Origin: a virus
Virus record (IMG/VR): IMGVR_UViG_3300037520_000542
Location: 1-60,354 of that record
Direction: 5' to 3' (one strand)
DNA: 60,354 nucleotides
The notes beneath the pieces are model-generated. The model made no database searches, had not been told where the DNA came from, and saw only the letters and a list, made by a program, of their open reading frames with translations. A program made the position numbers and the translations under genes. This document shows, piece after piece, positions 1-60,354 of this stretch. How positions within the stretch are numbered: the stretch's first letter is position 1; every line of letters begins with the position of its first letter.

Positions 1-127
1 AGTTCGTGGCCCGCCGCGAAGGCGGAATCCCGCTCTCGGTCGGTACCGTGAAGCGGAAACCCTTGCGGCGTAAGGATGGAACGCGGGGGATGAAGGAGCG
101 GCCCCCGAAGCCCCCCACTCGCGCGCG
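1..127. repeat. Left copy of exact 127-bp terminal direct repeat (circular contig overlap)
   Basis: Positions 1-127 are identical to 60228-60354. The length equals a common maximum assembler k-mer, so the simplest reading is that both ends are the same place on a circular molecule and one copy is redundant. A genuine short terminal repeat is the alternative. The join falls in non-coding or weakly coding DNA between the leftward small-gene operon and the rightward HNH/SSB genes. Confidence 0.95.
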
Positions 128-134
128 TGATTAG
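6..134 (+). CDS. Possible small basic protein spanning the contig junction (42 aa)
   Basis: A GTG-initiated frame of 42 codons, rich in Arg, Lys and Pro, runs from inside the terminal repeat to a TAG at 132-134. On the circle a purine-rich stretch and a GGACATAG element (60222 onward, like the putative late promoter) lie just upstream. An in-frame TAG sits immediately before the GTG, which fixes the upstream limit. The content is unlike any family I know, and the short length and GC-rich context mean it may be chance. Confidence 0.25.
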   Translation: MARREGGIPLSVGTVKRKPLRRKDGTRGMKERPPKPPTRARD

Positions 135-210
135 TTACGTCCCCCTCCTGCAACTTTTCTGAAAACACCTCGATCCCTGCCCGCTCTGACTATCTGCCTC
201 TTTCCCGCCC

Positions 211-1092
211 GTGACGATTGGTGGCATGGATGTCACCGATCTGCCGGTCAGGTACGACGACAAGTTCGCTGACCGGGTGCAGCGGATGAGTTGGCAGCGA
301 TCCGCCACTGGGTACGCCCGCTACTGCTGGGTGGAGGACGGTCGCGTCCGCTGGGTGTCGATGCACCGGCTCGTCTGGGCGTGGGAGCATGGCTGGGAGA
401 ACGTGCCCCGCTACATCGACCACATCAACGGCGACCGGATGGACAACCGGCTGGAGAACCTGCGTCCGGCCACCCTGTCGCTGAACGCCCACAATGCCCG
501 CCGCAAATCGAGGCATCTCCCGCAGGGCGTTTTCGTCAACAAGGGGTCGGCCCTGAACCCGTACTACTCTGCGATAAACCACCGCAACCGGCTGCATCAC
601 TTGGGGGTGTTCGCGACCGTCGAGGACGCTCGTGCGGCGTATGACCGTGCCCGCTCCCGGATCATGGAGTACGAGGTGGCGATGGCGTGCGGGGAGCCGT
701 GCGAGCCTCCCGTGATCGAGGTGAAGCGTGGTCGTCTCGGTCGCCCTCCGATTGGCGGCGGAGAGACGGCGGTGGCTCTCTACCGTTCCGGGCTGACGGT
801 CAAGCAGGTCGCCTCCCGTATGGGCATCAGTGATCGCACCGCGAGCCGTTTGCTGAGGTCTCTGGGAGTTCCTCTCACTCGCGGGCGGCGAGCCACCGTT
901 GACAGCATCCCCCCGTCCGGTACACTGGACGCCCGTTCAGCATCCCAACAGGAGCAGTCGGATGATTACGGCAACAATCACTGGGAACGTGGGCAAGGAG
1001 CCGACCCTGCGGACGACGCAGAGCGGCAAGACGATGGCGACCTTCTCGGTGGCCTCGACGGAGAAGAAGGACGGGCCGACGACTTGGGTTGA
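211..1092 (+). CDS. HNH endonuclease with AP2 DNA-binding domain (homing-type)
   Basis: Probable site-specific free-standing homing endonuclease. Residues about 52-96 form an HNH core (HRLVW, then IDHINGD and NRLENLR), and residues about 104-150 match an AP2 domain (GVF, HHLGVF, EDARAAYDRA). A helix-turn-helix of the AVALYRSGLTVKQVASRMGIS type follows at about 186-222. HNH_3 plus AP2 is the usual architecture of mobile phage HNH genes. The start is uncertain: GTG 211 or ATG 226, neither with a clear ribosome site. The last 43 codons run out of frame through the first part of ssb, a 131-bp overlap, and the ssb promoter lies inside this gene. The C-terminal tail has no recognisable domain and could be the product of an indel. 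Confidence 0.85.
   Translation: MTIGGMDVTDLPVRYDDKFADRVQRMSWQRSATGYARYCWVEDGRVRWVSMHRLVWAWEHGWENVPRYIDHINGDRMDNRLENLRPATLSLNAHNARRKSRHLPQGVFVNKGSALNPYYSAINHRNRLHHLGVFATVEDARAAYDRARSRIMEYEVAMACGEPCEPPVIEVKRGRLGRPPIGGGETAVALYRSGLTVKQVASRMGISDRTASRLLRSLGVPLTRGRRATVDSIPPSGTLDARSASQQEQSDDYGNNHWERGQGADPADDAERQDDGDLLGGLDGEEGRADDLG
899..926 (+). promoter_or_regulatory. Sigma-70-like promoter for ssb
   Basis: TTGACA at 899-904, a 16-bp spacer and TACACT at 921-926. Transcription would start near 933, about 29 bases before the ssb ATG at 962. The element lies inside the 3' part of the HNH gene. The same arrangement, TTGACT-N16-TACACT, occurs on the minus strand at 54284-54311, which raises confidence in both. 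Confidence 0.6.
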
Positions 1093-1321
1093 GGTCGCCT
1101 GCTTTGACGAGCAGGCCGACATGGTGTCCCAGAGCCTCCACAAGGGCGACAGGGTGGTCGTCACGGGACGGGCGGCTCTGGAGACGTACGAGAAGAAGGA
1201 CGGCTCTCAGGGCTTCTCATTGCGCCTGATGGCGGATGAGGTCGGCAAGTCGCTGCGGTGGCCCAAGCGGCAGGCGGTGGCGGCTGGCGTCGAAGAGGCG
1301 GATGAGGTCATTCCGTTCTAG
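962..1321 (+). CDS. ssb: Single-stranded DNA-binding protein (SSB)
   Basis: 119-aa OB-fold SSB that coats ssDNA in replication and recombination. The N-terminus (ITATITGNVGKEPTLR) and the segments WVEVACF and KGDRVVVTGRAAL are typical bacterial/phage SSB strands. The protein ends in DEVIPF, the acidic SSB tail that docks partner proteins. The ATG at 962 follows GGAG by seven bases; longer starts upstream would add a non-SSB extension. It is shorter than host SSB, as is usual in phages. It should work with the exonuclease, ERF and helicase of the 35-38 kb recombination block, although it is encoded far from them on the linear map. Confidence 0.93.
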   Translation: MITATITGNVGKEPTLRTTQSGKTMATFSVASTEKKDGPTTWVEVACFDEQADMVSQSLHKGDRVVVTGRAALETYEKKDGSQGFSLRLMADEVGKSLRWPKRQAVAAGVEEADEVIPF

Positions 1322-1322
1322 T

Positions 1323-1384
1323 TTCGCGATTCGCGAATACCGAACGCTTCAGACCGGCAGGGGAAGGGATGCCCCTGACCGGTC
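1323..1384 (+). terminator. Two hairpins after ssb, probable terminator
   Basis: Immediately after the ssb stop, TTCGCG (1323-1328) pairs with CGCGAA (1332-1337). GACCGG and AGGGG (1352-1363) then pair with CCCCT and CCGGTC (1372-1384). The second hairpin is long and GC-rich, but no T-run follows. It may be a terminator, an attenuator or an mRNA-stabilising structure. Confidence 0.45.
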
Positions 1385-1402
1385 GCCACGCACGGAGGTG
1401 TC

Positions 1403-1615
1403 ATGCGGGCCAGCCTGAACTTCACTCTCCCGGACGACCAGTTCGCGTTCGACGCCGCCCTCTCTGGGCAGCGGGCACTGGTGGTGCTGGCCGAGATCGA
1501 CAGCCGCTGCCGGAAGATCATCCAGCACAGCGCGTCGTCAGATGGCGAGGCGGAACTCGCCCGCCGTGTCCGGATGATGATTCCCGCCGACCTGCTGGAG
1601 GTGCTGCATGACTGA
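1403..1615 (+). CDS. Hypothetical protein (70 aa)
   Basis: A small protein with no family I recognise. The ATG at 1403 follows a good GGAGG site. The product is mostly helical, with an ALVVLAEIDSRCRKIIQH core. Its stop overlaps the next start by eight bases, so the two are likely co-translated. No signal peptide or membrane segment is seen. Confidence 0.7.
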   Translation: MRASLNFTLPDDQFAFDAALSGQRALVVLAEIDSRCRKIIQHSASSDGEAELARRVRMMIPADLLEVLHD

Positions 1616-1979
1616 CGACATCGTGACGCGACTTCGCGGCTGGCACTGGCTGCACCTTTCGAGGATTGGCGAGTTGTTTGATGAGGCGGCAGGCGAGATC
1701 AAGCGGCTGCGAGGCGATGCCGAGATCGCGAGGCTGCGACTGGAGGCGGCGCACGGTGAGGTCGCCCTTCTTCGCGAGGCTATTCACCGTCTTGCTCAAC
1801 AGGACGCCACGTTGTCGGTGAGCGGTGGAAACGTGACCGTGACGATGGACGCCACGCTCAACGACGAGGAGCGTGAGGCGATCTGGACTGTTGCGGAGGC
1901 ATACGCTGAGAACGACGGTGACCCGGATTGCGAGCGGATCGCCAGAATCATGCAAGGGCTGTGGCAGCGGACGAAGTGA
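1608..1979 (+). CDS. Hypothetical coiled-coil protein (123 aa)
   Basis: The central part, residues about 20-65, is a Glu/Arg/Leu/Ala-rich coiled coil (EAAGEIKRLRGDAEIARLR). It is followed by a short beta segment and an acidic C-terminal helix. Small phage proteins with this EIKRLR-type layout are common among early genes, but no function is known. It is translationally coupled to the preceding 70-aa gene. Confidence 0.7.
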   Translation: MTDDIVTRLRGWHWLHLSRIGELFDEAAGEIKRLRGDAEIARLRLEAAHGEVALLREAIHRLAQQDATLSVSGGNVTVTMDATLNDEEREAIWTVAEAYAENDGDPDCERIARIMQGLWQRTK

Positions 1980-2019
1980 GAACGCCAGCGATCAGCGGCA
2001 TCGAACGCAGGAGACGACC

Positions 2020-2079
2020 ATGACAGACGAGGTAGATGAGATGTCCGCTGCATCGCGTGGTTCTCAATGGGAGAAGTGA
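2020..2079 (+). CDS. Possible 19-aa peptide gene
   Basis: An ATG at 2020 is preceded by AGGAG at a normal distance and followed by 18 codons encoding an acidic N-terminus. Its stop lies two bases before the next ATG. It may be a real microprotein or a leader that carries the ribosome to the next gene. Confidence 0.35.
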   Translation: MTDEVDEMSAASRGSQWEK

Positions 2080-2080
2080 A

Positions 2081-2347
2081 ATGGACGTTGTGAGTCGCAT
2101 CAACCGCTGGCTGGAGGACGAGGACGCGGCCGACGCAGACGAGACGCTGCATGATGCACGCGACGAGATCGTAGCCCTTCGGGCGTTGCTAAAGCGGCAG
2201 AGCGAGGCAGCGCATCAAGCGGTCACAATGATGGGCCGGTACGCCGAGCAAACCGGCTTTCTGCTTGGCGGATTGGAGATGACGGCGGCTGGACACACCA
2301 CAGCCGACAAGGTCTTGAAGGCGCTCAAGGCGAAGTATCGGGACTGA
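2081..2347 (+). CDS. Hypothetical helical protein (88 aa)
   Basis: The start at ATG 2081 is placed because GGGAG precedes it and homologous-looking sequence begins there (MDVVSRINRW). The protein is an acidic helical N-half (EDEDAADADETLHDARDEI) followed by a second helix pair. It resembles the 123-aa protein upstream in composition, but I see no alignable domain. Function unknown. Confidence 0.65.
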   Translation: MDVVSRINRWLEDEDAADADETLHDARDEIVALRALLKRQSEAAHQAVTMMGRYAEQTGFLLGGLEMTAAGHTTADKVLKALKAKYRD

Positions 2348-2388
2348 GAACGCGGAAGATGATCGGCCCGCGAAGGAGGGGCCATGCT

Positions 2389-2640
2389 ATGACGAACGAC
2401 GAAGATCGCGGGTCCGATCCATCGACTGGTTCTGGCTCGGGGTTGCCAGCACACCTGATTCAGCCGGAGTGGACGGAACTAGCGCGAGCCGTGACGTTCT
2501 TTGGCGTGCCGCTAGATAGACTCAGCCGTGACGAGTTGATTGCCAACATTGGATACCTCCTTACTCAAGTTGAGGATGTGAAGCGGATGCACCGCGCAAC
2601 GCTGGAAATCTTGAAGGAGAGGCACCCGGTTTCTTGGTAG
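2389..2640 (+). CDS. Hypothetical protein (83 aa)
   Basis: The ATG at 2389 follows AAGGAGG, which makes it preferable to the in-frame ATG at 2359. It has a Ser/Gly-rich N-terminus followed by a helical region with the segment LSRDELIANIGYLLTQVEDVKRMH. Short proteins with this LxxEELIAxxGxL pattern occur in many aquatic phages, but their role is unknown. Confidence 0.6.
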   Translation: MTNDEDRGSDPSTGSGSGLPAHLIQPEWTELARAVTFFGVPLDRLSRDELIANIGYLLTQVEDVKRMHRATLEILKERHPVSW

Positions 2641-2748
2641 CCAGAACCAGCGTTTATGCAGCAGCCTGCTGCGTAACACCCCTGTCGCCGCGAGCGACGT
2701 GACCCCAGAACGTGTCCCAAAAAAGACGAACCGGCGACACTTCCCAAT

Positions 2749-2892
2749 ATGAGTAGCCCGCTCATCGCCCTGACCGGAGTCATCTACCTCTACGTCTCGG
2801 TGGAGCAGTTCTGGCGCGGCAATCCCGGCATGGGGATCGCCTATCTGGGGTACGCCTTCGCCAACGTGGGCCTGTTTCTTATGGCCCGGTAG
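2749..2892 (+). CDS. Small membrane protein (47 aa)
   Basis: A 47-codon frame encodes two hydrophobic helices: LIALTGVIYLYVSVEQF and, after a GNPGMGIAY turn, YLGYAFANVGLFLMA. The paired-helix layout with a central glycine turn is typical of small integral membrane phage proteins. The upstream ribosome site is weak. Its position just before the first putative late promoter suggests it ends the early block. A holin-like or superinfection role is possible but not shown. Confidence 0.6.
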   Translation: MSSPLIALTGVIYLYVSVEQFWRGNPGMGIAYLGYAFANVGLFLMAR

Positions 2893-2902
2893 GGCGGACG
2901 CC

Positions 2903-2915
2903 GGGACATAAGTCA
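2903..2915 (+). promoter_or_regulatory. Putative late-promoter element, copy 1
   Basis: GGGACATAAGTCA lies in the short gap between 2892 and the gene at 2932. It belongs to a family of GGnACAtaAATC-like elements found 17-28 bases before virion gene starts. The spacing to the ATG suits a -10-like promoter core. Confidence 0.45.
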
Positions 2916-2931
2916 TTCGGAGGACGAGAAC

Positions 2932-3201
2932 ATGCAGCCGCGACAGATGTACGAAGTCGCTGATGGTGGTCCGGAGATCATGCGCCAGACGGTGCCGGGC
3001 TACGGCTACATCCGCAAGTCCACGCCGACAGAACAGATGGTGGGTGGCATGGGTCGCGGTCAACTCCCGTCCGCCGACATGCTCATGGACGTTGGTGGCG
3101 ATGCCTACACGCAGGGCCGGTCGCTTCTTCGCGGCCTTCTTGGTCGCCCGGACCCAGACGGACTCCAGAACCGACGCGACACGAGCGTTTGGGTTCAGTA
3201 G
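2932..3201 (+). CDS. Hypothetical protein (89 aa), start of virion block
   Basis: The ATG at 2932 is preceded by GGAGGA. The protein is glycine-rich and lacks membrane segments; the centre reads PTEQMVGGMGRGQLPSADML. The neighbours are a putative late promoter upstream and a virion protein downstream, so a minor virion role is plausible. No family is recognised. Confidence 0.65.
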   Translation: MQPRQMYEVADGGPEIMRQTVPGYGYIRKSTPTEQMVGGMGRGQLPSADMLMDVGGDAYTQGRSLLRGLLGRPDPDGLQNRRDTSVWVQ

Positions 3202-3221
3202 GCCCGTTGCGGGGAGCCGAA

Positions 3222-3234
3222 GGCCATAAATCCC
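3222..3234 (+). promoter_or_regulatory. Putative late-promoter element, copy 2
   Basis: GGCCATAAATCCC lies in the gap 3202-3251, just upstream of the GTG start at 3252. It matches the ACATAAAT core of the other copies at 7 of 8 positions. Confidence 0.4.
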
Positions 3235-3251
3235 TGTGAAGGGAGACTGGC

Positions 3252-5048
3252 GTGGGCATAGGCGACTGGATCAGCAACGCAGCGAAGTTTGCCAAGAAGG
3301 CACCCCCAGCCGTCCCGGCGGCGCGGATGGCGGAGTTGGCGAAGAAGGCCCGCGAGGCCGCACCTGCCCAGTCGGCATCTCTGGCCGACAAGTTTCCGCT
3401 GCTGGATGACGCTGCCGTTCCGCAAGCCATCGACATGGCGTCAGTCTCGTACCCAAAGAAGGGTCAGTTTCCATTCATTCCGGGCGTCAAGTGGACGCAA
3501 AGCGACGGCTATTTCGTTCCCGACAACCCGCAACTCGTGGCGGAAGCCATTGCCGGTGGGTTCATCGAACCGCCAATGGGCGTCAAGCCTGTAAGCGGAA
3601 ACGCCGGGCCCGTAGGCAGCGTGCCCAAGCAAGCCGACAAAGGCCCGGAGGGCTACACGCTCGCGCCGCTCGATGATGACGACCCAGCAGACGTAAGCGA
3701 TGGCGGATTTGAAAGTCAAGATTACGCCAGCCGGGTGGCCTCCGACTTGGGCGTGATTGACTGGGACGAGATTTTAGGTGGGTTTGTTGACCCTGACAGC
3801 GGCGACGCGCTGGTTGGAAAGAAGTTGAAAAAGAAGATGAAAGAGGCCAAAGAGATGGCCGGGACGCTTGGCATTTACTGGCCGGGCGATCCAAAGCCTG
3901 TTGACAGGAGGCCGGAAGAGAACATCCGCGACTACATCGCCCGCCTTCGCGAGATGGACAAGAACGAGGAGTACAAGCCTGCGGTCGCAAAGGCCGTGTC
4001 CGACCTTGAGGAGCGACTGGCTGGTCACGTCAGTAAAGGAAACATCCGGCCTCTAGAGCCCGGCTCCGAAGACGTGATCTCCGCCACCACGACTGCCGAT
4101 AAGGTGGACGCCGCCAAGAGAGGCACTCGGAATCAGATTACTCGGGACTACATCGACTACCTCGCCTCCAGCGGCGTGGATCAGAGGACATTAGACGACA
4201 TCGCGTCCGGTGCCCTGCCGATGGACCCGCAGTCACGGATGGCTCGTGCCGAGCAGCACGACCTCGATCCGAAGGCGATCTGGTTCCGCTGGGACAGGCC
4301 GCTGAAGACCGACATGAAGGGCTTTACCGGCGCGGCACTGGCACAGCCAGAACTGCGTCGATACAAGAGCGGCCAACTGGGGTTCATTGACCTCGCGCCC
4401 AGCAAGGAAGGGCTGGTCTACACGTCGCACAACCCGGGCTTCGCGAAGCGCGGCGTCCAGATGCCGTATGACGAAGTGATTTCCTACCCCCTGCTGGGCC
4501 CGAAGGAGGGCATCGCTGGCATCGACAACATGCCGCCCTCCGCCTACGACACATTTCGCAGCCGCATGCAATCGCTGCTGCTCAAGAAGTTCCCTGACAA
4601 GCATCTGTATCCTGAGAATCCCGGCATCCGTCGCGCTCACATGCGAAGCCATCATCTGGCAGAGCCGTTAGTGGAGCCGCAGTATGTTCAGGGGCCGCTG
4701 CGCGAGGCCACGCTCGACTCGCTGAGACGAATAGGGCCGAGTAGTCATGCGACGCACGAGGCGCAGGGAACTATTCCGCACTTTTCGACCGCAGAGGATC
4801 GCAAGGTCTACACTGAGCCGCTGATGGCATCGGGCGCGAAGGGCACCCTTGTCAGGGACGAGACGGGCTTTGCCACTGCGTTCACGCCCGCAGGGGCGAG
4901 GATGCTGCGGCGCGCCGACCTTGCCCCGCTCGACACTCGATTCAAGGGTGCGAGAAACCTTCTCCAGTCGCTGCTCGTTCCGGCTGTGATTGCGGGCGGT
5001 GCGTCCAGCCTGCCCTCGACCGATAGCCGACGCACGGAGAATCGCTAG
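3252..5048 (+). CDS. Virion protein with ADP-ribosyltransferase-like C-terminal domain (598 aa)
   Basis: A GTG start at 3252 follows GAAGGGAG. The N-terminal third is Ala/Lys-rich and helical. From about residue 325 the sequence SRMARAEQHDLDPKAIWFRW aligns by eye with phage proteins that carry RMxRAxxxGYDxxxxxYHGT, the opening of an ADP-ribosyltransferase-like domain found in virion-injected proteins. Towards the end, ATAFTPAGARMLRRADLAPL and TRFKGARNLLQSL match the usual close of such domains. The YHGT signature is replaced by WFRW, so the catalytic state is doubtful. A C-terminal hydrophobic patch (LLVPAVIAGGA) follows. The stop overlaps the next start by one base. It may be an injected host-modifying factor or a structural relic. 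Confidence 0.6.
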   Translation: MGIGDWISNAAKFAKKAPPAVPAARMAELAKKAREAAPAQSASLADKFPLLDDAAVPQAIDMASVSYPKKGQFPFIPGVKWTQSDGYFVPDNPQLVAEAIAGGFIEPPMGVKPVSGNAGPVGSVPKQADKGPEGYTLAPLDDDDPADVSDGGFESQDYASRVASDLGVIDWDEILGGFVDPDSGDALVGKKLKKKMKEAKEMAGTLGIYWPGDPKPVDRRPEENIRDYIARLREMDKNEEYKPAVAKAVSDLEERLAGHVSKGNIRPLEPGSEDVISATTTADKVDAAKRGTRNQITRDYIDYLASSGVDQRTLDDIASGALPMDPQSRMARAEQHDLDPKAIWFRWDRPLKTDMKGFTGAALAQPELRRYKSGQLGFIDLAPSKEGLVYTSHNPGFAKRGVQMPYDEVISYPLLGPKEGIAGIDNMPPSAYDTFRSRMQSLLLKKFPDKHLYPENPGIRRAHMRSHHLAEPLVEPQYVQGPLREATLDSLRRIGPSSHATHEAQGTIPHFSTAEDRKVYTEPLMASGAKGTLVRDETGFATAFTPAGARMLRRADLAPLDTRFKGARNLLQSLLVPAVIAGGASSLPSTDSRRTENR

Positions 5049-6298
5049 TGGCCGACCCCAACGAACTCCGGGCCAAGATGATCCTCAAGGACATCTACGC
5101 CCGTCATGGCATCGACCCCTCCATGCCGCTTGAGGAGCAACTCAATGCGGTGCAGATGAGTGCCATGATGGGTGGCAACGTCCAGTCCGCATGGTCGAAC
5201 CCGGAGGAGCGTGCCCGTGCGAGGGCGGAGTACGCCGCAAAGGGCAGGACCGACCAAGAGAAGGAGCAGCGGTGGCAGCAGTCGGCGCATCTGCTCGACC
5301 CGGACACCTACCAGTACCAGCAGAACGCAGGCCGAGACATCGACTTCCTGCTGGCGATGGATCAAGCCTCGCGCCGCGACCCGGATGCGGCGAGGGGTGC
5401 TGCGGCTGTTGGAGCGGCTGGCGGAACGTCAGCGTACGCACAGACGCCCCAGTCCGGAGTTGCCGAAGCACTGGCCTATTGGGACTCCAGCAACAACAGT
5501 CCGCTGTTCAGGGAGTCGCTGACCACCTCCAACTACCAGTCGCAGAGCCCGCTGCTCATGGGCCTGCTCAATGCCACGACGAACCCCGATGTTCCCGCCG
5601 GGAACTACATGAACTTCTCGGAGGTGATCCCCGACTGGGTTCGCATGTGGGGCTCTGGCGAGACGGGCTCCAGCGGCGAGGCGTACGAGGCGGCTCAGGC
5701 CAAGCGGATGGCGACCAACCGCTACCGTCTTTCGTCTCCCTCGCCAGTCCTTGACCTCCCAGACGGCGCAGATGTGGTGGCAAAGGACAATCGCATCCGG
5801 GAACTGCGTGACCTGACGCAGAAGGCAGACATCCCAAGCGCCTCGCAGCGGTGGGCGAGAACGGCAGGGGTCGTGCCGCCGGGATGGCTTACGGATTCGC
5901 TGGACTTTGCGACCAGTTGGCTCGACCCGACTGCCGTGATCCCAGTTGGCGGGGTTGCGGCCGGTGCCGCGAAGGCTGGAGTGAAGGGCAGCGTCAAGCC
6001 GCTACTGGCGGGCCTAAGTTCCGGGCTGTCCAACTTTGCGTCAGACATGGGCGTTGAGCAAGCCATCGGTCACGGCATCGGCGGCGTGACCGGAGGTCGC
6101 CCTGAGCGCTCTTGGAAAGAGTGGGCGTTAGGCGACTGGAGCCCCAGCCAAAAGAGCGAAGAAGAGGTTGCCGCATCCCGTCAGGCACGCACGCAACTCT
6201 ACGACCAACTCAAGGACGACGACAGAGTATCGAGAGCCGACTCGGAGGCGTACAAGGGTTTGGGACTGCGGGTCCATGTCCCGTACTCATACCGGTAG
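5048..6298 (+). CDS. Probable internal virion protein (416 aa)
   Basis: GTG start coupled to the previous gene. The protein is Gln/Ala-rich with a coiled-coil N-half. A small-residue hydrophobic stretch at about residues 295-335 (VIPVGGVAAGAAKAGVKG, LLAGLSSGL) resembles membrane-penetrating regions of ejection proteins. The LSSPSPVLDLPDGADVV segment is the type of linker seen in phage internal proteins. No enzymatic motif is found. Its place next to the scaffold gene supports a head-internal role. Confidence 0.5.
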   Translation: MADPNELRAKMILKDIYARHGIDPSMPLEEQLNAVQMSAMMGGNVQSAWSNPEERARARAEYAAKGRTDQEKEQRWQQSAHLLDPDTYQYQQNAGRDIDFLLAMDQASRRDPDAARGAAAVGAAGGTSAYAQTPQSGVAEALAYWDSSNNSPLFRESLTTSNYQSQSPLLMGLLNATTNPDVPAGNYMNFSEVIPDWVRMWGSGETGSSGEAYEAAQAKRMATNRYRLSSPSPVLDLPDGADVVAKDNRIRELRDLTQKADIPSASQRWARTAGVVPPGWLTDSLDFATSWLDPTAVIPVGGVAAGAAKAGVKGSVKPLLAGLSSGLSNFASDMGVEQAIGHGIGGVTGGRPERSWKEWALGDWSPSQKSEEEVAASRQARTQLYDQLKDDDRVSRADSEAYKGLGLRVHVPYSYR

Positions 6299-6310
6299 GC
6301 CACGAATCCC
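6298..6310 (+). promoter_or_regulatory. Weak late-promoter-like element
   Basis: GGCCACGAATCCC begins at the stop of the preceding gene, and the surrounding bases resemble copy 2 at 3222. It precedes the scaffold gene by 16 bases. Two core positions differ from the better copies, so function is uncertain. Confidence 0.25.
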
Positions 6311-6325
6311 GAAGGGAAGGAACTC

Positions 6326-7465
6326 ATGTCGGACGACGTTGCGGTTGCGGATGTTGACGAGTCGGTCGATTCCACGCCGGACACCAGCACTCCCGAGACG
6401 AGCGTAGCCAGTGAGCCTGCATCTTCAGCATCGCCGCAGGCTTCGGCTGCACCACAGCAGTCGGTGTGGGACGCCTTCAAGAATCTCGATGAGTTTCGCG
6501 GGCAAGACGACATTGCAATCGCTCGCCGCCTCTATGCCTCGATGGAGCGAGAGAAAGCAGCAACAAACGCTCTTGCCCAGTACCAGCAGTACGTCCCCAT
6601 CGCCCAGCAGTACCTCCAAAACCGAGAACCCTTTGAGCAGTTCCAGCAGCACCGAGAATCCTTCCAGCGATGGCTCGCCTCCCAGCAGCAGCCCGCCGCC
6701 CAGCAAGTAGAGAAGACCTCTGCTTCGGAGGCGATGAAGAAGTGGTGGAACCCTCCGGAGGTTCGCGACTCCTACCGGCAGTACCTCGTCAAGGACGAGA
6801 ACGGGCGGGAGGTCATCTCTCCGGATGCCCCGCTCGACGCCAAGCACGCCCTGTACGAGTACCAGAAGTACAAGGCCGACTTCGCCCAGAAGTTCCTCAC
6901 CAACCCGGAGGAAGCGCTGGGGCCGATGATCCAAGAGATCGCCCAGCGGCAGGCCCAGCAGATCGTGGAGTCGCAGTTCGCGGAGGTGCATCAGCAGCAG
7001 TACGTCTCCGGGCTGGAGCAGGAGAACCGCGACTGGCTCTACGACCAGAGCGGGCGACCGACCGAAGAGGGGCTCGCGGCCCAGCGCTACATTGACGAAG
7101 CCGCGTCGATGGGGATTCAGGGCGCTGAAATGCGGTGGGCGTACGCTACGAAAATGATCGAGCGTGACCTGCTTGAGCGGCTGCGAACGATGGGTGCCGA
7201 GCAGACGCAGCGAAGTGCGTTTGAGGCTGGATTACCGCAGCAGATGCACGCTGCCGCCATGCAGCAGCAGGCCCCTGCTGCGCCTCTTTCGCAACCCGCC
7301 TCTGCGCCAAGTAAGGCCGAGAGGGACATAGAGTTCCTTAGAAGGGAAGCGTCCCGCAGTCCGAGCAAGGCTGCGGGCAACGACGACCCGAGAACCCCGC
7401 AGGCTCCACTGACGTTTGAGCAGCGACTCGCACGTCAGTTGGCCCGAGACGGCATCACCTCCTGA
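6326..7465 (+). CDS. Probable capsid scaffolding protein (379 aa)
   Basis: A Gln/Glu/Ala-rich, highly helical protein encoded directly before the major capsid gene, which is the classical place for scaffold. The first 50 residues are acidic and low-complexity (DVDESVDSTPDTSTPETS). The middle is coiled coil with many Q runs (QQPAAQQVEK), and the C-terminus is a basic helix (FEQRLARQLARDG) of the kind that contacts coat protein. It has no Cys and no protease triad, so it is not a fused protease-scaffold. The ATG at 6326 follows AAGGGAAGGAA. Identification is by position and composition, not homology. Confidence 0.65.
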   Translation: MSDDVAVADVDESVDSTPDTSTPETSVASEPASSASPQASAAPQQSVWDAFKNLDEFRGQDDIAIARRLYASMEREKAATNALAQYQQYVPIAQQYLQNREPFEQFQQHRESFQRWLASQQQPAAQQVEKTSASEAMKKWWNPPEVRDSYRQYLVKDENGREVISPDAPLDAKHALYEYQKYKADFAQKFLTNPEEALGPMIQEIAQRQAQQIVESQFAEVHQQQYVSGLEQENRDWLYDQSGRPTEEGLAAQRYIDEAASMGIQGAEMRWAYATKMIERDLLERLRTMGAEQTQRSAFEAGLPQQMHAAAMQQQAPAAPLSQPASAPSKAERDIEFLRREASRSPSKAAGNDDPRTPQAPLTFEQRLARQLARDGITS

Positions 7466-7482
7466 AGCGCGAAAGGTAAGAC

Positions 7483-8634
7483 ATGGCGTCGTCAGTTGAC
7501 TGGGCTCGTTCTATCGGCACTACCCTGACCCTGCATCTCCGTGAGGAGGAGCAGACGACCTTCCGTCGCTACAAGGTATTCGCCGCGCTTCAGGCCAACG
7601 GCAACGTGGCGATGAATCAGGGCGGTCGCGGTTTCGACTGGCAGGTCCGCTGGCGGAACGTCCCGGTTTCGACGTACACGGGCGAGTCGCCGCGAGTCTT
7701 CGCACGCCACGCGCTCTGGCAGCGCGCGACCCTCCCGTATCGCGGGTACAGCGTGCAGGATCAGATCACCAAGCGGGAGATGCTGGAGAACAGGGGTCAG
7801 GCCCAACTCATCGACGTGGCCGGGAAGATGGCGAACCGTCTTCGCGAGTCGATGGAGCAGCACCTGAGCCGTGAAGTTTTCATTGACGGCGAACAGGCTG
7901 GGAACGAGAACCGGTGGCACGGCCTTGAGTCGATGTTCGGCATCGACGGCACCGTGAATGTCGGCACCGGTGCCAAGCGAGGCTCTGGCGCTTCGCCCGG
8001 TTCCGGCTCCGCCCCTGACCCGTTCGGCTTCCCGACCGACACCTACGCGGGCCTCGACACCGCTCTTGGCAAGTACGCGGGCTCGCAGTTGGCATCGACC
8101 GGCTCGTGGCCTTCCGTGCCGGTCGATCCGGAGTACGACTTCTGGTCGCCCCTCGTCTGCAACTACACCAGCACCTACTTCGGTACGGCTGCTGCGACTC
8201 CGCTGCTGACGTGGCGGCAGAACTGCATCGAGGCGATCCGGCTCTCGGTGAACCACGCCAAGCGGAACGACACGAAGGAGAATCAGATCGACATGATCCT
8301 CCTCGACCGCTCGATGTACGTCGAGTTCCTCAACCGGCTCGACGCCCGCGAGCGTGCCATCGTCACCAAGACGAACGGCCTGAAGTCCTACGGCTTCGAC
8401 ACCGTCGAGATCGACGGCATCGAGGTGGCGAGCGACTACGGTTGCCCGTCCGGTGTCGGTTACGCCCTCTCCATCGGCAACATGGAGATGAAGGTGATGA
8501 CCGGGCAACTGATGGAGGCGGAGGGACCGTTCTACAACGAGGAACTTTCCGCGTATAGGTACAGCGTTTCGTGCCTCGCCAACATCAAGATGAAGAGTCC
8601 GCGCAACTTCGTGAAGTTCGCCGCCATCGCCTGA
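7483..8634 (+). CDS. Major capsid protein (HK97-type fold expected)
   Basis: 383 aa. It lies between the scaffold and decoration genes. It has no signal peptide and an even hydrophilic profile with an early helix (SIGTTLTLHLREEEQTTF), a long spine-helix region around residues 95-135 (MLENRGQAQLIDVAGKMANR) and a glycine-rich loop at about 160-185. The later A-domain-like part includes ENQIDMILLDRSMYVEF and GIEVASDYGCPSGVGYALS. WHGLESMFG is a turn often seen in phage coats that bind or release RNA or scaffold. These features and the gene context fit a non-proteolysed P22-like coat. Confidence 0.85.
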   Translation: MASSVDWARSIGTTLTLHLREEEQTTFRRYKVFAALQANGNVAMNQGGRGFDWQVRWRNVPVSTYTGESPRVFARHALWQRATLPYRGYSVQDQITKREMLENRGQAQLIDVAGKMANRLRESMEQHLSREVFIDGEQAGNENRWHGLESMFGIDGTVNVGTGAKRGSGASPGSGSAPDPFGFPTDTYAGLDTALGKYAGSQLASTGSWPSVPVDPEYDFWSPLVCNYTSTYFGTAAATPLLTWRQNCIEAIRLSVNHAKRNDTKENQIDMILLDRSMYVEFLNRLDARERAIVTKTNGLKSYGFDTVEIDGIEVASDYGCPSGVGYALSIGNMEMKVMTGQLMEAEGPFYNEELSAYRYSVSCLANIKMKSPRNFVKFAAIA

Positions 8635-8674
8635 CCTGTCACCCCAATCGACGTAGCAAGGAGAGTTCCAGCAG

Positions 8675-9259
8675 ATGAGTACGCAGACTTCTGATCCGGG
8701 TTTCGGTCGAGGCCAGACGCTTGGCGTCACGGTCAAGATGTACGAAGCCGAGTCGGGCGACGGTTCCACGATCATCGGCGTCCGGAAGGAGTTCCGTGAC
8801 GAGAACCCTCGCACGGGCGAGTTGCTCAGCAACCGGCCTGTCGAGTGCATCGCCGTCAAGAACGTGAGCGGCGGGGCCCTGCTTCCGGGTCAGGTCGTGA
8901 AGTTCAAGGCTGCGGCCACGAGCGGCCAGTTCTCGGGCGGGATTCTTGGCGAGGTGGACGCTACGGCGACCACTGCCAATGCCCTTCCCGCTGCCAACGG
9001 TCTGGTCGGCGTCGTGGACGAGTACCTGCCGTCCGCTGGCGTGCCGAACAATGAGGTGTTCTGGCTGGTGGTTGGCGGCCCATCGTCGGTAGTCAAGTCG
9101 TCCACGTCGGTCAGTGCGGGTGCGGCTTACGGCACCTCCACGACCGCTGGCGAGGCGGCTGCTCACACGTCTGGCACCACGTCGCTGGTCGGATACGCCA
9201 TCACCACCAGCGCCACGACGACGGGCCGTCTCCTCGTCCGGACGGTGGCGGGCTTCTGA
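8675..9259 (+). CDS. Capsid decoration / head-stabilising protein (194 aa)
   Basis: A Ser/Thr/Gly/Ala-rich beta protein directly after the coat gene. The pattern CIAVKNVSGGALLPGQVVKF is typical of DUF2190-like and lambda gpD-type decoration proteins. The C-terminal half is a Thr-rich beta region that ends TTGRLLVRTVAGF. GGAG precedes the ATG by about ten bases. It should be abundant and bind the capsid surface. Confidence 0.7.
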   Translation: MSTQTSDPGFGRGQTLGVTVKMYEAESGDGSTIIGVRKEFRDENPRTGELLSNRPVECIAVKNVSGGALLPGQVVKFKAAATSGQFSGGILGEVDATATTANALPAANGLVGVVDEYLPSAGVPNNEVFWLVVGGPSSVVKSSTSVSAGAAYGTSTTAGEAAAHTSGTTSLVGYAITTSATTTGRLLVRTVAGF

Positions 9260-9284
9260 TCCTTGTCATCACCGTCGCGACGTT

Positions 9285-9323
9285 GGCCGCAGGCAGGGTA
9301 AGGACGCCCGCCTGCGGCCTTTC
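9285..9323 (+). terminator. Intrinsic terminator after capsid/decoration genes
   Basis: GGCCGCAGGC (9285-9294) pairs perfectly with GCCTGCGGCC (9310-9319) across a 15-base loop and is followed by TTTCG. It lies 25 bases after the decoration stop in the only sizeable gap of the virion block. The T-run is short, so read-through to the terminase genes is likely. That would give higher coat than terminase expression. Confidence 0.7.
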
Positions 9324-9345
9324 GCGTAGATAGGGACTTCCTTCA

Positions 9346-9555
9346 ATGGCGCTCGCCAACGACCCTAACCCCATGAGCCAGTTCGACCAGCCGGACAGGC
9401 AGGCGATCATGGTTCAGTTGCGGCGTGCGGGGCTTCTGGACTTCCCGGAGTTGTCCGACTTCAAGGTCAAGCGAGAGGTGGGTGCTGGCAACGTCCCGAC
9501 CCCGAAGGACGGCTTGGCCCCGATGGTGACTTCCGTGCCGCAGGCAGACAGGTGA
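9346..9555 (+). CDS. Hypothetical protein (69 aa)
   Basis: A small soluble protein with the segment LRRAGLLDFPELSDFKVKREV, which looks like a short helix-turn-strand. No family is recognised. It sits between the terminator and the terminase region. Confidence 0.6.
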   Translation: MALANDPNPMSQFDQPDRQAIMVQLRRAGLLDFPELSDFKVKREVGAGNVPTPKDGLAPMVTSVPQADR

Positions 9556-9558
9556 CGC

Positions 9559-9834
9559 ATGGATAAGCATGGCGACCGTGTCAGGAAACTGAAGTCTGGT
9601 GCATGGGCTCGCAAGGAGGGGCAAGACCCGGAAGGCGGGCTGAACGCCGCTGGGCGTGCGGCCTACAACCGCGAGAACAACGCCAACCTCAAGCCGCCGC
9701 AGCCGGAAGGCGGGCCGCGAAAAGAGTCATTCTGTCGAAGGATGAAAGGCATGCGAGAGAAGTTGACCAGCAAGGAAACGGCCAACGACCCCGACAGCCG
9801 GATCAACAAATCCCTGCGTGCGTGGGACTGCTGA
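9559..9834 (+). CDS. Small conserved phage protein with GGLNAAGRAAYNR signature (91 aa)
   Basis: The core EGGLNAAGRAAYNR, then NLKPPQPEGG, SFCRRMKGM and a final SLRAW, matches a widespread short phage protein family (I believe DUF6321-like). That family is found near terminase and structural genes and its function is unknown. The protein is strongly basic, which would suit nucleic-acid contact in packaging or the virion. Its TGA overlaps the next ATG. Confidence 0.7.
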   Translation: MDKHGDRVRKLKSGAWARKEGQDPEGGLNAAGRAAYNRENNANLKPPQPEGGPRKESFCRRMKGMREKLTSKETANDPDSRINKSLRAWDC

Positions 9835-10538
9835 TGAGCGACAAGACCTGCACCGACTGCGGCAACGCGCTCCCGCAGACCACCGACAACTTCCGCCGCA
9901 AGCAGGACGGCACTTGGGATGCCCGCTGCCTCATCTGCCGTGCGAAGGTCAATCGCGGCAAGAAGAAGAAGCGGAAGGAAGCCGACATGCGTGCCATCGA
10001 GGATGGTGCGGTCAACACCTTCCTTCAGGGTGCAACGAGGGGCGGCGACAACATCCCGCACTCCAGCGAACTGCTGGAGCGACTGATGGAGTATTTCGGC
10101 GGCTCGTCTGGGTTCGCCGCCATGATGGTCAAGCAGTATTTCGACTCTCCTCCGGGAGGCTCGCACCGCACGAAGTTGCTGGAGGGCGTCGTGCGTCTTG
10201 TCACGAAGAACACCGAACTGGGCGGGGCCAAGAAGCCGCTGGCCCAGTGGACGGACGAGGAGATCGAGGCGGAACTTGACTCCCGCCTGCAAAAGATCGC
10301 CATGAGTTTTGAAGGGAGACTGCTCAATGTCCAAGTCACGCCGCAAACCCCCAGCGATATCGCCGCTGCCTTCGGTCAAGCGTTTGGGCACGTTCCAGCG
10401 GGACGAGTTGAAGGAGATGCAGGCGGAACTGGCGGGACGCCGGATCGAAGCCTTGCGGCTCTACCGTCCGACCGACCAGCAGGAGGCGGTGCATCAGTGC
10501 CGGGCGAGCGAGATTCTGGTGCTGGGGGGGAATCGTAG
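9834..10538 (+). CDS. Zinc-finger protein, candidate small terminase (234 aa)
   Basis: The N-terminus has two Cys pairs (CTDCG and CLIC, about 20 residues apart) that should bind one zinc. Helices LLERLMEYFGGSSGFAAMMVKQYF and a second helical pair follow. The position directly before the large terminase suggests a DNA-recognition (TerS) role, but there is no direct homology. The ATG at 9834 is coupled to the previous stop. The frame runs 212 bases past the terminase start, and those last 70 residues are Gly/Pro/Arg-rich. That tail may be non-functional or the result of an indel. Confidence 0.55.
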   Translation: MSDKTCTDCGNALPQTTDNFRRKQDGTWDARCLICRAKVNRGKKKKRKEADMRAIEDGAVNTFLQGATRGGDNIPHSSELLERLMEYFGGSSGFAAMMVKQYFDSPPGGSHRTKLLEGVVRLVTKNTELGGAKKPLAQWTDEEIEAELDSRLQKIAMSFEGRLLNVQVTPQTPSDIAAAFGQAFGHVPAGRVEGDAGGTGGTPDRSLAALPSDRPAGGGASVPGERDSGAGGES

Positions 10539-12033
10539 CGGCAAGAGTCTCTGCACGTTCGTCGAGGACGCCCGTGCGGTGTGTGGCAAAGACCCGCACG
10601 GCAAGTATGCCGAGAAAGACGGCATCCTCGTCGTGATTGGGAAGGACTGGAAGCACATCGGTCTGGTCGTCTACCCGCTCCTGTTCATGGCGGGTGCGTT
10701 CAAGATCATCCGGGACGAGAACACTGGCGAGTGGCGTGCCTACAACCCGTCCACTGACTCCGCACGCGAGAAGGAGGCCAAACCAGCGCCTCCTCTCATC
10801 CCGCCGCGAATGGTTTCTAAGAAGTCGTGGATTCTCAAGTCCGCCCGATACATCCAGTCCTGCACGCTGACGAACGGCTGGCAAATCTACTTCTTCTCGT
10901 CGGAAGGCGAACCTCCGCAGGGCTTTTCGGCCTCACGGGTCCACATTGACGAGGACGTGAACAACGGCGATGCGTGGGTTCCGGAAATGCAGGCCCGCCT
11001 CAGCGACCGCAAGGGTGTGCTGACATGGTCCGCGATGCCGCACTCAAAAAATGACGCCCTCCAGAGCCTTGCGGAGCGAGCCGACAAGTTGGTGGAGGAC
11101 GGCGTCGAGAACCCGGACATCGTCAAGTTCCAACTGCGGTTCCTCGACAACCCGCACATTGACGATGCCGAGAAGCGGAAGCGTATCGAGGCGTGGGCCG
11201 CTCTTGGCGAAGACGTTCTGCGGATGCGCAGCGAAGGAGAGTTCATCAGCGACTCGATCCTCTGCTACCCCACGTTCGCCATGCACGTTCACGGGTTTGA
11301 AAGAGGCGACCTCGACCGGAACGTCGTTCCCGAAGATTGGTGCCGCTACGCCGTCATTGATCCCGGACACGCCGTCACGTCAGTGCTGTTCGGTGCCGTG
11401 CCGCCGGACGAGTCCATGCTCCTCGTCTACGACCAACTCTACATCCGCAACTGCAACGCCATCATCTTTGGCGAGAAGATGGCGGAGAAGTGTAGGGGGC
11501 AGAGTTTTTATGCTTTTCTTATTGACATGCACGGCGGTCGCATCCGGGACATCGGCTCCGGGCGACTGCCGGTGGAGTTGTACACCGAGCAACTCAAGAA
11601 GCATGGGGTCGCCAGTGAATCGACCGGGCACAGTTTCCTTGCCGGGTGCGACGACATCTCGGCCCGCATGGCGGCGGTCCAGAACTACCTGCACATCCGC
11701 CCGCAGGGCACGCCCATGCTGCGGATTCTGCGTGGGACTTGCCCCGACCTTGAGCGGGAAATCAAGCGGTACAAGAAGCAGACCCAGTTGGTGGGCGGCG
11801 TGTACGTCGTGACCGACAGGCCGAACACCAGAGGGGAAGTCCACGCCTGCCAGTGTCTTGAGTACCTGTGTGCCTATCGGCCTCGCTACCACCGGCCTAA
11901 AAAGGATGTCGGTCCCGATCCATGGTACGTCGAGTGGGCGAGGAAGCGCAAGAAGCGCCAAGCCGCCGAAGCCGACGAGTTCATCTTCTTAGGCCCACAG
12001 TCAGGAGCGAAGTATGCCGGACGAATCCTTTAG
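10327..12033 (+). CDS. terL: Terminase large subunit (ATPase-nuclease)
   Basis: 568 aa. The packaging motor. Walker A is GGNRSGKS at about residues 67-74. A Walker B-like RVHIDED follows the aromatic segment WQIYFFSSE. The RNase H-like nuclease domain starts at YAVIDPGHAVTSVLFG, with further acidic residues at YDQLYI and LIDMHGG. Length and order agree with large terminases of short-tailed phages. The start is set at ATG 10327, seven bases after GAAGGGAG, rather than the upstream TTG. The gene overlaps its upstream neighbour by 212 bp and the downstream one by 20 bp. Confidence 0.93.
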   Translation: MSKSRRKPPAISPLPSVKRLGTFQRDELKEMQAELAGRRIEALRLYRPTDQQEAVHQCRASEILVLGGNRSGKSLCTFVEDARAVCGKDPHGKYAEKDGILVVIGKDWKHIGLVVYPLLFMAGAFKIIRDENTGEWRAYNPSTDSAREKEAKPAPPLIPPRMVSKKSWILKSARYIQSCTLTNGWQIYFFSSEGEPPQGFSASRVHIDEDVNNGDAWVPEMQARLSDRKGVLTWSAMPHSKNDALQSLAERADKLVEDGVENPDIVKFQLRFLDNPHIDDAEKRKRIEAWAALGEDVLRMRSEGEFISDSILCYPTFAMHVHGFERGDLDRNVVPEDWCRYAVIDPGHAVTSVLFGAVPPDESMLLVYDQLYIRNCNAIIFGEKMAEKCRGQSFYAFLIDMHGGRIRDIGSGRLPVELYTEQLKKHGVASESTGHSFLAGCDDISARMAAVQNYLHIRPQGTPMLRILRGTCPDLEREIKRYKKQTQLVGGVYVVTDRPNTRGEVHACQCLEYLCAYRPRYHRPKKDVGPDPWYVEWARKRKKRQAAEADEFIFLGPQSGAKYAGRIL

Positions 12034-12379
12034 CCCGCCGAAGGTTCAGATTGGGGACTGCGTGTACTGGTACAGCGATCCGCTGACGTGCGCCGAGCCG
12101 TCGCTGGGGTGGATTTGCGAGCGTCCGGGCGTGCAGACCCTGAGCATCCTCTCGTTCAGCACCAACACCGGTTTCATCGAGCGGCCGAGCGTGCGTCACC
12201 GCGACGATCCCGGCCTGCTGGAGAACGCCGAGTGGCGGAAGTGGGGCTGCTGGGAGTTCGCTCCGCAGACCGCCGCCCTCAAGAAACTCGACGGCATGAT
12301 GGCACAGATTGCCGCCGCTACGGAGCAGTTGTCGCTTGCAAGGAAGCAGAACGGTGGAAACGCAGCCCAGAACCGGTGA
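12014..12379 (+). CDS. Conserved hypothetical between terminase and portal (121 aa)
   Basis: A soluble protein with a compact beta-rich first half (IGDCVYWYSDPLTCAEPSLGW), then PGVQTLSILSF and SVRHRDDPGL, and a C-terminal helix (LKKLDGMMAQIAAATEQL). I recall this pattern next to portal genes of uncultured aquatic phages, with no known role. A small packaging or head-completion factor is plausible from context. Confidence 0.7.
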   Translation: MPDESFSPPKVQIGDCVYWYSDPLTCAEPSLGWICERPGVQTLSILSFSTNTGFIERPSVRHRDDPGLLENAEWRKWGCWEFAPQTAALKKLDGMMAQIAAATEQLSLARKQNGGNAAQNR

Positions 12380-14384
12380 AGACGCCCTGCGGTCGATTGC
12401 GCAAGGGTGGCTGAAGAAGATCGAACTGAGCCTCAAGCACAAGCGTCCCTTCAGTGAGGACGGCAGGGAGGCGATGTCGTTTTTCGACGGCCCGCACAAC
12501 TGGTTCTGGAAGGACACCTACGCACGGCACGAGTACGGGTACAGCCGTGCGATTGCCCCGCCTGCGTTTCGCATGCAGGTGAACCGCGTGTTTGAGGCGG
12601 TCAAACTGTTCGGCTCCGTGATCTACCACCGCAACCCGGTGCGGAACGTCTCTCCCGCCCGCTACCCGTTCGTCACGCCGGAAGTCGTCGGCGTGGTGGA
12701 CGAGCCGTCCATGATGGCGTACCAGCAGGCGGCTCAGGAGACGATGAGGCGTTCGGAGGTTCGCAAGGCCGTTGCCATGCTGATGGAGCGGTACTTGAAC
12801 TACACCCCCAACGAACTGGACTTGAAGACGCACAGTCGCCGCGTGGTTGACGAAGCGATCATCAAGGGCATGGGCGTGTGGTGGACGGAGTTGGTGACGC
12901 CTCCGGGCTCCAACGTGTCGTTCGTCGGCTCATTCGCGGACAGCGTGGACAACTTCACGATGGACCCGGACGCCACCGAGATCGAGGACATCACTTGGTG
13001 TGCGAGGCGGTGCGTCCACCCCATCGACCAAGTCGCCAGCAAGTACGGGCTCGACCGCGAGCAGTTGAAGGGGCATCTGGAGGGAGCGAAGCCGCTCGAC
13101 CAAGAGTCGGAGGCCCAGATTTTCTCGGACACGGAGTACCCCTACAAGGGACGCCGCGTCGGCAAGTCCAACGAGTTGGTGACGTACTGGAAGATTTGGA
13201 GCAAGACGGGACTGGGCGACCGCCTCAAGGACACGCCGAAGGAACTGGTCGGTGCGTTCGATGGGCTGGGTGAGAACTGCTACATCGTGATCTGCGAGGG
13301 GGTCGATTTCCCCCTCAACATGCCGCCCGCCATGCTGGAGGAGCCTGCGGACGAGCAGTCTGGCGTGCCCGAGTCCTTGTTCCGTGCGGCCCAGTGGCCG
13401 ATCCCGTTCTGGGCGGAGTCCAACGGCTGGCCGTTCGTGCATCTCGACTTCCATCGCAAGCCGGGATACGTCTGGCCGATCTCCCACATCAAGCCGGGCA
13501 TTGGCGAGTTGCGGTTCCTGAACTTCGCCATGTCGTTCATCGCCCAGCGTGTCGCCACGAGTTGCGAGACGCTGCTGGGCGTGAGCAAGGCTGCGGATCA
13601 AGACATCAAGGATCAGATACTCGCGAACTCCGAGAAGGGGTTCAAGGTCATCGAGATCAGCGAGACGCTTGGCCGCAGTGTCAACGACCTCATCAGCGTA
13701 TTCCAGTTGCCAGAGGTGACGCCGGAACTCTGGCGAATCGTGGACGCTGTGGCACAGCAGTTCGACAAGCGGGTGGGCCTGACCGAACTCGCGTACGCCA
13801 TGACCTCCAGCCAGATACGGAGTGCCACAGAGGCCAACGTGAAGGCGGAGCAACTGTCGGTACGCCCAGACGACATGGCGAACCGGCTGGAGGACTCCAT
13901 GAGCCTTCTGGCCCGCCGAGAGGCGTTTGCCGCCCGCTGGCTCCTGAACCCGCAGGACGTGGAGCCGGTCATCGGCCCGCTGGGTGCGGCGGCGTGGGCA
14001 CAGCACGTCGTGACGATGGACCCGACCATCATTGCCCGTGAGTTTGAGTACCGAATCGAGTCTGGCAGTGCCCGGAAGCCCAACAAGGCGACGAGGGTCG
14101 AGCAGATGCAAGCGGCCCTCCAGACGCTGGGGCCGATCCTTCAGGGGCTGGTGCCGATGGGCGTGGTGGACCCGCTCAACGCCCTCATCTCCGACTGGGC
14201 GGACAGCCTCGACATCGACGCCAAGCCGTACCTCATTCCGCCCCCTCCGCCGCCTCCGGAGCCGCCCGCTGCCCCATCCCAGCAGCCGCCGCCTGCTGGC
14301 GCGGAGGGGGCGAGTGGCCCTCTCCCCGAAGAACTGCCTCCAGATGGGCCTCCCCCGCAGGTTCCGCCAGAAATGAGCCCGTGA
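12354..14384 (+). CDS. Portal protein
   Basis: 676 aa from GTG 12354, which follows AAGGAAG. It forms the dodecameric DNA gate at the capsid vertex. The late helical segment TSSQIRSATEANVKAEQ matches the RSATEAxxRAE helix typical of P22-like podovirus portals. The upstream part holds alternating helix and beta regions. The last 50 residues are Pro-rich (a run of seven prolines, then PPAGAEG and PPPQVPP). Such tails are seen in large podoviral portals. Gene order TerL - small gene - portal supports the call. Confidence 0.88.
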   Translation: METQPRTGEDALRSIAQGWLKKIELSLKHKRPFSEDGREAMSFFDGPHNWFWKDTYARHEYGYSRAIAPPAFRMQVNRVFEAVKLFGSVIYHRNPVRNVSPARYPFVTPEVVGVVDEPSMMAYQQAAQETMRRSEVRKAVAMLMERYLNYTPNELDLKTHSRRVVDEAIIKGMGVWWTELVTPPGSNVSFVGSFADSVDNFTMDPDATEIEDITWCARRCVHPIDQVASKYGLDREQLKGHLEGAKPLDQESEAQIFSDTEYPYKGRRVGKSNELVTYWKIWSKTGLGDRLKDTPKELVGAFDGLGENCYIVICEGVDFPLNMPPAMLEEPADEQSGVPESLFRAAQWPIPFWAESNGWPFVHLDFHRKPGYVWPISHIKPGIGELRFLNFAMSFIAQRVATSCETLLGVSKAADQDIKDQILANSEKGFKVIEISETLGRSVNDLISVFQLPEVTPELWRIVDAVAQQFDKRVGLTELAYAMTSSQIRSATEANVKAEQLSVRPDDMANRLEDSMSLLARREAFAARWLLNPQDVEPVIGPLGAAAWAQHVVTMDPTIIAREFEYRIESGSARKPNKATRVEQMQAALQTLGPILQGLVPMGVVDPLNALISDWADSLDIDAKPYLIPPPPPPPEPPAAPSQQPPPAGAEGASGPLPEELPPDGPPPQVPPEMSP

Positions 14385-14385
14385 C

Positions 14386-14398
14386 GGGACACAAACCT
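14386..14398 (+). promoter_or_regulatory. Putative late-promoter element, copy 3
   Basis: GGGACACAAACCT lies between the portal stop and the ATG at 14407 and is followed by a TATAG. It resembles the GGGACATAAATCT family with two core changes. Confidence 0.35.
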
Positions 14399-14406
14399 AT
14401 AGAGCC

Positions 14407-14955
14407 ATGAAGCACGACCTGCCACACGACATCGCGAACGCCCCGCACGACGTGCAGGTTCACTACCTGCGAATGATCGAGGCTGGGCAGCATCCGCAGT
14501 TTGCGGAGATGTGCGCCCTTCAGCAGCCTCCGGGAACGCGAGGCACTGATCGGGCCTTCATGCAGGGGCGGCTGAACGGCAACTGGATGGACGGCATGCC
14601 CAAGAAGGTGGCAAACGCGATGCTGCGTGAGGCGGCACTGGCAGGGATCAGCACGACCGGCAAGTTCTTCATGGGCGGCATTGCGGACAAGCGTGGCTTC
14701 AAAGACCCGGAGGCGTGGGTTGATGGCGCTGGCGATGTGCTGCGGGTCGCCAAGAAGCGTGACCTAGAGGTGCATGGGGCCGTCGAGTACGTCCCGCCGC
14801 AGAAGGGTCCGCCGAAGGAGGTGGACATCAACCCCCGCATCCTTCGCGAGCATGTCCGCGAGGCCATGCGTGCCGACCCCAAACTCAAGCGGGGCGAAGC
14901 CATCGAAAAGGTCAAGGACAAGATCGTTCCCCACTGGAAACGGAAGAAGCAGTAA
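14407..14955 (+). CDS. Hypothetical virion-block protein (182 aa)
   Basis: A basic helical protein. The first half has MIEAGQHPQFAEMCALQQPPG and the middle GGIADKRGFKDPEAWVD. The C-terminus (RILREHVREAMRADPKLKRG) looks like a DNA- or protein-binding helix pair. It is encoded between portal and tail genes, and a head-completion or core role is possible. The stop TAA overlaps the next ATG. Confidence 0.6.
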   Translation: MKHDLPHDIANAPHDVQVHYLRMIEAGQHPQFAEMCALQQPPGTRGTDRAFMQGRLNGNWMDGMPKKVANAMLREAALAGISTTGKFFMGGIADKRGFKDPEAWVDGAGDVLRVAKKRDLEVHGAVEYVPPQKGPPKEVDINPRILREHVREAMRADPKLKRGEAIEKVKDKIVPHWKRKKQ

Positions 14956-15284
14956 TGCCCAACAAGATCGAGCGACTGAGCGTCGTGAGTGCCCCGCTGG
15001 CGTTGACCGCCAGCGCCAGCACGACCGCCCGCATCCCGTTTTCGTCCACTGCCGGTGCCATCTTCACCGTCGAGGCGGTCAGCGGGGCGACCACCATCAA
15101 CTGGTTCGTTGCGATGGGCACGGAACTGACTCCGATTGTCGCGAACGACGGGAGTGCCGCCGTCACCACCACCATCACCAACAACACCGCGTACCCAGTG
15201 CCTGACGCCCTGTTCGCGGCACCGTTCATCGTGCCGGTGCTGAACTCCGGAACCGCCACCATCCGCATGGCGTTCAAGGGCTGA
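14955..15284 (+). CDS. Small beta-rich structural protein (109 aa)
   Basis: Ser/Thr/Ala/Val-rich alternating sequence (ALTASASTTARIPFSSTAG, TTTITNNTAYPVPDA) suggests a beta sandwich similar to head-decoration or tail-collar proteins. There are no charged enzyme motifs. It is coupled by one-base overlaps to both neighbours. Confidence 0.6.
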   Translation: MPNKIERLSVVSAPLALTASASTTARIPFSSTAGAIFTVEAVSGATTINWFVAMGTELTPIVANDGSAAVTTTITNNTAYPVPDALFAAPFIVPVLNSGTATIRMAFKG

Positions 15285-16171
15285 TGTATTACGCTGCGCA
15301 GGACATCATCGAGTATCTGATGGCGTCCACGAACGGCGGCGCTCAGGACAGCGAGCATCGACTGCTGCGCGCAGCCGCCCACAACGGCTACCGGGACGTG
15401 ATCCACGCCCGCGACTGGAACTGGCACATCAGCGAGGCCACGCTGTCCGACGACACGCTTGTCGGCAGCGGCGACGGCATCACGACCTACACGCTGCCCG
15501 AGAACGTCAAGAACATCGACGCCCTCGTGCCGCCGCAGAACGTCTCGACGCCCACCGTCTACGTCACCCCGACTGACTGGTATCGGGTGGACATCAAACT
15601 GCCGACGCTCAACTCGCCAATCTACTGGACGATCATCAAAGACCCAGCCGCTGCGGATCGCTGGCTCCTGAAGTTGGCGGGCGACCCCCAGACGGCGACC
15701 TACAAGTACACGTTCCGCCGCAAGCCCAAGATGCTCAAGCACATGGGCTATGAGCCGCAGGTGCGGGCTGCTGGCTTCACTGCGCCCGGTGCCGTGAAGC
15801 GATACGGAACCGTCAACACGTTTCCCGAGTCCATGTACGGCATCAATCCGTTCACGGCTCAGGAGATCATCGGGCTGGCTGGCAGTCTGGTCGGCACACC
15901 TCCAGCCAGTGCCAAGACCGCCGTGTCGGACTACCTCGACGTGTCCGAGAATATGTACACGGCAGTGTTGAGTGCGGCGGAGATGTGGATGGCACGGCTG
16001 ATGGGCAAGAACATCGAGGGCGCCACAGCACTCTACAACCGCGACCTCCGCATGGCGTTTGAGTCCGACACCACTGCTCCGCTGTCCGGCACCCGCAATG
16101 GCGGCATGTTCATTGGCACCGCGAGGGCACTGGGCTACTACTCGCCAAGTGGGCCTGACACGGGGGTTTGA
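15284..16171 (+). CDS. Head-tail adaptor (connector) protein candidate (295 aa)
   Basis: The N-terminal helix (DIIEYLMASTNGGAQDSEHR), then AAAHNGYRDVIHARDWNWHIS and TYTLPENVKNIDALVP, follows the pattern of podovirus adaptor proteins (T7 gp11 / P22 gp4 type). In these a DWxW motif precedes a beta domain with an LP turn. The C-terminal helices (AAEMWMARLMGKN, ALYNRDLRMAF) would form the ring contacts. Position after portal and before the nozzle protein supports this. Confidence 0.7.
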   Translation: MYYAAQDIIEYLMASTNGGAQDSEHRLLRAAAHNGYRDVIHARDWNWHISEATLSDDTLVGSGDGITTYTLPENVKNIDALVPPQNVSTPTVYVTPTDWYRVDIKLPTLNSPIYWTIIKDPAAADRWLLKLAGDPQTATYKYTFRRKPKMLKHMGYEPQVRAAGFTAPGAVKRYGTVNTFPESMYGINPFTAQEIIGLAGSLVGTPPASAKTAVSDYLDVSENMYTAVLSAAEMWMARLMGKNIEGATALYNRDLRMAFESDTTAPLSGTRNGGMFIGTARALGYYSPSGPDTGV

Positions 16172-16174
16172 CGC

Positions 16175-16561
16175 ATGCGAGCGCAGGACTGGAAGGGGCT
16201 CGTCACTGACGCCAGCCCGTACGCACTTCCTCCGGGAGCGGCGACCGAGCAGGTCAACCTTCGCTCCAACACCTCCGGGCAACTCACCTGTCGCGGCGGC
16301 ATGCGAGTCGTCGCGTTTGGTAATCAAGTTGGCGAGGAGGTGATCGACATTTACCCGCACATCTGTGTGGGCCTTGCCCCTGCCATTACTGACGCCCTGA
16401 TTGTGCTGAAGCCCAGCGGCGGGATTGAGGCATGGAGCGGCGCAGCGCTGCACACCCCGCCCGGACAGCCGGTGCTTCCTGCGCTGGCTCCACCCAGCGG
16501 TGAGATTCAAAGCAACTACATCGGACAGTTCAGGGCGCACGGGGGCGAGCCGCCGGTATGA
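16175..16561 (+). CDS. Tail protein with N-terminal nozzle-type motif (128 aa)
   Basis: The opening WKGLVTDASPYALPPGAATE, then VNLRSNTSGQLTCRGGM, is the characteristic start of P22 gp10/T7 gp12-like nozzle or DNA-stabilisation proteins. Here that start is a separate short gene, and the rest of the fold seems to continue in the next gene, which overlaps by four bases. It is either a natural split of the nozzle gene or a frameshifted single gene. Confidence 0.65.
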   Translation: MRAQDWKGLVTDASPYALPPGAATEQVNLRSNTSGQLTCRGGMRVVAFGNQVGEEVIDIYPHICVGLAPAITDALIVLKPSGGIEAWSGAALHTPPGQPVLPALAPPSGEIQSNYIGQFRAHGGEPPV

Positions 16562-19500
16562 AGAAACTGCTCACGGCTGGCTTCAATCCCGCGAAGCCTA
16601 TCTCCTGCGCCCGGAGCCGCTACGGCGAAGTCATCATCGCGCAGGGCGGCGGCGTGCGGCCCAGACGATGGTCAGGCGCTTTGGCTGACGTGGCGGCCAA
16701 AGCGGGGCTTGAGGCTCCTCGCGACCCGCCCACCATTATCGTTGATCCCGCCAAGCGGTACTACGTTGCTCGCGTCGATGTGACCAAGCCGGGAGCCTGC
16801 TACAACGCGCCACCCGCCGTCACGTTTGCCACGCCATCGCCGCTGCCAACTGGCTTTCGGGCCGCAAAGGCCACGTCCTACCTGAGCCAGTCGTCGGTGG
16901 GCGAAATCCTCGTTACCGATGGGGGCAAGAACTACCTTGAGCCCCCAGCGGTGTCGCTGGGCAGCACGCACGGCACCGGTGCAGTTCTGACCGCATCGCT
17001 CGATGGCACGCCGCCGAGTGCTGACGGGTTGCATCACTGGGAGATCGTGGACGGCCCGCCGTTCGCAGATGAAACGGAGAACGACGTTCTGTCGCGCACG
17101 GCGTTCGCCGCGTGGCGGCCCCTTGAACTGACCATCTCCGGAAGCGGCGGCACCGTAACTGATACGTTTGGCGTTGCCGGATGGGACTGCGGGCCACCGG
17201 TCCCAATGCCGATCTACTACACGCTGAACCTCGCCTACACCGTAACTGGCGCGGGCTCTGGGACGGGTTGCAAGATTCGGGTCGGCTTCTACGGAGCCAA
17301 CTACTGGACATCTTCCACGAACCCGTGCGTCATCAAATGGAATCTTGCGTGGGGGGTTTCCGGCATTTCGCTCATCTCGCCCGGCACAGGGTATTCCGCA
17401 AACTCTGTTGTTCGCGTTGAGATTCGCAGCGGCTATTCGCAGTCTGGTGCCACGCTCACGACCAATCCGTCAGGGGCGAGAAAAATCGTCCTAGAGGGCT
17501 GCACTCCCGGCAATGCCCGAAACACGACGACGCCGCGATTCAAGGTCGCCAACCTCGCCATCAGCAACGCTGGCTCCGGCTACACGGTCGCTCCGGAAAT
17601 CCAGATTCGCTCCACCACCGGCTTCGGGGCATCTGCCGAGTCCACCGTCACTAACGGCAAGATCACTGCCTTGTCGCTTCAGAGCGGCGGAGGCGGATAC
17701 CGCACCGTGCCGTCTGTCACTGCGGTGTCGGGCCAAGCGGAGGCGTTCGCGGTCGCCCGCCCGCACCTTCGTGGCAAGTACCAGTGCTACTACAGGTTCA
17801 TCACTGTTCCCACTTTGGATGATCGCGCTCCGGCTGCGCCCGGCAATCTTTCGCCAGTTGCAGAGGTTGATACAGGCGAAGGGACGCGGCTAATACAGTG
17901 GCAGTGGGGCGGGCCTCTGTATGCGGACAAGCCCGTGAAGGTGGAGTTGTGGAGGACAACCAGCAACCAAGCCACCACTCTCTACAGGGTCGCCACTGTC
18001 GATCAATCTTCAGGATCGCAGGCCGATCCCGAATCCGGCTTCTTTGACAACCTGACTGACGAAGAGTTGCGCGACGCCAACCGCGCAGGCTACGCCGCCA
18101 TGCCAATCGTCATGCCGAATGGCGACCTAAATGCCATGCGATTCGGGGTGCCGCCTTTCGACAAGGCGGTGGTGGTGCATTTCCAAGATCGCATGTGGTA
18201 CGCCGTAGATGTTCCGCCCCCTACTCCTGAACCGGGCTACTTGGGGCCAGAGCCGAACAGCATCTACTTCTCGGAGGTGGACGAGCCGGAAAGCGTGCCG
18301 AAGACCAACGAGATTGTGCTGCAACAGAACTCCCGAGACGGCGACTCCATAACGGCACTCATGCCCTTCGGTGCGTCTCTGATAATCATGCAGAACCGCC
18401 GATGCTATTCGTTGAGTTTCGCACGCAAGCCGCTTCTGGACGCGGACATTACCCCGCTCGCGTATCGCGGATGCCTGAACCAGCGATGCTGGGACACGCA
18501 TGGCGGAATCGGATACGCAATGGATCGGTCTGGCATCTACGCCATTGCTGGCTCTGGCGAAGTGCAGGACTTGTCGGCTCCAATCGCGGATATGTTTCGC
18601 TCGCGGATTGACTTCTCTCGCTCGACGTGGAACTTCCTCGTCATCGACCCCGTCACGAGGATTCTCCGGGCCTTTGTTTTCTTCACCGGAGACGGAGACG
18701 ATCCGTTCAACGCCCCTACGCGGGTGCTGTGCTACAGCATCGACACGAAGACGTGGTGGGTCGAGCGTTACCCGCACCGCATCACGGCGGGCGTGCCGAT
18801 GCGTCTCGGCAATGACTACCGGTGCGCCTACGCGGGCAAGGGCGGGGTGTACCTACTCGATCACGGCTCCACCGACTTGGCTCGCGGGACCATCACGCTC
18901 GTGTCGGTCATGGATCGCGGTGCTGGGTATCGGACGCCGCCCGCCGTGACATCCGAAGGCATTGTCGGAGCGGAAATGCAGGCCGTCGTGGACGGTCAGG
19001 GCGGGGTTAGCGGAGTCTGGATTCTGCATGGCGGACGAGATGCCGATGGTCCCGAGATTGCGTTGGGGCCACCGAACGACCCCACCTGCCAATCCCCGCG
19101 ACAGGCGACCGTGTATTGCATAGCCACGTCGCCAGATTCGGACACTCCGACGTGCCCGGCCTATCGCTACAAGACCGGCAACTACGAATACCCCACTGAC
19201 GCCACAAAGGGCGGCGACGTTGAGAATCCTCGATCCGTGTCGCTGACCTACAAGCCGCAGCCGTCTGCGTGCGAAATCTCGATGAAGATGTACTACAACA
19301 ACTCGCCGCACCCGAGACCCAACATCGCGCCGCGAACGCGGAACGCAGGCTTCCGGGCCACGACGCCGGACGCTGCGTCACGGTTGGACATGGGCAAACT
19401 CACGGCTGAGTACGGCTACGACAGCGGCGTGGCAACGTCGGTGTTCTCTGGCAAGACGCTGGAGGACATGCGATCCGCAGACCGGCATGTGTCTGTGGAA

Positions 19501-19578
19501 CTCATCGGTGCCCGTCGCACAAGCGACCCTGTCATCGTCTATCAGTTGGACGTTTTCGGCACCACAGGGGGTGCGTAA
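16558..19578 (+). CDS. Large tail nozzle / stabilisation-like protein with GxGY repeats (1006 aa)
   Basis: Coupled to the preceding nozzle-start gene. The part from about residue 590 (NSRDGDSITALMPFGASLII, then GGIGYAMDRSGIYAIAGSGE and VLCYSIDTKTWWVERYP) is the beta-propeller-like pattern of podovirus tail nozzles. The first half has several copies of a short unit, hydrophobic-GxGYxxxPxV (for example GGKNYLEPPAV, GSGYTVAPEI, GGGGYRTVPSV), with another copy at GAGYRTPPAV late in the protein. These look like small beta repeats inserted into the propeller. It may contact receptor or fibres. Confidence 0.7.
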   Translation: MKKLLTAGFNPAKPISCARSRYGEVIIAQGGGVRPRRWSGALADVAAKAGLEAPRDPPTIIVDPAKRYYVARVDVTKPGACYNAPPAVTFATPSPLPTGFRAAKATSYLSQSSVGEILVTDGGKNYLEPPAVSLGSTHGTGAVLTASLDGTPPSADGLHHWEIVDGPPFADETENDVLSRTAFAAWRPLELTISGSGGTVTDTFGVAGWDCGPPVPMPIYYTLNLAYTVTGAGSGTGCKIRVGFYGANYWTSSTNPCVIKWNLAWGVSGISLISPGTGYSANSVVRVEIRSGYSQSGATLTTNPSGARKIVLEGCTPGNARNTTTPRFKVANLAISNAGSGYTVAPEIQIRSTTGFGASAESTVTNGKITALSLQSGGGGYRTVPSVTAVSGQAEAFAVARPHLRGKYQCYYRFITVPTLDDRAPAAPGNLSPVAEVDTGEGTRLIQWQWGGPLYADKPVKVELWRTTSNQATTLYRVATVDQSSGSQADPESGFFDNLTDEELRDANRAGYAAMPIVMPNGDLNAMRFGVPPFDKAVVVHFQDRMWYAVDVPPPTPEPGYLGPEPNSIYFSEVDEPESVPKTNEIVLQQNSRDGDSITALMPFGASLIIMQNRRCYSLSFARKPLLDADITPLAYRGCLNQRCWDTHGGIGYAMDRSGIYAIAGSGEVQDLSAPIADMFRSRIDFSRSTWNFLVIDPVTRILRAFVFFTGDGDDPFNAPTRVLCYSIDTKTWWVERYPHRITAGVPMRLGNDYRCAYAGKGGVYLLDHGSTDLARGTITLVSVMDRGAGYRTPPAVTSEGIVGAEMQAVVDGQGGVSGVWILHGGRDADGPEIALGPPNDPTCQSPRQATVYCIATSPDSDTPTCPAYRYKTGNYEYPTDATKGGDVENPRSVSLTYKPQPSACEISMKMYYNNSPHPRPNIAPRTRNAGFRATTPDAASRLDMGKLTAEYGYDSGVATSVFSGKTLEDMRSADRHVSVELIGARRTSDPVIVYQLDVFGTTGGA

Positions 19579-21308
19579 TGTCGTACGCCGACCAGCGCGC
19601 ACAGTTGCGGAACGCGCTCGTGTCTGCCGGGCTCAACCCTGACGCCGCGAGCAGCATCGCGAGCATCCTCGCCAACACGGCTCAGGACTCGCTTCAGTCG
19701 GCACGCACACGCAAGGACACGACGCCGGACGGCTTGCGAATGGTTGGGCCAGACGACCGCAAGCACGTCTTCCAGAACCTCGACTTTCGGGCTGGCGACC
19801 CCGACTATCGGCAGCAGCGAGTGCCTTCCTCTGAGCAGGACGTTCGCCCGCAGCCAGCACCGAACGTGACGGAGAACACTGCGCCTCAGCAGACCCCCGC
19901 TACTTTCCGCGTGGCTGGCGGCAATCTTTCGGATGCGGCTGGTGCTGGCGACTCCGTTCAGGTTGGCGTCCGCTCGCGAGTGGCGAAGCAGCCTCCCGGA
20001 CGGCTTCCGATCACGATGCTGGACAAGCAGTCCAACACGCTCGTCGGCAAGGAGTTGAGGACAGTATCCGGCGGAGACGACGGTCGCGTTCGCTTCGACG
20101 TTAGCGAAGGCCCGAGAGAGGTTGGGGTTGGCCTGCAACTGGAGAACATCTCCCGCTATCGCGTCATCACCGGCATCGAGTACGAGCCGGGCATGGGCCT
20201 TCGCATCCAATACTCCACCATCTCCGCATGGGACGAGCGAGACAAGGAGACGCGGTGGCTGCACATGAACGAGCAGCGGGTCGTCACGGAGATCGTAGAC
20301 GACCTCAAGGGGCCGCGAGCCCATACGGCATACGTCCCCACGTTCCGCTCTCGCCCGCGAGTCAACGGCGGCGACCCGTCTGTGCGTGGCAATCTGGGCG
20401 ACGACTTGTTCTTCAACCTCGTCCGCGTCGGCACCTTCACTGGCGGCTGGAACATCGGGTCCACGAAGACCGTCACGCAGGTCTGGCCCGAGAGCGGCCG
20501 GAACGTGCAGGTGATGAACGGGACGCTTGCGGTGGCCGACACTGCCGAGACGAAGTACGTCCTGTTCTTTGCCCGCACCGAAGACAAGAAGGCTCCGGAA
20601 GAGGTTCGCGGCGAGGACGAGAACCCGCTCCCCAAGATTGTCGCTGGCACTGAACCGGCGGTGGCGTATTACGCCATCGAGATTCAGCACGCCACTGAGT
20701 GCATCGCCTTCTCGTCGCTCAACGGGAAGCGAGTGCAAGACCTTACAGGCTTCGACAGCACCAAGATTCAGGCGCTCACGCACGCCGTTGGCAGTCCTGC
20801 GTGCCTGCGATGGGATGGTGCCAAGATTGATGTGGTCACGGACGTGCAGTTCGAGGGAGGGTCGATTGTTGTCACCAAGACCCCTATCTACATCCTAAAG
20901 GCCGACGCTCCCTATGAGAGTAACTCGCTGGAGTTCAGCCCCGTGACCGCAGTCGAGGAACTGGGATTCGACGGCACCAACCTGTATGGCGACCGCAAGA
21001 CGTTCTATGCCCTTTCGCCATCGACCGCCTCCGACACTACTGTTTCGACCTACGCGATAAACGCCCTAGAAAATCTGTCTCTCGGCGGTGTCGGGCTCTA
21101 TGCGGATGTCAACGAGTTGCGTGTGTTCCAAGTCACTCCGCAAAGCGCAGCGGAAGTGCCGCTGGACGACGTGGAGGCTGGCGACTGCGTTGTGCTGGGC
21201 GAATCTTCCTTGACGCAGAACAGCGTGACCTTCCGTGCTTTCAATGCCGGGTCTGGCTATTGCACGTCGATTCCGCTGACGGATTGCGAAGAGCCGCCTC
21301 CTGAGTGA
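19578..21308 (+). CDS. Tail/structural protein (576 aa)
   Basis: The N-terminal 60 residues are helical (RAQLRNALVSAGLNPDAASS), followed by a Gln/Pro linker at about 85-115. The remainder is beta-rich with no enzyme signature; it includes SRYRVITGIEYEPGMGLRI and VAYYAIEIQHATECIAFSS. Position after the nozzle gene suggests a tail-attached protein, perhaps a fibre anchor. The ATG overlaps the previous TAA. Confidence 0.6.
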   Translation: MSYADQRAQLRNALVSAGLNPDAASSIASILANTAQDSLQSARTRKDTTPDGLRMVGPDDRKHVFQNLDFRAGDPDYRQQRVPSSEQDVRPQPAPNVTENTAPQQTPATFRVAGGNLSDAAGAGDSVQVGVRSRVAKQPPGRLPITMLDKQSNTLVGKELRTVSGGDDGRVRFDVSEGPREVGVGLQLENISRYRVITGIEYEPGMGLRIQYSTISAWDERDKETRWLHMNEQRVVTEIVDDLKGPRAHTAYVPTFRSRPRVNGGDPSVRGNLGDDLFFNLVRVGTFTGGWNIGSTKTVTQVWPESGRNVQVMNGTLAVADTAETKYVLFFARTEDKKAPEEVRGEDENPLPKIVAGTEPAVAYYAIEIQHATECIAFSSLNGKRVQDLTGFDSTKIQALTHAVGSPACLRWDGAKIDVVTDVQFEGGSIVVTKTPIYILKADAPYESNSLEFSPVTAVEELGFDGTNLYGDRKTFYALSPSTASDTTVSTYAINALENLSLGGVGLYADVNELRVFQVTPQSAAEVPLDDVEAGDCVVLGESSLTQNSVTFRAFNAGSGYCTSIPLTDCEEPPPE

Positions 21309-21318
21309 GAGACTGACT

Positions 21319-21936
21319 GTGGGCCTGTACCGATACGAAGGCAAGTTGTTGGTTCGCGGTGGCGCGCTAGCCACGTCCAGCGATTGTTGTTGCGGCGGCC
21401 CGCCACCGTGCGTGCCGTGCCCCGAAAATGTCTGCGACTTTCCGGCGGGGATCTTGTACGACTATCTCAATGTGCCGGGACTAAACTGTCAGGCGTTCAC
21501 CACTTGGGACTCCCAAGTCTATCGCGTCATCAATAAGGCCAGCGCGGGGACGCCCGGAAATCCGTTCTTGCTGCCAGAGGGCCTGTCGTGGAAGAGTGGA
21601 TACCCAGACGCGCTTTTCGGGTGTACATGGGCAAGTGTGGTACATCGTCGGCTTCGTGCCCAGTGTTATCAGTGCGGCGATGAAATAACGAACGACGGCA
21701 GCGAACAGCAGTTTTTCGGCCAGCAGTCGAAGTTCAGAATCGTACAACTCGTCTGCGCTGGCGGGCCTGAGTCAGCGGAAATCCTCGATCTCACCTCCGA
21801 CGCCGTCGAGGGCGACGTGGACCGTGACGACACCGTTTTTCAAGGCAATCCCGGCTGCTCTAGCACGCCGTTTGCAGTCACCCCATGGTTGCCGTTCTTT
21901 CCCGACCCCGAGCCCGTCTGCAACGAGTTCCCATGA
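21319..21936 (+). CDS. Cys-rich hypothetical virion protein (205 aa)
   Basis: GTG start. Residues about 23-40 contain a dense cysteine cluster (DCCCGGPPPCVPCPENVCD) followed by more Cys (CTWA, CYQCGDE). This suggests metal binding or disulphides. The C-terminus is Pro-rich. Cys/Pro-rich small tail proteins of this kind occur in phages of aquatic bacteria, but the function is unknown. Confidence 0.6.
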   Translation: MGLYRYEGKLLVRGGALATSSDCCCGGPPPCVPCPENVCDFPAGILYDYLNVPGLNCQAFTTWDSQVYRVINKASAGTPGNPFLLPEGLSWKSGYPDALFGCTWASVVHRRLRAQCYQCGDEITNDGSEQQFFGQQSKFRIVQLVCAGGPESAEILDLTSDAVEGDVDRDDTVFQGNPGCSSTPFAVTPWLPFFPDPEPVCNEFP

Positions 21937-22331
21937 TTACTGGTCGCCGCACATCTTTTGAAGCCCGATGCCGTGAGCGTGGCACCACACTCGACGCGGT
22001 GCGTGCGTGCATCGTCAGCGAGGACGGTGACAAGATCACGGTGGACGAAACGCACGAGGCATACCCGAAGGCACCTCCACCGCCGACGCTTCCCGAGCGG
22101 GTGGCGAACTTCGCGGTAGCCGCCGCCCAGCACGTCGCCGCCGGTGCCCCTCTGGCCTCCGAAGGCGAGGTTGAGCGTCGTCACGCGATCTGCCAGTCCT
22201 GCGAGTTTTTCGACGGGAAAGCCTGCTCTAAGTGCGGGTGCCCGGTCGTCCGGGAGCGGCAGTACATCAGCAAACTGTCGTGGGCCGAACAGTCCTGCCC
22301 GGTCGGGAAGTGGGGTCCAGAGCCCCACTAA
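21933..22331 (+). CDS. Zinc-ribbon protein (132 aa)
   Basis: ATG at 21933 overlaps the previous stop by four bases. The C-terminal 45 residues hold CQSCEFFDGKACSKCGC and end ESCP-like (QSCPVGKW), a CxxC-CxxCxC zinc ribbon common in small phage proteins. The N-half is helical with a Pro run (YPKAPPPPTLPERV). Possible structural or nucleic-acid-binding role. Confidence 0.65.
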   Translation: MITGRRTSFEARCRERGTTLDAVRACIVSEDGDKITVDETHEAYPKAPPPPTLPERVANFAVAAAQHVAAGAPLASEGEVERRHAICQSCEFFDGKACSKCGCPVVRERQYISKLSWAEQSCPVGKWGPEPH

Positions 22332-22355
22332 CTCCGCCGTTCCGCCTGCCCCTCG

Positions 22356-22368
22356 CGGACATAAATCT
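22356..22368 (+). promoter_or_regulatory. Putative late-promoter element, copy 4
   Basis: CGGACATAAATCT lies in the 53-bp gap before the ATG at 22385. It matches the 42198 copy at every position but one. It would drive the ejection-protein block 22.4-34.4 kb. Confidence 0.45.
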
Positions 22369-22384
22369 AGCGAGAGGCAGGCAC

Positions 22385-22900
22385 ATGCAGGTCAACAAGC
22401 GACTACAGGCTCCCACGTCCGCCATTCAGTCGAGTCGTTCATCGACGTACGACTACAGCGGCCTTGAGGACTTGGTGAAGCGTCAGGACGCCGTTGCTCC
22501 GCTGCGTGAGCAGAAGTACGCGGCCCTGTACAGCGGCGACATTCCCGGCTCTGTGACGGCAGGCCAGAAGATTCGCGACCTGCTGAAGGTCATCCAGCGG
22601 CACAACCCCAACGCGACTGAACGTGACCCCGTTGCGTTCTCGCAAGACCTGAAGCGGCCGGGCCGGGAAGAGTCCTCGTCCAGCGGCTCCTACAGGGGCG
22701 CCGTGATGGAGGAGGGCGCTCCGCCCGCCATCGAGATGCCGCAGGGTGGCAAGCGGGCCGTCGCTCCCATTGCTCCGGTCGCTGCCCCAGCACTCGCTCT
22801 CCCTGCGTCGGCGGTGAAGCGAAAGGCGGTCCCCGCCATTACGGACGTGATTGACGACCCGACCGGCGAGCGTCTTCGCCGGATCGCCGCAACTGCATGA
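22385..22900 (+). CDS. Hypothetical virion-associated protein (171 aa)
   Basis: The start at ATG 22385 follows AGAGGCAGG. The sequence has LREQKYAALYSGDIPGS and LKVIQRHNPNA, followed by an Ala/Pro-rich low-complexity C-half (VAAPALALPASAVKRKAV). It is the first gene of a block of Ala/Gln-rich proteins that probably enter the host with the DNA. Confidence 0.6.
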   Translation: MQVNKRLQAPTSAIQSSRSSTYDYSGLEDLVKRQDAVAPLREQKYAALYSGDIPGSVTAGQKIRDLLKVIQRHNPNATERDPVAFSQDLKRPGREESSSSGSYRGAVMEEGAPPAIEMPQGGKRAVAPIAPVAAPALALPASAVKRKAVPAITDVIDDPTGERLRRIAATA

Positions 22901-22908
22901 GGTAAGCG

Positions 22909-23280
22909 ATGTACTACGGACCCAGAAAAGCATCGGTGTACGACCCGCAGGACGTGAAGTCCGCGATGTGGAGCGGCAGTTCTCTCGGCAGGCAGATTGG
23001 CACCGAGATGGACAAGTGGCACGGTGCCTTCGACGCACAGGACGCGCAGGCTCGTGCCGCTCAGCAGCGGCAGCAGGCCCAGCAGGCCCAGCAGGCCCAG
23101 CACGAGCAGTCTCTTCAGGCCGCAGAGCAGCAGCGGCGGGCGTACGAGTCCGAAACCAACCGCATGGGGCAGAGCCAGAAGTACAGCCTTCTCGGCGGGC
23201 TTCTGGGCGGCGGCATGGGCGGCATGGGCGGCATGAGGCGGACGTTTGGGGATCGGCCCGCATCGCAGAGGCGTTACTGA
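22909..23280 (+). CDS. Gln/Ala-rich coiled-coil virion protein (123 aa)
   Basis: The central segment is an extreme Gln/Ala repeat (AAQQRQQAQQAQQAQHEQSL) forming a coiled coil. It is followed by a Gly/Met-rich tail (LLGGLLGGGMGGMGGM). The glycine-rich end could be membrane-active. Similar short proteins flank ejection-protein genes in several podovirus genomes. Confidence 0.6.
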   Translation: MYYGPRKASVYDPQDVKSAMWSGSSLGRQIGTEMDKWHGAFDAQDAQARAAQQRQQAQQAQQAQHEQSLQAAEQQRRAYESETNRMGQSQKYSLLGGLLGGGMGGMGGMRRTFGDRPASQRRY

Positions 23281-23281
23281 C

Positions 23282-23653
23282 GTGGCGTACAGCACCGGAT
23301 ACAGCGCTGGCGGTCGCCTTCTCGGGGGACTGAGCAAGAACCCCAACGTGGCGGCGTTTGGCAAGGCAAAAGCCATGTCGAGCGCTGCCGGTCTTGGCAT
23401 GCAGAAGGCGTCCGACGACCAGCGGATGGCTCTCGACCAGATGCAGGAGGACAGCCAGCAGCGCATGCGTCAGGCGGGCAACGCTGCAACCCGTGCGTCA
23501 AACGAGTCGCAGCAGCGGATTCAGGAAGGCAACCTCAACAACCGCAGGTCCGTCTTCGACATGGATATGTCCTACGACTACGCCCGCCAGCGCCGAAAGA
23601 AGGACATGGACTTCCGGCAGATGCTGTTCGACGGCCTCACGAGGGACTTCTGA
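23282..23653 (+). CDS. Gln-rich virion-associated protein (123 aa)
   Basis: GTG start just after the previous stop. The first 45 residues are small-residue rich (YSTGYSAGGRLLGGLSK). The rest is charged coiled coil (RMALDQMQEDSQQRMRQAGN) with two QQR(M/I) segments. It looks related in composition to its two neighbours, which suggests old tandem duplication. Confidence 0.55.
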   Translation: MAYSTGYSAGGRLLGGLSKNPNVAAFGKAKAMSSAAGLGMQKASDDQRMALDQMQEDSQQRMRQAGNAATRASNESQQRIQEGNLNNRRSVFDMDMSYDYARQRRKKDMDFRQMLFDGLTRDF

Positions 23654-24193
23654 ATGGCTGTCGGCTCTGACTCTCGTCTTGGCCCGGTGCCCCGTATGAA
23701 CAAGCCGATGGGCCCGCCGCGTCCTGCTGCGCCCACGTCTCAGCAGCCACGCAGGTACTCCGGTGCGCCGCAGGTCAACGACAACGCGATGGCGGACATG
23801 GCGAACAACCGGCTGGCCGAAGCGGTCGGTGCCGGGAGTTCTGCCAGAAGTGCGATGGACCGTGCGGGCATCTCTCGCGGCAAGGGGCACCAGTACGCCG
23901 CCGACATGGCTGAGGCCGCATCGGACGCTCAGGCTCGCGCCGAAGTAGCCCAGATGGAGCAGGGCGCTGCCAAGCAGAACGCGATGTCGCGTCAGGCGTA
24001 CGACAACATGCGATCCAACGAGCGGCTCCAGTACGACGGGCTGCTTGAGAACCTCCGCAGCAACCAAGCGTCGGAGCGGACGGCTCGTCGCGGCTGGGGG
24101 CAAGACCTGTACGAGACGATGCGTCGGGGCCAGTTCGGGCTCGATGGAATCCAACTCGACTACATGCCGCTTTTGGCTCGCCTTTTCCAGTAG
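23654..24193 (+). CDS. Probable internal virion protein (179 aa)
   Basis: Pro-rich N-terminus (PMGPPRPAAPTSQQPRR), then a long helical part with Ala/Met/Gln and the core MAEAASDAQARAEVAQMEQG. It ends in a hydrophobic YMPLLARLF. Member of the helical gene block between tail and ejection genes. Confidence 0.55.
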   Translation: MAVGSDSRLGPVPRMNKPMGPPRPAAPTSQQPRRYSGAPQVNDNAMADMANNRLAEAVGAGSSARSAMDRAGISRGKGHQYAADMAEAASDAQARAEVAQMEQGAAKQNAMSRQAYDNMRSNERLQYDGLLENLRSNQASERTARRGWGQDLYETMRRGQFGLDGIQLDYMPLLARLFQ

Positions 24194-24201
24194 GAGTTCC
24201 C

Positions 24202-24510
24202 ATGTCTCAGGAAGGTATGGACGAGAAAGTTCTGTCGCAGATGAACGCCCCTGCGCTGCGTGAGTACATCCGCAGCCTGCTGGCGAAGCGCGGCAAGCCC
24301 CGTAGCGACAAGGAGTCGAAGGAGGCGGACAAGGAGCGGGAAGACCTTGCTGACCTGCACGAAGAGACGAAGGGCAAGACCGCTGGCGTTCCTGTGACTG
24401 ACGAGGACATGCCGTTCGATCTTGGCGGCGACGAGGAATCAGACGGCGACGAGGAAGACTCGCAGGCCAGCGAGCCGCCCGCCCCGCCCAAGAAGAAGAA
24501 GGACAAGTAA
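24202..24510 (+). CDS. Charged hypothetical protein (102 aa)
   Basis: AGGAGTTCCC precedes the ATG. It has a short helix (MNAPALREYIRSLLAKRGKP) followed by a highly charged Lys/Glu/Asp region and a terminal PPKKKKDK. It is likely disordered. Its small size, charge and position fit a head-internal or chaperone-like protein. The stop overlaps the start of the 1319-aa gene. Confidence 0.6.
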   Translation: MSQEGMDEKVLSQMNAPALREYIRSLLAKRGKPRSDKESKEADKEREDLADLHEETKGKTAGVPVTDEDMPFDLGGDEESDGDEEDSQASEPPAPPKKKKDK

Positions 24511-27500
24511 TGGGCGTAGGCAGTCAGGTACAGACCGCAGTTGGTGCAGCCGCATCAGCCGGTCGTGGCGTGCAGGCTGTTCCCAGCAACACCCTGACCA
24601 AACTGATCGCCATAGTCCGCGCTCGCCGTGCCGGTCGTGCGGCGGGCCCGCTCACAGACGGCGAACTGAAGGACATTATGGCCGCAGTGCAGCGCGGCGA
24701 GATGACCGACCTTCAGGCTGCGGAGTACGTCCAGCGACTTCAGCAGACTTCCGCCCCAGTGGACGAGGCTGTCGAGGCTCCCGCTGCCGCTGTCGTGACG
24801 CCGCCTGCGGAGCCGACCGCCGCCCGGCCTTTCTCGCAGGGTGAGGGCGGACGGCTTTTCAGCGACACGGAGCCCTCCATCGAGGTTCGTCCTTCCGGTG
24901 ACGGCGAGACGTTTGTCTATCCGGACGGCACCGTCGTGGACGTGTTTGGCAACGTCGTCGGCACGCGGGCGGTGGACGAGGGCATCGACAACCTCGATGC
25001 GTCGGCCACCGATCTTGGGCCAGAGAGCGGAAAGCCTTCGCCTGCCCGACGTGGCGGCAAGTCAAACCTGACTCCCAACACCGCCAAGACCGATCCGCAG
25101 GAGTTTCTGGCGCAGTCCATCTTCCAGATGACGGCTCGTGCCGACACTGAGCCCGTCAACACGCAGTCGCTCAAGCGCCTTCTGAGTCAGGCCCAGAAGT
25201 ACCGCACCGGCGATACCAACTGGATGCAGTTGAGCGAAGCGTTCAGCAAGATGGACGCCAACCAGCGCGCTGCGGCATTGGCGGCGCTGCCCGAAAACAC
25301 GCGGCAGTTCCTCGCCTCTGTCAACCGCGACCCGGAGGTGGCAGCGGCCCGCCTCGCGCGACTTGAGGAGATGGCTGGCGTCAGCAATGCCGACCGTGCC
25401 GCCGAGCAGATCGACACTGCCGCACAGGCTCGTGCCGCTGCCAACACGCCTCGCCCCGCATCTGGCGACCGTGCTGGTGCTGTGGCCGACATCGGGGCCG
25501 CGAGGGAGTTGCTTGGGGAATCCCTGCCTGCTGGCGACTGGAACGCCCTGACTTCCGCCTTCAACAAACTGGACGACGAGCAGCGTGCCGCCGTGTTTGC
25601 GGCCCTGCCTGCGGACACGAGGAAGTTTCTGTCCGGCATGGTCGATCCGAGCCAGCCGACGCCTGCGTTCCTGCCGAATCTCGTGGCCGAGCGAACCCGA
25701 CGATCCGACGTGTCTGGACTGCCCGACCCGCTGGCCGCGAGACAGGCGGCCCCGCAGGGGAACACCGACACCGCCGCCATGCTGATCGACCTGACGGCAT
25801 CCCGCGTGGCCGCTCAGAAGCAGTCTGCCATGCTGGCGATTGGCGACGAGATCGAGGCCGCTCGCGGCAACAAGGAGGCGATGGACTCTCTCGTCGCCCG
25901 ACGCGAAGAGATCAAGTCGGAGTTTGACGCCATCCTCTCGTCACGCGAGCGGCTTGCAGCGATTGCGGCACGGCAGGCGGACGACGAGTCAATGGCCGCA
26001 ATGGAGTCCCTTGACGCTGCGGCCCGAAAGGCGGACAGCGAAGGGGATGCGGCTCGTGCTGTTGAGTTGCGCCGCAAGATCGGCCTCGTTGAGCGTCAGG
26101 TTGCGGAGAGGGCTCAGTCGTTTGAGGCGGCTCTTTCTCCTGCGCCGTCCACAGCAGCGGCAGGGCTGGACGAATCTGTCGATGCTGCACGTTTTGACAA
26201 CGAGAACTTGCAGGCTGCGACCGCCCTTCGCAACGCCATCATCGGCACCGACCCGATGTATCGTGCCGAGCAACGCCGACTTCTCGACGCCAGCCGTCCG
26301 CAGCCCCAGCCCGCCGCCATCACGCCGGGTGCCCGCACGCCCGTTTTCGCAACAGATGTTCCTGCGGCCGAAATGCCGACGCAGTTCGATGCGGCTCTGG
26401 CTGCTGCTGGCGAGGCACAGACTCGCCGCGATGCCCGTGCGCCCGGCGGCGGCTTGAGCGAGGCGGATCGGCTGGACGCTGGTCAGGCCGCTTCGCAGCG
26501 CGAACTCCCGTTCTTCTTGCGTGGCCGCGACCGCAACGACCCGTTTGAGACTCGCCCTCGTGGGTCGCGTGGCATTGAGGGCAATGACCTCCGAGCCATC
26601 GAGAAGGCAACGGAGATGGAGCGCCAGATCGAAAGCGCTCAGGGCGAACTCGACGCCGCACTTGCCGACGCCGCAAAGGCTTCCGGCGTCCCGGCGATGG
26701 CTGCTGCCAAGTCGCGTGTCGAGCAGGCGGAGGCCCGCGTTCGGGCAGCGATGAACGCCATGGACGAGGCGTACCCCCCGCGTCTCGTAAACCCCAAGAC
26801 GGGGCAGTGGAAGCCGTACAAGGGCGGCGAAGTTCCGAAGGGCATGTACGTCGAGCGTGGCCGCAAGGCGATGGCGGAGTCGCGGCTCAACAAGGGAGGC
26901 CAGCAGGAAACTTACGACGACCTTGTTCTGGGGATGGTGGGCGCAAGACCGAAGGCCAAGCGAAACCTAGACAGGGCCAGCGAGGGGCTTTCGTCTGAGG
27001 ACGTGACCAACCTGACCTCTGACGCCGAGCGTGTATTTGGGGACGACGCCGACGAGTTCTTCGACGTTGACTTTGACGACGACTGGGCTGTTGACCCTCT
27101 CGACCTTGAGACGGCGGGAAGGCCCAAGAAGGGCCGACTTGGCGGGCAGCAGCAGCAGAGCCGGATTGAGTCCGCCATGCAGCGCATGTTTGGCGACACC
27201 AATCCGTTTGAACTTACGGACGCCGAGTTCAATCCCTTGTTCGCAAACGGCGAGGCGGTCGCGGAGGAGATTCTCGCCAAGAACACCATCTTCAAGCCGG
27301 GAACCGCGAACTACGAGTTAGCGAAGTCTCGCATTGGGCAACTGGTGGACCGCAAGTTCCAGTCTGCCGCGAAGAGGAATCCGCGAGACGCACAGTTCAT
27401 TCCCGACGACGACAGCATTGACGCTGTTGCGAACTCTGCCACCAATCTCGGTGACGATGCCATCGCACCAACGGGCGGAAGCACTGCGCAAATCGGTGAC

Positions 27501-28469
27501 GCGACTGCCGCTGACGCATCCGCGCCGAAGAAGGGCGGCAAGCGTTCTTCGGGTCGCAAGAAGGCTGAGGCCGATACTGCCGCACCGGCTACGGACGCTG
27601 CGTCGGAGGTGGCCCCGATCACTGGCCGCACGAAGACCGTCAAGGAGATTCAGGACGAGGCCAACGAGATCGAGCGTGAGGCTCGCAAGGCGGCGATTGA
27701 CGAAGGCATGGACGTGGACGATGCCGACGCCATTGCCCGCAAGGCCCGCAAGGATCACGTTGACCGGGAGATGGCGGCTCAGAAGGAGATTGCCGCCAAG
27801 ACCGGCAGCGGTAAGCCCGTGACCGATCCCGCTCCCGCAGCGGCAACTGCACGGACCCCCACGAAGATGACTGTTGGCGAGTTGCTTGCCGCTGCCCGCG
27901 AAAAGGATGGTGCTGTCGCGGACGCTGCCGACAACGTCACCGACAATCTCGACGCCTCTGCGACCGAGATCGACGGCACCATCCAGCCCAACACGACCCG
28001 CACCAAGACGTACGACACCGGCACCCCTCCCGCCGATGAGGCTCCCGGCTCGACGGTGCGCACGAAGCAGTACGACGTTGGAGATCAGGCCCAGCCGCCG
28101 AAAACCAACACTGACAGCGGCACTCAGCAGGCCGCTCCCCCTGCCACGAAGCCGTCTTGGATGAAGAGGATTCTGGTCGGCGGTGGCATCGCTGGGGGCA
28201 TCGCCGCCCTCAACAACATGACCCGCCCGTCCGGGCCGTTCCAACTGCCTCCCGGCGTTGGGCCTGCCGGTGGCGCGGGGCCGCAGGACGTGCCGGTTTC
28301 CTTCCCGCCGGGAGCGGCTGGCATGGGCGAGGGCTCGATGGACGACACCGCCGCAGCCGTAGAAGTAGAGCGGCTGACCCGTGCGTTGAACCGCGTGCGG
28401 GGCCAGCAGGCCATGAATCCTAGTGAGACATCGCAGACGCTACTGAACTACAACGCCGGGTACAGATAG
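24510..28469 (+). CDS. Very large Ala-rich ejection/internal virion protein (1319 aa)
   Basis: Mostly helical and Ala/Asp/Glu-rich, without catalytic motifs. Residues about 230-375 hold a tandem duplication: NWMQLSEAFSKMDANQRAAA, then ALPENTRQFLASV, mirrored by DWNALTSAFNKLDDEQRAAV and ALPADTRKFLSGM. Two DNLDASAT segments occur, one near residue 165 and one near 1145, each followed by NT-rich linkers, and RTKTYD/RTKQYD recurs near 1170-1190. A hydrophobic stretch near 1220-1235 (ILVGGGIAGGIAALNN) may cross a membrane. Size, repeats and context suggest an ejected core protein. Confidence 0.55.
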   Translation: MGVGSQVQTAVGAAASAGRGVQAVPSNTLTKLIAIVRARRAGRAAGPLTDGELKDIMAAVQRGEMTDLQAAEYVQRLQQTSAPVDEAVEAPAAAVVTPPAEPTAARPFSQGEGGRLFSDTEPSIEVRPSGDGETFVYPDGTVVDVFGNVVGTRAVDEGIDNLDASATDLGPESGKPSPARRGGKSNLTPNTAKTDPQEFLAQSIFQMTARADTEPVNTQSLKRLLSQAQKYRTGDTNWMQLSEAFSKMDANQRAAALAALPENTRQFLASVNRDPEVAAARLARLEEMAGVSNADRAAEQIDTAAQARAAANTPRPASGDRAGAVADIGAARELLGESLPAGDWNALTSAFNKLDDEQRAAVFAALPADTRKFLSGMVDPSQPTPAFLPNLVAERTRRSDVSGLPDPLAARQAAPQGNTDTAAMLIDLTASRVAAQKQSAMLAIGDEIEAARGNKEAMDSLVARREEIKSEFDAILSSRERLAAIAARQADDESMAAMESLDAAARKADSEGDAARAVELRRKIGLVERQVAERAQSFEAALSPAPSTAAAGLDESVDAARFDNENLQAATALRNAIIGTDPMYRAEQRRLLDASRPQPQPAAITPGARTPVFATDVPAAEMPTQFDAALAAAGEAQTRRDARAPGGGLSEADRLDAGQAASQRELPFFLRGRDRNDPFETRPRGSRGIEGNDLRAIEKATEMERQIESAQGELDAALADAAKASGVPAMAAAKSRVEQAEARVRAAMNAMDEAYPPRLVNPKTGQWKPYKGGEVPKGMYVERGRKAMAESRLNKGGQQETYDDLVLGMVGARPKAKRNLDRASEGLSSEDVTNLTSDAERVFGDDADEFFDVDFDDDWAVDPLDLETAGRPKKGRLGGQQQQSRIESAMQRMFGDTNPFELTDAEFNPLFANGEAVAEEILAKNTIFKPGTANYELAKSRIGQLVDRKFQSAAKRNPRDAQFIPDDDSIDAVANSATNLGDDAIAPTGGSTAQIGDATAADASAPKKGGKRSSGRKKAEADTAAPATDAASEVAPITGRTKTVKEIQDEANEIEREARKAAIDEGMDVDDADAIARKARKDHVDREMAAQKEIAAKTGSGKPVTDPAPAAATARTPTKMTVGELLAAAREKDGAVADAADNVTDNLDASATEIDGTIQPNTTRTKTYDTGTPPADEAPGSTVRTKQYDVGDQAQPPKTNTDSGTQQAAPPATKPSWMKRILVGGGIAGGIAALNNMTRPSGPFQLPPGVGPAGGAGPQDVPVSFPPGAAGMGEGSMDDTAAAVEVERLTRALNRVRGQQAMNPSETSQTLLNYNAGYR

Positions 28470-28471
28470 AC

Positions 28472-30865
28472 ATGGCTGACACCGTTATCGACCGCATCCG
28501 AAAGTTCCGCGAGTTGGCATCTCCTGCCGTATCGCAGAACTCTGAGATGACCACATGGGAGCCGACCGGCGAGGTTATCCCCGTGTCGGAGTACACCCAC
28601 CGACAGGCCGAGCAGGGGCGTGCGACGAAGTCTGCCCCGATGCCGGGCGACGACGAGGTCGTTGTCGGCGTTCCGAACTGGCTGCGTGAGGAGCGGGCGA
28701 TGGGCGTTCGCTCGACCCCAACGCGGCTTTCTGACACGCTGCCCGCTCCCGGTGCAGCCTCAGCACGTCGGCAGGCTGGCGCTAAGCCCCCGACGCTGTC
28801 GCACGACGCGATGCGTGCCGAGTGGCAGCACGCCAACGCTGGAAATGCGTCGTATGACGACTACCTCAAAAGCATGACCGTATGGGAGCCGACCGGCGAA
28901 GTCATTCCCGTGTCGGAGTACAACCGCCGACAGGCCGCTGCTGGCCGTGCGACCAAAGAGCAGTGGCTGGCAGGCGATCCCAACGAACTGGAGAACGGAG
29001 TCCCGAAGTGGCTGCGATACGAACGAAGCACTGGTGCCATCCCGTCGCCGCAGACGCTAGCCGACCGCATGCCCGCTCCGGGCGCTGCTGCGGCGGCTGC
29101 ACAGCAGGCCGCTGCCGGTAAGCCTGTCGCTCGTCCCGCTGCCGGTAAGCGTGCCGCCCGGCCACCCGCCCCCCAGCAGCCAGTTGGGCCAGTTGCCCAG
29201 TTAGTCTCTGAACTGTCGCAGCGAGGGGCACCGCCCCGCATGCCAGCGCCGGGCGAAGCGTACGCCGCCGCGAGGCAGGCTATCGACGCTGAGAAGTCTG
29301 CTGGTAAGCCCGCCGCTCCCGAGCCAGAGCGAGGCATCTTGCCCGGCGAGGAGCAGGTTACGACGTTCGATACATTCCGCATGCTGAACCCATCCATGCG
29401 AAAGGGCGTCGAGTCGGTCTACGCTGCCAGCGGCCACGAGGGCGGCATCCCGTTTGAGGACTGGCTGTCGGAAACCTACGGCGACCTTCCTCCCGCCGCT
29501 CGCACTGCGGCGATGGAGGCCACTGCTATCGAGCATGGCGTATCGCTAGACGAGCCTGCTGGCTTGCCCGCCAATGCTGCCAGCCCGCTGGCGAGAGATC
29601 GTGTTGCCCGAGATATGCCGCTCCCAGAGGGGCGTGACCTGCGGCAATACAGCCCCGAGCAGCGCAAGGTGATGGCGGAGAATCTGCACAACCCCGAAGT
29701 GCCGATGACTCCGTTTGGCGGCACCTTCACGCTGACAAGCGAGGGAGCCAAGTCGATTCGGGCACCCGACCCGAACCTCATTGCCACTGCCGAAGCAGCC
29801 GCCCGCATGCACGGCGAAGGCTCGCAGCCGCACATCATCGCGCTTGCGAAGGCGATGCACATTGACACGTCGAAGTATCGGCAGCGTGACTACGACATGC
29901 TTGTTGCAGACACGATGCGGGAGAAGGCCCGGTATGACGCCAAGCAGGCGTCGAGCGACATCGAGCGGATGCCGACCGGTGCGTTCCGGTACGTCCCCAA
30001 TGAGCGCACTCAGGAGAACGTCGCCACTCGCAACCGACAGGCGATGGCTCGCACTATCGGCAACCGGTACGCCCGCATGCTGACGCCAGAGCAGGCGCAG
30101 ATGCTGGACGATGCCGCCAATAGCGAGAGCGGCGTGGAGGTCATGCGTGGTTTGAACGAGCAACTGCGTCGGCAGTACGAACGCGACCGGCACCGTGACG
30201 TTGGCAACCGTGCCGCCAACTACAACATCTCGCAAGACCTGCGAAACCCCAACTACGCTCCGGGAATGAACGTCCGGACGCTGATCGAGGCCGTTCGGTC
30301 TGGCGACCCGCAGATGGCTGGTGCTGCCTATGACATCATGGGCAACCCGGCGGCTGCGGCCCAGAGCCGACAACTGGCTGCGTCGTTTGCCAACGCGGAC
30401 GCTACTTCCAATGCCGCGCAGGTCGAGGCGGCGAACAGCATGGCTATGGCTCGACTGGAGGCCGAAACGCAGAAGGCGGTGGCTGGCATGCGGGAGGGCA
30501 CTCCGGAGGATGCCAAGATGGTTGCCGACCTCCAGCAGGAGCAGATGAATAGCATCTACGCTCTTGAGACGCCGGACGAGCAACTCAACGCCATGCGGAC
30601 GTTTGTGCAGCGAGTCAGCCCCGACCTTCCTGCGCCGCAGGTTGAGGCCAGAGCGATGGCGAACATTGCGGCACACCGTGCCAGAAAGCACGGTATCAAC
30701 GACCCGGTGGTTCAGGCGCACCTGACAAACCTGTTCAACACCGACAGGAACGCCTTCATGCAGTTCGCTCAGATCAGTCTTGGCATGACGCTGCCGCAGG
30801 CAAAGGAGTTCTACACCAGCCAGCGAACTTTGCTTGGCAAGGCGGCTGGCCTCGTGGGGTTCTAG
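28472..30865 (+). CDS. Large ejection/internal virion protein with N-terminal duplication (797 aa)
   Basis: Residues about 29-95 and 131-215 are a clear duplication. TTWEPTGEVIPVSEYTHRQA matches TVWEPTGEVIPVSEYNRRQA, and VPNWLREERAMG matches VPKWLRYERSTG. Each ends in LPAPGAA or MPAPGAA. The rest is helical and Ala/Met/Gln-rich, with no lysozyme or other catalytic motif. Position between two other giant helical proteins supports a role in the ejected core. Confidence 0.55.
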   Translation: MADTVIDRIRKFRELASPAVSQNSEMTTWEPTGEVIPVSEYTHRQAEQGRATKSAPMPGDDEVVVGVPNWLREERAMGVRSTPTRLSDTLPAPGAASARRQAGAKPPTLSHDAMRAEWQHANAGNASYDDYLKSMTVWEPTGEVIPVSEYNRRQAAAGRATKEQWLAGDPNELENGVPKWLRYERSTGAIPSPQTLADRMPAPGAAAAAAQQAAAGKPVARPAAGKRAARPPAPQQPVGPVAQLVSELSQRGAPPRMPAPGEAYAAARQAIDAEKSAGKPAAPEPERGILPGEEQVTTFDTFRMLNPSMRKGVESVYAASGHEGGIPFEDWLSETYGDLPPAARTAAMEATAIEHGVSLDEPAGLPANAASPLARDRVARDMPLPEGRDLRQYSPEQRKVMAENLHNPEVPMTPFGGTFTLTSEGAKSIRAPDPNLIATAEAAARMHGEGSQPHIIALAKAMHIDTSKYRQRDYDMLVADTMREKARYDAKQASSDIERMPTGAFRYVPNERTQENVATRNRQAMARTIGNRYARMLTPEQAQMLDDAANSESGVEVMRGLNEQLRRQYERDRHRDVGNRAANYNISQDLRNPNYAPGMNVRTLIEAVRSGDPQMAGAAYDIMGNPAAAAQSRQLAASFANADATSNAAQVEAANSMAMARLEAETQKAVAGMREGTPEDAKMVADLQQEQMNSIYALETPDEQLNAMRTFVQRVSPDLPAPQVEARAMANIAAHRARKHGINDPVVQAHLTNLFNTDRNAFMQFAQISLGMTLPQAKEFYTSQRTLLGKAAGLVGF

Positions 30866-30868
30866 TCC

Positions 30869-33800
30869 ATGAGCCTCCCGCTGTTTGAGCCCGCACCGAG
30901 ACGCAAGCGGCCAGCGGGCTACATCCCGCTGTTCGATGAGGCCACGCTCGCGGACGAGCCCGTCATGGCGGACAGCGTCACGCCAGAGGAGCGTGACTCC
31001 ATTCTCCAGAGCGTTGGAGAACTGACCGGCGGCACCGTCTCCCGCGTGGCCGACCTGCTCGCGATTCCCGGCGACTACACTCGCGGCTTCCTCACTGGTC
31101 GTCCCGGCGACCGCGTGACCGGCCGAGAGATGCTGCGATCCGCTGGGCTCGTCGGCTCGCAAGACAACTGGGGCAACTTCTTTGGCGGGCTCGCAGCCGA
31201 AACCGTTACCGACCCGCTCGCCCTCCTGTCCGGCCCAGCGAAAGCCCTGACCCCAGCAGGCAATGCAGCAAAAATGGCTGGGGTGCTGGACAATGCCGCC
31301 ACCGCTGCCACCCGGAAGGCGATTGCGGAAGGGCTCGACAACGTGGCCCTGCCGATGGTCGCCAGACGCAATAGGGAGGCTCTGGAAGCCACTGGCCGCA
31401 ACCTGACGACATTCGACCCGGCAACTGTCGGTCGCCCTCTGTACGGCAAGCGGACGGGCCAGCGGGCGGTATCGCTGGACGACCTCATCCGCTACTCCGA
31501 CGACCAAGTCGGCACGGAGCGGTCGCTTCGCGGCGTGCTGGGGGATGCCGAGTTTGAGCGGCTGCGTGGCGAACGCGGCTTGTCCAAGTCCTTCGGATTT
31601 GGTGCCCCTTTCTCGGAGCCGTCCGTTGTGGGCGACTTTCTGGGCGAGCGGTTTGGCGACACCTACGCCGACGCCCTCGACACGCTGGGTGCTGCATACC
31701 GATGGAGCCCTGTCGGCAGAGCGAGCGCTGCGATGTTTGACAGCAAGGCTGGCGGTGCCCTCGACGCCGAAGATCAACTGACCAACATCGCCAACCTCAC
31801 CGCGAAGGAGCGGATGGGTGGCATCGCCACCGGTGCCCACACCTACCAACTCGCCCGCCTGCGTGCCCAGCACCCGGACGTGTTCAGCGAGGAAGGCAAT
31901 CTCGCGTTGGGCCGGTACATCGAGGGCTACAGCGCCGCAGAGTCTGGGGCTCCCAGCGTGATGACGGCTGCGGACAAGGCATACGTCGAGAGTCGGCCCG
32001 CACTCAAGGAGTACGCCGACAACTGGATCAACAACCGGCAGGACTACCTCAGCGAGTCGAGGCGCGCAGGGCTCTCGGCCAACGAGATGCGTGACGCCTA
32101 CGGCATCGACTACCTGCCCCGCAAAGCGGAGGCGTTGCTGGAGATGGAGGGCAAGGCCAACCGCAAGGTCGGCAACGCCCTGTCCGCAATGACGGGCGAC
32201 ATGATGGGCCGCACCGCCGCAATGCAGGTTCCGGGCGGTCGCGACACCATCATCGAACTGTCCCGAGACAAGTTCGTTTCCGGCGGAAAGCGTCTCGCCG
32301 CCACTGACGATGATGCCGCCCAGCATTTGGTGGGCGTGCTGAACGCCAAACTCGCTCCGGGCCAGCCGCCCATCGAGATGAAGCAGGCCCGCAACCTCGC
32401 TCGCGTGCTGCACTCGCTGCCAGCGGAGGTCGTGGATCGTGCGCCGCTGTTCGGACAGCACCCGACCGAGATGATCGGCTCGTACATGCGCGGCCGCAAC
32501 GAAGCGATGGCGACGGCCAGAACGCTCACGGACTCGCTTGCCACGATGGCGACCAACCAAGCCTACGGCGAGGTTCCCGGCGGCAGGCACATCTCGCTCG
32601 CTGACGCCATCGAGCGGCTGGGGCTCAAGACGTACGACAACGCCAACTTCGACGTGCTGGATGACTTCGGCAACGCCGCTCGCCCGCTGCAAGGGGCGGC
32701 AAACAACGTCCGCCAGCGGCTCGCCCAGATATTCGGCGGCGACCCCGACGCGATGAAACTGTCGGAGTTCTCCATCCCGGAAGAACACGTCAACCGGCTG
32801 CTGCGTGCCCGCGATGCGTTCAGCAATGGCGAGGTGGCCGGGAAACTGGTGCAGTATCTGGACTGGTACACGCAGGCGTGGCGTGGCTCGATCTTGACGT
32901 GGCCCGCCCGAGCGGTGCGTGATCTCTATTCCGGAGCCGTCAGCAACTGGCTGGAGGGTGCCCTCAGTGCCGATGGCGTCATGGCGGCGAGGGCGCTGAT
33001 GCAGGAGGGGCCGCAGAGCCCTCGCTTCTTGAGGACGCTCAAGAGCATCTCGCGGTACGCAGGCGACGACGGGGTCGAGTTGTTCTACGCCGACCTCGCC
33101 CAGAGCGGGCTCATCGGGGCGAATCAACTCAACGAGGCAGGGGCCAGCGTGCTGGGGAAGGGGGCTCTGTCCGCACTGCCGGGCGATACGCCCATCACCA
33201 CAGGCACCATTCTCAGCGAGTTGGCACCACAATCCGGCAGGTCATGGCAGCAGTTCGGCAAGGACTTCGGGACGTGGCGGTCCAAACTGAATCCGCTGGC
33301 CGAGACGCGGAACCCGATCCTCCGGGCTGGCGAGCAGATGAACACGCTGACGGACGGCATCAACCGCCTCAGCGGGTACATCGAACTGCTCAAGCAGGGG
33401 TACGATCCGCAGGCGGCGGCGAGGGCGATGAAGCGTGCCCATGTGGACTATTCGTCGCTCACGGAGTTTGAGAAGAAGTACCTGAAGGGAATCTTCCCAT
33501 GGTACTCCTTCCAGAGCCGCATCTTCCGTGAAGTGCTGCGGCAGTTATCGGAGCAGCCGGGCGGACGGTACGGCCAACTGCTTCAGGCGTCGGAGGCTGT
33601 GCAGGATGAGGGCGAGGGAACCTACGTCCCGTCCGGGCTGCGGTCACAGTTTGCGTTTCCGATCCCAGAGGAGTTCGGTGGCGTCCCGTCTCCGGGCACG
33701 CAGGCGTACCTGACCGACATCGACTTTCCCGGCTTCGACCAGATCAACATGATCGCCACTCCGGGCACGCTCAGCGGTGCCGCTGCGGGGACTGGGCGGC

Positions 33801-34351
33801 AGGTTGCGATGCAACTGCACCCGCTGTATCGCATGGCAGTCGAGGGAATGGTCAACACCGACCTGTTCACCAACCGCCCACTGGGAGACTCCACGTCCTC
33901 GCTCGACGCCATCGCCCGCAGCGTGACGGGCGACCAGACCGCCGACGTGCCGTTCCTCGTGGAGAAGACAGTCGAGAACCTGCCGTTCGCTGGTCGTCCA
34001 CTCTATGCCGCCCGCTCGCTGCTCGACACGCGAGGCGACCGCCCGCTCTCCGACCGCGTGTTCACCACCGGGTTCAACGCACTGACAGGCGTCAAGCGAC
34101 GAACGGTCGCGGAGCAAGACGCACTGGCCGATGCGATGCGTGAGATCGAGACGAGCATCGACCCGTACACCCGTGAGTTCAAGCAGGTCTTCATACCCGA
34201 AGCGATGCAGCCGATGGTGCCGAACTGGGCACTGCGTCGTCTGGCCGTTCACCGGGCACTGGGCCGCGAGCGCAGGGAGGCACGCAAGCCCGCTGCGAAG
34301 AAGGGCAAGAAGCGGCAGTCCGACACCGGTGCGGTGACGCTATTCGATTAG
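30869..34351 (+). CDS. Largest ejection-protein candidate (1160 aa)
   Basis: A long helical protein with scattered hydrophobic patches. The N-terminus includes VADLLAIPGDYTRGFLTGRP and FFGGLAAETVTDPLALLSGP. Such glycine-rich amphipathic segments are common in podovirus internal proteins. Later regions (FEKKYLKGIFPWYSFQSRIF) resemble phage proteins ejected into the cell. The C-terminus is highly basic (KPAAKKGKKRQ). Its stop overlaps that of the convergent integrase by 12 bp, leaving no room for a terminator. Confidence 0.6.
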   Translation: MSLPLFEPAPRRKRPAGYIPLFDEATLADEPVMADSVTPEERDSILQSVGELTGGTVSRVADLLAIPGDYTRGFLTGRPGDRVTGREMLRSAGLVGSQDNWGNFFGGLAAETVTDPLALLSGPAKALTPAGNAAKMAGVLDNAATAATRKAIAEGLDNVALPMVARRNREALEATGRNLTTFDPATVGRPLYGKRTGQRAVSLDDLIRYSDDQVGTERSLRGVLGDAEFERLRGERGLSKSFGFGAPFSEPSVVGDFLGERFGDTYADALDTLGAAYRWSPVGRASAAMFDSKAGGALDAEDQLTNIANLTAKERMGGIATGAHTYQLARLRAQHPDVFSEEGNLALGRYIEGYSAAESGAPSVMTAADKAYVESRPALKEYADNWINNRQDYLSESRRAGLSANEMRDAYGIDYLPRKAEALLEMEGKANRKVGNALSAMTGDMMGRTAAMQVPGGRDTIIELSRDKFVSGGKRLAATDDDAAQHLVGVLNAKLAPGQPPIEMKQARNLARVLHSLPAEVVDRAPLFGQHPTEMIGSYMRGRNEAMATARTLTDSLATMATNQAYGEVPGGRHISLADAIERLGLKTYDNANFDVLDDFGNAARPLQGAANNVRQRLAQIFGGDPDAMKLSEFSIPEEHVNRLLRARDAFSNGEVAGKLVQYLDWYTQAWRGSILTWPARAVRDLYSGAVSNWLEGALSADGVMAARALMQEGPQSPRFLRTLKSISRYAGDDGVELFYADLAQSGLIGANQLNEAGASVLGKGALSALPGDTPITTGTILSELAPQSGRSWQQFGKDFGTWRSKLNPLAETRNPILRAGEQMNTLTDGINRLSGYIELLKQGYDPQAAARAMKRAHVDYSSLTEFEKKYLKGIFPWYSFQSRIFREVLRQLSEQPGGRYGQLLQASEAVQDEGEGTYVPSGLRSQFAFPIPEEFGGVPSPGTQAYLTDIDFPGFDQINMIATPGTLSGAAAGTGRQVAMQLHPLYRMAVEGMVNTDLFTNRPLGDSTSSLDAIARSVTGDQTADVPFLVEKTVENLPFAGRPLYAARSLLDTRGDRPLSDRVFTTGFNALTGVKRRTVAEQDALADAMREIETSIDPYTREFKQVFIPEAMQPMVPNWALRRLAVHRALGRERREARKPAAKKGKKRQSDTGAVTLFD

Positions 34352-35155
34352 TTGCGGCGGCTGAGGGATGTCCCTCCGCACCTGCGTCCAGTCGATGTAG
34401 GCACGCTCTGCGAGCCCCATCGTTCGGTGCCCGAGATGAAGCCTGCCCTTGCCGGGATGGAGCATCTCGATGTGCGTGGCACTGGATCGCCTCAGCCATT
34501 TACTCGACCCGCCGATGTTCAGGCTCTTGAGGTAGGCGAACATCACCTTGTTGCCACCGCTTGCCGTGATAGCCCACGCCAGCACCGTCCGGTCAGTGGA
34601 GAGTGACAGCATCTGCTTGACAGCATCGACGCACGGCTGCGACAGAAGTTTCGGCAGCGGGTCGCCCGTCTTGTGCTGCGTCCACCACAGAGTGTCGCCG
34701 CTGAAGTTGCCTGCCGTCATCCTCCAGAGGTCGCCACGCCTCGCCCCCGACTCGTAGCCGAGCAGCAGCCAGCACCGGAGGAATAGCCCCACCGGGCACC
34801 CCGAGCGAAGACGCTTTTCATCCAGCGAGAAAGTCCCCTTGACAGCCGTACAGCACTGTTCTAAAGTCCACGCCCTAGTTGGCGGTCGATGGGCCTTGAT
34901 CTTGACGATTCCTCTGGGGATCGACTTCACTAGCCCGCGATCAACGGCGTAGTTCCACAGCACCATGAGCATGGCACGCTCATACGAGACTGTTACGGAG
35001 GACACGACTTCCAGCCGCTGCTTCAGGTAGCGGTTGCAGGATGGGGCCGACAACTCTCCCAAGTTGCGGGCCAGCCGTCGCAGGCTGTGCGAGTAGAGCC
35101 TGCTGACAGCACGTTCACTGAGATACCTTTCCGCCAAACGAGACGCTGAAATCAT
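34340..35155 (-). CDS. int: Tyrosine recombinase (phage integrase)
   Basis: 271 aa. It would catalyse site-specific integration and excision. Catalytic residues visible are R139 (SGARRGDL), K162 (HKTGDP), R222 (WLRRSSATH), H243 (LGHRT) and Tyr253 (AYIDW). The usual first box II His appears to be Lys219, so the active site is slightly atypical. The N-terminal 95 residues form the core-binding helical domain. The start at 35155 is chosen because GAGGGG lies about eight bases upstream; an extension to 35239 is possible. The gene diverges from the exonuclease and its ATG overlaps that gene's possible ATG. This is the main evidence for a temperate life style. Confidence 0.88.
   Translation of the reverse strand: MISASRLAERYLSERAVSRLYSHSLRRLARNLGELSAPSCNRYLKQRLEVVSSVTVSYERAMLMVLWNYAVDRGLVKSIPRGIVKIKAHRPPTRAWTLEQCCTAVKGTFSLDEKRLRSGCPVGLFLRCWLLLGYESGARRGDLWRMTAGNFSGDTLWWTQHKTGDPLPKLLSQPCVDAVKQMLSLSTDRTVLAWAITASGGNKVMFAYLKSLNIGGSSKWLRRSSATHIEMLHPGKGRLHLGHRTMGLAERAYIDWTQVRRDIPQPPQLIE
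34839..34867 (+). promoter_or_regulatory. Sigma-70-like promoter antisense within integrase
   Basis: TTGACA (34839-34844), a 17-bp spacer and TAAAGT (34862-34867) point rightward inside the integrase gene. It could drive the exonuclease-ERF-helicase genes from 35.2 kb and produce antisense RNA against integrase mRNA. Predicted from sequence only. Confidence 0.35.
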
Positions 35156-36140
35156 GGACGCACCCCTCATCGAGCAGGCCGAAAGTATCGAGGACATGCA
35201 GGGCATCAACCCCCCTGCAATGAGCCCCGATAGTGGCAACCCGCTCGCTATGGGCGCACAAGCAGCATGTAGAGCCGGGCTTTCACGCCCCTACATGGTT
35301 CCTGTGCGACCGGTCGATATTCGGCGACAAGAGACGAACGCCGACTACCACGCTGACGAAACCCACAGGTCTTGCAGCCGAGTCAAAACGCTCCTTGACT
35401 CGACCACCCTGTACCACCAGCGGTACGTCGCCAAAACCCTCCCGCCCTACCAGAGCAGTGCCCTCGATCACGGCACTCTCATGCACCGGTGGCTGGAGGA
35501 AGGCGATGCCTTCCTTGAGACGCTGGTGTCTCCTCCGCCAGACACACTAACAGCCACCGGACAGGTTGGCAAAGAAGCCAAGAAGTGGGCTGAAAACGAG
35601 GCTCCCGCAGGGGCGACAGTCGTCGGCCCGAAGGAGCGTGCCCAGATTCTGGCGGAAGTCGCCGCCATCAAGGCGAACCCTGCCGCCGTCGAACTGATCG
35701 ACGCCATCATCGACCACGAGGTGTCGGTGCGATGGACGACGCCGCAGGGCGACCGGCTGAAGTGCCGGTACGACGCACGCACTCCCGACGTGTGGATCGA
35801 CCTCAAGACGACGAGCGACGAGGACATCCGCAGTCAGTGGCCCGCGAGCGTCATTCGCTTCAAGTACCACCTCCAAGATGCGTGGTATCGGCTGGGCATG
35901 GAGGCGTGTGGCCTTGAGCCACGCCCGCTGCACTTCATCGTCATCAGCACCAGCATCTCGCACGACTGCCAAGTCGTGACGCTGCCCGAAGTCGTCGTTG
36001 CCGAAGGGCGGCGGCTCATGGACCGGGCTCTCGCTGACCTTCGCCTGCGTGAAGACCTCGACTGGTGGTTGCCGGACCATCACGGCGAGGTGTTTGAGTT
36101 GGAGTTTCCGGCGTACTTACTGAGGAGTTTCCAGTCGTGA
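35154..36140 (+). CDS. PDDEXK exonuclease (RecE/RecB-like)
   Basis: Up to 328 aa. Likely 5'-3' dsDNA exonuclease making ssDNA for the ERF annealing protein encoded next. Motifs are HGTLMHRW (conserved His/Glu region, about residue 107), then CRYDARTPDVWIDLKTTSD, whose D...D-x-K forms the PDDEXK core, and FKYHLQDAWYRLG (QxxxY-type helix). This order is typical of the RecE C-terminal domain. The start is uncertain: ATG 35154 overlaps the integrase start and has a weak ribosome site, while ATG 35196 and 35295 are alternatives. The stop overlaps the ERF GTG. Confidence 0.85.
   Translation: MDAPLIEQAESIEDMQGINPPAMSPDSGNPLAMGAQAACRAGLSRPYMVPVRPVDIRRQETNADYHADETHRSCSRVKTLLDSTTLYHQRYVAKTLPPYQSSALDHGTLMHRWLEEGDAFLETLVSPPPDTLTATGQVGKEAKKWAENEAPAGATVVGPKERAQILAEVAAIKANPAAVELIDAIIDHEVSVRWTTPQGDRLKCRYDARTPDVWIDLKTTSDEDIRSQWPASVIRFKYHLQDAWYRLGMEACGLEPRPLHFIVISTSISHDCQVVTLPEVVVAEGRRLMDRALADLRLREDLDWWLPDHHGEVFELEFPAYLLRSFQS
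35182..35209 (-). promoter_or_regulatory. Candidate integrase promoter
   Basis: On the minus strand TTGATG (35209-35204), a 16-bp spacer and TACTTT (35187-35182) precede the integrase ATG at 35155 by a suitable distance. If this is real, the N-terminal codons proposed for the exonuclease from 35154 may be non-coding. Confidence 0.35.
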
Positions 36141-36793
36141 AGACCCAATCGCTTTGGACTGAGGCCAGCGAGCATCTCGACCAGTTGTTTGCGGCACACG
36201 CCGCTGCTCTCGGTCAGTTGAAGAACGCACCGCGAACGTGCGTCAGCCACTTCGCGAAGAAGGGGCCGGACGGCAAGCCGATCCCCGACTACGCGGACCT
36301 CGCCACCGTGTTCGACACGATCCGTGCGGCCCTCGCCGCCAACGGCCTGAGCGTCACGCAGACGTTCATGCCGTTCGGAGAGGACGGCTCGACGCTGATG
36401 CTGGTGACGACGCTTGGTCACAAGAGCGGCCAGTTCCAGCGGTCGTACCTGCCGATGAAGGCGAACGTCCCACCGCAGCAGTTGGCGTCCACCGCCACCT
36501 ACCTGAAGCGTGTGGCGTTGTGTGCGGTCGTGGGCATCGCTGCCGACGACGACGACGACGGCCAGCAGGCCAACGCCACGCACGCCACTGCGACGGTGAG
36601 CGACGAGCCGCGAATCGTCGCTGCCCTCCAGAAGAAGTTGAAGGCGGCGAAGGACGCGAAGGGCAGGGCGGCAGAGATCGCCCGTGCCCAGAAGGGTCTG
36701 TCAGAGGGGCTTCTGAGCCAGAAGTCGTTCGACCAGATCAAGGACTTGGCTGACGCACTGGACGAGCAGCAGGAGCCAGCGTTGGCGTCCTGA
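36137..36793 (+). CDS. erf: ERF-family single-strand annealing protein
   Basis: 218 aa from a GTG that overlaps the exonuclease stop by four bases, with GAGGAG upstream. ERF proteins anneal complementary ssDNA in phage recombination and genome circularisation. The diagnostic segment is ATYLKRVALCAVVGIAADDDDDG, here shown by YLKRVALCAVVGIA followed by five Asp. DYADLATVFDTIRAALAANG upstream is the family's conserved N-terminal region. The C-terminal 60 residues are charged helices. Exonuclease plus ERF form a complete two-part recombination system, with SSB encoded elsewhere. Confidence 0.9.
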   Translation: MKTQSLWTEASEHLDQLFAAHAAALGQLKNAPRTCVSHFAKKGPDGKPIPDYADLATVFDTIRAALAANGLSVTQTFMPFGEDGSTLMLVTTLGHKSGQFQRSYLPMKANVPPQQLASTATYLKRVALCAVVGIAADDDDDGQQANATHATATVSDEPRIVAALQKKLKAAKDAKGRAAEIARAQKGLSEGLLSQKSFDQIKDLADALDEQQEPALAS

Positions 36794-36829
36794 CCACACA
36801 AGGAGGTTGGGCCTACCCCTCAGCGCCGC

Positions 36830-36862
36830 GCCGGACGGCGTCCCATCCATCCGGCACTTTTT
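36830..36862 (+). terminator. Intrinsic terminator after the ERF gene
   Basis: GCCGGA (36830-36835) pairs with TCCGGC (36850-36855), followed by ACTTTTT (36856-36862). It lies in the 72-bp gap before the next ATG at 36866. The short stem suggests partial termination. Confidence 0.5.
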
Positions 36863-36865
36863 CCC

Positions 36866-37198
36866 ATGAACCAGAAACTCCTCGACTACAGCCGCGTCAT
36901 CAGCGTCATGGCTCAGCAAGACGTGCTGGGCTCTGACGTGGCCGACCACTTCTGCAAGGCGATCCTGCCGCAGTTGCTTGCGGAACTCGACGTAATGACC
37001 CGGCTCGCTGACGTACGCATCGCGGCGGCACTCGACATCCCGCAGCCTGTCGCTCCGCAAGAGCCGCAGGAGTGCGAGGCGACCGTCTGCTCCAGCCGCT
37101 GGGCCACGAACCAAGAGAAGGTGCCCGCCAAAAAGGCGAAGAAGGCACGCAAGAGAACCCGTGCAAGGAAGCCGAAGAATGAACACGCTGACGCATGA
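36866..37198 (+). CDS. Hypothetical protein with basic tail (110 aa)
   Basis: The N-terminal 60 residues are helical (VISVMAQQDVLGSDVADHF). The C-terminal 30 are Lys/Arg-rich (PAKKAKKARKRTRARKPKN), resembling a nucleic-acid-binding tail. The gene lies between ERF and helicase, and its end overlaps the helicase start by 20 bp. It may assist the recombination genes. No family recognised. Confidence 0.6.
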   Translation: MNQKLLDYSRVISVMAQQDVLGSDVADHFCKAILPQLLAELDVMTRLADVRIAAALDIPQPVAPQEPQECEATVCSSRWATNQEKVPAKKAKKARKRTRARKPKNEHADA

Positions 37199-38714
37199 GC
37201 CAGTCGTCCTCCGCGACTACCAGCAGGACACCGTCCGCAGCATCTGCCTCGCCGCGAAGGGGGGTGCCCGCCGCATCACCGTCGCCCTGCCCACTGGTGC
37301 TGGCAAGACGGAGGTGTTCGCGGAGTTGTGTCGGATCGCACGGTTCCCGCTCGTCATCGCTCCGCTCATCGAACTCATGCGGCAGGCTCGCGACCGCCTG
37401 CAACTGCGTCTCGGCGAGGGCTGTGACATCGAGCAGGGGGCGAACTTCGCGGAGTGGATCGAGGGTCTTCGTCGCCGTGTCATCGTCGGCTCGCGGGACT
37501 CGCTGCTCTCTGGCGACCGCTACAAGATGGCGGCGTATGACCGCGTGACGCTGGTCGTCGTGGACGAGTGCCACATCGGGACCACGCCAGCGTTTGAGAG
37601 GCTGCTGAACCACTTTGAGTCGCGAGGGGCGACCATCGTGGGCTTCTCCGCAACGCCCTTCAAAAAGAAGGGGAAGGCTCTGCGGTATTGGCCCCGCCCC
37701 GAAATCTCCTACGGCATGGCGGACTTCATCCGGCAGGGCTGGCTGGTCGGCCCGACGTGCCATCTCTCGGAGAGCAAGGCGTTCGACCTGACGCTGGTGG
37801 ACGAGGTGGCTCACGAATGGGATCAGAGGCAACTCGCAGCCGTCCTGACCGGCGAGCATTTCGCTCAGGAGATCAGCAGCCTCGTCCTCCAGACGCATGC
37901 CCGCATGCCCAGCGTTATCTACGCTGGCAAACTCAAGCAACTGCACCTGCTGCAAGACGTGTTCGCCCGCTACGGGTGCCGGGTGGCCGTCGTCCACAGC
38001 CGCCAGAACGAGGTCGAGCGTGCCGCCAACATGGAGGCGTTCCGGTGCGGTGACGCGAGAATCATCATCAACGTCGGCGTCCTGAGTTGCGGCTGGGACC
38101 ACCCCGAAGTCCGGAACATCTACTTCGCCGCACCGCAGCGATCCCTCTCGCGGTATGAGCAGCGTCTGGGTCGAGGCACACGCCCACTGCCGGGCGTGTT
38201 GCAGCCGGGCATGACGCTGGACGAGCGGCTGGCGGCTATCGCAGCGAGCGATAAGCCCACGTTCCATGTCTACGACATCACGGACTCCAGCCGCAACCAC
38301 CAGATTCTCAACGCCCTCGACGTTCTGGACGCCAAGACGCGGAAGTCGAAGGCCCGCCGGGAGCGTGTCGCCTCTGCCATTGGCAGCGAGGGTGTCAATG
38401 CGATGGATGCCATCGCCGCTCAGGACGCACACGACCTCGCGGAACTGGAGGCGAAGACCGCCGCCATCATCGAGAAGCGGAAGCGTCTGATCGTGGGCGT
38501 GACGTTTGACCACACGACACGCGACCTGTTCGCCGCACCGACCGGCCCCAAGAAGCGGGGCTGGCGGATGCTCTACGGCAAGTACGAGGGCGTGCCGCTC
38601 ACCGACATCCCTGCCGACTACCTGTCGTGGGTTCTCAACTCCACGAAGAAGGAGTCGCCGTTCAAGTCCGCTGTGCGCCGGGAACTGGTCGCACGCAAAA
38701 CGAAGGGCAAGTAA
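37179..38714 (+). CDS. SF2 DNA/RNA helicase (DEAD/DEAH-type) with C-terminal DUF3820-like segment
   Basis: 511 aa. The ATG at 37179 follows AAGGAAG. Motif I is LPTGAGKT (37-44), motif II is VVDECH (128-132), motif III is GFSATPF (155-161) and motif VI is YEQRLGRGTR (326-335). The Q-like DYQQDTV lies before motif I. This is the RecG/UvsW/RadD class of SF2 helicases used by phages for recombination and replication restart. The last 50 residues (LYGKYEGVPLTDIPADYLSW) match the DUF3820 pattern. It lies in the recombination block. No replicative DnaB-type helicase is seen elsewhere. Confidence 0.9.
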   Translation: MNTLTHEPVVLRDYQQDTVRSICLAAKGGARRITVALPTGAGKTEVFAELCRIARFPLVIAPLIELMRQARDRLQLRLGEGCDIEQGANFAEWIEGLRRRVIVGSRDSLLSGDRYKMAAYDRVTLVVVDECHIGTTPAFERLLNHFESRGATIVGFSATPFKKKGKALRYWPRPEISYGMADFIRQGWLVGPTCHLSESKAFDLTLVDEVAHEWDQRQLAAVLTGEHFAQEISSLVLQTHARMPSVIYAGKLKQLHLLQDVFARYGCRVAVVHSRQNEVERAANMEAFRCGDARIIINVGVLSCGWDHPEVRNIYFAAPQRSLSRYEQRLGRGTRPLPGVLQPGMTLDERLAAIAASDKPTFHVYDITDSSRNHQILNALDVLDAKTRKSKARRERVASAIGSEGVNAMDAIAAQDAHDLAELEAKTAAIIEKRKRLIVGVTFDHTTRDLFAAPTGPKKRGWRMLYGKYEGVPLTDIPADYLSWVLNSTKKESPFKSAVRRELVARKTKGK

Positions 38715-38784
38715 CCGCACACGCGCTGTTCATTTTCTCGTACCAGCCAGCGCATCGAAATCAAAACGGTCGAGCCAAAACAAA

Positions 38785-38980
38785 CCGCCCTGAACTTGAT
38801 CGGGCGGCTGGGTGATGGCAGCACGAAATCCGGGCAACGGGCAGGTACTTGATCCTGCCATGCCGCCGCAAGGCCGCATGACTCGCTACGTCCCGGTGGT
38901 TTGCTGAAGAGGGGCCGAATAAGGCTGTCCATCGCCACCCCGTATGGGGTTGCTGAGCAGGGCTCCCGGCCCTCTTCAGC
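38785..38980 (+). ncRNA. Candidate structured non-coding RNA / leader
   Basis: The 299-bp gap 38715-39013 is the largest gene-free stretch of the window, and strong inverted repeats fill its centre. CCGCCC (38785-38790) pairs with GGGCGG (38802-38807), and GGCAGG (38840-38845) pairs with CCTGCC (38854-38859). Both loops contain ACTTGAT although the stems differ. GCTGAAGAGGG (38903-38913) pairs perfectly with CCCTCTTCAGC (38970-38980) around an inner ACCCC/GGGGT hairpin (38937-38950). Conserved loop with unlike stems argues for RNA function. It may be a small RNA or the 5' leader of the 39014 gene. No tRNA signature was found. Confidence 0.5.
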
Positions 38981-39013
38981 ACGGAAGCGATGCGCACACG
39001 CGGAGACATAACG

Positions 39014-39283
39014 ATGCCGAAAGACCTGATCCTGCTGCGGTACACCGACGCCAACAACCGGCGGCTCGCCGCTCTCTGTCGCCCGTCGAACGGCGTGGAG
39101 GTGCTGCGTGACGTTCTCGGCGCGGAGACGGAGTCCGACGAGGAGTGGTTTGCACAGCCTCACCAGTCGGCTGTGGTGATCGACACGGATGGCGCAGTGA
39201 CCATCACGTCGCAAGAGGACATGGCGAGCCTGTGCCTGTGGCTCGCTGTGGCTAGGCAATGGCTACAGGCTCATGGAGGGTGA
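39014..39283 (+). CDS. Hypothetical protein (89 aa)
   Basis: ATG 39014 follows GGAG at a good distance. The protein is small and acidic, with strand-like segments (DLILLRYTDANNRRL, SAVVIDTDGAVTITS) and a C-terminal helix (MASLCLWLAVARQWL). It lies just after the structured RNA region, so its expression may depend on that leader. Function unknown. Confidence 0.6.
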   Translation: MPKDLILLRYTDANNRRLAALCRPSNGVEVLRDVLGAETESDEEWFAQPHQSAVVIDTDGAVTITSQEDMASLCLWLAVARQWLQAHGG

Positions 39284-39284
39284 G

Positions 39285-39539
39285 ATGGGAAACATCATGG
39301 CAGCGGCTCTGAGCAAGTTGTTCAAGGAGAACTCCGACCTCGTCGCGGCTGCACACGCCGCTGCGGAGGTGCTGGCTCGTGGCAAGCAGTCCAGCGAGCA
39401 GGTGATGGACGTTGGCGACACGGGCTCTGGCCTGCGTCACGCGACGTTCCAGTGGCGGGTGGAGTTCCAGTCCCTCAACGACCTCAAGGACTTTGACAAC
39501 GCCATGACGGCGATCCTTGAGACGGTGCTGGAGGCATGA
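39285..39539 (+). CDS. Hypothetical protein (84 aa)
   Basis: ATG 39285 follows GGAGG and is preferred to the in-frame ATG 39273. It has a helical N-half (AAALSKLFKENSDLVAAAHA) and a beta/helix C-half (FQWRVEFQSLNDLKDFDNAM). It is translationally coupled to the nuclease gene downstream. No family recognised. Confidence 0.6.
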   Translation: MGNIMAAALSKLFKENSDLVAAAHAAAEVLARGKQSSEQVMDVGDTGSGLRHATFQWRVEFQSLNDLKDFDNAMTAILETVLEA

Positions 39540-40234
39540 GCAATGAAGTGCTGTCGGCGTTCGCAGACGAGTACCCGTTCTGTGCCGTGTGCTGGGCACG
39601 GCACCTGCCGCTGCACATCCACCATCTCCAGCAAGGTGCTGGGAGGGTCCACGACAGGCGTTGCCTCCTCCGTCTCTGCATGTATTGCCATGACGGGCTG
39701 CACAGCGGAGGCAAGCACGACCTCACCAAGTCCATGTGCCTCACCGCCAAGCGGGAGGTGGACGACGCCAACTACGACCCTGCGTTTTTGGCTTCGCTAC
39801 GTCGGAAGGTGCATCTCGGGTATGGGCCCGGACGCTACCCCTTCAGGGTCTTCATGTGGCGAGAGCGGAACGGAACCCCACCGGAGATAGAGCGCATGGC
39901 GATCAACAGCAGGCAGAAAGGCAAGCGTGGCGAGTTGGAGGCGGCGGCGGAATGGAACCGCCACCTCCCGCAGGCCCATGCCCGCCGGTCGCAGCAGCAC
40001 AGCGGCACGGAGTCGGCCAGCGACCTCATCTCGCCGGGCACGCCGCACCTCTGGCTGGAGGTGAAGCGTGTCGAGCGGGGGCTGAACCTCCACGCCGTCA
40101 TGGACAAGTCTCGCGAGCAGTGCGGCGACCTCTGCCCGGTGGTGCTGCACCGTCAGAACGAGAAGGAGTGGCTCGTGACGTTCCCGCTGGAGCAGATCGA
40201 GCGGTTCATCCAACAGGTGCAGGGGGCTCGGTGA
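39536..40234 (+). CDS. HNH-like zinc domain fused to PDDEXK nuclease (232 aa)
   Basis: The N-terminal half has a Cys/His pattern of an HNH/zinc nuclease fold: FCAVCW, LPLHIHHLQQG, CLLRLCMYCHDGLH. The C-terminal half from about residue 120 reads INSRQKGKRGELEAAAEWN, then SASDLISPGTPHLWLEVKR. This is a Holliday-junction-resolvase-like PDDEXK core (RGE, D, E-x-K). HNH at one end and PDDEXK at the other in 232 residues is unusual. A role in recombination-intermediate cleavage or host-DNA degradation is likely. Confidence 0.75.
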   Translation: MSNEVLSAFADEYPFCAVCWARHLPLHIHHLQQGAGRVHDRRCLLRLCMYCHDGLHSGGKHDLTKSMCLTAKREVDDANYDPAFLASLRRKVHLGYGPGRYPFRVFMWRERNGTPPEIERMAINSRQKGKRGELEAAAEWNRHLPQAHARRSQQHSGTESASDLISPGTPHLWLEVKRVERGLNLHAVMDKSREQCGDLCPVVLHRQNEKEWLVTFPLEQIERFIQQVQGAR

Positions 40235-40527
40235 TGGCTGAAGACCACTCGTTCCTCATCAACGGCGTGCGGTGGCTGTGGCGCTACACCCGCCTGAAGG
40301 GTCAGGCTATTGGGTGGACGTTCATGCCTGACCCCAAGAATCAGTTGGTCCGCAAGAAGGTGTTGATTGACGAGAGGCTCAAGGGGCGTGCCCGTCTGAA
40401 TACGGAGATTCACGAGTTTCTGCACGCCGCCAACCCCACGCACAGCGAGGAGCATGTCACCCAGCAGGGCGACGATCTCACCCGCATCCTGTGGTCGCTC
40501 GGATACCGTCGCAAGGAGGACGCATGA
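40234..40527 (+). CDS. Small HExxH metallopeptidase-like protein (97 aa)
   Basis: The motif NTEIHEFLHAANPTHSEEHV contains HEFLH (HExxH), followed by a downstream His/Glu candidate (SEEHVTQQ) that could complete a zinc site. Similar minimal domains are carried by other phages and by ImmA/IrrE-like peptidases. The rest is too short to name the family. ATG overlaps the previous stop. Confidence 0.6.
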   Translation: MAEDHSFLINGVRWLWRYTRLKGQAIGWTFMPDPKNQLVRKKVLIDERLKGRARLNTEIHEFLHAANPTHSEEHVTQQGDDLTRILWSLGYRRKEDA

Positions 40528-40991
40528 ACGTCTCTCTGGAATGGTTTGAGGTGTCGCGTGCCGCCCTCGTCGGCGTGTCTCGCAACGTCGAGGCGATGCG
40601 GAAGGGCTGCGTCAGCAGGCTCTCGATCAGCGACGAGTGGAGTGCCCACATTCTGGGTGCGTTGGGCGAGGCAGCGTTTGCGAAGGCGACCAATCGCTAC
40701 TGGAGCGGAAGCGTCAACACCTTCAAGGCTGCGGACGTTGGCGACAACATTCAGATTCGCACGCGGAGCAAGCACTCCTACGACCTCATCGTCCGCGACG
40801 GCGACCGTGACGACGACGTGTATGTCCTCGTCACCGGAGGCCCAAACGACTTCACGCTGCACGGCTGGATGCGGTGCGGCGATGCCAAGCGTCCGCAGTT
40901 CAAGGCGAACTACGGCAACTACGGGGAGGCGTACTTCGTGCCGAAGTCTGCCCTGCACCCGATGGACCCCCTCATCTGCAAGGAGTGCTGA
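40524..40991 (+). CDS. Restriction-endonuclease-like phage protein (155 aa)
   Basis: ATG 40524 follows GGAGGAC. The central segment GALGEAAFAKATNRYWSG, then AADVGDNIQIRTRSKHSYDLIV and DDDVYVLVTGG, fits a PDDEXK-like fold with GE, DVG and IQIRTR strands. Conserved aquatic-phage protein of this type; no catalytic test is possible from sequence. Part of a nuclease-rich cluster with its neighbours. Confidence 0.65.
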   Translation: MNVSLEWFEVSRAALVGVSRNVEAMRKGCVSRLSISDEWSAHILGALGEAAFAKATNRYWSGSVNTFKAADVGDNIQIRTRSKHSYDLIVRDGDRDDDVYVLVTGGPNDFTLHGWMRCGDAKRPQFKANYGNYGEAYFVPKSALHPMDPLICKEC

Positions 40992-40992
40992 C

Positions 40993-41517
40993 ATGAGGAC
41001 TCTTGGGACGACGATGATGCAGACGTTCACCGGCAAGGTCATCGACCTGTCCGACTTCACGGTGGACGATGTTCGGCTTCCGGACATCTCGCACGCACTG
41101 TCGCTCATCAACCGGTTCACGGGTCACTCCAAGTGCCCGTATTCGGTGGCGCAGCACAGCGTCATGGTCAGCAAGATTTGCGACCAGCGACACGCCGTAT
41201 GGGGGCTTCTGCACGACGCCAGCGAGGCGTATCTGGGCGACGTTGCCACGCCGCTCAAGAACATGCTTCCGGAGTACCGCGACCTAGAGGAACACATTCA
41301 ACGCACCATCGCCTCCAAGTTCGGCTTGGTGTGGCCCATGCCCAGCGAGGTGAAGGAGGCCGACCTGCGTGCGTTGATGGCGGAGAAGCGTGACCTGCTC
41401 ACTGTCGATCACGATTGGGGCATCGACGTTGAGCCGATGGCTGGCCCCATCCTGCCGTACTGCTGGCAGCAGGCAAAGCAGTTGTTTGAGGACCGCTACA
41501 AGGAGTTGATGCCGTGA
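40993..41517 (+). CDS. HD-domain 5'-nucleotidase / dNTP phosphohydrolase (YfbR/DatZ-like)
   Basis: 174 aa. The HD signature is FTGHSKCPYSVAQHSVMVSK with AQHS, then WGLLHDASEAYLGDVATPLK with HD; these residues bind the metal. The later KEADLRALMAEKRDLL matches the KxxDxxxLxxExxxL helix of this family. Known relatives dephosphorylate deoxynucleotides; the DatZ branch hydrolyses dATP in 2-aminoadenine phages. The next gene is a dATP/dGTP diphosphohydrolase-type protein, so the pair may remodel the nucleotide pool. PurZ and a DNA polymerase are not visible here. Confidence 0.85.
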   Translation: MRTLGTTMMQTFTGKVIDLSDFTVDDVRLPDISHALSLINRFTGHSKCPYSVAQHSVMVSKICDQRHAVWGLLHDASEAYLGDVATPLKNMLPEYRDLEEHIQRTIASKFGLVWPMPSEVKEADLRALMAEKRDLLTVDHDWGIDVEPMAGPILPYCWQQAKQLFEDRYKELMP

Positions 41518-41873
41518 TGAAGGAAACTGAGGGTGCGTCGGTCAAGTACGCCAGTGGTGCCGTCCGGTCGAGCGATGCGGAGTTGACGAGGTACGACCTC
41601 ATCAGCCCCATCGGTCTGGCTGCGGTCGCTGCGGCGTGCGCTGAGGGTGCGGCCAAGTATGGCGACTTCAACTGGGAGAGGGGCATGCCAGCCAGCGACA
41701 TGCTGAACCACGCCATCCGTCACCTCTACCTGTTTCTGGGCGGGGACCGAAATGAGGATCATCTCGGACATGCAGCATGGAATGTCATGGCTGCGATTCA
41801 CTCGCTGGAGGTGTGGCCGCACCTCAACGAGGGCACGTTGCGAAGCGGCTACTGCGAGGCACCAACAAAATAA
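41517..41873 (+). CDS. dATP/dGTP diphosphohydrolase-type protein (N-terminal domain family)
   Basis: 118 aa. The signature TRYDLISPIGLAAVAAACAEGAAKYGDFNWERGMPASDMLNHAIRHL, in shorter pieces RYDLISPIGL, EGAAKYGDFNWERG and MLNHAIRH, with EDHLGHAAWNVMA, is the MazG-like dGTP/dATP diphosphohydrolase N-terminal family (PF18909 as I recall). The four-helix core has conserved Glu/His/Asp for metal. Start ATG 41517 or the overlapping GTG 41514. Likely converts dATP/dGTP to monophosphates, pairing with the upstream HD hydrolase. Confidence 0.85.
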   Translation: MKETEGASVKYASGAVRSSDAELTRYDLISPIGLAAVAAACAEGAAKYGDFNWERGMPASDMLNHAIRHLYLFLGGDRNEDHLGHAAWNVMAAIHSLEVWPHLNEGTLRSGYCEAPTK

Positions 41874-42400
41874 TGATTGCTCTCGTCGTAAAGGACTACG
41901 ACGACCAGAACATCACTGAGGACTGCGAGGCCGGATGGAGGCGGCTTTGCAGCGAGGTTCTCGTCAGGACTCACTACCACCTTGTCGAACTGTGCCGCCG
42001 ACACAGGCGTCTCGGGCGGTTCGGCATGCAGCCGTCGTCTCGCCGGGAGTGGGAAGACCTGCGCCGCCAGATTGCGTCGTACCGCTGGGTGTTTTGCGGC
42101 ACCGGCGGGGAGTTCAAGTTTGAGCAGACGTGCGAAGACGTGGGGCTCGACCCCGATCTCGTGCGACGGCAACTCCTGTCCCAGTGCCGCCCACGCCGGG
42201 ACATAAATCTTCTGGTGGACTGGGTAGTTCGCCAAGAGAAATCGCAGGACACGCGGTCGCGAACATGCAGCCGCCGTCGTGCGAGCGAGCCGTTCAATCT
42301 GGTGGATGCCGTGAGGGAGTTTCGCTCGGAGCATGCGGATCGAGAGGGCCGTAGAGGCGCTCAGACCCATGCGGTGTGTCGCTACGGAAGGAAGCGTTGA
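41873..42400 (+). CDS. Conserved phage protein with FxFExxCExLGLDPxxVRRxL pattern (175 aa)
   Basis: ATG 41873 overlaps the previous stop. The segment WVFCGTGGEFKFEQTCEDVG, then LDPDLVRRQLLSQ, is a known small motif of phage proteins annotated only as hypothetical. It resembles a winged-helix or DNA-binding helix pair. A GGGACATAAATCT element lies within the gene at 42198. The C-terminus is basic (SRTCSRRRASEP). Stop and next start overlap. Confidence 0.65.
   Translation: MIALVVKDYDDQNITEDCEAGWRRLCSEVLVRTHYHLVELCRRHRRLGRFGMQPSSRREWEDLRRQIASYRWVFCGTGGEFKFEQTCEDVGLDPDLVRRQLLSQCRPRRDINLLVDWVVRQEKSQDTRSRTCSRRRASEPFNLVDAVREFRSEHADREGRRGAQTHAVCRYGRKR
42198..42210 (+). promoter_or_regulatory. Late-promoter-like element inside a coding gene
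   Basis: GGGACATAAATCT is the best match to the family, but it lies within the 175-aa gene, 190 bases before the next start (42400). It could be an internal promoter for the membrane-protein cluster or a coincidence. Confidence 0.3.
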
Positions 42401-42951
42401 TGCTCTCAGTGCTGCTCGTTGCCGCTGCTGCGGCCCTGTTCTTCGGCGTGGACGCCGAGAAACTGCGAAAGGTTGCGGACGCCGTGAAGGCCCGGTTCGA
42501 CGCCAAGACGGCACTTGCCTGCGGGCTGGTGCTGTTGGCGGCGCTGCTCCTGCCGTCGTGGGGAGGGCGAGACGATGGGCCGACGCCGGTGCCTGACGCT
42601 GGCCCGCTGTCGCTGAAGGGCGACTTTCGTGGCGACACGGCCAGTTCGGACGCCGCCATCATCGGCTCGCTCCTGAAGGAGTTGGCCGACGAGATCGAGT
42701 ACGACGGCATGCAGTCGGAGCCTGCTATCCGCACTGGCACGCAGATCGACCAGTTGCGGAAAGCCGCCCGGACGCTGCGATGCAGGGGGGAGAGCGTGGG
42801 CGAACGCCAGCCGGTGGCCCGAGACAAGATCGCCGCCTATCTGGAGGCGAACGTTGGCACCGATGGTGGACCCCTGACCCCCGAGACGCGGGCGCTCTGG
42901 GTGTCGGCGTTCCGTGACGTTGGGGAGGCGGCAAGTGACGCAGCGCAGTGA
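42400..42951 (+). CDS. Membrane protein with two N-terminal TM segments (183 aa)
   Basis: Residues about 1-17 (MLSVLLVAAAAALFFGV) and 45-60 (LACGLVLLAALLLPSW) are hydrophobic helices joined by a short charged loop. The remaining 120 residues are polar, with helices such as IIGSLLKELADEIEYDG. It overlaps the protease gene by 17 bases. In this cluster it could be a holin-like or membrane-anchor protein. Confidence 0.65.
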   Translation: MLSVLLVAAAAALFFGVDAEKLRKVADAVKARFDAKTALACGLVLLAALLLPSWGGRDDGPTPVPDAGPLSLKGDFRGDTASSDAAIIGSLLKELADEIEYDGMQSEPAIRTGTQIDQLRKAARTLRCRGESVGERQPVARDKIAAYLEANVGTDGGPLTPETRALWVSAFRDVGEAASDAAQ

Positions 42952-44059
42952 TTCGTCTTGGTCGTGGTCCGCGATCTCGTTCGTGATCTTCGCGGCCGTA
43001 CTGGGGACGGTCGTCTCCCGGTACGTCTCTCGGCTGGCGGATGGCGTCGAGAACAACTTCGGCTACCTGCCGGACCCGGTGGCAACGGCAGAGTTCCTCA
43101 GCGAACTTGACCAGCCACGATTCGCGCAGGCCGGTTCCGACTGCATGCAGAACGTGAAGCGGCAGGACACGTTCCTGTATCGCTACGCAAGCGACGCACA
43201 CCTTGCGGTGTATGGAAAGCCATTCACCGCATGGGATCAAGGCTCTGCCGGGACGTGCGTCAGTTTCGGGTGGGGCGTTGGTTCGTACATCGGGCAGGCG
43301 GTCGCATGGAAGCAGGGCGAGTTGCCTGCGCCGCCTAAACTCGTCGCGACTGAGCCCATTTACGCAGGTTCCAGAACGCTCGCGAGGCTCCCGCCGGTCA
43401 AGTTCGCGGGGTTCAGCGACGGCTCTTATGGAGCGGCAGCGGCTCGATGGGTGTCGGGCAAGTGCAAAGACCCGGCGGTCGGCGGGATTCTGTACCGGGA
43501 GGTGGTCGGCACCCACGACCTGACCCGCTACTCGATAGCACTGTCGCGTGAGTGGGGTGCCTATGGCCCGCCGCGTGACATCGCCATTGCCGCCGCCAAC
43601 AACCGTGCCCTCGCTGTGGCTCAGGTCACGACGTGGGACGAACTGGTCGCCGCGATCACGTCCGGCTACTGCGTGCCGATTTGCAGTGACGTTGGCTTCG
43701 CCGCCACGAAGGTGAGGGACAAGGATGGGTTCCTTCCCAGAGGCGGGCAGTGGAATCACTGCATGTGCTGCATTTCGATTCGCTTCGCAGACGGTCCCGG
43801 CAAGCGAGATGGCGTCCTCATCCTGAACTCGTGGCACCTCAACTGGGTGACGGGTCCGAAGTGGCCTGCCGACCAGCCCGATGGCTCGTTCTGGTGCAGC
43901 CGTGCCGACATTGAGGCGATCCTGCGGCAGGGCGATTCGTTCGCCATCGGGAGCGTCAACGGTTTCCCCTTCCGAGAGTTGGAGCATAGAGAATGGATGC
44001 AGCCGGTGCCTCAGCAGGCACGAGCGGCCACGCGAATCAACCATGCGTTGGCCCTGTGA
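42935..44059 (+). CDS. Membrane-anchored papain-like cysteine protease (C1-type)
   Basis: 374 aa from GTG 42935, preceded by GGAGG. A single hydrophobic N-terminal segment at about residues 10-28 (WSAISFVIFAAVLGTVV) is followed by the catalytic domain. The active site is Q102 with C108 (AWDQGSAGTCVSFGWG), H275 (GGQWNHCMC) and N298 (LILNSWHLNW). All four papain positions are present, so an active enzyme is likely. No pro-region is seen. The weakly hydrophobic anchor resembles a signal-arrest segment. The gene sits among small membrane proteins; a lysis, entry or host-protein-cleavage role is possible. Confidence 0.85.
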   Translation: MTQRSDSSWSWSAISFVIFAAVLGTVVSRYVSRLADGVENNFGYLPDPVATAEFLSELDQPRFAQAGSDCMQNVKRQDTFLYRYASDAHLAVYGKPFTAWDQGSAGTCVSFGWGVGSYIGQAVAWKQGELPAPPKLVATEPIYAGSRTLARLPPVKFAGFSDGSYGAAAARWVSGKCKDPAVGGILYREVVGTHDLTRYSIALSREWGAYGPPRDIAIAAANNRALAVAQVTTWDELVAAITSGYCVPICSDVGFAATKVRDKDGFLPRGGQWNHCMCCISIRFADGPGKRDGVLILNSWHLNWVTGPKWPADQPDGSFWCSRADIEAILRQGDSFAIGSVNGFPFRELEHREWMQPVPQQARAATRINHALAL

Positions 44060-44067
44060 GCCCTGCC

Positions 44068-44331
44068 ATGTCGAAGCGAACTCTGGTTGCGGTCGGGGCT
44101 GCGTGCCTCATCGCCGGGTATCTGATCTCCTGCGTGCCGGGATTTGATCCTGTCAACCCGTTCGTTCCCAAGCGGCCGGACAGGCCAGTGGCGAGGCTGC
44201 TGGCCCGCATGGCGAAACTGGGGCTCTGGGTCATGGTGTTCGCGGAGCCCGCACCGCAGAGGTATCCGCAGCCGCAGTACGCACGGATGATCGAGTGCAG
44301 CAATGGTGTGTGTCATTCGGAGGGCTGGTGA
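44068..44331 (+). CDS. Small lipoprotein-like or TM protein (87 aa)
   Basis: N-terminal hydrophobic stretch TLVAVGAACLIAGYLISCVP contains LISC, a lipobox-like site, so a lipoprotein (as in Rz1-type spanins) is possible. A second hydrophobic region is LGLWVMVFAEPA. Start ATG 44068; GTG 44056, overlapping the protease stop, is an alternative. Confidence 0.55.
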   Translation: MSKRTLVAVGAACLIAGYLISCVPGFDPVNPFVPKRPDRPVARLLARMAKLGLWVMVFAEPAPQRYPQPQYARMIECSNGVCHSEGW

Positions 44332-44579
44332 TGATTAGCGTCGTCTTGTGGCTGGTGTTCGGGTTCATCGCTGGGTCCATCGCAGAGTGGCTGTACCCGC
44401 CTGCGGCTCCGCAGCCCCGCTGGAAGACCATTGCCATCGGGGTAGTGGGCTCAGTGTGCGGTGGCCTACTGGGTTCCATCATTACGGGCAGCAGGTACGC
44501 TCCGGGTGGGCTCGTGATGAGCGTTGCAGGCGCCTTGCTCTGCATGTTTGTCTGGGCCAAATACAACGAGGTGCATTGA
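44331..44579 (+). CDS. GlsB/YeaQ/YmgE-like small membrane protein (82 aa)
   Basis: Three hydrophobic helices: VVLWLVFGFIAGSIAEWLY, IGVVGSVCGGLLGSII and GLVMSVAGALLCMFVWA. Conserved GFIAG and GGLLGS motifs of the transglycosylase-associated family are visible. Host members are stress-associated inner-membrane proteins. In a phage, a holin or membrane-remodelling function is plausible. The ATG overlaps the previous stop by one base. Confidence 0.7.
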   Translation: MISVVLWLVFGFIAGSIAEWLYPPAAPQPRWKTIAIGVVGSVCGGLLGSIITGSRYAPGGLVMSVAGALLCMFVWAKYNEVH

Positions 44580-44905
44580 TGGCGTGGTTCTGGTCGTGGA
44601 TCGTATCGCTCTTGGTGTGGCTTTCTGCTGACCCCAGACAGATCGCCACTGAGCCCGCTCGATGCGCCGCTGCGGTTGCTGTTGCAAGGGCAACCGTTGT
44701 GGGTTCGCCTTCTGTTCGTGCTGGCGTGGAGAGCGTGGAGAAGGTGCCGACGCCGCAGTTCGACGCCCACGCCGCCAAGTGCAAGCGGTGTTTCAACAGG
44801 AACCCCAACGGGCCGGGCCTCTGTGACGAAGGGTTCCGGCTCCTGCAAGCGGACTTGAAGGACGCGAAGAAAACCTGCACGACCGGCACCTGCCCCACGA
44901 AGTAA
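44579..44905 (+). CDS. Small membrane-anchored Cys-rich protein (108 aa)
   Basis: A short Trp-rich N-terminal helix (MAWFWSWIVSLLVWL) could anchor it. Residues about 68-108 hold CKRCFNRNPNGPGLCDEGF and later KKTCTTGTC, so metal binding or disulphide bonding is likely. It lies at the end of the membrane-protein cluster and may act with the protease. Confidence 0.6.
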   Translation: MAWFWSWIVSLLVWLSADPRQIATEPARCAAAVAVARATVVGSPSVRAGVESVEKVPTPQFDAHAAKCKRCFNRNPNGPGLCDEGFRLLQADLKDAKKTCTTGTCPTK

Positions 44906-44912
44906 GGCGTCC

Positions 44913-47201
44913 ATGCCCCTCTCCCCACGCACCCTCCGACCGGCGAGCAGCGGCTTCAACCCCCGCCAGATCAGCGGCCTCGCGCTGTGGCTGGACGGCG
45001 CGGATGCTTCGTCTCTCTACACCACCGATGCCGGGCCGGTGAGTGCGGTGAGTTCGCCGACGGAGATCAGCGGGTGCGTGCTGTGGCTGGATGGCGCAGA
45101 CAACGCAACCATCACGGCAAGCGGCGGGCTTGTCAGCCAGTGGACTGACAAGAGCGCGTCCGGCGCAGTCCTTCAGGCATCCGGCTCGGCAAGACCAACC
45201 CTGTCCAGCACCGGCTTCAACGGCAGGCAAGCGTTGATGTTCAACGGCACTTCGACAAACATGGCGTCGGTGTCCGCGTACACCGCGACGAATGGGCTGT
45301 CTGGAATGACGCGGATAGCCGTGTGCCAGAACGCAAACACAAACGCATGTGTCGCCCGAGTCTGGAATGGCGGCAGCGATATGTTTATGGTGATGAACGG
45401 AAGTTGGAGATCGCCGGTTGATCCAGCGGGCGGAACAAACTTCGCATCATCAACCACCTTCTCAGCCTCAAGTTCCCTCCCGGCTGGCGTCTACGCTGAC
45501 GTATTTGCATCGTCTGCCATTACGCAGTACGGATTTGGGTCTTCCGCCACAACAACAGTCAATGGCACAATCCCGTCTGTGACTGGATCGGGAACTCCGA
45601 CACTCCATGTCGGCAGCAACATCGGGGCGAACTTCTTCTGGAGCGGCCCGGTTGCCGAAGTCATCTACTTCAGCCGCGCATTGACTCGCGCAGAGTTGGC
45701 CCGCGTCGAATCCTACCTCGCCGCCAAGTGGGGCATCAGCGGCGTCCACGCACAGGCCACCGCGACCAGCGATCCGGTGGGGTACTGGGGGGACAAGAGT
45801 GGGAACGCGAGGCACGCGGTGCAGGCGACGGCGGGGAGTCGGCCGACCGTGAGTGCGACGGCACTCAACGGCAAGAGGCAACTCAGCCTTTTATCACAGC
45901 ACCTTCGCGGGCCATCCACAACGTGGGCAGGCAGCGCGTCGATCTACTGGGTCGGCAAGACGGGTAATGCGTCGAACGGCGCGTTTGTTTTTTCAGACAG
46001 TACGACTGACCAGACGGATGGATTCCAGGCAGGGTGGTTGAACACGCAAGGCGTAGGCGCGTATGGAAATGGCTGGCAGGCCGGTTTGGCCCCCCGCGCC
46101 GAGTCGCCCTCTGCTTGGAGAAACGCCGACATTGTCGCCGGCATCACGCTTTCGTCCACCGAAGCGATTGCCCGCGTCAACGGCGCAACGACAAGCACTA
46201 CGGCAGCGTTGACCGGAACGCTCTCACAATCGGCGGCGGCGCAGTTCTACGTCGGGCGAGACGGCGCGAATGTCTGGAATAACCTCAATGGGTCGTTGGC
46301 TGAACTGCTGATCTACCAACCTGCACTCAACGCATCGCAGAGGTTGAGGCTGGAGAGATACTTAGCCTCCAAGTGGGGCATCACGCTCGCCCCGCAAGTC
46401 GCCAACGCCGACGCGCAGGATTGGGTCAACCGCGTCTACGCCAACGGCGGCACGGTGAGCGCCAGCACGGCGAGCGCGGTGAATACGTTCTGCAACGCGA
46501 TCGACGCGGCTGGGATTCGCTCGCTCATGTACCGTGCGAATCTCTTCTGCGGCACGGGCCTCAATGCCTGCCTCGTTCCGCTCTACAGAGGGCCGTCGCT
46601 TGGCGGCACGCAGTTTGGCAACACCGTTGACACCAACGTCGGCCCGTTCGTCAGCGGGGACTACGCGGAGACAACGGGCCTCGCGGCTGGCTCTGGCAAG
46701 TATCTCCGCACTGGGCTGACGCAGGCAAACGTCGGAGTCGCCAGCCATCTCGCGTTCTACGATTGCGTCAAGGCCACTAACGCCTACGCGAACAGAATCG
46801 GATCGCGTGGTGCCGGCGATACGCATGAGCATGCGATTACGAATCTTGATGTCGCAACGTCGATGGATTACGCATCGTCGGCCACTGCCGGAACCGGGCG
46901 CGCAAGAACAACTGGATACACGCAAGCGGGTGCGTTCTGGCTCGGCGTCAATCCCTCCGCAACGTCTGCGATCCTCTACAGAAACGGCGTGTCGGCGGCC
47001 ACTTCAACGCCATCGGCTCGCACCGCACAGAACCTTGAGTATTGGGCGTTTGCCCTAAATAACAACGGAACGCTGGACTCCAGTCAGACGACGGGGCGGA
47101 GCGGTGGCTACAGCATCGGAACCGCGATGGATGCCACCCAAGTCGCCGCCTACTACAACGCCATGCAGGCGTTCCAAACCGCCCTGACGAGGAATGCGTG
47201 A
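44913..47201 (+). CDS. LamG (concanavalin-like) adhesin or receptor-binding protein (762 aa)
   Basis: Three beta domains. Residues about 19-48 start a LamG domain (SGLALWLDGADASSLYTTD). This is interrupted by a complete second LamG domain at about 50-288 (SGCVLWLDGADNATI to SYLAAKWGIS). The first resumes at VGYWGDKSGNARHAVQA, residue 289, and ends near 492 (RYLASKWGIT). The third domain, about 500-762 (WVNRVYANGGTVSASTASAV), is a beta module typical of phage tail-associated proteins. No protease or signal motifs. Likely host-surface or glycan binding, perhaps attached to the tail. Confidence 0.75.
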   Translation: MPLSPRTLRPASSGFNPRQISGLALWLDGADASSLYTTDAGPVSAVSSPTEISGCVLWLDGADNATITASGGLVSQWTDKSASGAVLQASGSARPTLSSTGFNGRQALMFNGTSTNMASVSAYTATNGLSGMTRIAVCQNANTNACVARVWNGGSDMFMVMNGSWRSPVDPAGGTNFASSTTFSASSSLPAGVYADVFASSAITQYGFGSSATTTVNGTIPSVTGSGTPTLHVGSNIGANFFWSGPVAEVIYFSRALTRAELARVESYLAAKWGISGVHAQATATSDPVGYWGDKSGNARHAVQATAGSRPTVSATALNGKRQLSLLSQHLRGPSTTWAGSASIYWVGKTGNASNGAFVFSDSTTDQTDGFQAGWLNTQGVGAYGNGWQAGLAPRAESPSAWRNADIVAGITLSSTEAIARVNGATTSTTAALTGTLSQSAAAQFYVGRDGANVWNNLNGSLAELLIYQPALNASQRLRLERYLASKWGITLAPQVANADAQDWVNRVYANGGTVSASTASAVNTFCNAIDAAGIRSLMYRANLFCGTGLNACLVPLYRGPSLGGTQFGNTVDTNVGPFVSGDYAETTGLAAGSGKYLRTGLTQANVGVASHLAFYDCVKATNAYANRIGSRGAGDTHEHAITNLDVATSMDYASSATAGTGRARTTGYTQAGAFWLGVNPSATSAILYRNGVSAATSTPSARTAQNLEYWAFALNNNGTLDSSQTTGRSGGYSIGTAMDATQVAAYYNAMQAFQTALTRNA

Positions 47202-47524
47202 TGTGGCTCTCTGACCTCTCCCTCCCCCTGCCCTACGCCGATTGCAAAGACCTCGCTCTCGTCTACCCCTACGAGGTCGCCGTCACGCTGTACGGCGTGC
47301 AGGAGGAGCATGGCGATCCGCGTCACGTTCCGGCTGGGCGGCAGTTGAGCGATGGCAGGTGGATGCTGTGCGGCGACGTTCTGAGCGAGGTCGGCGAGGG
47401 CGGGATTCTGGCGCAGGCGTTCGCCTACATGACGCCTGAGATCATGGCGCAGGTGGAGGTGCTGCCGATGAGCGAGGTGGCGGGGCTGGTGCCGAAGGAG
47501 GAGGCTGAGCCGCCCGCTTCCTAA
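47201..47524 (+). CDS. Hypothetical protein after the adhesin (107 aa)
   Basis: The ATG overlaps the adhesin stop. A small beta-rich protein with CKDLALVYPYEVAVTLYG and a helical tail (MAQVEVLPMSEVAGLV). Position suggests a chaperone or accessory of the adhesin. No family known. Confidence 0.6.
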   Translation: MWLSDLSLPLPYADCKDLALVYPYEVAVTLYGVQEEHGDPRHVPAGRQLSDGRWMLCGDVLSEVGEGGILAQAFAYMTPEIMAQVEVLPMSEVAGLVPKEEAEPPAS

Positions 47525-47529
47525 GTGGC

Positions 47530-48072
47530 GTGGCCCGCCAGCGTGCAAGGATGCACCTGACAGAGGCACAACAACTGCTGGCCGAAGAGGCTATGGCTGT
47601 CGTGCCAAAAGCCATCATCGCCTTTCGCTGTCGATACCCGTCACTGCGGAAGCCGCTGCGACAGATCGACTCCACGAGCGTGGCCTATCTCGCCATCTGC
47701 CGTGCCGCCACGACGTACAACCCGGACGTGAGCAAGGTCACGACCTACTTCTCGATGGCGATTCGCAACGCCCTGCTCAAGGAGATCGACCGCAATCGCA
47801 GGGCACGGTACGACTCGCCGGACAGGGTGCCGATGGAGTTGGCGGAGGCTCTCGCCATTGCACCGCATAGCATGGCAACGAAACTCCAGACTGCCATCGC
47901 ACGCCTGCCCGGCAAGTACCGGAAACTGATTCACATGCGGTACTACAAGGGGCTGAGCCTGCGGGAGATTGGCGAACACGCACGCTGTGACCCACGCACC
48001 ATTAGGCGGAGACTCGCCGCCGCTTTGGAGGTGCTTGGAACTCTTTTGGGAAGCGAGCCGCTGCTGCCTTGA
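47530..48072 (+). CDS. Sigma-70-family transcription factor (180 aa)
   Basis: Region 2-like core at about residues 50-92 (AYLAICRAATTYNPDVSKVT, then TYFSMAIRNALLKEIDRNRR) and region 4 at about 118-170 (LQTAIARLPGKYRKLIHMRY, then LSLREIGEHARCDPRTIRRR) are both visible. Together they make a minimal sigma factor that could bind host core RNA polymerase and redirect it to phage promoters. The size resembles T4 gp55. No promoter upstream is clear. GTG start at 47530 is weakly supported. The 3' end overlaps the convergent serine recombinase by 71 bp. Confidence 0.85.
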   Translation: MARQRARMHLTEAQQLLAEEAMAVVPKAIIAFRCRYPSLRKPLRQIDSTSVAYLAICRAATTYNPDVSKVTTYFSMAIRNALLKEIDRNRRARYDSPDRVPMELAEALAIAPHSMATKLQTAIARLPGKYRKLIHMRYYKGLSLREIGEHARCDPRTIRRRLAAALEVLGTLLGSEPLLP

Positions 48073-48739
48073 GGGCACGGGTGATGGAGTTGATGTTCCA
48101 TCGCTTCCCGTTGGTGCGCCGCTCTCCCCAGAACGCCAGCGTGATCCGCTCCAGACTCTTGCCATCACTCCGCATGGCGACCATGCGTTCCACCTGAGCC
48201 CGCTCGTACGGGTCCGGCAGGTAGTAGGAGTCCTTCTTGGTGCCGATCTTCTTCCAGCCGATGGGGGCATGGGGGTTGATGGGCTTGCCGCTTCGCCGCT
48301 TCTGGCCCAGACCGTTGCGGGTGCGCTCCCGGATGAACTCTCGCTCCAGTTCTGCGAACGCCGCCATGATGGTGAACACGCACCGGCCAATGGGCGTGCC
48401 GCTGTCGAGCCCGATGTCGAGGGACGTGAACGACACGCCCTTCGCCTGCAACAGCATCATCGTGTGGACGAAGTCGTATGACGAGCGGAACGCACGGTCG
48501 AGTTTCGCCCACACGATCCTGTCTCCGGGCTGCACGAGAGCCCATAGCCCCCGCCCCTTGTCCCGCTCAAACATCTGCGTGCTGCCAGAGGTGGCGGCGT
48601 CGTACATCCAGCCGCCGTACTCGTAGCCCTGCGGCTTGAGCGAGCGGTCAACGTACTCCTCGCAGGCAGAACGCTGGGCATCTTCCGTGACCGCCTGCTT
48701 GTCGGTCGAGGCCCGTCCGTAGCAATAAACAGTAGGCAT
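48002..48739 (-). CDS. Serine recombinase (resolvase/invertase family)
   Basis: 245 aa. The N-terminal catalytic domain has YGRAST with nucleophile Ser11, VWAKLDRAFRS (conserved Arg), and FAELEREFIRERTR, the E-helix of the family. The C-terminal 80 residues include RITLAFWGERRTNGKRWNIN and SITRALKAAAARF, an HTH-like part. It is longer than simple resolvases and shorter than large serine integrases. RBS AGGAG precedes the ATG. It could invert or excise a phage segment, or resolve dimers. Presence together with the tyrosine integrase is notable. Confidence 0.88.
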   Translation of the reverse strand: MPTVYCYGRASTDKQAVTEDAQRSACEEYVDRSLKPQGYEYGGWMYDAATSGSTQMFERDKGRGLWALVQPGDRIVWAKLDRAFRSSYDFVHTMMLLQAKGVSFTSLDIGLDSGTPIGRCVFTIMAAFAELEREFIRERTRNGLGQKRRSGKPINPHAPIGWKKIGTKKDSYYLPDPYERAQVERMVAMRSDGKSLERITLAFWGERRTNGKRWNINSITRALKAAAARFPKEFQAPPKRRRVSA

Positions 48740-48754
48740 GATGAATCTCCTGTG

Positions 48755-48961
48755 TCACGAGGGATACCAGTACCAGAGGGCATAGATCAGCACCCACCAG
48801 CCGGGTGCGATATGGAACGATGCCTCTGGGTAACTCATGGTGTAGGCCGCAAATGCCATGACGCAGATGCGGAGGAAGGTGAAGAATGGCGTGTCGTGGT
48901 AGCCCCACATCTGCTCCCACCGCTCGCGAACTGTGAATCGACCGTACTTGTAGTCCCACAT
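48755..48961 (-). CDS. Small membrane protein (68 aa)
   Basis: ATG 48961 follows GGAGG. Two hydrophobic segments, FFTFLRICVMAFAAYTM and GWWVLIYALWYW, after a charged helical N-terminus (RERWEQMWG). Trp-rich. Unknown role between the MoxR/VWA cluster and the recombinase. Confidence 0.65.
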   Translation of the reverse strand: MWDYKYGRFTVRERWEQMWGYHDTPFFTFLRICVMAFAAYTMSYPEASFHIAPGWWVLIYALWYWYPS

Positions 48962-48963
48962 GG

Positions 48964-49896
48964 TCAAGCCTCCGGGCCGGGAATATGGATCGAGCCAAGC
49001 ACCCACTCAACGACGCCGTTCAGGGCGTCCTTGCCGCACTTCCACCTCGCCACTGTCCTGCCGTTCTCGTAGGCAAAGTATTGCGAGTGGCGTGGACTGT
49101 AGTCCCCGTCAACGTGATGAAACGCACGAGACTCATCGCTGTGCATGGCAGCGGAGACGACGAGCCGCCTGCCGTCCTTCGTTCGGGTCGGAGGAAGGCA
49201 GACTTGCAGGCTCAGTCGCTTGTCGTACAGCCCCTCGCCTCCGTGCAGGAGTTGCACGACTGCCATCGGCCCGTCAGCCAGCCGCTTCCGCAAGTCGGCA
49301 GCGAACCGCACCGAGCGGGCCTGAAACTTGGGGTACAGTTTCGTCCAGTTGTTATGGCCCGCCCGCCAATGCTTAGTGGCAGGCCGTGTTACGGCTGGCA
49401 GCATTACCCACGAACCGGGAATCCGGTGTTCTTTGTTGGAGAACACGACGGGCTGCTGGCCTAAGACTCCCGTGCTGGTCACACGATAGCCAACGTGATC
49501 GCTGTCCGTCAGCCGGTGCTTCGGGTCGTGAGGCGTGAACACGCCGACGTACCTTCGCCACACCTTGATGCAGGCCCGCTCAAGCCGAGAGTTGTTGCGG
49601 GCCTTGCCAACCCCATGCACGACGTACCCGGTGTCGCCGTCTGACATTGAGTACACGGTGGCGAGCGTGATGAATCGGGATTCGTCAGGCCCGCCAGCCC
49701 TGCGGAGACTCCCGAACCACCGAATCTCGTAGCCGTTGACCAGAGTGCCTGCCGACGACACGGTCACGCCGCCGTACAGCGTGCAGGGCGGGCGTCGTGG
49801 TGCGCTTCGGTGCTTCTTCTGGTGGCGGAGAAGCCGCCGCTCGATGTCGGAGTAGGTAAGAATCTTTTGCTTGAGTTTCTTACGTCGCTTCGCCAT
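48964..49896 (-). CDS. Hypothetical basic protein (310 aa)
   Basis: The ATG at 49896 follows AGGAGG. It begins with a Lys/Arg-rich helix (MAKRRKKLKQKILTYSDIER) followed by a beta-rich body containing CTLYGGVTVSSAGTLVNG and RSVRFAADLRKRL. No domain recognised. It lies next to the VWA metallopeptidase and its start overlaps that gene's end, so the two are probably expressed together and may share a pathway. Confidence 0.65.
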   Translation of the reverse strand: MAKRRKKLKQKILTYSDIERRLLRHQKKHRSAPRRPPCTLYGGVTVSSAGTLVNGYEIRWFGSLRRAGGPDESRFITLATVYSMSDGDTGYVVHGVGKARNNSRLERACIKVWRRYVGVFTPHDPKHRLTDSDHVGYRVTSTGVLGQQPVVFSNKEHRIPGSWVMLPAVTRPATKHWRAGHNNWTKLYPKFQARSVRFAADLRKRLADGPMAVVQLLHGGEGLYDKRLSLQVCLPPTRTKDGRRLVVSAAMHSDESRAFHHVDGDYSPRHSQYFAYENGRTVARWKCGKDALNGVVEWVLGSIHIPGPEA

Positions 49897-49897
49897 G

Positions 49898-51358
49898 TCA
49901 CGCCTCCTGCGTGTTGAGGACAACGGTGCGGCACCAAGACGGGATTGCCTTGTGCCACTGCGATCCGACCCTGCCCGTGTATGCCACGACGACACGGGCA
50001 CGGGGCTTCTCGCTCCGCCAATGCGTCTCGGCGTCGGTGATGAGGACGATGGAGTCAGGCCGGTCGGCCTTGTCCACCTCCGCAACGGCGGTCGCCATGT
50101 CGGTGCCACCGCCGCCGTGCCAGTCGAACGTGCGGGCGTTGGTCACGGTGGCGTGCGACTGCACCTTCGTGTCGGCGCAGTACACCTTGACCCTGCCCAA
50201 CTTCCGCAGCCCCTGAGCGATCACCGACAACGCACGGGCGTGGATGTCGGTGGTCATCATGGACGCACTCGTGTCCACGATCACGACAGCGTGCGGCTGC
50301 ACCGTGATGCGACCGTGCAGCAGCGGCTGGTCATCGCCGGGCGGCTGCTTCTTGGATCGCCTGCGGTGCGAGAAGTCCCGCCCGCCGACAGGCGATGCCA
50401 CGCTGGTGCAGACGGCAGACCGCAGTTGGGCGAACGGGTCCGGCGTCGGGTGGAGCCGGGCCTTGATCGCCGCCTTGATGCTGCCGGGAACCGAGCCGGG
50501 ATTGTCGGACTCGTACTTCTCGACAGCCGCTGCGGCTATGTCCTGACCGTACGTTTCCCACGAGCCGTCGCTTTCGACTTCGTACCTGCGGGGGACGCCG
50601 TCCGCACACGAGCCGCCCGAGCCGGGCGAGCATGGGCTGCGTCCAGCAGGGCCGTCGTCATGTCCAGCAGCCCCGTTCCCGTTGGCTTGCCCGTTGGTGG
50701 AGTCGTCGTCGCCCCCTTCGCCAGCGCCTCCCTGCGAATCGCCTTCGCCATCTTCGGGTTCGCCATCACCATCACCTCCCCGTCCGCCAGTGCCCCTGTC
50801 TCCACCAGCGTCATCTTCACCGTCCCCGTCATTGCCTTGCGAGTCATCGTCGCTCTCCTGCTGCTGGGTGTTGCTGCCGCTCTCGTCCTGCGGCGGCTTG
50901 GGAAGCCGGTCAAGGATGAGCCTGTAGTATTCCTGCATCGACTTGTTCGCCGGGAAGTCGAGCGTAATCCCCATCGAGGGAACTTGACACCCGAGATGCA
51001 CGGCACCGTCTGGTCGCAGGTGACGCATGTGGGCGAGCGTCTGCTCGATCACAAGGTCGGCTGCGAGGTTGAGGATGAACTGCTGCTGGGGCGTGGGGTT
51101 GGGCACCATCTCCCTTGCACGGGCATGATGCTCAAAGATGAGGTGCAGTACCTCGTGCGTGACGAGGTACGCCCCTTGATCCACGCCGATCTTGGAGATG
51201 AAGTTGGCATCCCAGTACAGGTTGCCAGCGTCATCGACCGCAGCGGTCCCGATGCCGGGAGTCTCACGCTCCCGGAGTGAGTAGATGTACGAGGCGAGGT
51301 ACGGGACGTACTCAAAGGTACGAACCCGTGCCTGTCCGAGCAGTTGTCGTGGGGTCAT
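49898..51358 (-). CDS. DUF2201-type zinc metallopeptidase-like / VWA protein
   Basis: 486 aa; ATG 51358 follows GGGAG. The N-terminal domain has HEVLHLIFEHH (HExxH at 68-72 plus His77), the putative metallopeptidase site. A disordered Asp/Gly/Gln-rich linker spans about 158-290. The C-terminal VWA-like domain carries the MIDAS residues VDTSASM (362-367), a GGGGTD (414-420) and LITDAE (439-444). This is the usual partner of MoxR-family AAA+ ATPases, which is encoded upstream with one gene between. Such pairs act in metal-cofactor assembly, protein maturation or stress; the Acidianus two-tailed virus also has a MoxR/VWA pair. Confidence 0.85.
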   Translation of the reverse strand: MTPRQLLGQARVRTFEYVPYLASYIYSLRERETPGIGTAAVDDAGNLYWDANFISKIGVDQGAYLVTHEVLHLIFEHHARAREMVPNPTPQQQFILNLAADLVIEQTLAHMRHLRPDGAVHLGCQVPSMGITLDFPANKSMQEYYRLILDRLPKPPQDESGSNTQQQESDDDSQGNDGDGEDDAGGDRGTGGRGGDGDGEPEDGEGDSQGGAGEGGDDDSTNGQANGNGAAGHDDGPAGRSPCSPGSGGSCADGVPRRYEVESDGSWETYGQDIAAAAVEKYESDNPGSVPGSIKAAIKARLHPTPDPFAQLRSAVCTSVASPVGGRDFSHRRRSKKQPPGDDQPLLHGRITVQPHAVVIVDTSASMMTTDIHARALSVIAQGLRKLGRVKVYCADTKVQSHATVTNARTFDWHGGGGTDMATAVAEVDKADRPDSIVLITDAETHWRSEKPRARVVVAYTGRVGSQWHKAIPSWCRTVVLNTQEA

Positions 51359-51570
51359 GTGTCTCTCCCGTGAGGGGGTTGGGGAATGTCGGCCCATGAA
51401 TCAACGTCGCTGAGGCGTCGATGCGTGGGCAAGTCGTCGGGGACAAAGTAGTCGCCGTTCCAGAGTGCGATCTGGACGTACCCGTGCGAGCGTGCCACGA
51501 GGTAGCGGCCGACCTTGATGGGGACTTTGCCGTAGTCGGGCTGAAAGAGATTCCAAATCATTTCTTGCAT
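51355..51570 (-). CDS. Hypothetical protein between the AAA+ and VWA genes (71 aa)
   Basis: ATG follows AGGAG. Segments GKVPIKVGRYLVARSHGYVQ and GDYFVPDDLPTHRRL suggest a small beta barrel. Start/stop overlap of four bases with the VWA gene suggests co-translation. It may be a substrate or accessory of the ATPase pair. Confidence 0.6.
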   Translation of the reverse strand: MQEMIWNLFQPDYGKVPIKVGRYLVARSHGYVQIALWNGDYFVPDDLPTHRRLSDVDSWADIPQPPHGRDT

Positions 51571-51589
51571 GCTCCTGTTTCCTGTGGGG

Positions 51590-52705
51590 TCACGACTGAA
51601 CCAGAGCCATCAACTTACCGAGTGTCTCCTTCGGCGGGGTCCAGCCATCGGGCCGCACGCCACCGTCCTTGACCGGCTTCCAGAAGGACTTGAACTGCAT
51701 GAGGAAGGACTCGATCTCGTGCGAGCCGACCTCGATGAACGCCTCAGCAGCCCGCGTCCACCGCTCCTTCGTCGGGTTGGCACGCAGGCACTTCACGATG
51801 CCGGTGAGCAGGCAGATGTTGGCGTCCGGCCTGTTCTCGTAGGTGTAGTTCACGCTGCCGGACAGGAACTCCTCCGGGTTGAGCAGGTCGAGTTTCTGTG
51901 CGTACTGGAGGAACATCGACGCATGCTCAGTGCCGACCGCACCCGCACACAGCGTGCGGTAGATGGGGTCTTTGCGTTCCTTCCGCCACTCATACCCGCA
52001 GGCTTCGGCCGCAGCACAGACCTTGACGAGGTACGTCCACGTTCGCGGGTTGGGAAACGAGAGCGTCTCGTCATCCTGCGGCAACTTCTCAAGGGCATCG
52101 GGTGCCGACCGAAGGAACGCCTCGACCAGCGACCCGAACTGCGGGAGCATGTCAGCCCAGTGATCGGGCACGACCGGAAAGGACGGTGCCGTCCACTCGC
52201 AGCCAGCCCGCAGGCCAGAGAACCAGTGTTCGCGATCCACCTCCCAGTCGAAGTGAACGAACCGCGACCGCATCGCAGGCGACAGCGGCACTGCGTTGGG
52301 GCACAGTTCGGGCGGGTTCATGGCACCCACCATGAGCGTGGATGCGGGCATCTGGTAGCCGCCGACACGACGTTCGGTGAGGACCGAGAGCAGGCCAGCC
52401 TGCGTGGCAGACGGGACGTTCGTCACCTCGTCCACCACAACGAGGGCACGACCGTCCTTCGTCTTGTCCCACAGTTCGGTGGGCAGCATGCGAACCACCC
52501 CAGCCTTGTGGTCGGGGGTGGGGTAGCCCGAGAAATCTTCGGGCAGGTGAGTGGCACCGAGCAGGGGGACGAACGTCCGCTCCAGTGCAGCACACAGTGC
52601 CTCCAGAGAGGACGACTTGCCGACGCCGGTGCCGCCGCGAAACAGGACGGGAGCCACCTGAAGGGCGAGGAAGCCGGGCGTGTTTCCAAGATTGACGCGA
52701 GCCAT
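51590..52705 (-). CDS. MoxR-type AAA+ ATPase
   Basis: 371 aa from ATG 52705, preceded by GAGGAGC. Walker A GGTGVGKS (24-31), Walker B LVVVDEV (88-94), sensor 1 GAMNPPE (127-133) and an arginine finger in LSPAMRSRFVHF are clear. The order and the helix-2 insert-like LPEDFSGYPTPDHKAG place it in the MoxR/dynein-like clade. It is the unfoldase/chaperone partner of the VWA protein downstream. The C-terminal half is helical. Confidence 0.88.
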   Translation of the reverse strand: MARVNLGNTPGFLALQVAPVLFRGGTGVGKSSSLEALCAALERTFVPLLGATHLPEDFSGYPTPDHKAGVVRMLPTELWDKTKDGRALVVVDEVTNVPSATQAGLLSVLTERRVGGYQMPASTLMVGAMNPPELCPNAVPLSPAMRSRFVHFDWEVDREHWFSGLRAGCEWTAPSFPVVPDHWADMLPQFGSLVEAFLRSAPDALEKLPQDDETLSFPNPRTWTYLVKVCAAAEACGYEWRKERKDPIYRTLCAGAVGTEHASMFLQYAQKLDLLNPEEFLSGSVNYTYENRPDANICLLTGIVKCLRANPTKERWTRAAEAFIEVGSHEIESFLMQFKSFWKPVKDGGVRPDGWTPPKETLGKLMALVQS

Positions 52706-52740
52706 GATGAAGATGCTCCTCAGTAGGGGAACCAATAGGA

Positions 52741-52798
52741 CAGGGGGAGGGGCAGCACGATGCTACCCCTTCCCCCTGAGAACCAGACTCCGCAGCGG
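52741..52798 (-). repeat. Gene-end module L: 13-bp repeat plus hairpin
   Basis: GACTCCGCAGCGG at 52786-52798 lies about 18 bases after the stop of the 120-aa HTH-like gene, with a partial duplication of GGGGAAAAC in between. CAGGGGGAGGGG (52741-52752) can pair with CCCCTTCCCCCTG (52766-52778). This module separates the HTH-like gene from the MoxR ATPase. Confidence 0.85.
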
Positions 52799-52815
52799 GA
52801 AAACTGCGGGGAAAA

Positions 52816-53178
52816 CTAGAAGCCGGTGCCGACGCAGACCGTGAACACCAGCGGCTGCTTGACGGGTGGCGGTGCCTGCTCGACGGGCTCGACCGCCACC
52901 GCATCCACGACGACGGGCTTGGGCACGACGAGGGCCGTTGACTTGGACTCCTCGATGCCCATGAGCCGCCGTCCCATGCGGGACTTCTTCCTCATGCCCT
53001 TGAGCAGGGGAAGAATGACGCCCCGCTTGGCGAGCGTCTCGATCCTGCCGTGCAGGGTGGAGATGTGCAGCCCTGTCACTTGGCAGAACTCACTGACCGT
53101 GATGCCGCTCTCCACTGCGTCGTGGTAGTCGCGGAGAAAACCGGAAACGTCAATCGTCAGGCGGCGCAACTTTCGCAT
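52816..53178 (-). CDS. Helix-turn-helix-like small protein (120 aa)
   Basis: RBS AAGGAG. The first half reads like a DNA-binding helix set: SEFCQVTGLHISTLHGRIETL is a good helix-turn-helix. Lys/Arg-rich RKKSRMGRR follows. The C-terminal 45 residues are a Val/Pro/Glu-rich tail. It may regulate the leftward operon. Not identified further. Confidence 0.6.
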   Translation of the reverse strand: MRKLRRLTIDVSGFLRDYHDAVESGITVSEFCQVTGLHISTLHGRIETLAKRGVILPLLKGMRKKSRMGRRLMGIEESKSTALVVPKPVVVDAVAVEPVEQAPPPVKQPLVFTVCVGTGF

Positions 53179-53207
53179 CGCAACTCTCCTTGTTGGGTGG
53201 GGAATCC

Positions 53208-54077
53208 TCAGACACTGGCAGACAGCAGGCGATGGACGGCGACCGCCTGCTTGGCCTGCTCGATGGCGTCGGTCAACTCGGGCATGTCCACGCCCATGAG
53301 TTGCCGATACTCATTGACCATTGACAGCAGCCGATTGGCACGACCGAGCCTCACCTTGATCGACCGCTCGCTGAACCCGTCCGTTGCGTTGGCGATGTCG
53401 TCCATGATCTCCGCCACGCCAGCCTTCACTGTCTCCCGCACCTTGCTCAGCACGTCGCCTGCCGTCTCCGGGTTGGCGTCGATGTCGAACGTGGTGAGGG
53501 TGAACAGCGGGCCACGCCCGTCGTCACGCAGGATGTCAGCGAACCTGCGGTACTTGTCGAGGTGCGACTCGCCAAGAAACCACACGCCGCCACCCTCCGC
53601 CATCGGCACCGCCTTCCACGATTGCAGGATGCGGACGGCAGTCCTGCTCACGATGGGGGCGGGCAGGTAGTCACGCAACTGCACGACGGCGGACTGAAGG
53701 GCGGGCTCCACGAACGCACTGTTGGCGTCGTGGTTGTGGGCCAGCACCGTCACCTTCCAGTTCGTGTCGATGGTCGCACTGAACAGGTGGTGGTACTCGT
53801 TGCGGTCGCCATTGGGCACGACCCGCACGCACTCAAAGTCGTTGCCATCGATGTGCTTTGCACTGATCGGCTGCTTCCGTCGCTTGCCGAACAGGCCGAT
53901 GCCGACGCCGTGCATGGCAAGGCGAAGGGTGGTCGTGACCGGCGGCTGAGTGGGCACGAACTTGCTGGCGTCAACGGCATCCGCCGCACGCTGCAACGTG
54001 TCACGCAGTGCAGTGCGGGTGTTGAGGATGCAGATGCCGCCGCAGCGGGAGCCAACGGACAGTGTCGTCGGGGTCAT
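53208..54077 (-). CDS. Conserved hypothetical, possibly DUF6744-like (289 aa)
   Basis: RBS AAGGAG. The N-terminus reads TRTALRDTLQRAADAVDASK, then FVPTQPPVTTTLRLAM, and the middle FECVRVVPNGDRNEYHHLFS. The last 120 residues are helical (DVLSKVRETVKAGVAEIMDD). I believe this resembles a DUF6744-type family seen in aquatic bacteria and phages, but I cannot verify it. Possibly a nucleoid or recombination-associated protein. Confidence 0.5.
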   Translation of the reverse strand: MTPTTLSVGSRCGGICILNTRTALRDTLQRAADAVDASKFVPTQPPVTTTLRLAMHGVGIGLFGKRRKQPISAKHIDGNDFECVRVVPNGDRNEYHHLFSATIDTNWKVTVLAHNHDANSAFVEPALQSAVVQLRDYLPAPIVSRTAVRILQSWKAVPMAEGGGVWFLGESHLDKYRRFADILRDDGRGPLFTLTTFDIDANPETAGDVLSKVRETVKAGVAEIMDDIANATDGFSERSIKVRLGRANRLLSMVNEYRQLMGVDMPELTDAIEQAKQAVAVHRLLSASV

Positions 54078-54089
54078 GGGTTGCTCCTT

Positions 54090-54266
54090 TCAGTGAGCGA
54101 TGAGTTGGGTGTGGGCCTTGACGAACCTGCGTTGCAGCGTGGTGAACGCCGCTGCCTGCTCTGGTTCATCGAACTGCTCACGGTCCTCCGCACTCTCGTG
54201 CAGTGCCGTGATGATGAGGTCGAGTTCCATCGGCGTGAGTGTCACGGTAGTAGTCGGGTGTGGCAT
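54090..54266 (-). CDS. Small hypothetical protein (58 aa)
   Basis: ATG 54266 follows AAAGGA; a sigma-70-like promoter lies immediately upstream, giving a very short leader. The product is mostly helical (TPMELDLIITALHESAEDRE) and acidic. It is the first gene of a possible transcription unit leading to the MoxR/VWA genes. Confidence 0.6.
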   Translation of the reverse strand: MPHPTTTVTLTPMELDLIITALHESAEDREQFDEPEQAAAFTTLQRRFVKAHTQLIAH

Positions 54267-54283
54267 ACCCGTCCTTTCGTGTG

Positions 54284-54311
54284 AGTGTACTAATGTGCAT
54301 GCGTTAGTCAA
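54284..54311 (-). promoter_or_regulatory. Sigma-70-like promoter for the 54.3-48.0 kb leftward unit
   Basis: Minus-strand TTGACT (54311-54306), 16-bp spacer, TACACT (54289-54284). Identical -10 and spacing to the ssb promoter. Start would be near 54277, eleven bases before the ATG at 54266. Confidence 0.55.
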
Positions 54312-54462
54312 TGGGCGTGACCGGCAGCGTGCCGTGCTGCCAGTCGTCGTCCGGGTCGGCGGCGACTCCCAAGTACACGACCACCTCCCCCGTTTCGCAC
54401 TCGTCGAACATTGCGTCCGGGAAGGTGGAGAGAACGTGATCCATCAGTTCCTTGAGCGTCAT
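54304..54462 (-). CDS. Small acidic protein (52 aa)
   Basis: ATG 54462 follows AAGGAG at a good distance. Sequence LKELMDHVLSTFPDAMFDEC, then GEVVVYLGVAADPDD, is coherent and acidic, so I judge it real. It lies wholly inside the frame of the LexA-like gene in another phase. Confidence 0.55.
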   Translation of the reverse strand: MTLKELMDHVLSTFPDAMFDECETGEVVVYLGVAADPDDDWQHGTLPVTPID

Positions 54463-54688
54463 CGCTCTGCTCCTTGAGGTAAGACTTCCAGTCGAACAGG
54501 ACGGCACGACTGCCGACTCGCTCGATGATTCCCTTGCGTTCCAGTCTGTTCATCACGACCGTGACATAGCCTGCCGACCGCCAGCCGAAGGCCGTTGCGA
54601 TGTCCCGGTAGGACGGCTGCACGCCGCACAACTCGATGTCGCTGGCGATAAGGTGAAGGACTCGCCACTCCGTGTCGGTCAGTTGCAT
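54308..54688 (-). CDS. LexA-like winged-helix DNA-binding protein (126 aa, tail doubtful)
   Basis: ATG 54688 follows GGAGG. Residues 1-72 (LTDTEWRVLHLIASDIELCG, VQPSYRDIATAFGWRSAGYV, VMNRLERKGIIERV) match a LexA N-terminal-type winged helix. No peptidase domain follows. The last 50 residues are Arg/Gly-rich and overlap the 52-aa gene out of frame, so the true end may have been lost to an indel: a TGA in the +2 frame would coincide with the next ATG. It is the best candidate for a phage repressor or early regulator. Confidence 0.7.
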   Translation of the reverse strand: MQLTDTEWRVLHLIASDIELCGVQPSYRDIATAFGWRSAGYVTVVMNRLERKGIIERVGSRAVLFDWKSYLKEQSDDAQGTDGSRSLHLPGRNVRRVRNGGGGRVLGSRRRPGRRLAARHAAGHAH

Positions 54689-54912
54689 GCGTCACCTCCG
54701 TAGCCCGGCAGTCCGATGGCGGTGGCAACACGGCAGAACGCCATGCGTGCAGTGACTAGGTAGTCCGTTGGGATCATGTACTCCCCGTCGCTGGCGGAAA
54801 TGTCCAGCGGGTTGTCGGTCAGGAAAGCGAACGGCTCCAGTGCCTCAAGCAGCAGCCGAACGTGCGAGTCAGTGGCGGCTGGCGACGGGTACTTAGCGTC
54901 GGGGTATGGCAT
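54679..54912 (-). CDS. Hypothetical protein (77 aa)
   Basis: RBS AAAGGAG. Segments DSHVRLLLEALEPFAFLTDN and MIPTDYLVTARMAFCRVATA are helical. The stop overlaps the LexA-like gene start. No family known. Confidence 0.6.
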   Translation of the reverse strand: MPYPDAKYPSPAATDSHVRLLLEALEPFAFLTDNPLDISASDGEYMIPTDYLVTARMAFCRVATAIGLPGYGGDACN

Positions 54913-54915
54913 GGG

Positions 54916-54990
54916 TCAGGCTCCTTTGCGAATGAGTTCAAGCACGATGCGAACAATCAACAGAACCAGTTCCATCTGGTCGGGGTTCAT
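54916..54990 (-). CDS. Tiny hydrophobic protein (24 aa)
   Basis: An ATG with a strong AGGAGG site encodes a 24-residue helix, MELVLLIVRIVLELIRK, that may insert into membrane. Its stop is just before the next gene's ATG. It could be a genuine microprotein or a translational coupler. Confidence 0.45.
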   Translation of the reverse strand: MNPDQMELVLLIVRIVLELIRKGA

Positions 54991-55016
54991 GTCACGCCTC
55001 CTTGCGTGGGGTGGTG

Positions 55017-55055
55017 GGCCAGTGGGCTCATCCCACTAGCCAGACTCCGCAGCGG
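55017..55055 (-). repeat. Gene-end module K: 13-bp repeat plus hairpin
   Basis: GACTCCGCAGCGG at 55043-55055, six bases after the TAG of the 123-aa gene. AGTGGG (55021-55026) pairs with CCCACT (55032-55037) within a GGC/GCC-flanked hairpin. Confidence 0.9.
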
Positions 55056-55061
55056 GAAAAA

Positions 55062-55433
55062 CTAGACCGACACGCCGAGCAGGCGCGTCATGTCGGGGTG
55101 GTGGGCCAGCCCGAACTGAGCGAACTTTTGCAGTTCAAATCGGCCCACTCGGACCATCTCCTGCGTCGGCAGCGGGCGTGCGTAGTTCCTTTGATCCCAT
55201 CGCCTGCGACGATGGCTGAACGGCAGGTCAGCGCACTCGTACCACTTGCCGTCGCAGCACACGAACAACGTGCAGGGGTATGCGTCGTGCCCTCGCCGTC
55301 TCATCTCTGAGTACACGACGTAGAGTTCGGTGCCGTCGTCGGCTGTCCTCCACTTGCCGTGTAGCGTGGACGCACGGAAGGGCTTGCACTCCTGCACCAT
55401 CTTGCGGCAGGTGCGAATCGAAACACTTGGCAT
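55062..55433 (-). CDS. Hypothetical protein, paralogue of the 58280 gene (123 aa)
   Basis: RBS AAAGGACG. It shares with the gene at 57942-58280 the pattern WRTADDGTELYVVYS, then LFVCCDGKWYE and a terminal LLGVSV (the other has WETASDGSRMYVVYS, LFVWHDGVWYE and LLAVSAG). The order is conserved although overall identity is modest. The two are clear relatives, probably by duplication. The function is unknown. Confidence 0.7.
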   Translation of the reverse strand: MPSVSIRTCRKMVQECKPFRASTLHGKWRTADDGTELYVVYSEMRRRGHDAYPCTLFVCCDGKWYECADLPFSHRRRRWDQRNYARPLPTQEMVRVGRFELQKFAQFGLAHHPDMTRLLGVSV

Positions 55434-55459
55434 GGGTCGTCCTTTCTTGTGATGGGTCC

Positions 55460-55511
55460 GGGTGGGTCAGGCTCACCGTGAGACTGGCCCACCCAACGGA
55501 CTCCGCAGCGG
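55460..55511 (-). repeat. Gene-end module J: 13-bp repeat plus hairpin
   Basis: GACTCCGCAGCGG at 55499-55511, five bases after the TGA of the clamp-like gene. GGGTGGG (55460-55466) pairs with CCCACCC (55488-55494), and CTCA/TGAG pair inside. Confidence 0.9.
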
Positions 55512-55516
55512 GGAAA

Positions 55517-56338
55517 TCAAGTGACCGGAGCGAGGTTGCCACCGACGATGCCGATGGCGTCCGGCTCAGCGATGGCGACTGCGACCTGCTCGTCGTCCAT
55601 CATCTCGGGCACTGGGGCAGGGGCGATCACCTTGCCCGTCGTCACGTTGACCGTCTCGCCCGGAACACGGCGACCGTCCGGGTAGACGGTCGTGTTCTGC
55701 ACGATCATCTCCCGCTTCTTCTTGGGCTTGGCCTCCGCCTGCTCAGCCGGTGCCTCTCCGGGTCGGGGCGGGAACGTGTATCGCTTCCCGTCGTCCGCCG
55801 CACGCGGCATGATCGCCATGCGTGCGACGTGCCCCTCGTTGCTACGGCAGGTGGCGAACACGCACGACTGCTGGTCTTTCACGAACAGCGTGATGCCTTT
55901 CGTCTCGCTGCCCTCGCTCATCGTCGCCGCCAAGTCCGCCAACTTGCGGAGCAGGGCACCGTCGAGTTTGACGCAGGCGTAGCCGTCCGTCCCGTTGTCG
56001 TGAACGGCATTGAACACGTCCTCGATGCGGGGGAACCGGCCCTCGACCAGAGTCGCCTTCGACTCTGTGCCGCCGTGACGCAGCGTCGAGCCGTCGAACT
56101 CGACCGACTTCTTGAACGCAGCCGCAGGCGGTGAGGAGATCGCCTTCCCGTCCACGATGGCGGATACGGGCTTCTCATCCTCGTCTGGGTAGTAGACGTT
56201 GGCGAGGATGCGACCGTCTGTCGCCGTGAGTTGGGCAGTCTTGCCATCGCTGAGACACTGCACTCCGCCCAGTGCGTATCGGACGGCGTCGCTGTCGCAG
56301 CACTTGGCGAGTTGCTTGATGAACGCAGGAATCCTCAT
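55517..56338 (-). CDS. Sliding-clamp-like (DnaN/beta fold) protein candidate (273 aa)
   Basis: ATG 56338 follows GGAGG. The segment SDAVRYALGGVQCLSDGKTA, then QLTATDGRILANVYY, matches the start of beta-clamp-like domains (ATDGRRLA). A second and third repeat are less clear (STLRHGGTESKATLVEGRFP). If correct it would be a phage clamp or clamp decoy binding host polymerase. About 273 residues is shorter than the usual 360, so two of three clamp domains may be present. Confidence 0.5.
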   Translation of the reverse strand: MRIPAFIKQLAKCCDSDAVRYALGGVQCLSDGKTAQLTATDGRILANVYYPDEDEKPVSAIVDGKAISSPPAAAFKKSVEFDGSTLRHGGTESKATLVEGRFPRIEDVFNAVHDNGTDGYACVKLDGALLRKLADLAATMSEGSETKGITLFVKDQQSCVFATCRSNEGHVARMAIMPRAADDGKRYTFPPRPGEAPAEQAEAKPKKKREMIVQNTTVYPDGRRVPGETVNVTTGKVIAPAPVPEMMDDEQVAVAIAEPDAIGIVGGNLAPVT

Positions 56339-56351
56339 GTCATCCTCCGGG

Positions 56352-56384
56352 AAAAAAGAAAGCCGATGGCACCATGCCACCGGC
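56352..56384 (-). terminator. Intrinsic terminator before the clamp-like gene
   Basis: Minus strand: GCCGG/TGGCA arm (56384-56375) pairs with TGCCA/CGGC arm (56371-56362), followed by TTTCTTTTTT (56361-56352). The most classical intrinsic terminator of the operon. It belongs to module I. Confidence 0.75.
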
Positions 56385-56396
56385 CACTACCGAACA

Positions 56397-56409
56397 GACT
56401 CCGCAGCGG
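56397..56409 (-). repeat. 13-bp repeat, module I
   Basis: GACTCCGCAGCGG, seven bases after the stop of the acidic repeat protein and directly before the terminator at 56352-56384. Confidence 0.9.
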
Positions 56410-56415
56410 GGAAAC

Positions 56416-57090
56416 TCAGGACTTCACGATGGACTTGGCGAAGCACTTGAGCAGGGCCTTCGCAAGTTCCTCGTAGTCCAGAACGTCCGCATCCCAGTCG
56501 ATGTTCTCCGCCACCTTCTCGATCACACTGTCGATGTCGATGTCGTCCTTCGCCAGTTCGGCGGCACGCTCGACCACGTCGTCGCTGTCGATGTTTGCCG
56601 ACACGTTCTGTGCAATGTCGTCCGCGTCGATGTTCTCTGCCACCTTCTCAGCGATGTCGCTCTCGCTGATGTTGCAGGACATCATCTCCGCCGTCCGCTC
56701 CACCACCTTGTCCTCGTCCACCTCGATCTTCTCGGCACACTGCTCGCACACCTGCCCCATGTCGATCTCATCCACGACGCGGGACACGATGTCGTCCATG
56801 TCGATGTTGCGGGTCACGTTGCGGGCAATCTCGGACGTGTCGATGTCCACCCTCTCCGCCACCCTCTCCGCCACGTCATCGAGGTCGATGCTGTACGCAA
56901 CGTCCTGCTGTATCTCCTTCGCAACCGTGCGGAGTTGCGCGGTGGTCAGGGACGCAGCGACCGCCGCACTGTTGGGGCCGCATGACGCACGCACACGGTC
57001 AATCACCTCCGCCCAGAAGGCTGGGCTGTCCATGAAGCGGGCAACGGCACGATCAACGACCGACTCGATCCAGTTGGTGAAGAAACGCAT
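56416..57090 (-). CDS. Acidic 13-residue-repeat protein (224 aa)
   Basis: RBS AAGGAG. After an N-terminal helical region, residues about 80-215 consist of repeated units near 13 residues of the form I-D-x-D-D-I/V-x-x-x-V-A-x-N/E. Examples are IDLDDVAERVAER, IDMDDIVSRVVDE, IDADDIAQNVSAN and IDIDSVIEKVAEN. At least eight units are visible, with two longer spacings. The part is very acidic and probably helical, and could be an interaction scaffold or DNA-mimic surface. No known family assigned. Confidence 0.75.
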   Translation of the reverse strand: MRFFTNWIESVVDRAVARFMDSPAFWAEVIDRVRASCGPNSAAVAASLTTAQLRTVAKEIQQDVAYSIDLDDVAERVAERVDIDTSEIARNVTRNIDMDDIVSRVVDEIDMGQVCEQCAEKIEVDEDKVVERTAEMMSCNISESDIAEKVAENIDADDIAQNVSANIDSDDVVERAAELAKDDIDIDSVIEKVAENIDWDADVLDYEELAKALLKCFAKSIVKS

Positions 57091-57119
57091 GACGAAACTC
57101 CTTATGTAGAAACGCAAAC

Positions 57120-57168
57120 GGCCAGCCGCACAGTGCGACTGGCCTCCAGAAACAAGACTCCGCAGCGG
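57120..57168 (-). repeat. Gene-end module H: 13-bp repeat plus hairpin
   Basis: GACTCCGCAGCGG at 57156-57168, five bases after the TGA of the 149-aa gene. GGCCAG and GCAC (57120-57131) pair with GTGC and CTGGCC (57133-57144). The hairpin is nearly identical in sequence to that of module F. Confidence 0.9.
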
Positions 57169-57173
57169 GGAAA

Positions 57174-57623
57174 TCACCGCTTGCGGGGATCTTCCTCAAG
57201 CCACGCCAGATAGTCCTCGTACACGGGCGGCTCGATGCCTTCCGTCGGGAGGCCGTCGCCGTAGTACCGGCACGCGAAGGGCTGTCCCTTCGTGCGGCTC
57301 GTGCCCTCGTCGCCGTGAACGGCAACGTGATCGAGGTCGATCACCCTGCCGCTGCCGTCGTAGTGACGGGCGTCCTCCGGGTAATCGTCAAGGTCGCTGT
57401 CCGGGACATGGATGAGGTGCCCGTACTGCTCGTTGTCGGAGAACTCCTCGATGGCGTCCTCGACACTGCCTGCCTCGACTACCAGAAACAGCGGCCAGTA
57501 CGAGCCGCCGATCTCCAGCAGCCATGTCCGCCCGAACCAGCCTCCGGGATTGAGGGCGAGGGCGTCGATGTCGTGATCGCCCAGCCGCCCTTTTGCCCGC
57601 ACCTGCTGCACGCTTTCGCTCAT
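57174..57623 (-). CDS. Hypothetical acidic protein (149 aa)
   Basis: ATG 57623 follows AAGGAG. It has LNPGGWFGRTWLLEIGGSYW, then PLFLVVEAGSVEDAIEEFSD, a beta/alpha pattern, and later PEDARHYDGSGRVIDLDHV. An acidic C-terminus follows. Similar host-shutoff-sized proteins occur in many phages, but none is identified. Confidence 0.65.
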   Translation of the reverse strand: MSESVQQVRAKGRLGDHDIDALALNPGGWFGRTWLLEIGGSYWPLFLVVEAGSVEDAIEEFSDNEQYGHLIHVPDSDLDDYPEDARHYDGSGRVIDLDHVAVHGDEGTSRTKGQPFACRYYGDGLPTEGIEPPVYEDYLAWLEEDPRKR

Positions 57624-57702
57624 CGCCAATCTCCTTGTGCTTCTCGGCCTTGACCAGTGACCACCACTGGTCGTTCCACCGCTTCGCCTTCTCGCTCGCC
57701 AT
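57388..57702 (-). CDS. Possible small gene overlapping the 149-aa gene (104 aa, doubtful)
   Basis: Only the first 27 residues (MASEKAKRWNDQWWSLVKAE) lie outside the next gene; the rest is in another phase of it and Arg-rich. GGAGG lies upstream but very close. It may be a translated short protein or an artefact. Confidence 0.25.
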   Translation of the reverse strand: MASEKAKRWNDQWWSLVKAEKHKEIGDERKRAAGAGKRAAGRSRHRRPRPQSRRLVRADMAAGDRRLVLAAVSGSRGRQCRGRHRGVLRQRAVRAPHPCPGQRP

Positions 57703-57860
57703 CACGCCTCCGTTGCCGCGATCATGTCAGCAATCTCTCGCCGCTCGTGATCGTTGAGGGTACGAAGGTCGGCAACGAATCGAGTGACAGACGCTGCGCC
57801 CATGATGCGGGCGGCGTCAATCAGCCGGACGAACTTCAGCGTGTCATTGGTCGTGGACAT
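57702..57860 (-). CDS. Small helical protein (52 aa)
   Basis: RBS GAGGAG, seven bases before the ATG. Helical sequence KFVRLIDAARIMGAASVTRF, then LRTLNDHERREIADMI. It lies in the same cassette as the following two genes, with no repeat in between. Confidence 0.6.
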   Translation of the reverse strand: MSTTNDTLKFVRLIDAARIMGAASVTRFVADLRTLNDHERREIADMIAATEA

Positions 57861-57891
57861 GGGAACTCCTCAGTGACAGGGACAAGGGACG

Positions 57892-57936
57892 GGTGGCGGC
57901 AACGTGCCGACCACCGAGAGGCAGACTCCGCAGCGG
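57892..57936 (-). repeat. Gene-end module G: 13-bp repeat plus hairpin
   Basis: GACTCCGCAGCGG at 57924-57936, five bases after the stop of the 112-aa paralogue. GGTGG and GGCA (57892-57901) pair with TGCC and CCACC (57905-57915). Confidence 0.9.
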
Positions 57937-57941
57937 CGGAA

Positions 57942-58280
57942 TCAGCCAGCCGAGACAGCGAGCAGCCGCTGCACGCCCGGAAGGTGTTCGATGCCGTGAA
58001 GGATGAACGTCCTGAGGGCCAAGCCGAGAACCTTCACCGTGTCGCAACGCGGGTGGGCCTGCGAGCGGTGCTTGCTTGTGGTCACGCTGTAGCGGTCCTT
58101 GTTTTCGTACCACACGCCGTCGTGCCACACGAACAGCGGCCAGTGCGGGCCGTACGAATACACGACGTACATTCGTGAGCCGTCGCTGGCAGTCTCCCAT
58201 CGGGAGAACAGGTTGCCGTGACACTTGAACTCGGCAAGTGCCTTGACGTGCGGGAGGCAGGAAAAAGTGGGGATCTTCAT
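57942..58280 (-). CDS. Hypothetical protein, paralogue of the 55433 gene (112 aa)
   Basis: RBS GAAGGAG. Conserved with the 55062-55433 product in the order FSRWETASDGSRMYVVYS, PLFVWHDGVWYE and LLAVSAG. It is mostly beta, with aromatic residues. The two genes flank the same repeat/hairpin modules, so cassette duplication is likely. Confidence 0.7.
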   Translation of the reverse strand: MKIPTFSCLPHVKALAEFKCHGNLFSRWETASDGSRMYVVYSYGPHWPLFVWHDGVWYENKDRYSVTTSKHRSQAHPRCDTVKVLGLALRTFILHGIEHLPGVQRLLAVSAG

Positions 58281-58316
58281 GCGAATCTCCTTCGTGCATG
58301 GGTAGAAACGAAACGA

Positions 58317-58364
58317 GCCAGCCGCACAGTGCGACCGGCCTTCACCGAACAGACTCCGCAGCGG
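58317..58364 (-). repeat. Gene-end module F: 13-bp repeat plus hairpin
   Basis: GACTCCGCAGCGG at 58352-58364, three bases after the TGA of the 77-aa gene at 58368. The hairpin 58317-58339 shares the GCCGCACAGTGCGA core with module H. Confidence 0.9.
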
Positions 58365-58367
58365 GAA

Positions 58368-58601
58368 TCACTCGCTGTTTTTCGCGTCGGCTTCGGCCTC
58401 GTCCTCCGTGTCGAAGGGTCCGTGCGGGTCAGAGTCGGGCATGCAGCCGGGAAAGCACGCCCACCAGTACCATCCGGCGGGCACGGGATTGCCGTCCTCG
58501 TCCGCCCAGCAGTCGCCGTCCGCGACACGCTGGCCGTCGTGATAGAACACCTCAAACGAGCCGTGTTCCTGCCCGATCTCGTCAATGAACTGCCCGTACA
58601 T
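58368..58601 (-). CDS. Acidic small protein (77 aa)
   Basis: RBS GAGGAGC. Residues EVFYHDGQRVADGDCWADED, then GWYWWACFPGCMPD, show a compact Trp/Cys-rich beta fold with an acidic tail. No known family. Confidence 0.65.
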   Translation of the reverse strand: MYGQFIDEIGQEHGSFEVFYHDGQRVADGDCWADEDGNPVPAGWYWWACFPGCMPDSDPHGPFDTEDEAEADAKNSE

Positions 58602-58630
58602 GGCATCGCTCCTCGTGGGTGAAATGCGAC

Positions 58631-58686
58631 GGGGCCAGCCGCCACCGTGACGACTGGCCCCGTTCGCAATACGGACTCCGCAGCGG
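58631..58686 (-). repeat. Gene-end module E: 13-bp repeat plus hairpin
   Basis: GACTCCGCAGCGG at 58674-58686, four bases after the TGA of the gene at 58691. GGGGCCAG (58631-58638) pairs perfectly with CTGGCCCC (58654-58661). Confidence 0.9.
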
Positions 58687-58690
58687 TGAA

Positions 58691-58924
58691 TCACCGCAGA
58701 CTGCGACGAACACCGACCATCGGCGTGAGCATGGCGTCGATCTCGCGGTCGATCTCGACGTTGATGTCGGCGGACTCCTCCGCACGCTCGCGGGTTGCGA
58801 AGGGGCCGACCGGCATGGCGGCAGTGCGCACGTCCATGAAGTAGAAGCCTCCGTTGCCGGGAAACACGACGGCTTCCGGCTTGTTGCGGGTGTTGCGAAC
58901 GACGGACAGGTTGGGATCACGCAT
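58691..58924 (-). CDS. Hypothetical protein (77 aa)
   Basis: RBS AAGGAG. MRDPNLSVVRNTRNKPEAVV, then GPFATRERAEESADINVEID, suggests a small alpha/beta protein with an acidic helix. Unknown function. Confidence 0.65.
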   Translation of the reverse strand: MRDPNLSVVRNTRNKPEAVVFPGNGGFYFMDVRTAAMPVGPFATRERAEESADINVEIDREIDAMLTPMVGVRRSLR

Positions 58925-58959
58925 GGGAATCTCCTTCGGAACAGGGATAGAAACACAAA

Positions 58960-59051
58960 CGCCCACCGCGAAGTGCGATGGGCGAGAGCCTGCGAGTGCA
59001 GGATTGGGGGCTGGCTGGCAGCACAGCCCCGTATCCCAGACTCCGCAGCGG
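58960..59051 (-). repeat. Gene-end module D: 13-bp repeat plus hairpins
   Basis: GACTCCGCAGCGG at 59039-59051, five bases after the TGA of the 147-aa gene. CGCCCA and CGC (58960-58969) pair with GCG and TGGGCG (58975-58984), followed on the minus strand by a T-rich TTTGTGTTT. A second hairpin CCTGC/GCAGG lies at 58989-59002. Confidence 0.9.
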
Positions 59052-59056
59052 CGGAA

Positions 59057-59500
59057 TCAGCCGTTGAAGGCGTTGCGGACGGCGGTCCACATGGCCTTGC
59101 ACTCGTCGTCGTTACGGAACACTCCGTTGATGGCGGCGAGCATGTCCTTCATGCGGGCCTCGTCGCCCTTGTAGGCCCACGCGGAGAAGGGGCCGACCGT
59201 CACGGACACGCCGCTCTTGCCGTTCTTCTTCGCCACCCGGACGTTGACTTCCCACGCCTTGCGAACCTTCGCGGGCTTCTCGGCCTTCGGGGAGTCGATC
59301 ACGACCGTCGCGGGGGCGTCGGCCTTCGCAGCGGCGGCACGCTTGCGACCCTCCGCCATCTTGGCCTTCTGCTCGGGGCTGAGCGTCCGCTTGCCCTTCG
59401 CGGGGGCCTCGATAACCGCAGGGGCAGCGGCAGCGGTCTGGAACTTCATCGCCTCCGCGATACCGGCAGCGATCATGGAACGGATGTCAGAAGCAGTCAT
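59057..59500 (-). CDS. Ala/Lys-rich hypothetical protein (147 aa)
   Basis: RBS GAGGAG. N-terminal helix (SDIRSMIAAGIAEAMKFQ), then a basic Ala/Lys linker (GKRTLSPEQKAKMAEGRKRA) and a C-terminal domain with GVSVTVGPFSAWAYKGD and MWTAVRNAF. It may bind nucleic acid via the basic linker. No family known. Confidence 0.65.
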   Translation of the reverse strand: MTASDIRSMIAAGIAEAMKFQTAAAAPAVIEAPAKGKRTLSPEQKAKMAEGRKRAAAAKADAPATVVIDSPKAEKPAKVRKAWEVNVRVAKKNGKSGVSVTVGPFSAWAYKGDEARMKDMLAAINGVFRNDDECKAMWTAVRNAFNG

Positions 59501-59562
59501 GGCAAATCTCCTCAGAAACAGGGATAGAAACCGATCCCGACTCAACGTGAGTACGGGTGGAG

Positions 59563-59609
59563 GCGATGCCGCATGGGCCAGCATCGCTACCATCCAGACT
59601 CCGCAGCGG
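59563..59609 (-). repeat. Gene-end module C: 13-bp repeat plus hairpin
   Basis: GACTCCGCAGCGG at 59597-59609, four bases after the TGA of the 62-aa gene. GCGATGC (59563-59569) pairs with GCATCGC (59581-59587); another hairpin lies just before it (59536-59557). Confidence 0.9.
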
Positions 59610-59613
59610 CGAA

Positions 59614-59802
59614 TCACTCCACCAGCAGCACGGGCCACGCCGACTCCACGATCACTTCGCCGTCCGGGCCTTCCAGCGTGTAGACCTGCCAGCCATTGGC
59701 ACGAGCGTTGATCCACTCGCGGGCCTTACGCTCCGTGTCGAACGCGATGGCGTCACCGCAGTCGCCGCGTGAATCGCTCCAGAGGTAGGACACGATGAAC
59801 AT
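59614..59802 (-). CDS. Small hypothetical protein (62 aa)
   Basis: RBS GAGGAG. Compact beta/alpha sequence: MFIVSYLWSDSRGDCGDAIA, then TERKAREWINARANGWQVYT and EVIVESAWP. Possibly a small DNA- or protein-binding domain. Unknown. Confidence 0.65.
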   Translation of the reverse strand: MFIVSYLWSDSRGDCGDAIAFDTERKAREWINARANGWQVYTLEGPDGEVIVESAWPVLLVE

Positions 59803-59833
59803 GAGATGCTCCTCAGCATGAGACGCAGAACAC

Positions 59834-59876
59834 GGTGAGCCGAACGTCGGCCACCGAAAGACAGACTCCGCAGCGG
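59834..59876 (-). repeat. Gene-end module B: 13-bp repeat plus hairpin
   Basis: GACTCCGCAGCGG at 59864-59876, five bases after the TGA of the 71-aa gene. GGTG and GCCGA (59834-59843) pair with TCGGC and CACC (59847-59855). Confidence 0.9.
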
Positions 59877-59881
59877 TGAAA

Positions 59882-60097
59882 TCAGCCGAACGAGACTTGA
59901 TCGGCTTCGTGGATAGAGCCGTCCGGGCGGCGGATCGTGTGGCCGAACTCCCCGCTACGGCACAACTCACGAGCAGCATCCGAAGCGCTGTCGTAGTCGG
60001 GGAACGATTCCCGGCTGGTTTCGTAACGACGCTCCACCCAAGTGCCGTCGAACATTCGGTAGCCGGGAATCGTCCAGTTGTGTTCCAGAACCCACAT
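59882..60097 (-). CDS. First gene of the leftward operon (71 aa)
   Basis: ATG 60097 follows GAAAGGACGG, a leader also seen at two other genes of the operon. Contains WTIPGYRMFDGTWVERRYET, then DSASDAARELCRSGEFGHTI, a small alpha/beta pattern. Unknown function. Confidence 0.65.
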   Translation of the reverse strand: MWVLEHNWTIPGYRMFDGTWVERRYETSRESFPDYDSASDAARELCRSGEFGHTIRRPDGSIHEADQVSFG

Positions 60098-60125
60098 GCA
60101 GCACCGTCCTTTCGTGCCGGTCACT

Positions 60126-60178
60126 GGACGATCACATTTGCCGTCCGTCGTGCCGACACAATCCAGACTCCGCAGCGG
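60126..60178 (-). repeat. Leading 13-bp repeat, module A
   Basis: GACTCCGCAGCGG at 60166-60178, upstream of the first operon gene and not preceded by a stop codon in the usual place. A weak GGACG/CGTCC hairpin (60126-60146) lies between it and the gene. It may mark the operon leader or a lost gene. Confidence 0.8.
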
Positions 60179-60221
60179 GGAATCGTGGATCGGTGAGCGA
60201 CGGTGTAGAGACGGAGGGGAC

Positions 60222-60233
60222 GGACATAGTTCG
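60222..60233 (+). promoter_or_regulatory. Weak late-promoter-like element at the contig junction
   Basis: GGACATAGTTCG sits just before the possible GTG gene that begins in the repeat. It matches the GGACATAAATC family imperfectly. Confidence 0.2.
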
Positions 60234-60354
60234 TGGCCCGCCGCGAAGGCGGAATCCCGCTCTCGGTCGGTACCGTGAAGCGGAAACCCTTGCGGCGTAA
60301 GGATGGAACGCGGGGGATGAAGGAGCGGCCCCCGAAGCCCCCCACTCGCGCGCG
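60228..60354. repeat. Right copy of exact 127-bp terminal direct repeat
   Basis: Identical to 1-127. See the left copy for interpretation. Confidence 0.95.

Follow-up and report, generated by a model that had tools for sequence, protein, structure and literature searches.

There are 12 copies of a 13-bp sequence, each reading CCGCTGCGGAGTC, on the minus strand of the phage genome analysed here (the window, a complete podovirus-like phage record of 60.4 kb). We judge it somewhat probable that each copy belongs to a phage-specific single-box promoter, which would be read by host RNA polymerase together with an ECF-like sigma factor encoded by the phage. According to this model, a promoter of the form CCGNTGCGGAGTCYG-N2-T-N2-Y(-1)R(+1) lies ahead of every leftward transcription unit, and transcription would begin at a purine located 6 nt past the box. 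Such a start would place a stem-loop at or near the 5′ end of the mRNA, such that the message opens with, or just before, a structure that precedes the ribosome-binding site. This 5′ hairpin most likely would stabilise or regulate the message.

The repeated box marks the starts of gene units

The first-pass annotation had described 12 identical 13-mers in a single orientation with none elsewhere in the window, and this description is borne out (Table 1). By chance, 0.0076 copies of an exact 13-mer would be expected on both strands of the window, and there are no further copies in the window, either exact or with one mismatch. When scored with a matrix of 36 columns from whose training the window was left out, the 12 sites receive 27.7 to 41.2 bits and the next best place receives 9.2. 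The conserved unit exceeds 13 bp, as it also includes a TG directly after the 13-mer, a T at +17 and a Y-R at +20/+21, which gives CCGNTGCGGAGTCYG-N2-T-N2-YR in full. The Y-R is an initiator-like pair located 6 nt past the box in 12 of 12 window sites. Among non-redundant sites, 57 of 65 carry Y-R at +20/+21 compared with a mean of 15.5 of 65 across offsets, and the T at +17 is likewise enriched. A reading of CCGCTGCGG as a DNA palindrome was rejected because position 3 is free (C, A or G) and position 5 is C in the related genome G053.

Ten copies are located 3 to 6 nt after a stop codon and the copy at 52786 is 17 nt after one, which agrees with the proximity to stop codons reported earlier. 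However, the accompanying proposal that the sites belong to the ends of genes does not fit the data. The copy at 60166 has no upstream gene, and in the genomes inspected the first copy of the array resides in a divergent control region whose upstream side is gene-free. In addition, every same-strand gap of at least 73 nt in the window has a box, gaps of 37 nt or less have none, and the leader past the box is conserved together with the downstream gene. Thus, the copies mark the starts of downstream transcription or translation units rather than gene ends, with 54 to 114 nt separating box and start codon in the window. What stands from the original description is a real, oriented and repeated signal with hairpins that is probably regulatory.

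The Y-R at +20/+21, the T at +17, the gap-size rule and the location of the first copy in the divergent control region all argue for a promoter, as does the placement on one strand. Perhaps the box is instead an operator or stoperator, wherein a phage repressor blocks transcription at a 13-bp asymmetric site, as in the Cluster A mycobacteriophages. Those stoperators are likewise intergenic, asymmetric, 13 bp long and uniformly oriented, genome-specific variants of the box are known (see below), and two HTH proteins (54308-54688 and 52816-53178) are encoded in the same block as the boxes. Nevertheless, we consider this explanation improbable, given that the boxes have another sequence, fixed initiator-like bases at a fixed distance and associated hairpins, and occur strictly where the units of a single block begin, while the opposite strand and the structural block are free of them. 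Moreover, the recognition-helix residues of HTH protein F14 vary widely among genomes that share one box.

Table 1. Coordinates of boxes, leader hairpins and associated genes in the window
Feature	Coordinates	Strand	Evidence or remark
Box 1, first of array, no upstream gene	60166..60178	-	exact 13-mer, Y-R; predicted start 60157; upstream is divergent control region
Box 2	59864..59876	-	exact 13-mer, Y-R; predicted start 59855
Box 3	59597..59609	-	exact 13-mer, Y-R; predicted start 59588
Box 4	59039..59051	-	exact 13-mer, Y-R; predicted start 59030
Box 5	58674..58686	-	exact 13-mer, Y-R; predicted start 58665
Box 6	58352..58364	-	exact 13-mer, Y-R; predicted start 58343
Box 7	57924..57936	-	exact 13-mer, Y-R; predicted start 57915
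Box 8	57156..57168	-	exact 13-mer, Y-R; predicted start 57147
Box 9, before sliding-clamp-like gene	56397..56409	-	exact 13-mer, Y-R; predicted start 56388
Box 10	55499..55511	-	exact 13-mer, Y-R; predicted start 55490
Box 11, before multi-gene unit 54991-52816	55043..55055	-	exact 13-mer, Y-R; predicted start 55034
Box 12, before AAA ATPase gene	52786..52798	-	exact 13-mer, Y-R; predicted start 52777
Leader stem-loop, box 1	60112..60161	-	fold, z -3.9
Leader hairpin, box 2; triloop CGT closed by A-U	59833..59856	-	fold
Leader hairpin, box 3	59558..59592	-	
Leader hairpin, box 4	59001..59036	-	
Leader hairpin, box 5; 20 pairs, triloop CGG closed by A-U	58625..58668	-	z -6.1
Leader hairpin, box 6; near copy of 57120-57144 hairpin	58316..58340	-	
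Leader hairpin, box 7; triloop CGT closed by A-U	57892..57915	-	
Leader hairpin, box 8	57120..57144	-	
Leader hairpin, box 9; sole one with good T-run	56361..56385	-	
Leader hairpin, box 10	55458..55496	-	
Leader hairpin, box 11	55018..55040	-	
Leader hairpin, box 12	52741..52778	-	z -5.3
Sliding-clamp-like protein gene, downstream of box 9	55517..56338	-	phrog_947 1e-9
AAA (MoxR-like) ATPase gene, downstream of box 12	51590..52705	-	Pfam AAA_5 3.7e-8
ECF-like sigma factor, candidate box reader	47530..48072	+	Pfam Sigma70_r4_2 7.7e-10; model matches ECF sigmas

Folded leaders downstream of the box

A stem-loop is present downstream of 12 of 12 boxes, as had been noted previously, with a mean z of -3.05 versus -0.6 in control segments. 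The structure usually starts at the Y-R, often carries a triloop closed by A-U, and its pairs covary. Such A-U-closed triloops occur in 28 of 71 non-redundant leaders compared with 42 of 1500 control hairpins, and the sense strand of the leader folds better than the antisense strand (p=0.004). For the orthologous leaders of box 12, drawn from 16 genomic loci, there are compensatory changes, including five pairs with double changes. Hairpin and loop sequences differ between the leaders of one genome. The hairpins after 57156 and 58352 are indeed near copies (GGCCAGTCGCACTGTGCGGCTGGCC and GGCCGGTCGCACTGTGCGGCTGGCT), as the first-pass annotation recognised, and near-copy leaders are found ahead of unrelated genes. 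There are also some copies with little or no hairpin, where the start codon is within 35-45 nt.

The first-pass annotation listed an RNA-processing signal among the possible meanings, and a terminator or RNA-processing site at gene ends would be compatible with hairpins that come after stop codons, some of which are terminator-like. This function is very improbable. An intrinsic terminator combines a GC hairpin with a following T-run, but only 1 of 154 hairpins is followed by a T4 run within 10 nt, and a good T-run in the window is confined to the hairpin after 56397, in line with the single T-run noted previously. Furthermore, the first copy has no gene ahead of it, and the leaders belong to the downstream genes.

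A tentative alternative, which we regard as possible though unlikely, is that the box and a hairpin some 6-8 nt downstream form a bipartite RNA leader, which a phage protein would read as RNA to set the antitermination, processing or translation of individual genes. This is suggested by the order of linear box and then hairpin in nearly all leaders, by the excess of A-U-closed triloops, and by the compensatory changes and the strand preference in folding. The arrangement resembles a lambda-type nut site (boxA plus boxB), in which a linear conserved box and a short spacer are followed by a hairpin. However, the window element has another sequence, variable loops, a fixed Y-R and a dozen copies, which would be superfluous in one block if antitermination is processive. 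The box has only CGCT in common with lambda boxA, which also counts against an RNA leader. Likewise, the fixed Y-R and the T at +17 better suit an initiation site, loop sequences vary among leaders of one genome, and some copies lack most or all of the hairpin or reside inside coding sequence. A more speculative idea, also doubtful, is a regulon that spans the phage and is built from portable RNA leaders, wherein a phage protein would jointly recognise the 15-nt box and the A-U-closed triloop hairpin to switch a dozen messages at once, with modules that pass from gene to gene uncoupled from the coding sequences. The common triloop shape shows that the RNA matters too, which counts against the favoured promoter reading.

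Relatives, box variants and a candidate sigma factor

In IMG/VR, no fewer than 20 related phage contigs contain the element in several copies, on one strand and in the equivalent gene block, and in this family it precedes nearly all early gene units. No genome has a good box match on the opposite strand, and the structural block is without boxes. The random placement in relatives that would have spoken against a functional element was therefore not seen, though a few copies in relatives are inside coding sequence, which does not favour a promoter. These element-bearing relatives are uncultured lake phages, no close cultured member was recognised among 50,697 phage records, and a portal search of genome contigs gave no match to indicate a host. 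When the extended box pattern was compared with 257 Gb of genomes from bacteria and archaea, there was one match, on a Gemmatimonadota MAG contig, which is probably due to chance. Rfam gave no match within the array. A protein conserved in the block (53208-54077) has a confident predicted fold (pLDDT 85), yet there is no useful PDB match.

Some genomes have their own version of the box. All six sites in G053 read CCGATCCGGAGTC, and in G052 a C follows nearly all sites. Such genome-wide variants point to a coevolving trans-acting reader. An attempt to find this factor by covariation revealed no clean tracking of box variants by the sigma factor or by the HTH proteins F14 and F16.

Among informative pairs, 73% lose flank homology at the box versus 8% at control 13-mers, but most of these controls fall in coding sequence, and much of the difference is thus accounted for by ordinary mosaicism at gene boundaries. 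The boxes could be recombination boundaries, that is, short common sequences for swapping gene-plus-leader cassettes via homologous recombination or the serine recombinase encoded nearby (48002-48739), and the near-copy leaders before unrelated genes are consistent with such exchange. Even so, this is a quite improbable explanation, since relatives largely keep the conserved genes in the same order, the box is unlike the paired inverted half-site of serine recombinases, and the Y-R, the T at +17 and the covarying hairpins would be left unexplained. The cassette exchange raised by the first-pass annotation thus finds little favour as a function, even though homology often breaks at the element. 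An integron-like array of attC cassettes, which would combine shuffled cassettes, core sites flanking the hairpin and a tyrosine integrase, was rejected given the largely stable gene order and the presence of the box on one hairpin side only; no integrase was found among the proteins searched, a subset of the genome.

The sigma factor already proposed as a candidate reader is probably an apt choice. It is assigned to the ECF type by Pfam and PDB sequence matches and by a fold match to ECF sigmas, and it is present in 15 of 18 records checked, where the other three are contigs of 17-45 kb. It is thus conserved wherever a record has the length to include it. Pfam and PHROGs matches for the large proteins of the window include no recognisable T7-like single-subunit RNA polymerase, nor was there a motif-bearing candidate; a genome scan with PF00940 provides weak evidence on this point because its control was silent. 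On these searches with the large proteins, a promoter for a phage-encoded polymerase of this type was rejected. Sigma-70-like promoters are not above shuffles in the region (one site versus 1.3 expected). The conserved sigma factor, the genome-specific variants, the lack of a recognised single-subunit polymerase, the few sigma-70-like promoters and the solitary match in 257 Gb all favour the promoter reading. Two observations point the other way. A continuous 15-bp box without a clear -35 element is unusual for an ECF sigma, and sigma sequence and box variant do not obviously change together, as the G053 protein is 84% identical to that of the window and its box differs at two positions.

Comparison with known phage elements

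The closest parallel, which further supports a promoter, is with phages phiEco32, SU10 and 7-11, which have the same two-cluster layout, encode an ECF-type sigma factor and start transcription 6-8 nt past a single box (PMC4281155, PMC4331800). In phiEco32, the sigma factor gp36 uses this box without the need for a -35 element (PMC4281155, PMC4331800). The window phage likewise has a structural cluster on one strand, a functional cluster on the other and a divergent control region, together with a phage-encoded sigma and single boxes, and its portal weakly resembles that of SU10. Its boxes end 6 nt before the conserved Y-R, from which a start is predicted. However, the phiEco32-type box is tAATGTATA rather than CCGNTGCGGAGTCYG, there are about six experimentally supported copies in that group versus 12 in the window, and only the window boxes have 5′ hairpin leaders. 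The boxes of the phiEco32 group drive late and middle genes, including structural genes, whereas those in the window are confined to the leftward block. There, they fill the upstream part that phiEco32 reads from host promoters, which weighs against a promoter.

The start-associated sequences (SAS) and ESAS of Cluster K mycobacteriophages (PMC3203893, PMC11373665) offer a second comparison. Like the box, SAS is a 13-bp asymmetric sequence with many near-identical copies in one orientation before gene starts in a non-structural block, and ESAS combines inverted repeats and putative promoters with variation that depends on subcluster. However, SAS has the sequence GGGATAGGAGCCC and is located 3-9 bp from the start codon, far closer than the window boxes. 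In ESAS, an inverted-repeat sequence of 15-17 bp recurs alongside SigA-like -35/-10 hexamers; the window boxes have neither, and their hairpin sequences are individual. Both assignments were rejected. The hairpin leaders bear on the role of such repeated start-associated elements.

If the promoter reading is correct, the transcription code of this freshwater phage group would consist of one box, one sigma factor and a dozen early units, and could be tested on synthetic DNA without the host. The element would be a promoter whose single GC-rich box of 15 bp serves an ECF-like sigma, compared with the far shorter 9-bp box of phiEco32. Its genome-specific variants would be useful to map the coevolution of sigma and promoter and to build orthogonal promoters. 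When a second repeated motif was sought for the rightward cluster, no box-like repeat was seen in the window, and four relatives contain repeated k-mers.

Placement and spread of the element

There are 12 exact copies of the 13-nucleotide element in the window, as the first-pass annotation had counted, and all are on the minus strand (chance expectation 0.0076). No copies with one mismatch are found in the window. A matrix trained with other genomes separates these 12 sites cleanly (27.7-41.2 bits versus 9.2). An IMG/VR search with a 16-base version of the element matched 39 stretches, and scanning of whole records revealed 5-11 exact copies in each of 17 records, always on one strand and in one block. 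Random placement in relatives, which the first-pass annotation had named as a refuting outcome, is thus not observed. The remaining scanned records carry one copy each, which is chance level. The element is also present in additional relatives reached via the portal and sigma proteins, and several relatives are fragments.

The box varies between relative genomes. In G053 the six sites all read CCGATCCGGAGTC, nearly every site of G052 has CCGCTGCGGAGTC with a C after it, CCGATGCGGAGTC is the main variant in G039, and a GGCGTC variant is found at a subset of sites in G009. Such concerted, genome-specific variation is expected of a set of sites that is read by one coevolving factor.

The copies had been described as lying at the ends of leftward genes. 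A stop codon indeed precedes ten copies by 3-6 nucleotides and one by 17, but the twelfth has no upstream gene. In relatives, the first copy falls in the divergent control region, and no gene on its strand precedes it. Up to the AAA gene, every same-strand gap in the window of at least 73 nucleotides contains a copy, and none of 37 or fewer does; an apparent 192-nucleotide gap after 51590 is occupied by a small ORF with relatives in seven genomes. Homology between genome pairs is usually lost upstream of the box and retained downstream (downstream only, 230; upstream only, 39; both, 98); the control used for such homology breaks consisted mostly of coding sequence. First-copy position, the gap rule and the retained downstream homology together place the element where the unit downstream of it begins, rather than at gene ends. 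A cassette boundary is a less likely reading.

Anatomy of the element and its leader

A profile of 65 non-redundant sites shows an invariant core, then TG, then T at +17, counted along the element. A pyrimidine-purine pair occupies +20/+21 in 57 of the 65 (mean over offsets, 15.5) and in 12 of 12 window sites, and stem-loops most commonly begin at this pair or a few nucleotides upstream. The leader hairpins fold with unusual stability (mean z -3.05 versus -0.6), the sense strand outfolds the antisense strand (p = 0.004; no difference in controls), and triloops closed by A-U are far more frequent than in control hairpins (28/71 versus 42/1500). Among 16 loci compared, the leader upstream of the AAA gene exhibits changes on both sides of base pairs. 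Hairpin sequences vary among leaders, which indicates that shape is kept rather than sequence. A run of four T residues follows only 1 of 154 hairpins, and a terminator is less likely.

These hairpins are clearly selected as RNA, and the whole element might therefore belong to an RNA leader. However, a few relatives carry exact copies within coding sequence, for which a DNA-level signal is a better fit, and we consider an RNA-leader element unlikely, although it is the strongest of the alternatives to a promoter.

Some leader hairpins, in loci L060, L180, L183 and L057 of relatives, carry T-arm-like tRNA loops (GGTTCGACTCC) under an acceptor-like stem; Rfam reports no tRNA at these leaders, and none is called in the window. 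Separately, L057 (genome G009) includes a tRNA (Rfam 52 bits) adjoining a DUF3800-VIII RNA match whose 43.4 bits exceed the gathering score.

A candidate promoter and a candidate sigma factor

We lean towards regarding the box as a promoter. Each unit starts with an invariant box and a fixed initiator-like pyrimidine-purine step 6 nucleotides behind it, which is the layout of a single-box promoter. The message would then carry the hairpin at its 5′ end, where it might serve in stabilisation or regulation. In phages phiEco32 and SU10, whose genomes are likewise laid out in two clusters, an ECF-type sigma reads one box located 6-8 nucleotides before the start (PMC4281155, PMC4331800). By analogy, the window's ECF-like sigma is a plausible candidate for the factor that reads this box. 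The gene is found in 15 of 18 records, the other three being contigs of 17, 25 and 45 kb; its region-2 segment TTYFSMAIRNALLKEIDRNRR is nearly invariant and its predicted structure has matches among PDB structures of ECF sigmas. No recognisable single-subunit RNA polymerase turned up in the window, and sigma-70-like sites in the array region do not exceed shuffles. A repressor site is less likely.

Although the box would work like gp36-type promoters, it fails the box-sequence test and is therefore not classed with them. SAS/ESAS are comparable to the element in copy number, length and orientation, but it does not pass their distance, sequence and hexamer tests.

Genome setting and neighbouring genes

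As a virus record the window is complete, and it encodes a terminase (phrog_2) and a portal with a weak SU10/P22-like match. Its ends overlap by 127 bp; this is probably no biological terminal repeat but a k-mer overlap left when a circular or permuted genome was assembled. The large tail-like protein has no match among named phages and the portal has a single weak one (25% identity, 35% of query covered), indicating that this phage group is essentially uncultured. The two gene clusters point away from each other on either side of a control region, which lies at the ends of the record. Two non-coding blocks there, GGGAAAAAATCCAGGAGGGGAACGTAACT and GCGTTCCATCTATACGC, are strongly conserved in the window and in relatives; they separate the clusters and might be early promoters or an origin of replication.

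Coordinates of features in the window and in loci of relatives
Feature	Location	Strand	Remark
Rightward cluster	about 211-48072	+	structural, helicase, nuclease genes
Leftward cluster	60097-48002	-	small genes, clamp, HTH proteins, AAA and VWA-like proteins, serine recombinase
Serine recombinase	48002-48739	-	Pfam Resolvase 2.4e-31
AAA (MoxR-like) ATPase, then DUF2201 metallopeptidase/VWA-like protein	49898-52705	-	
Small ORF	51355-51570		
Repetitive 224-aa protein	56416-57090		
Paralogous small proteins	57942-58280; 55062-55433	-	box and leader for each
Identical 127-bp ends	1-127; 60228-60354		
Genes between small genes and clamp	L054:9276-11292		
tRNA and DUF3800-VIII RNA match	L057:711-928	-	

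The serine recombinase gene, with relatives in seven fetched genomes, overlaps the sigma gene tail to tail. Distant relatives of the AAA ATPase occur in about 260 phage records, among them many 70-77 kb phages with an annotated ATPase. In most relatives, the small genes are separated from the clamp by genes for two proteins, one glutamine-amidotransferase-like and the other presumably amidoligase-like; the window lacks both and has the repetitive protein instead. At position 10148 of L177, another locus in a relative, an amidoligase-like gene is preceded by a leader with 92% identity to the one at 59039 in the window. The window copy precedes a small gene instead, suggesting that leaders can move between genes.
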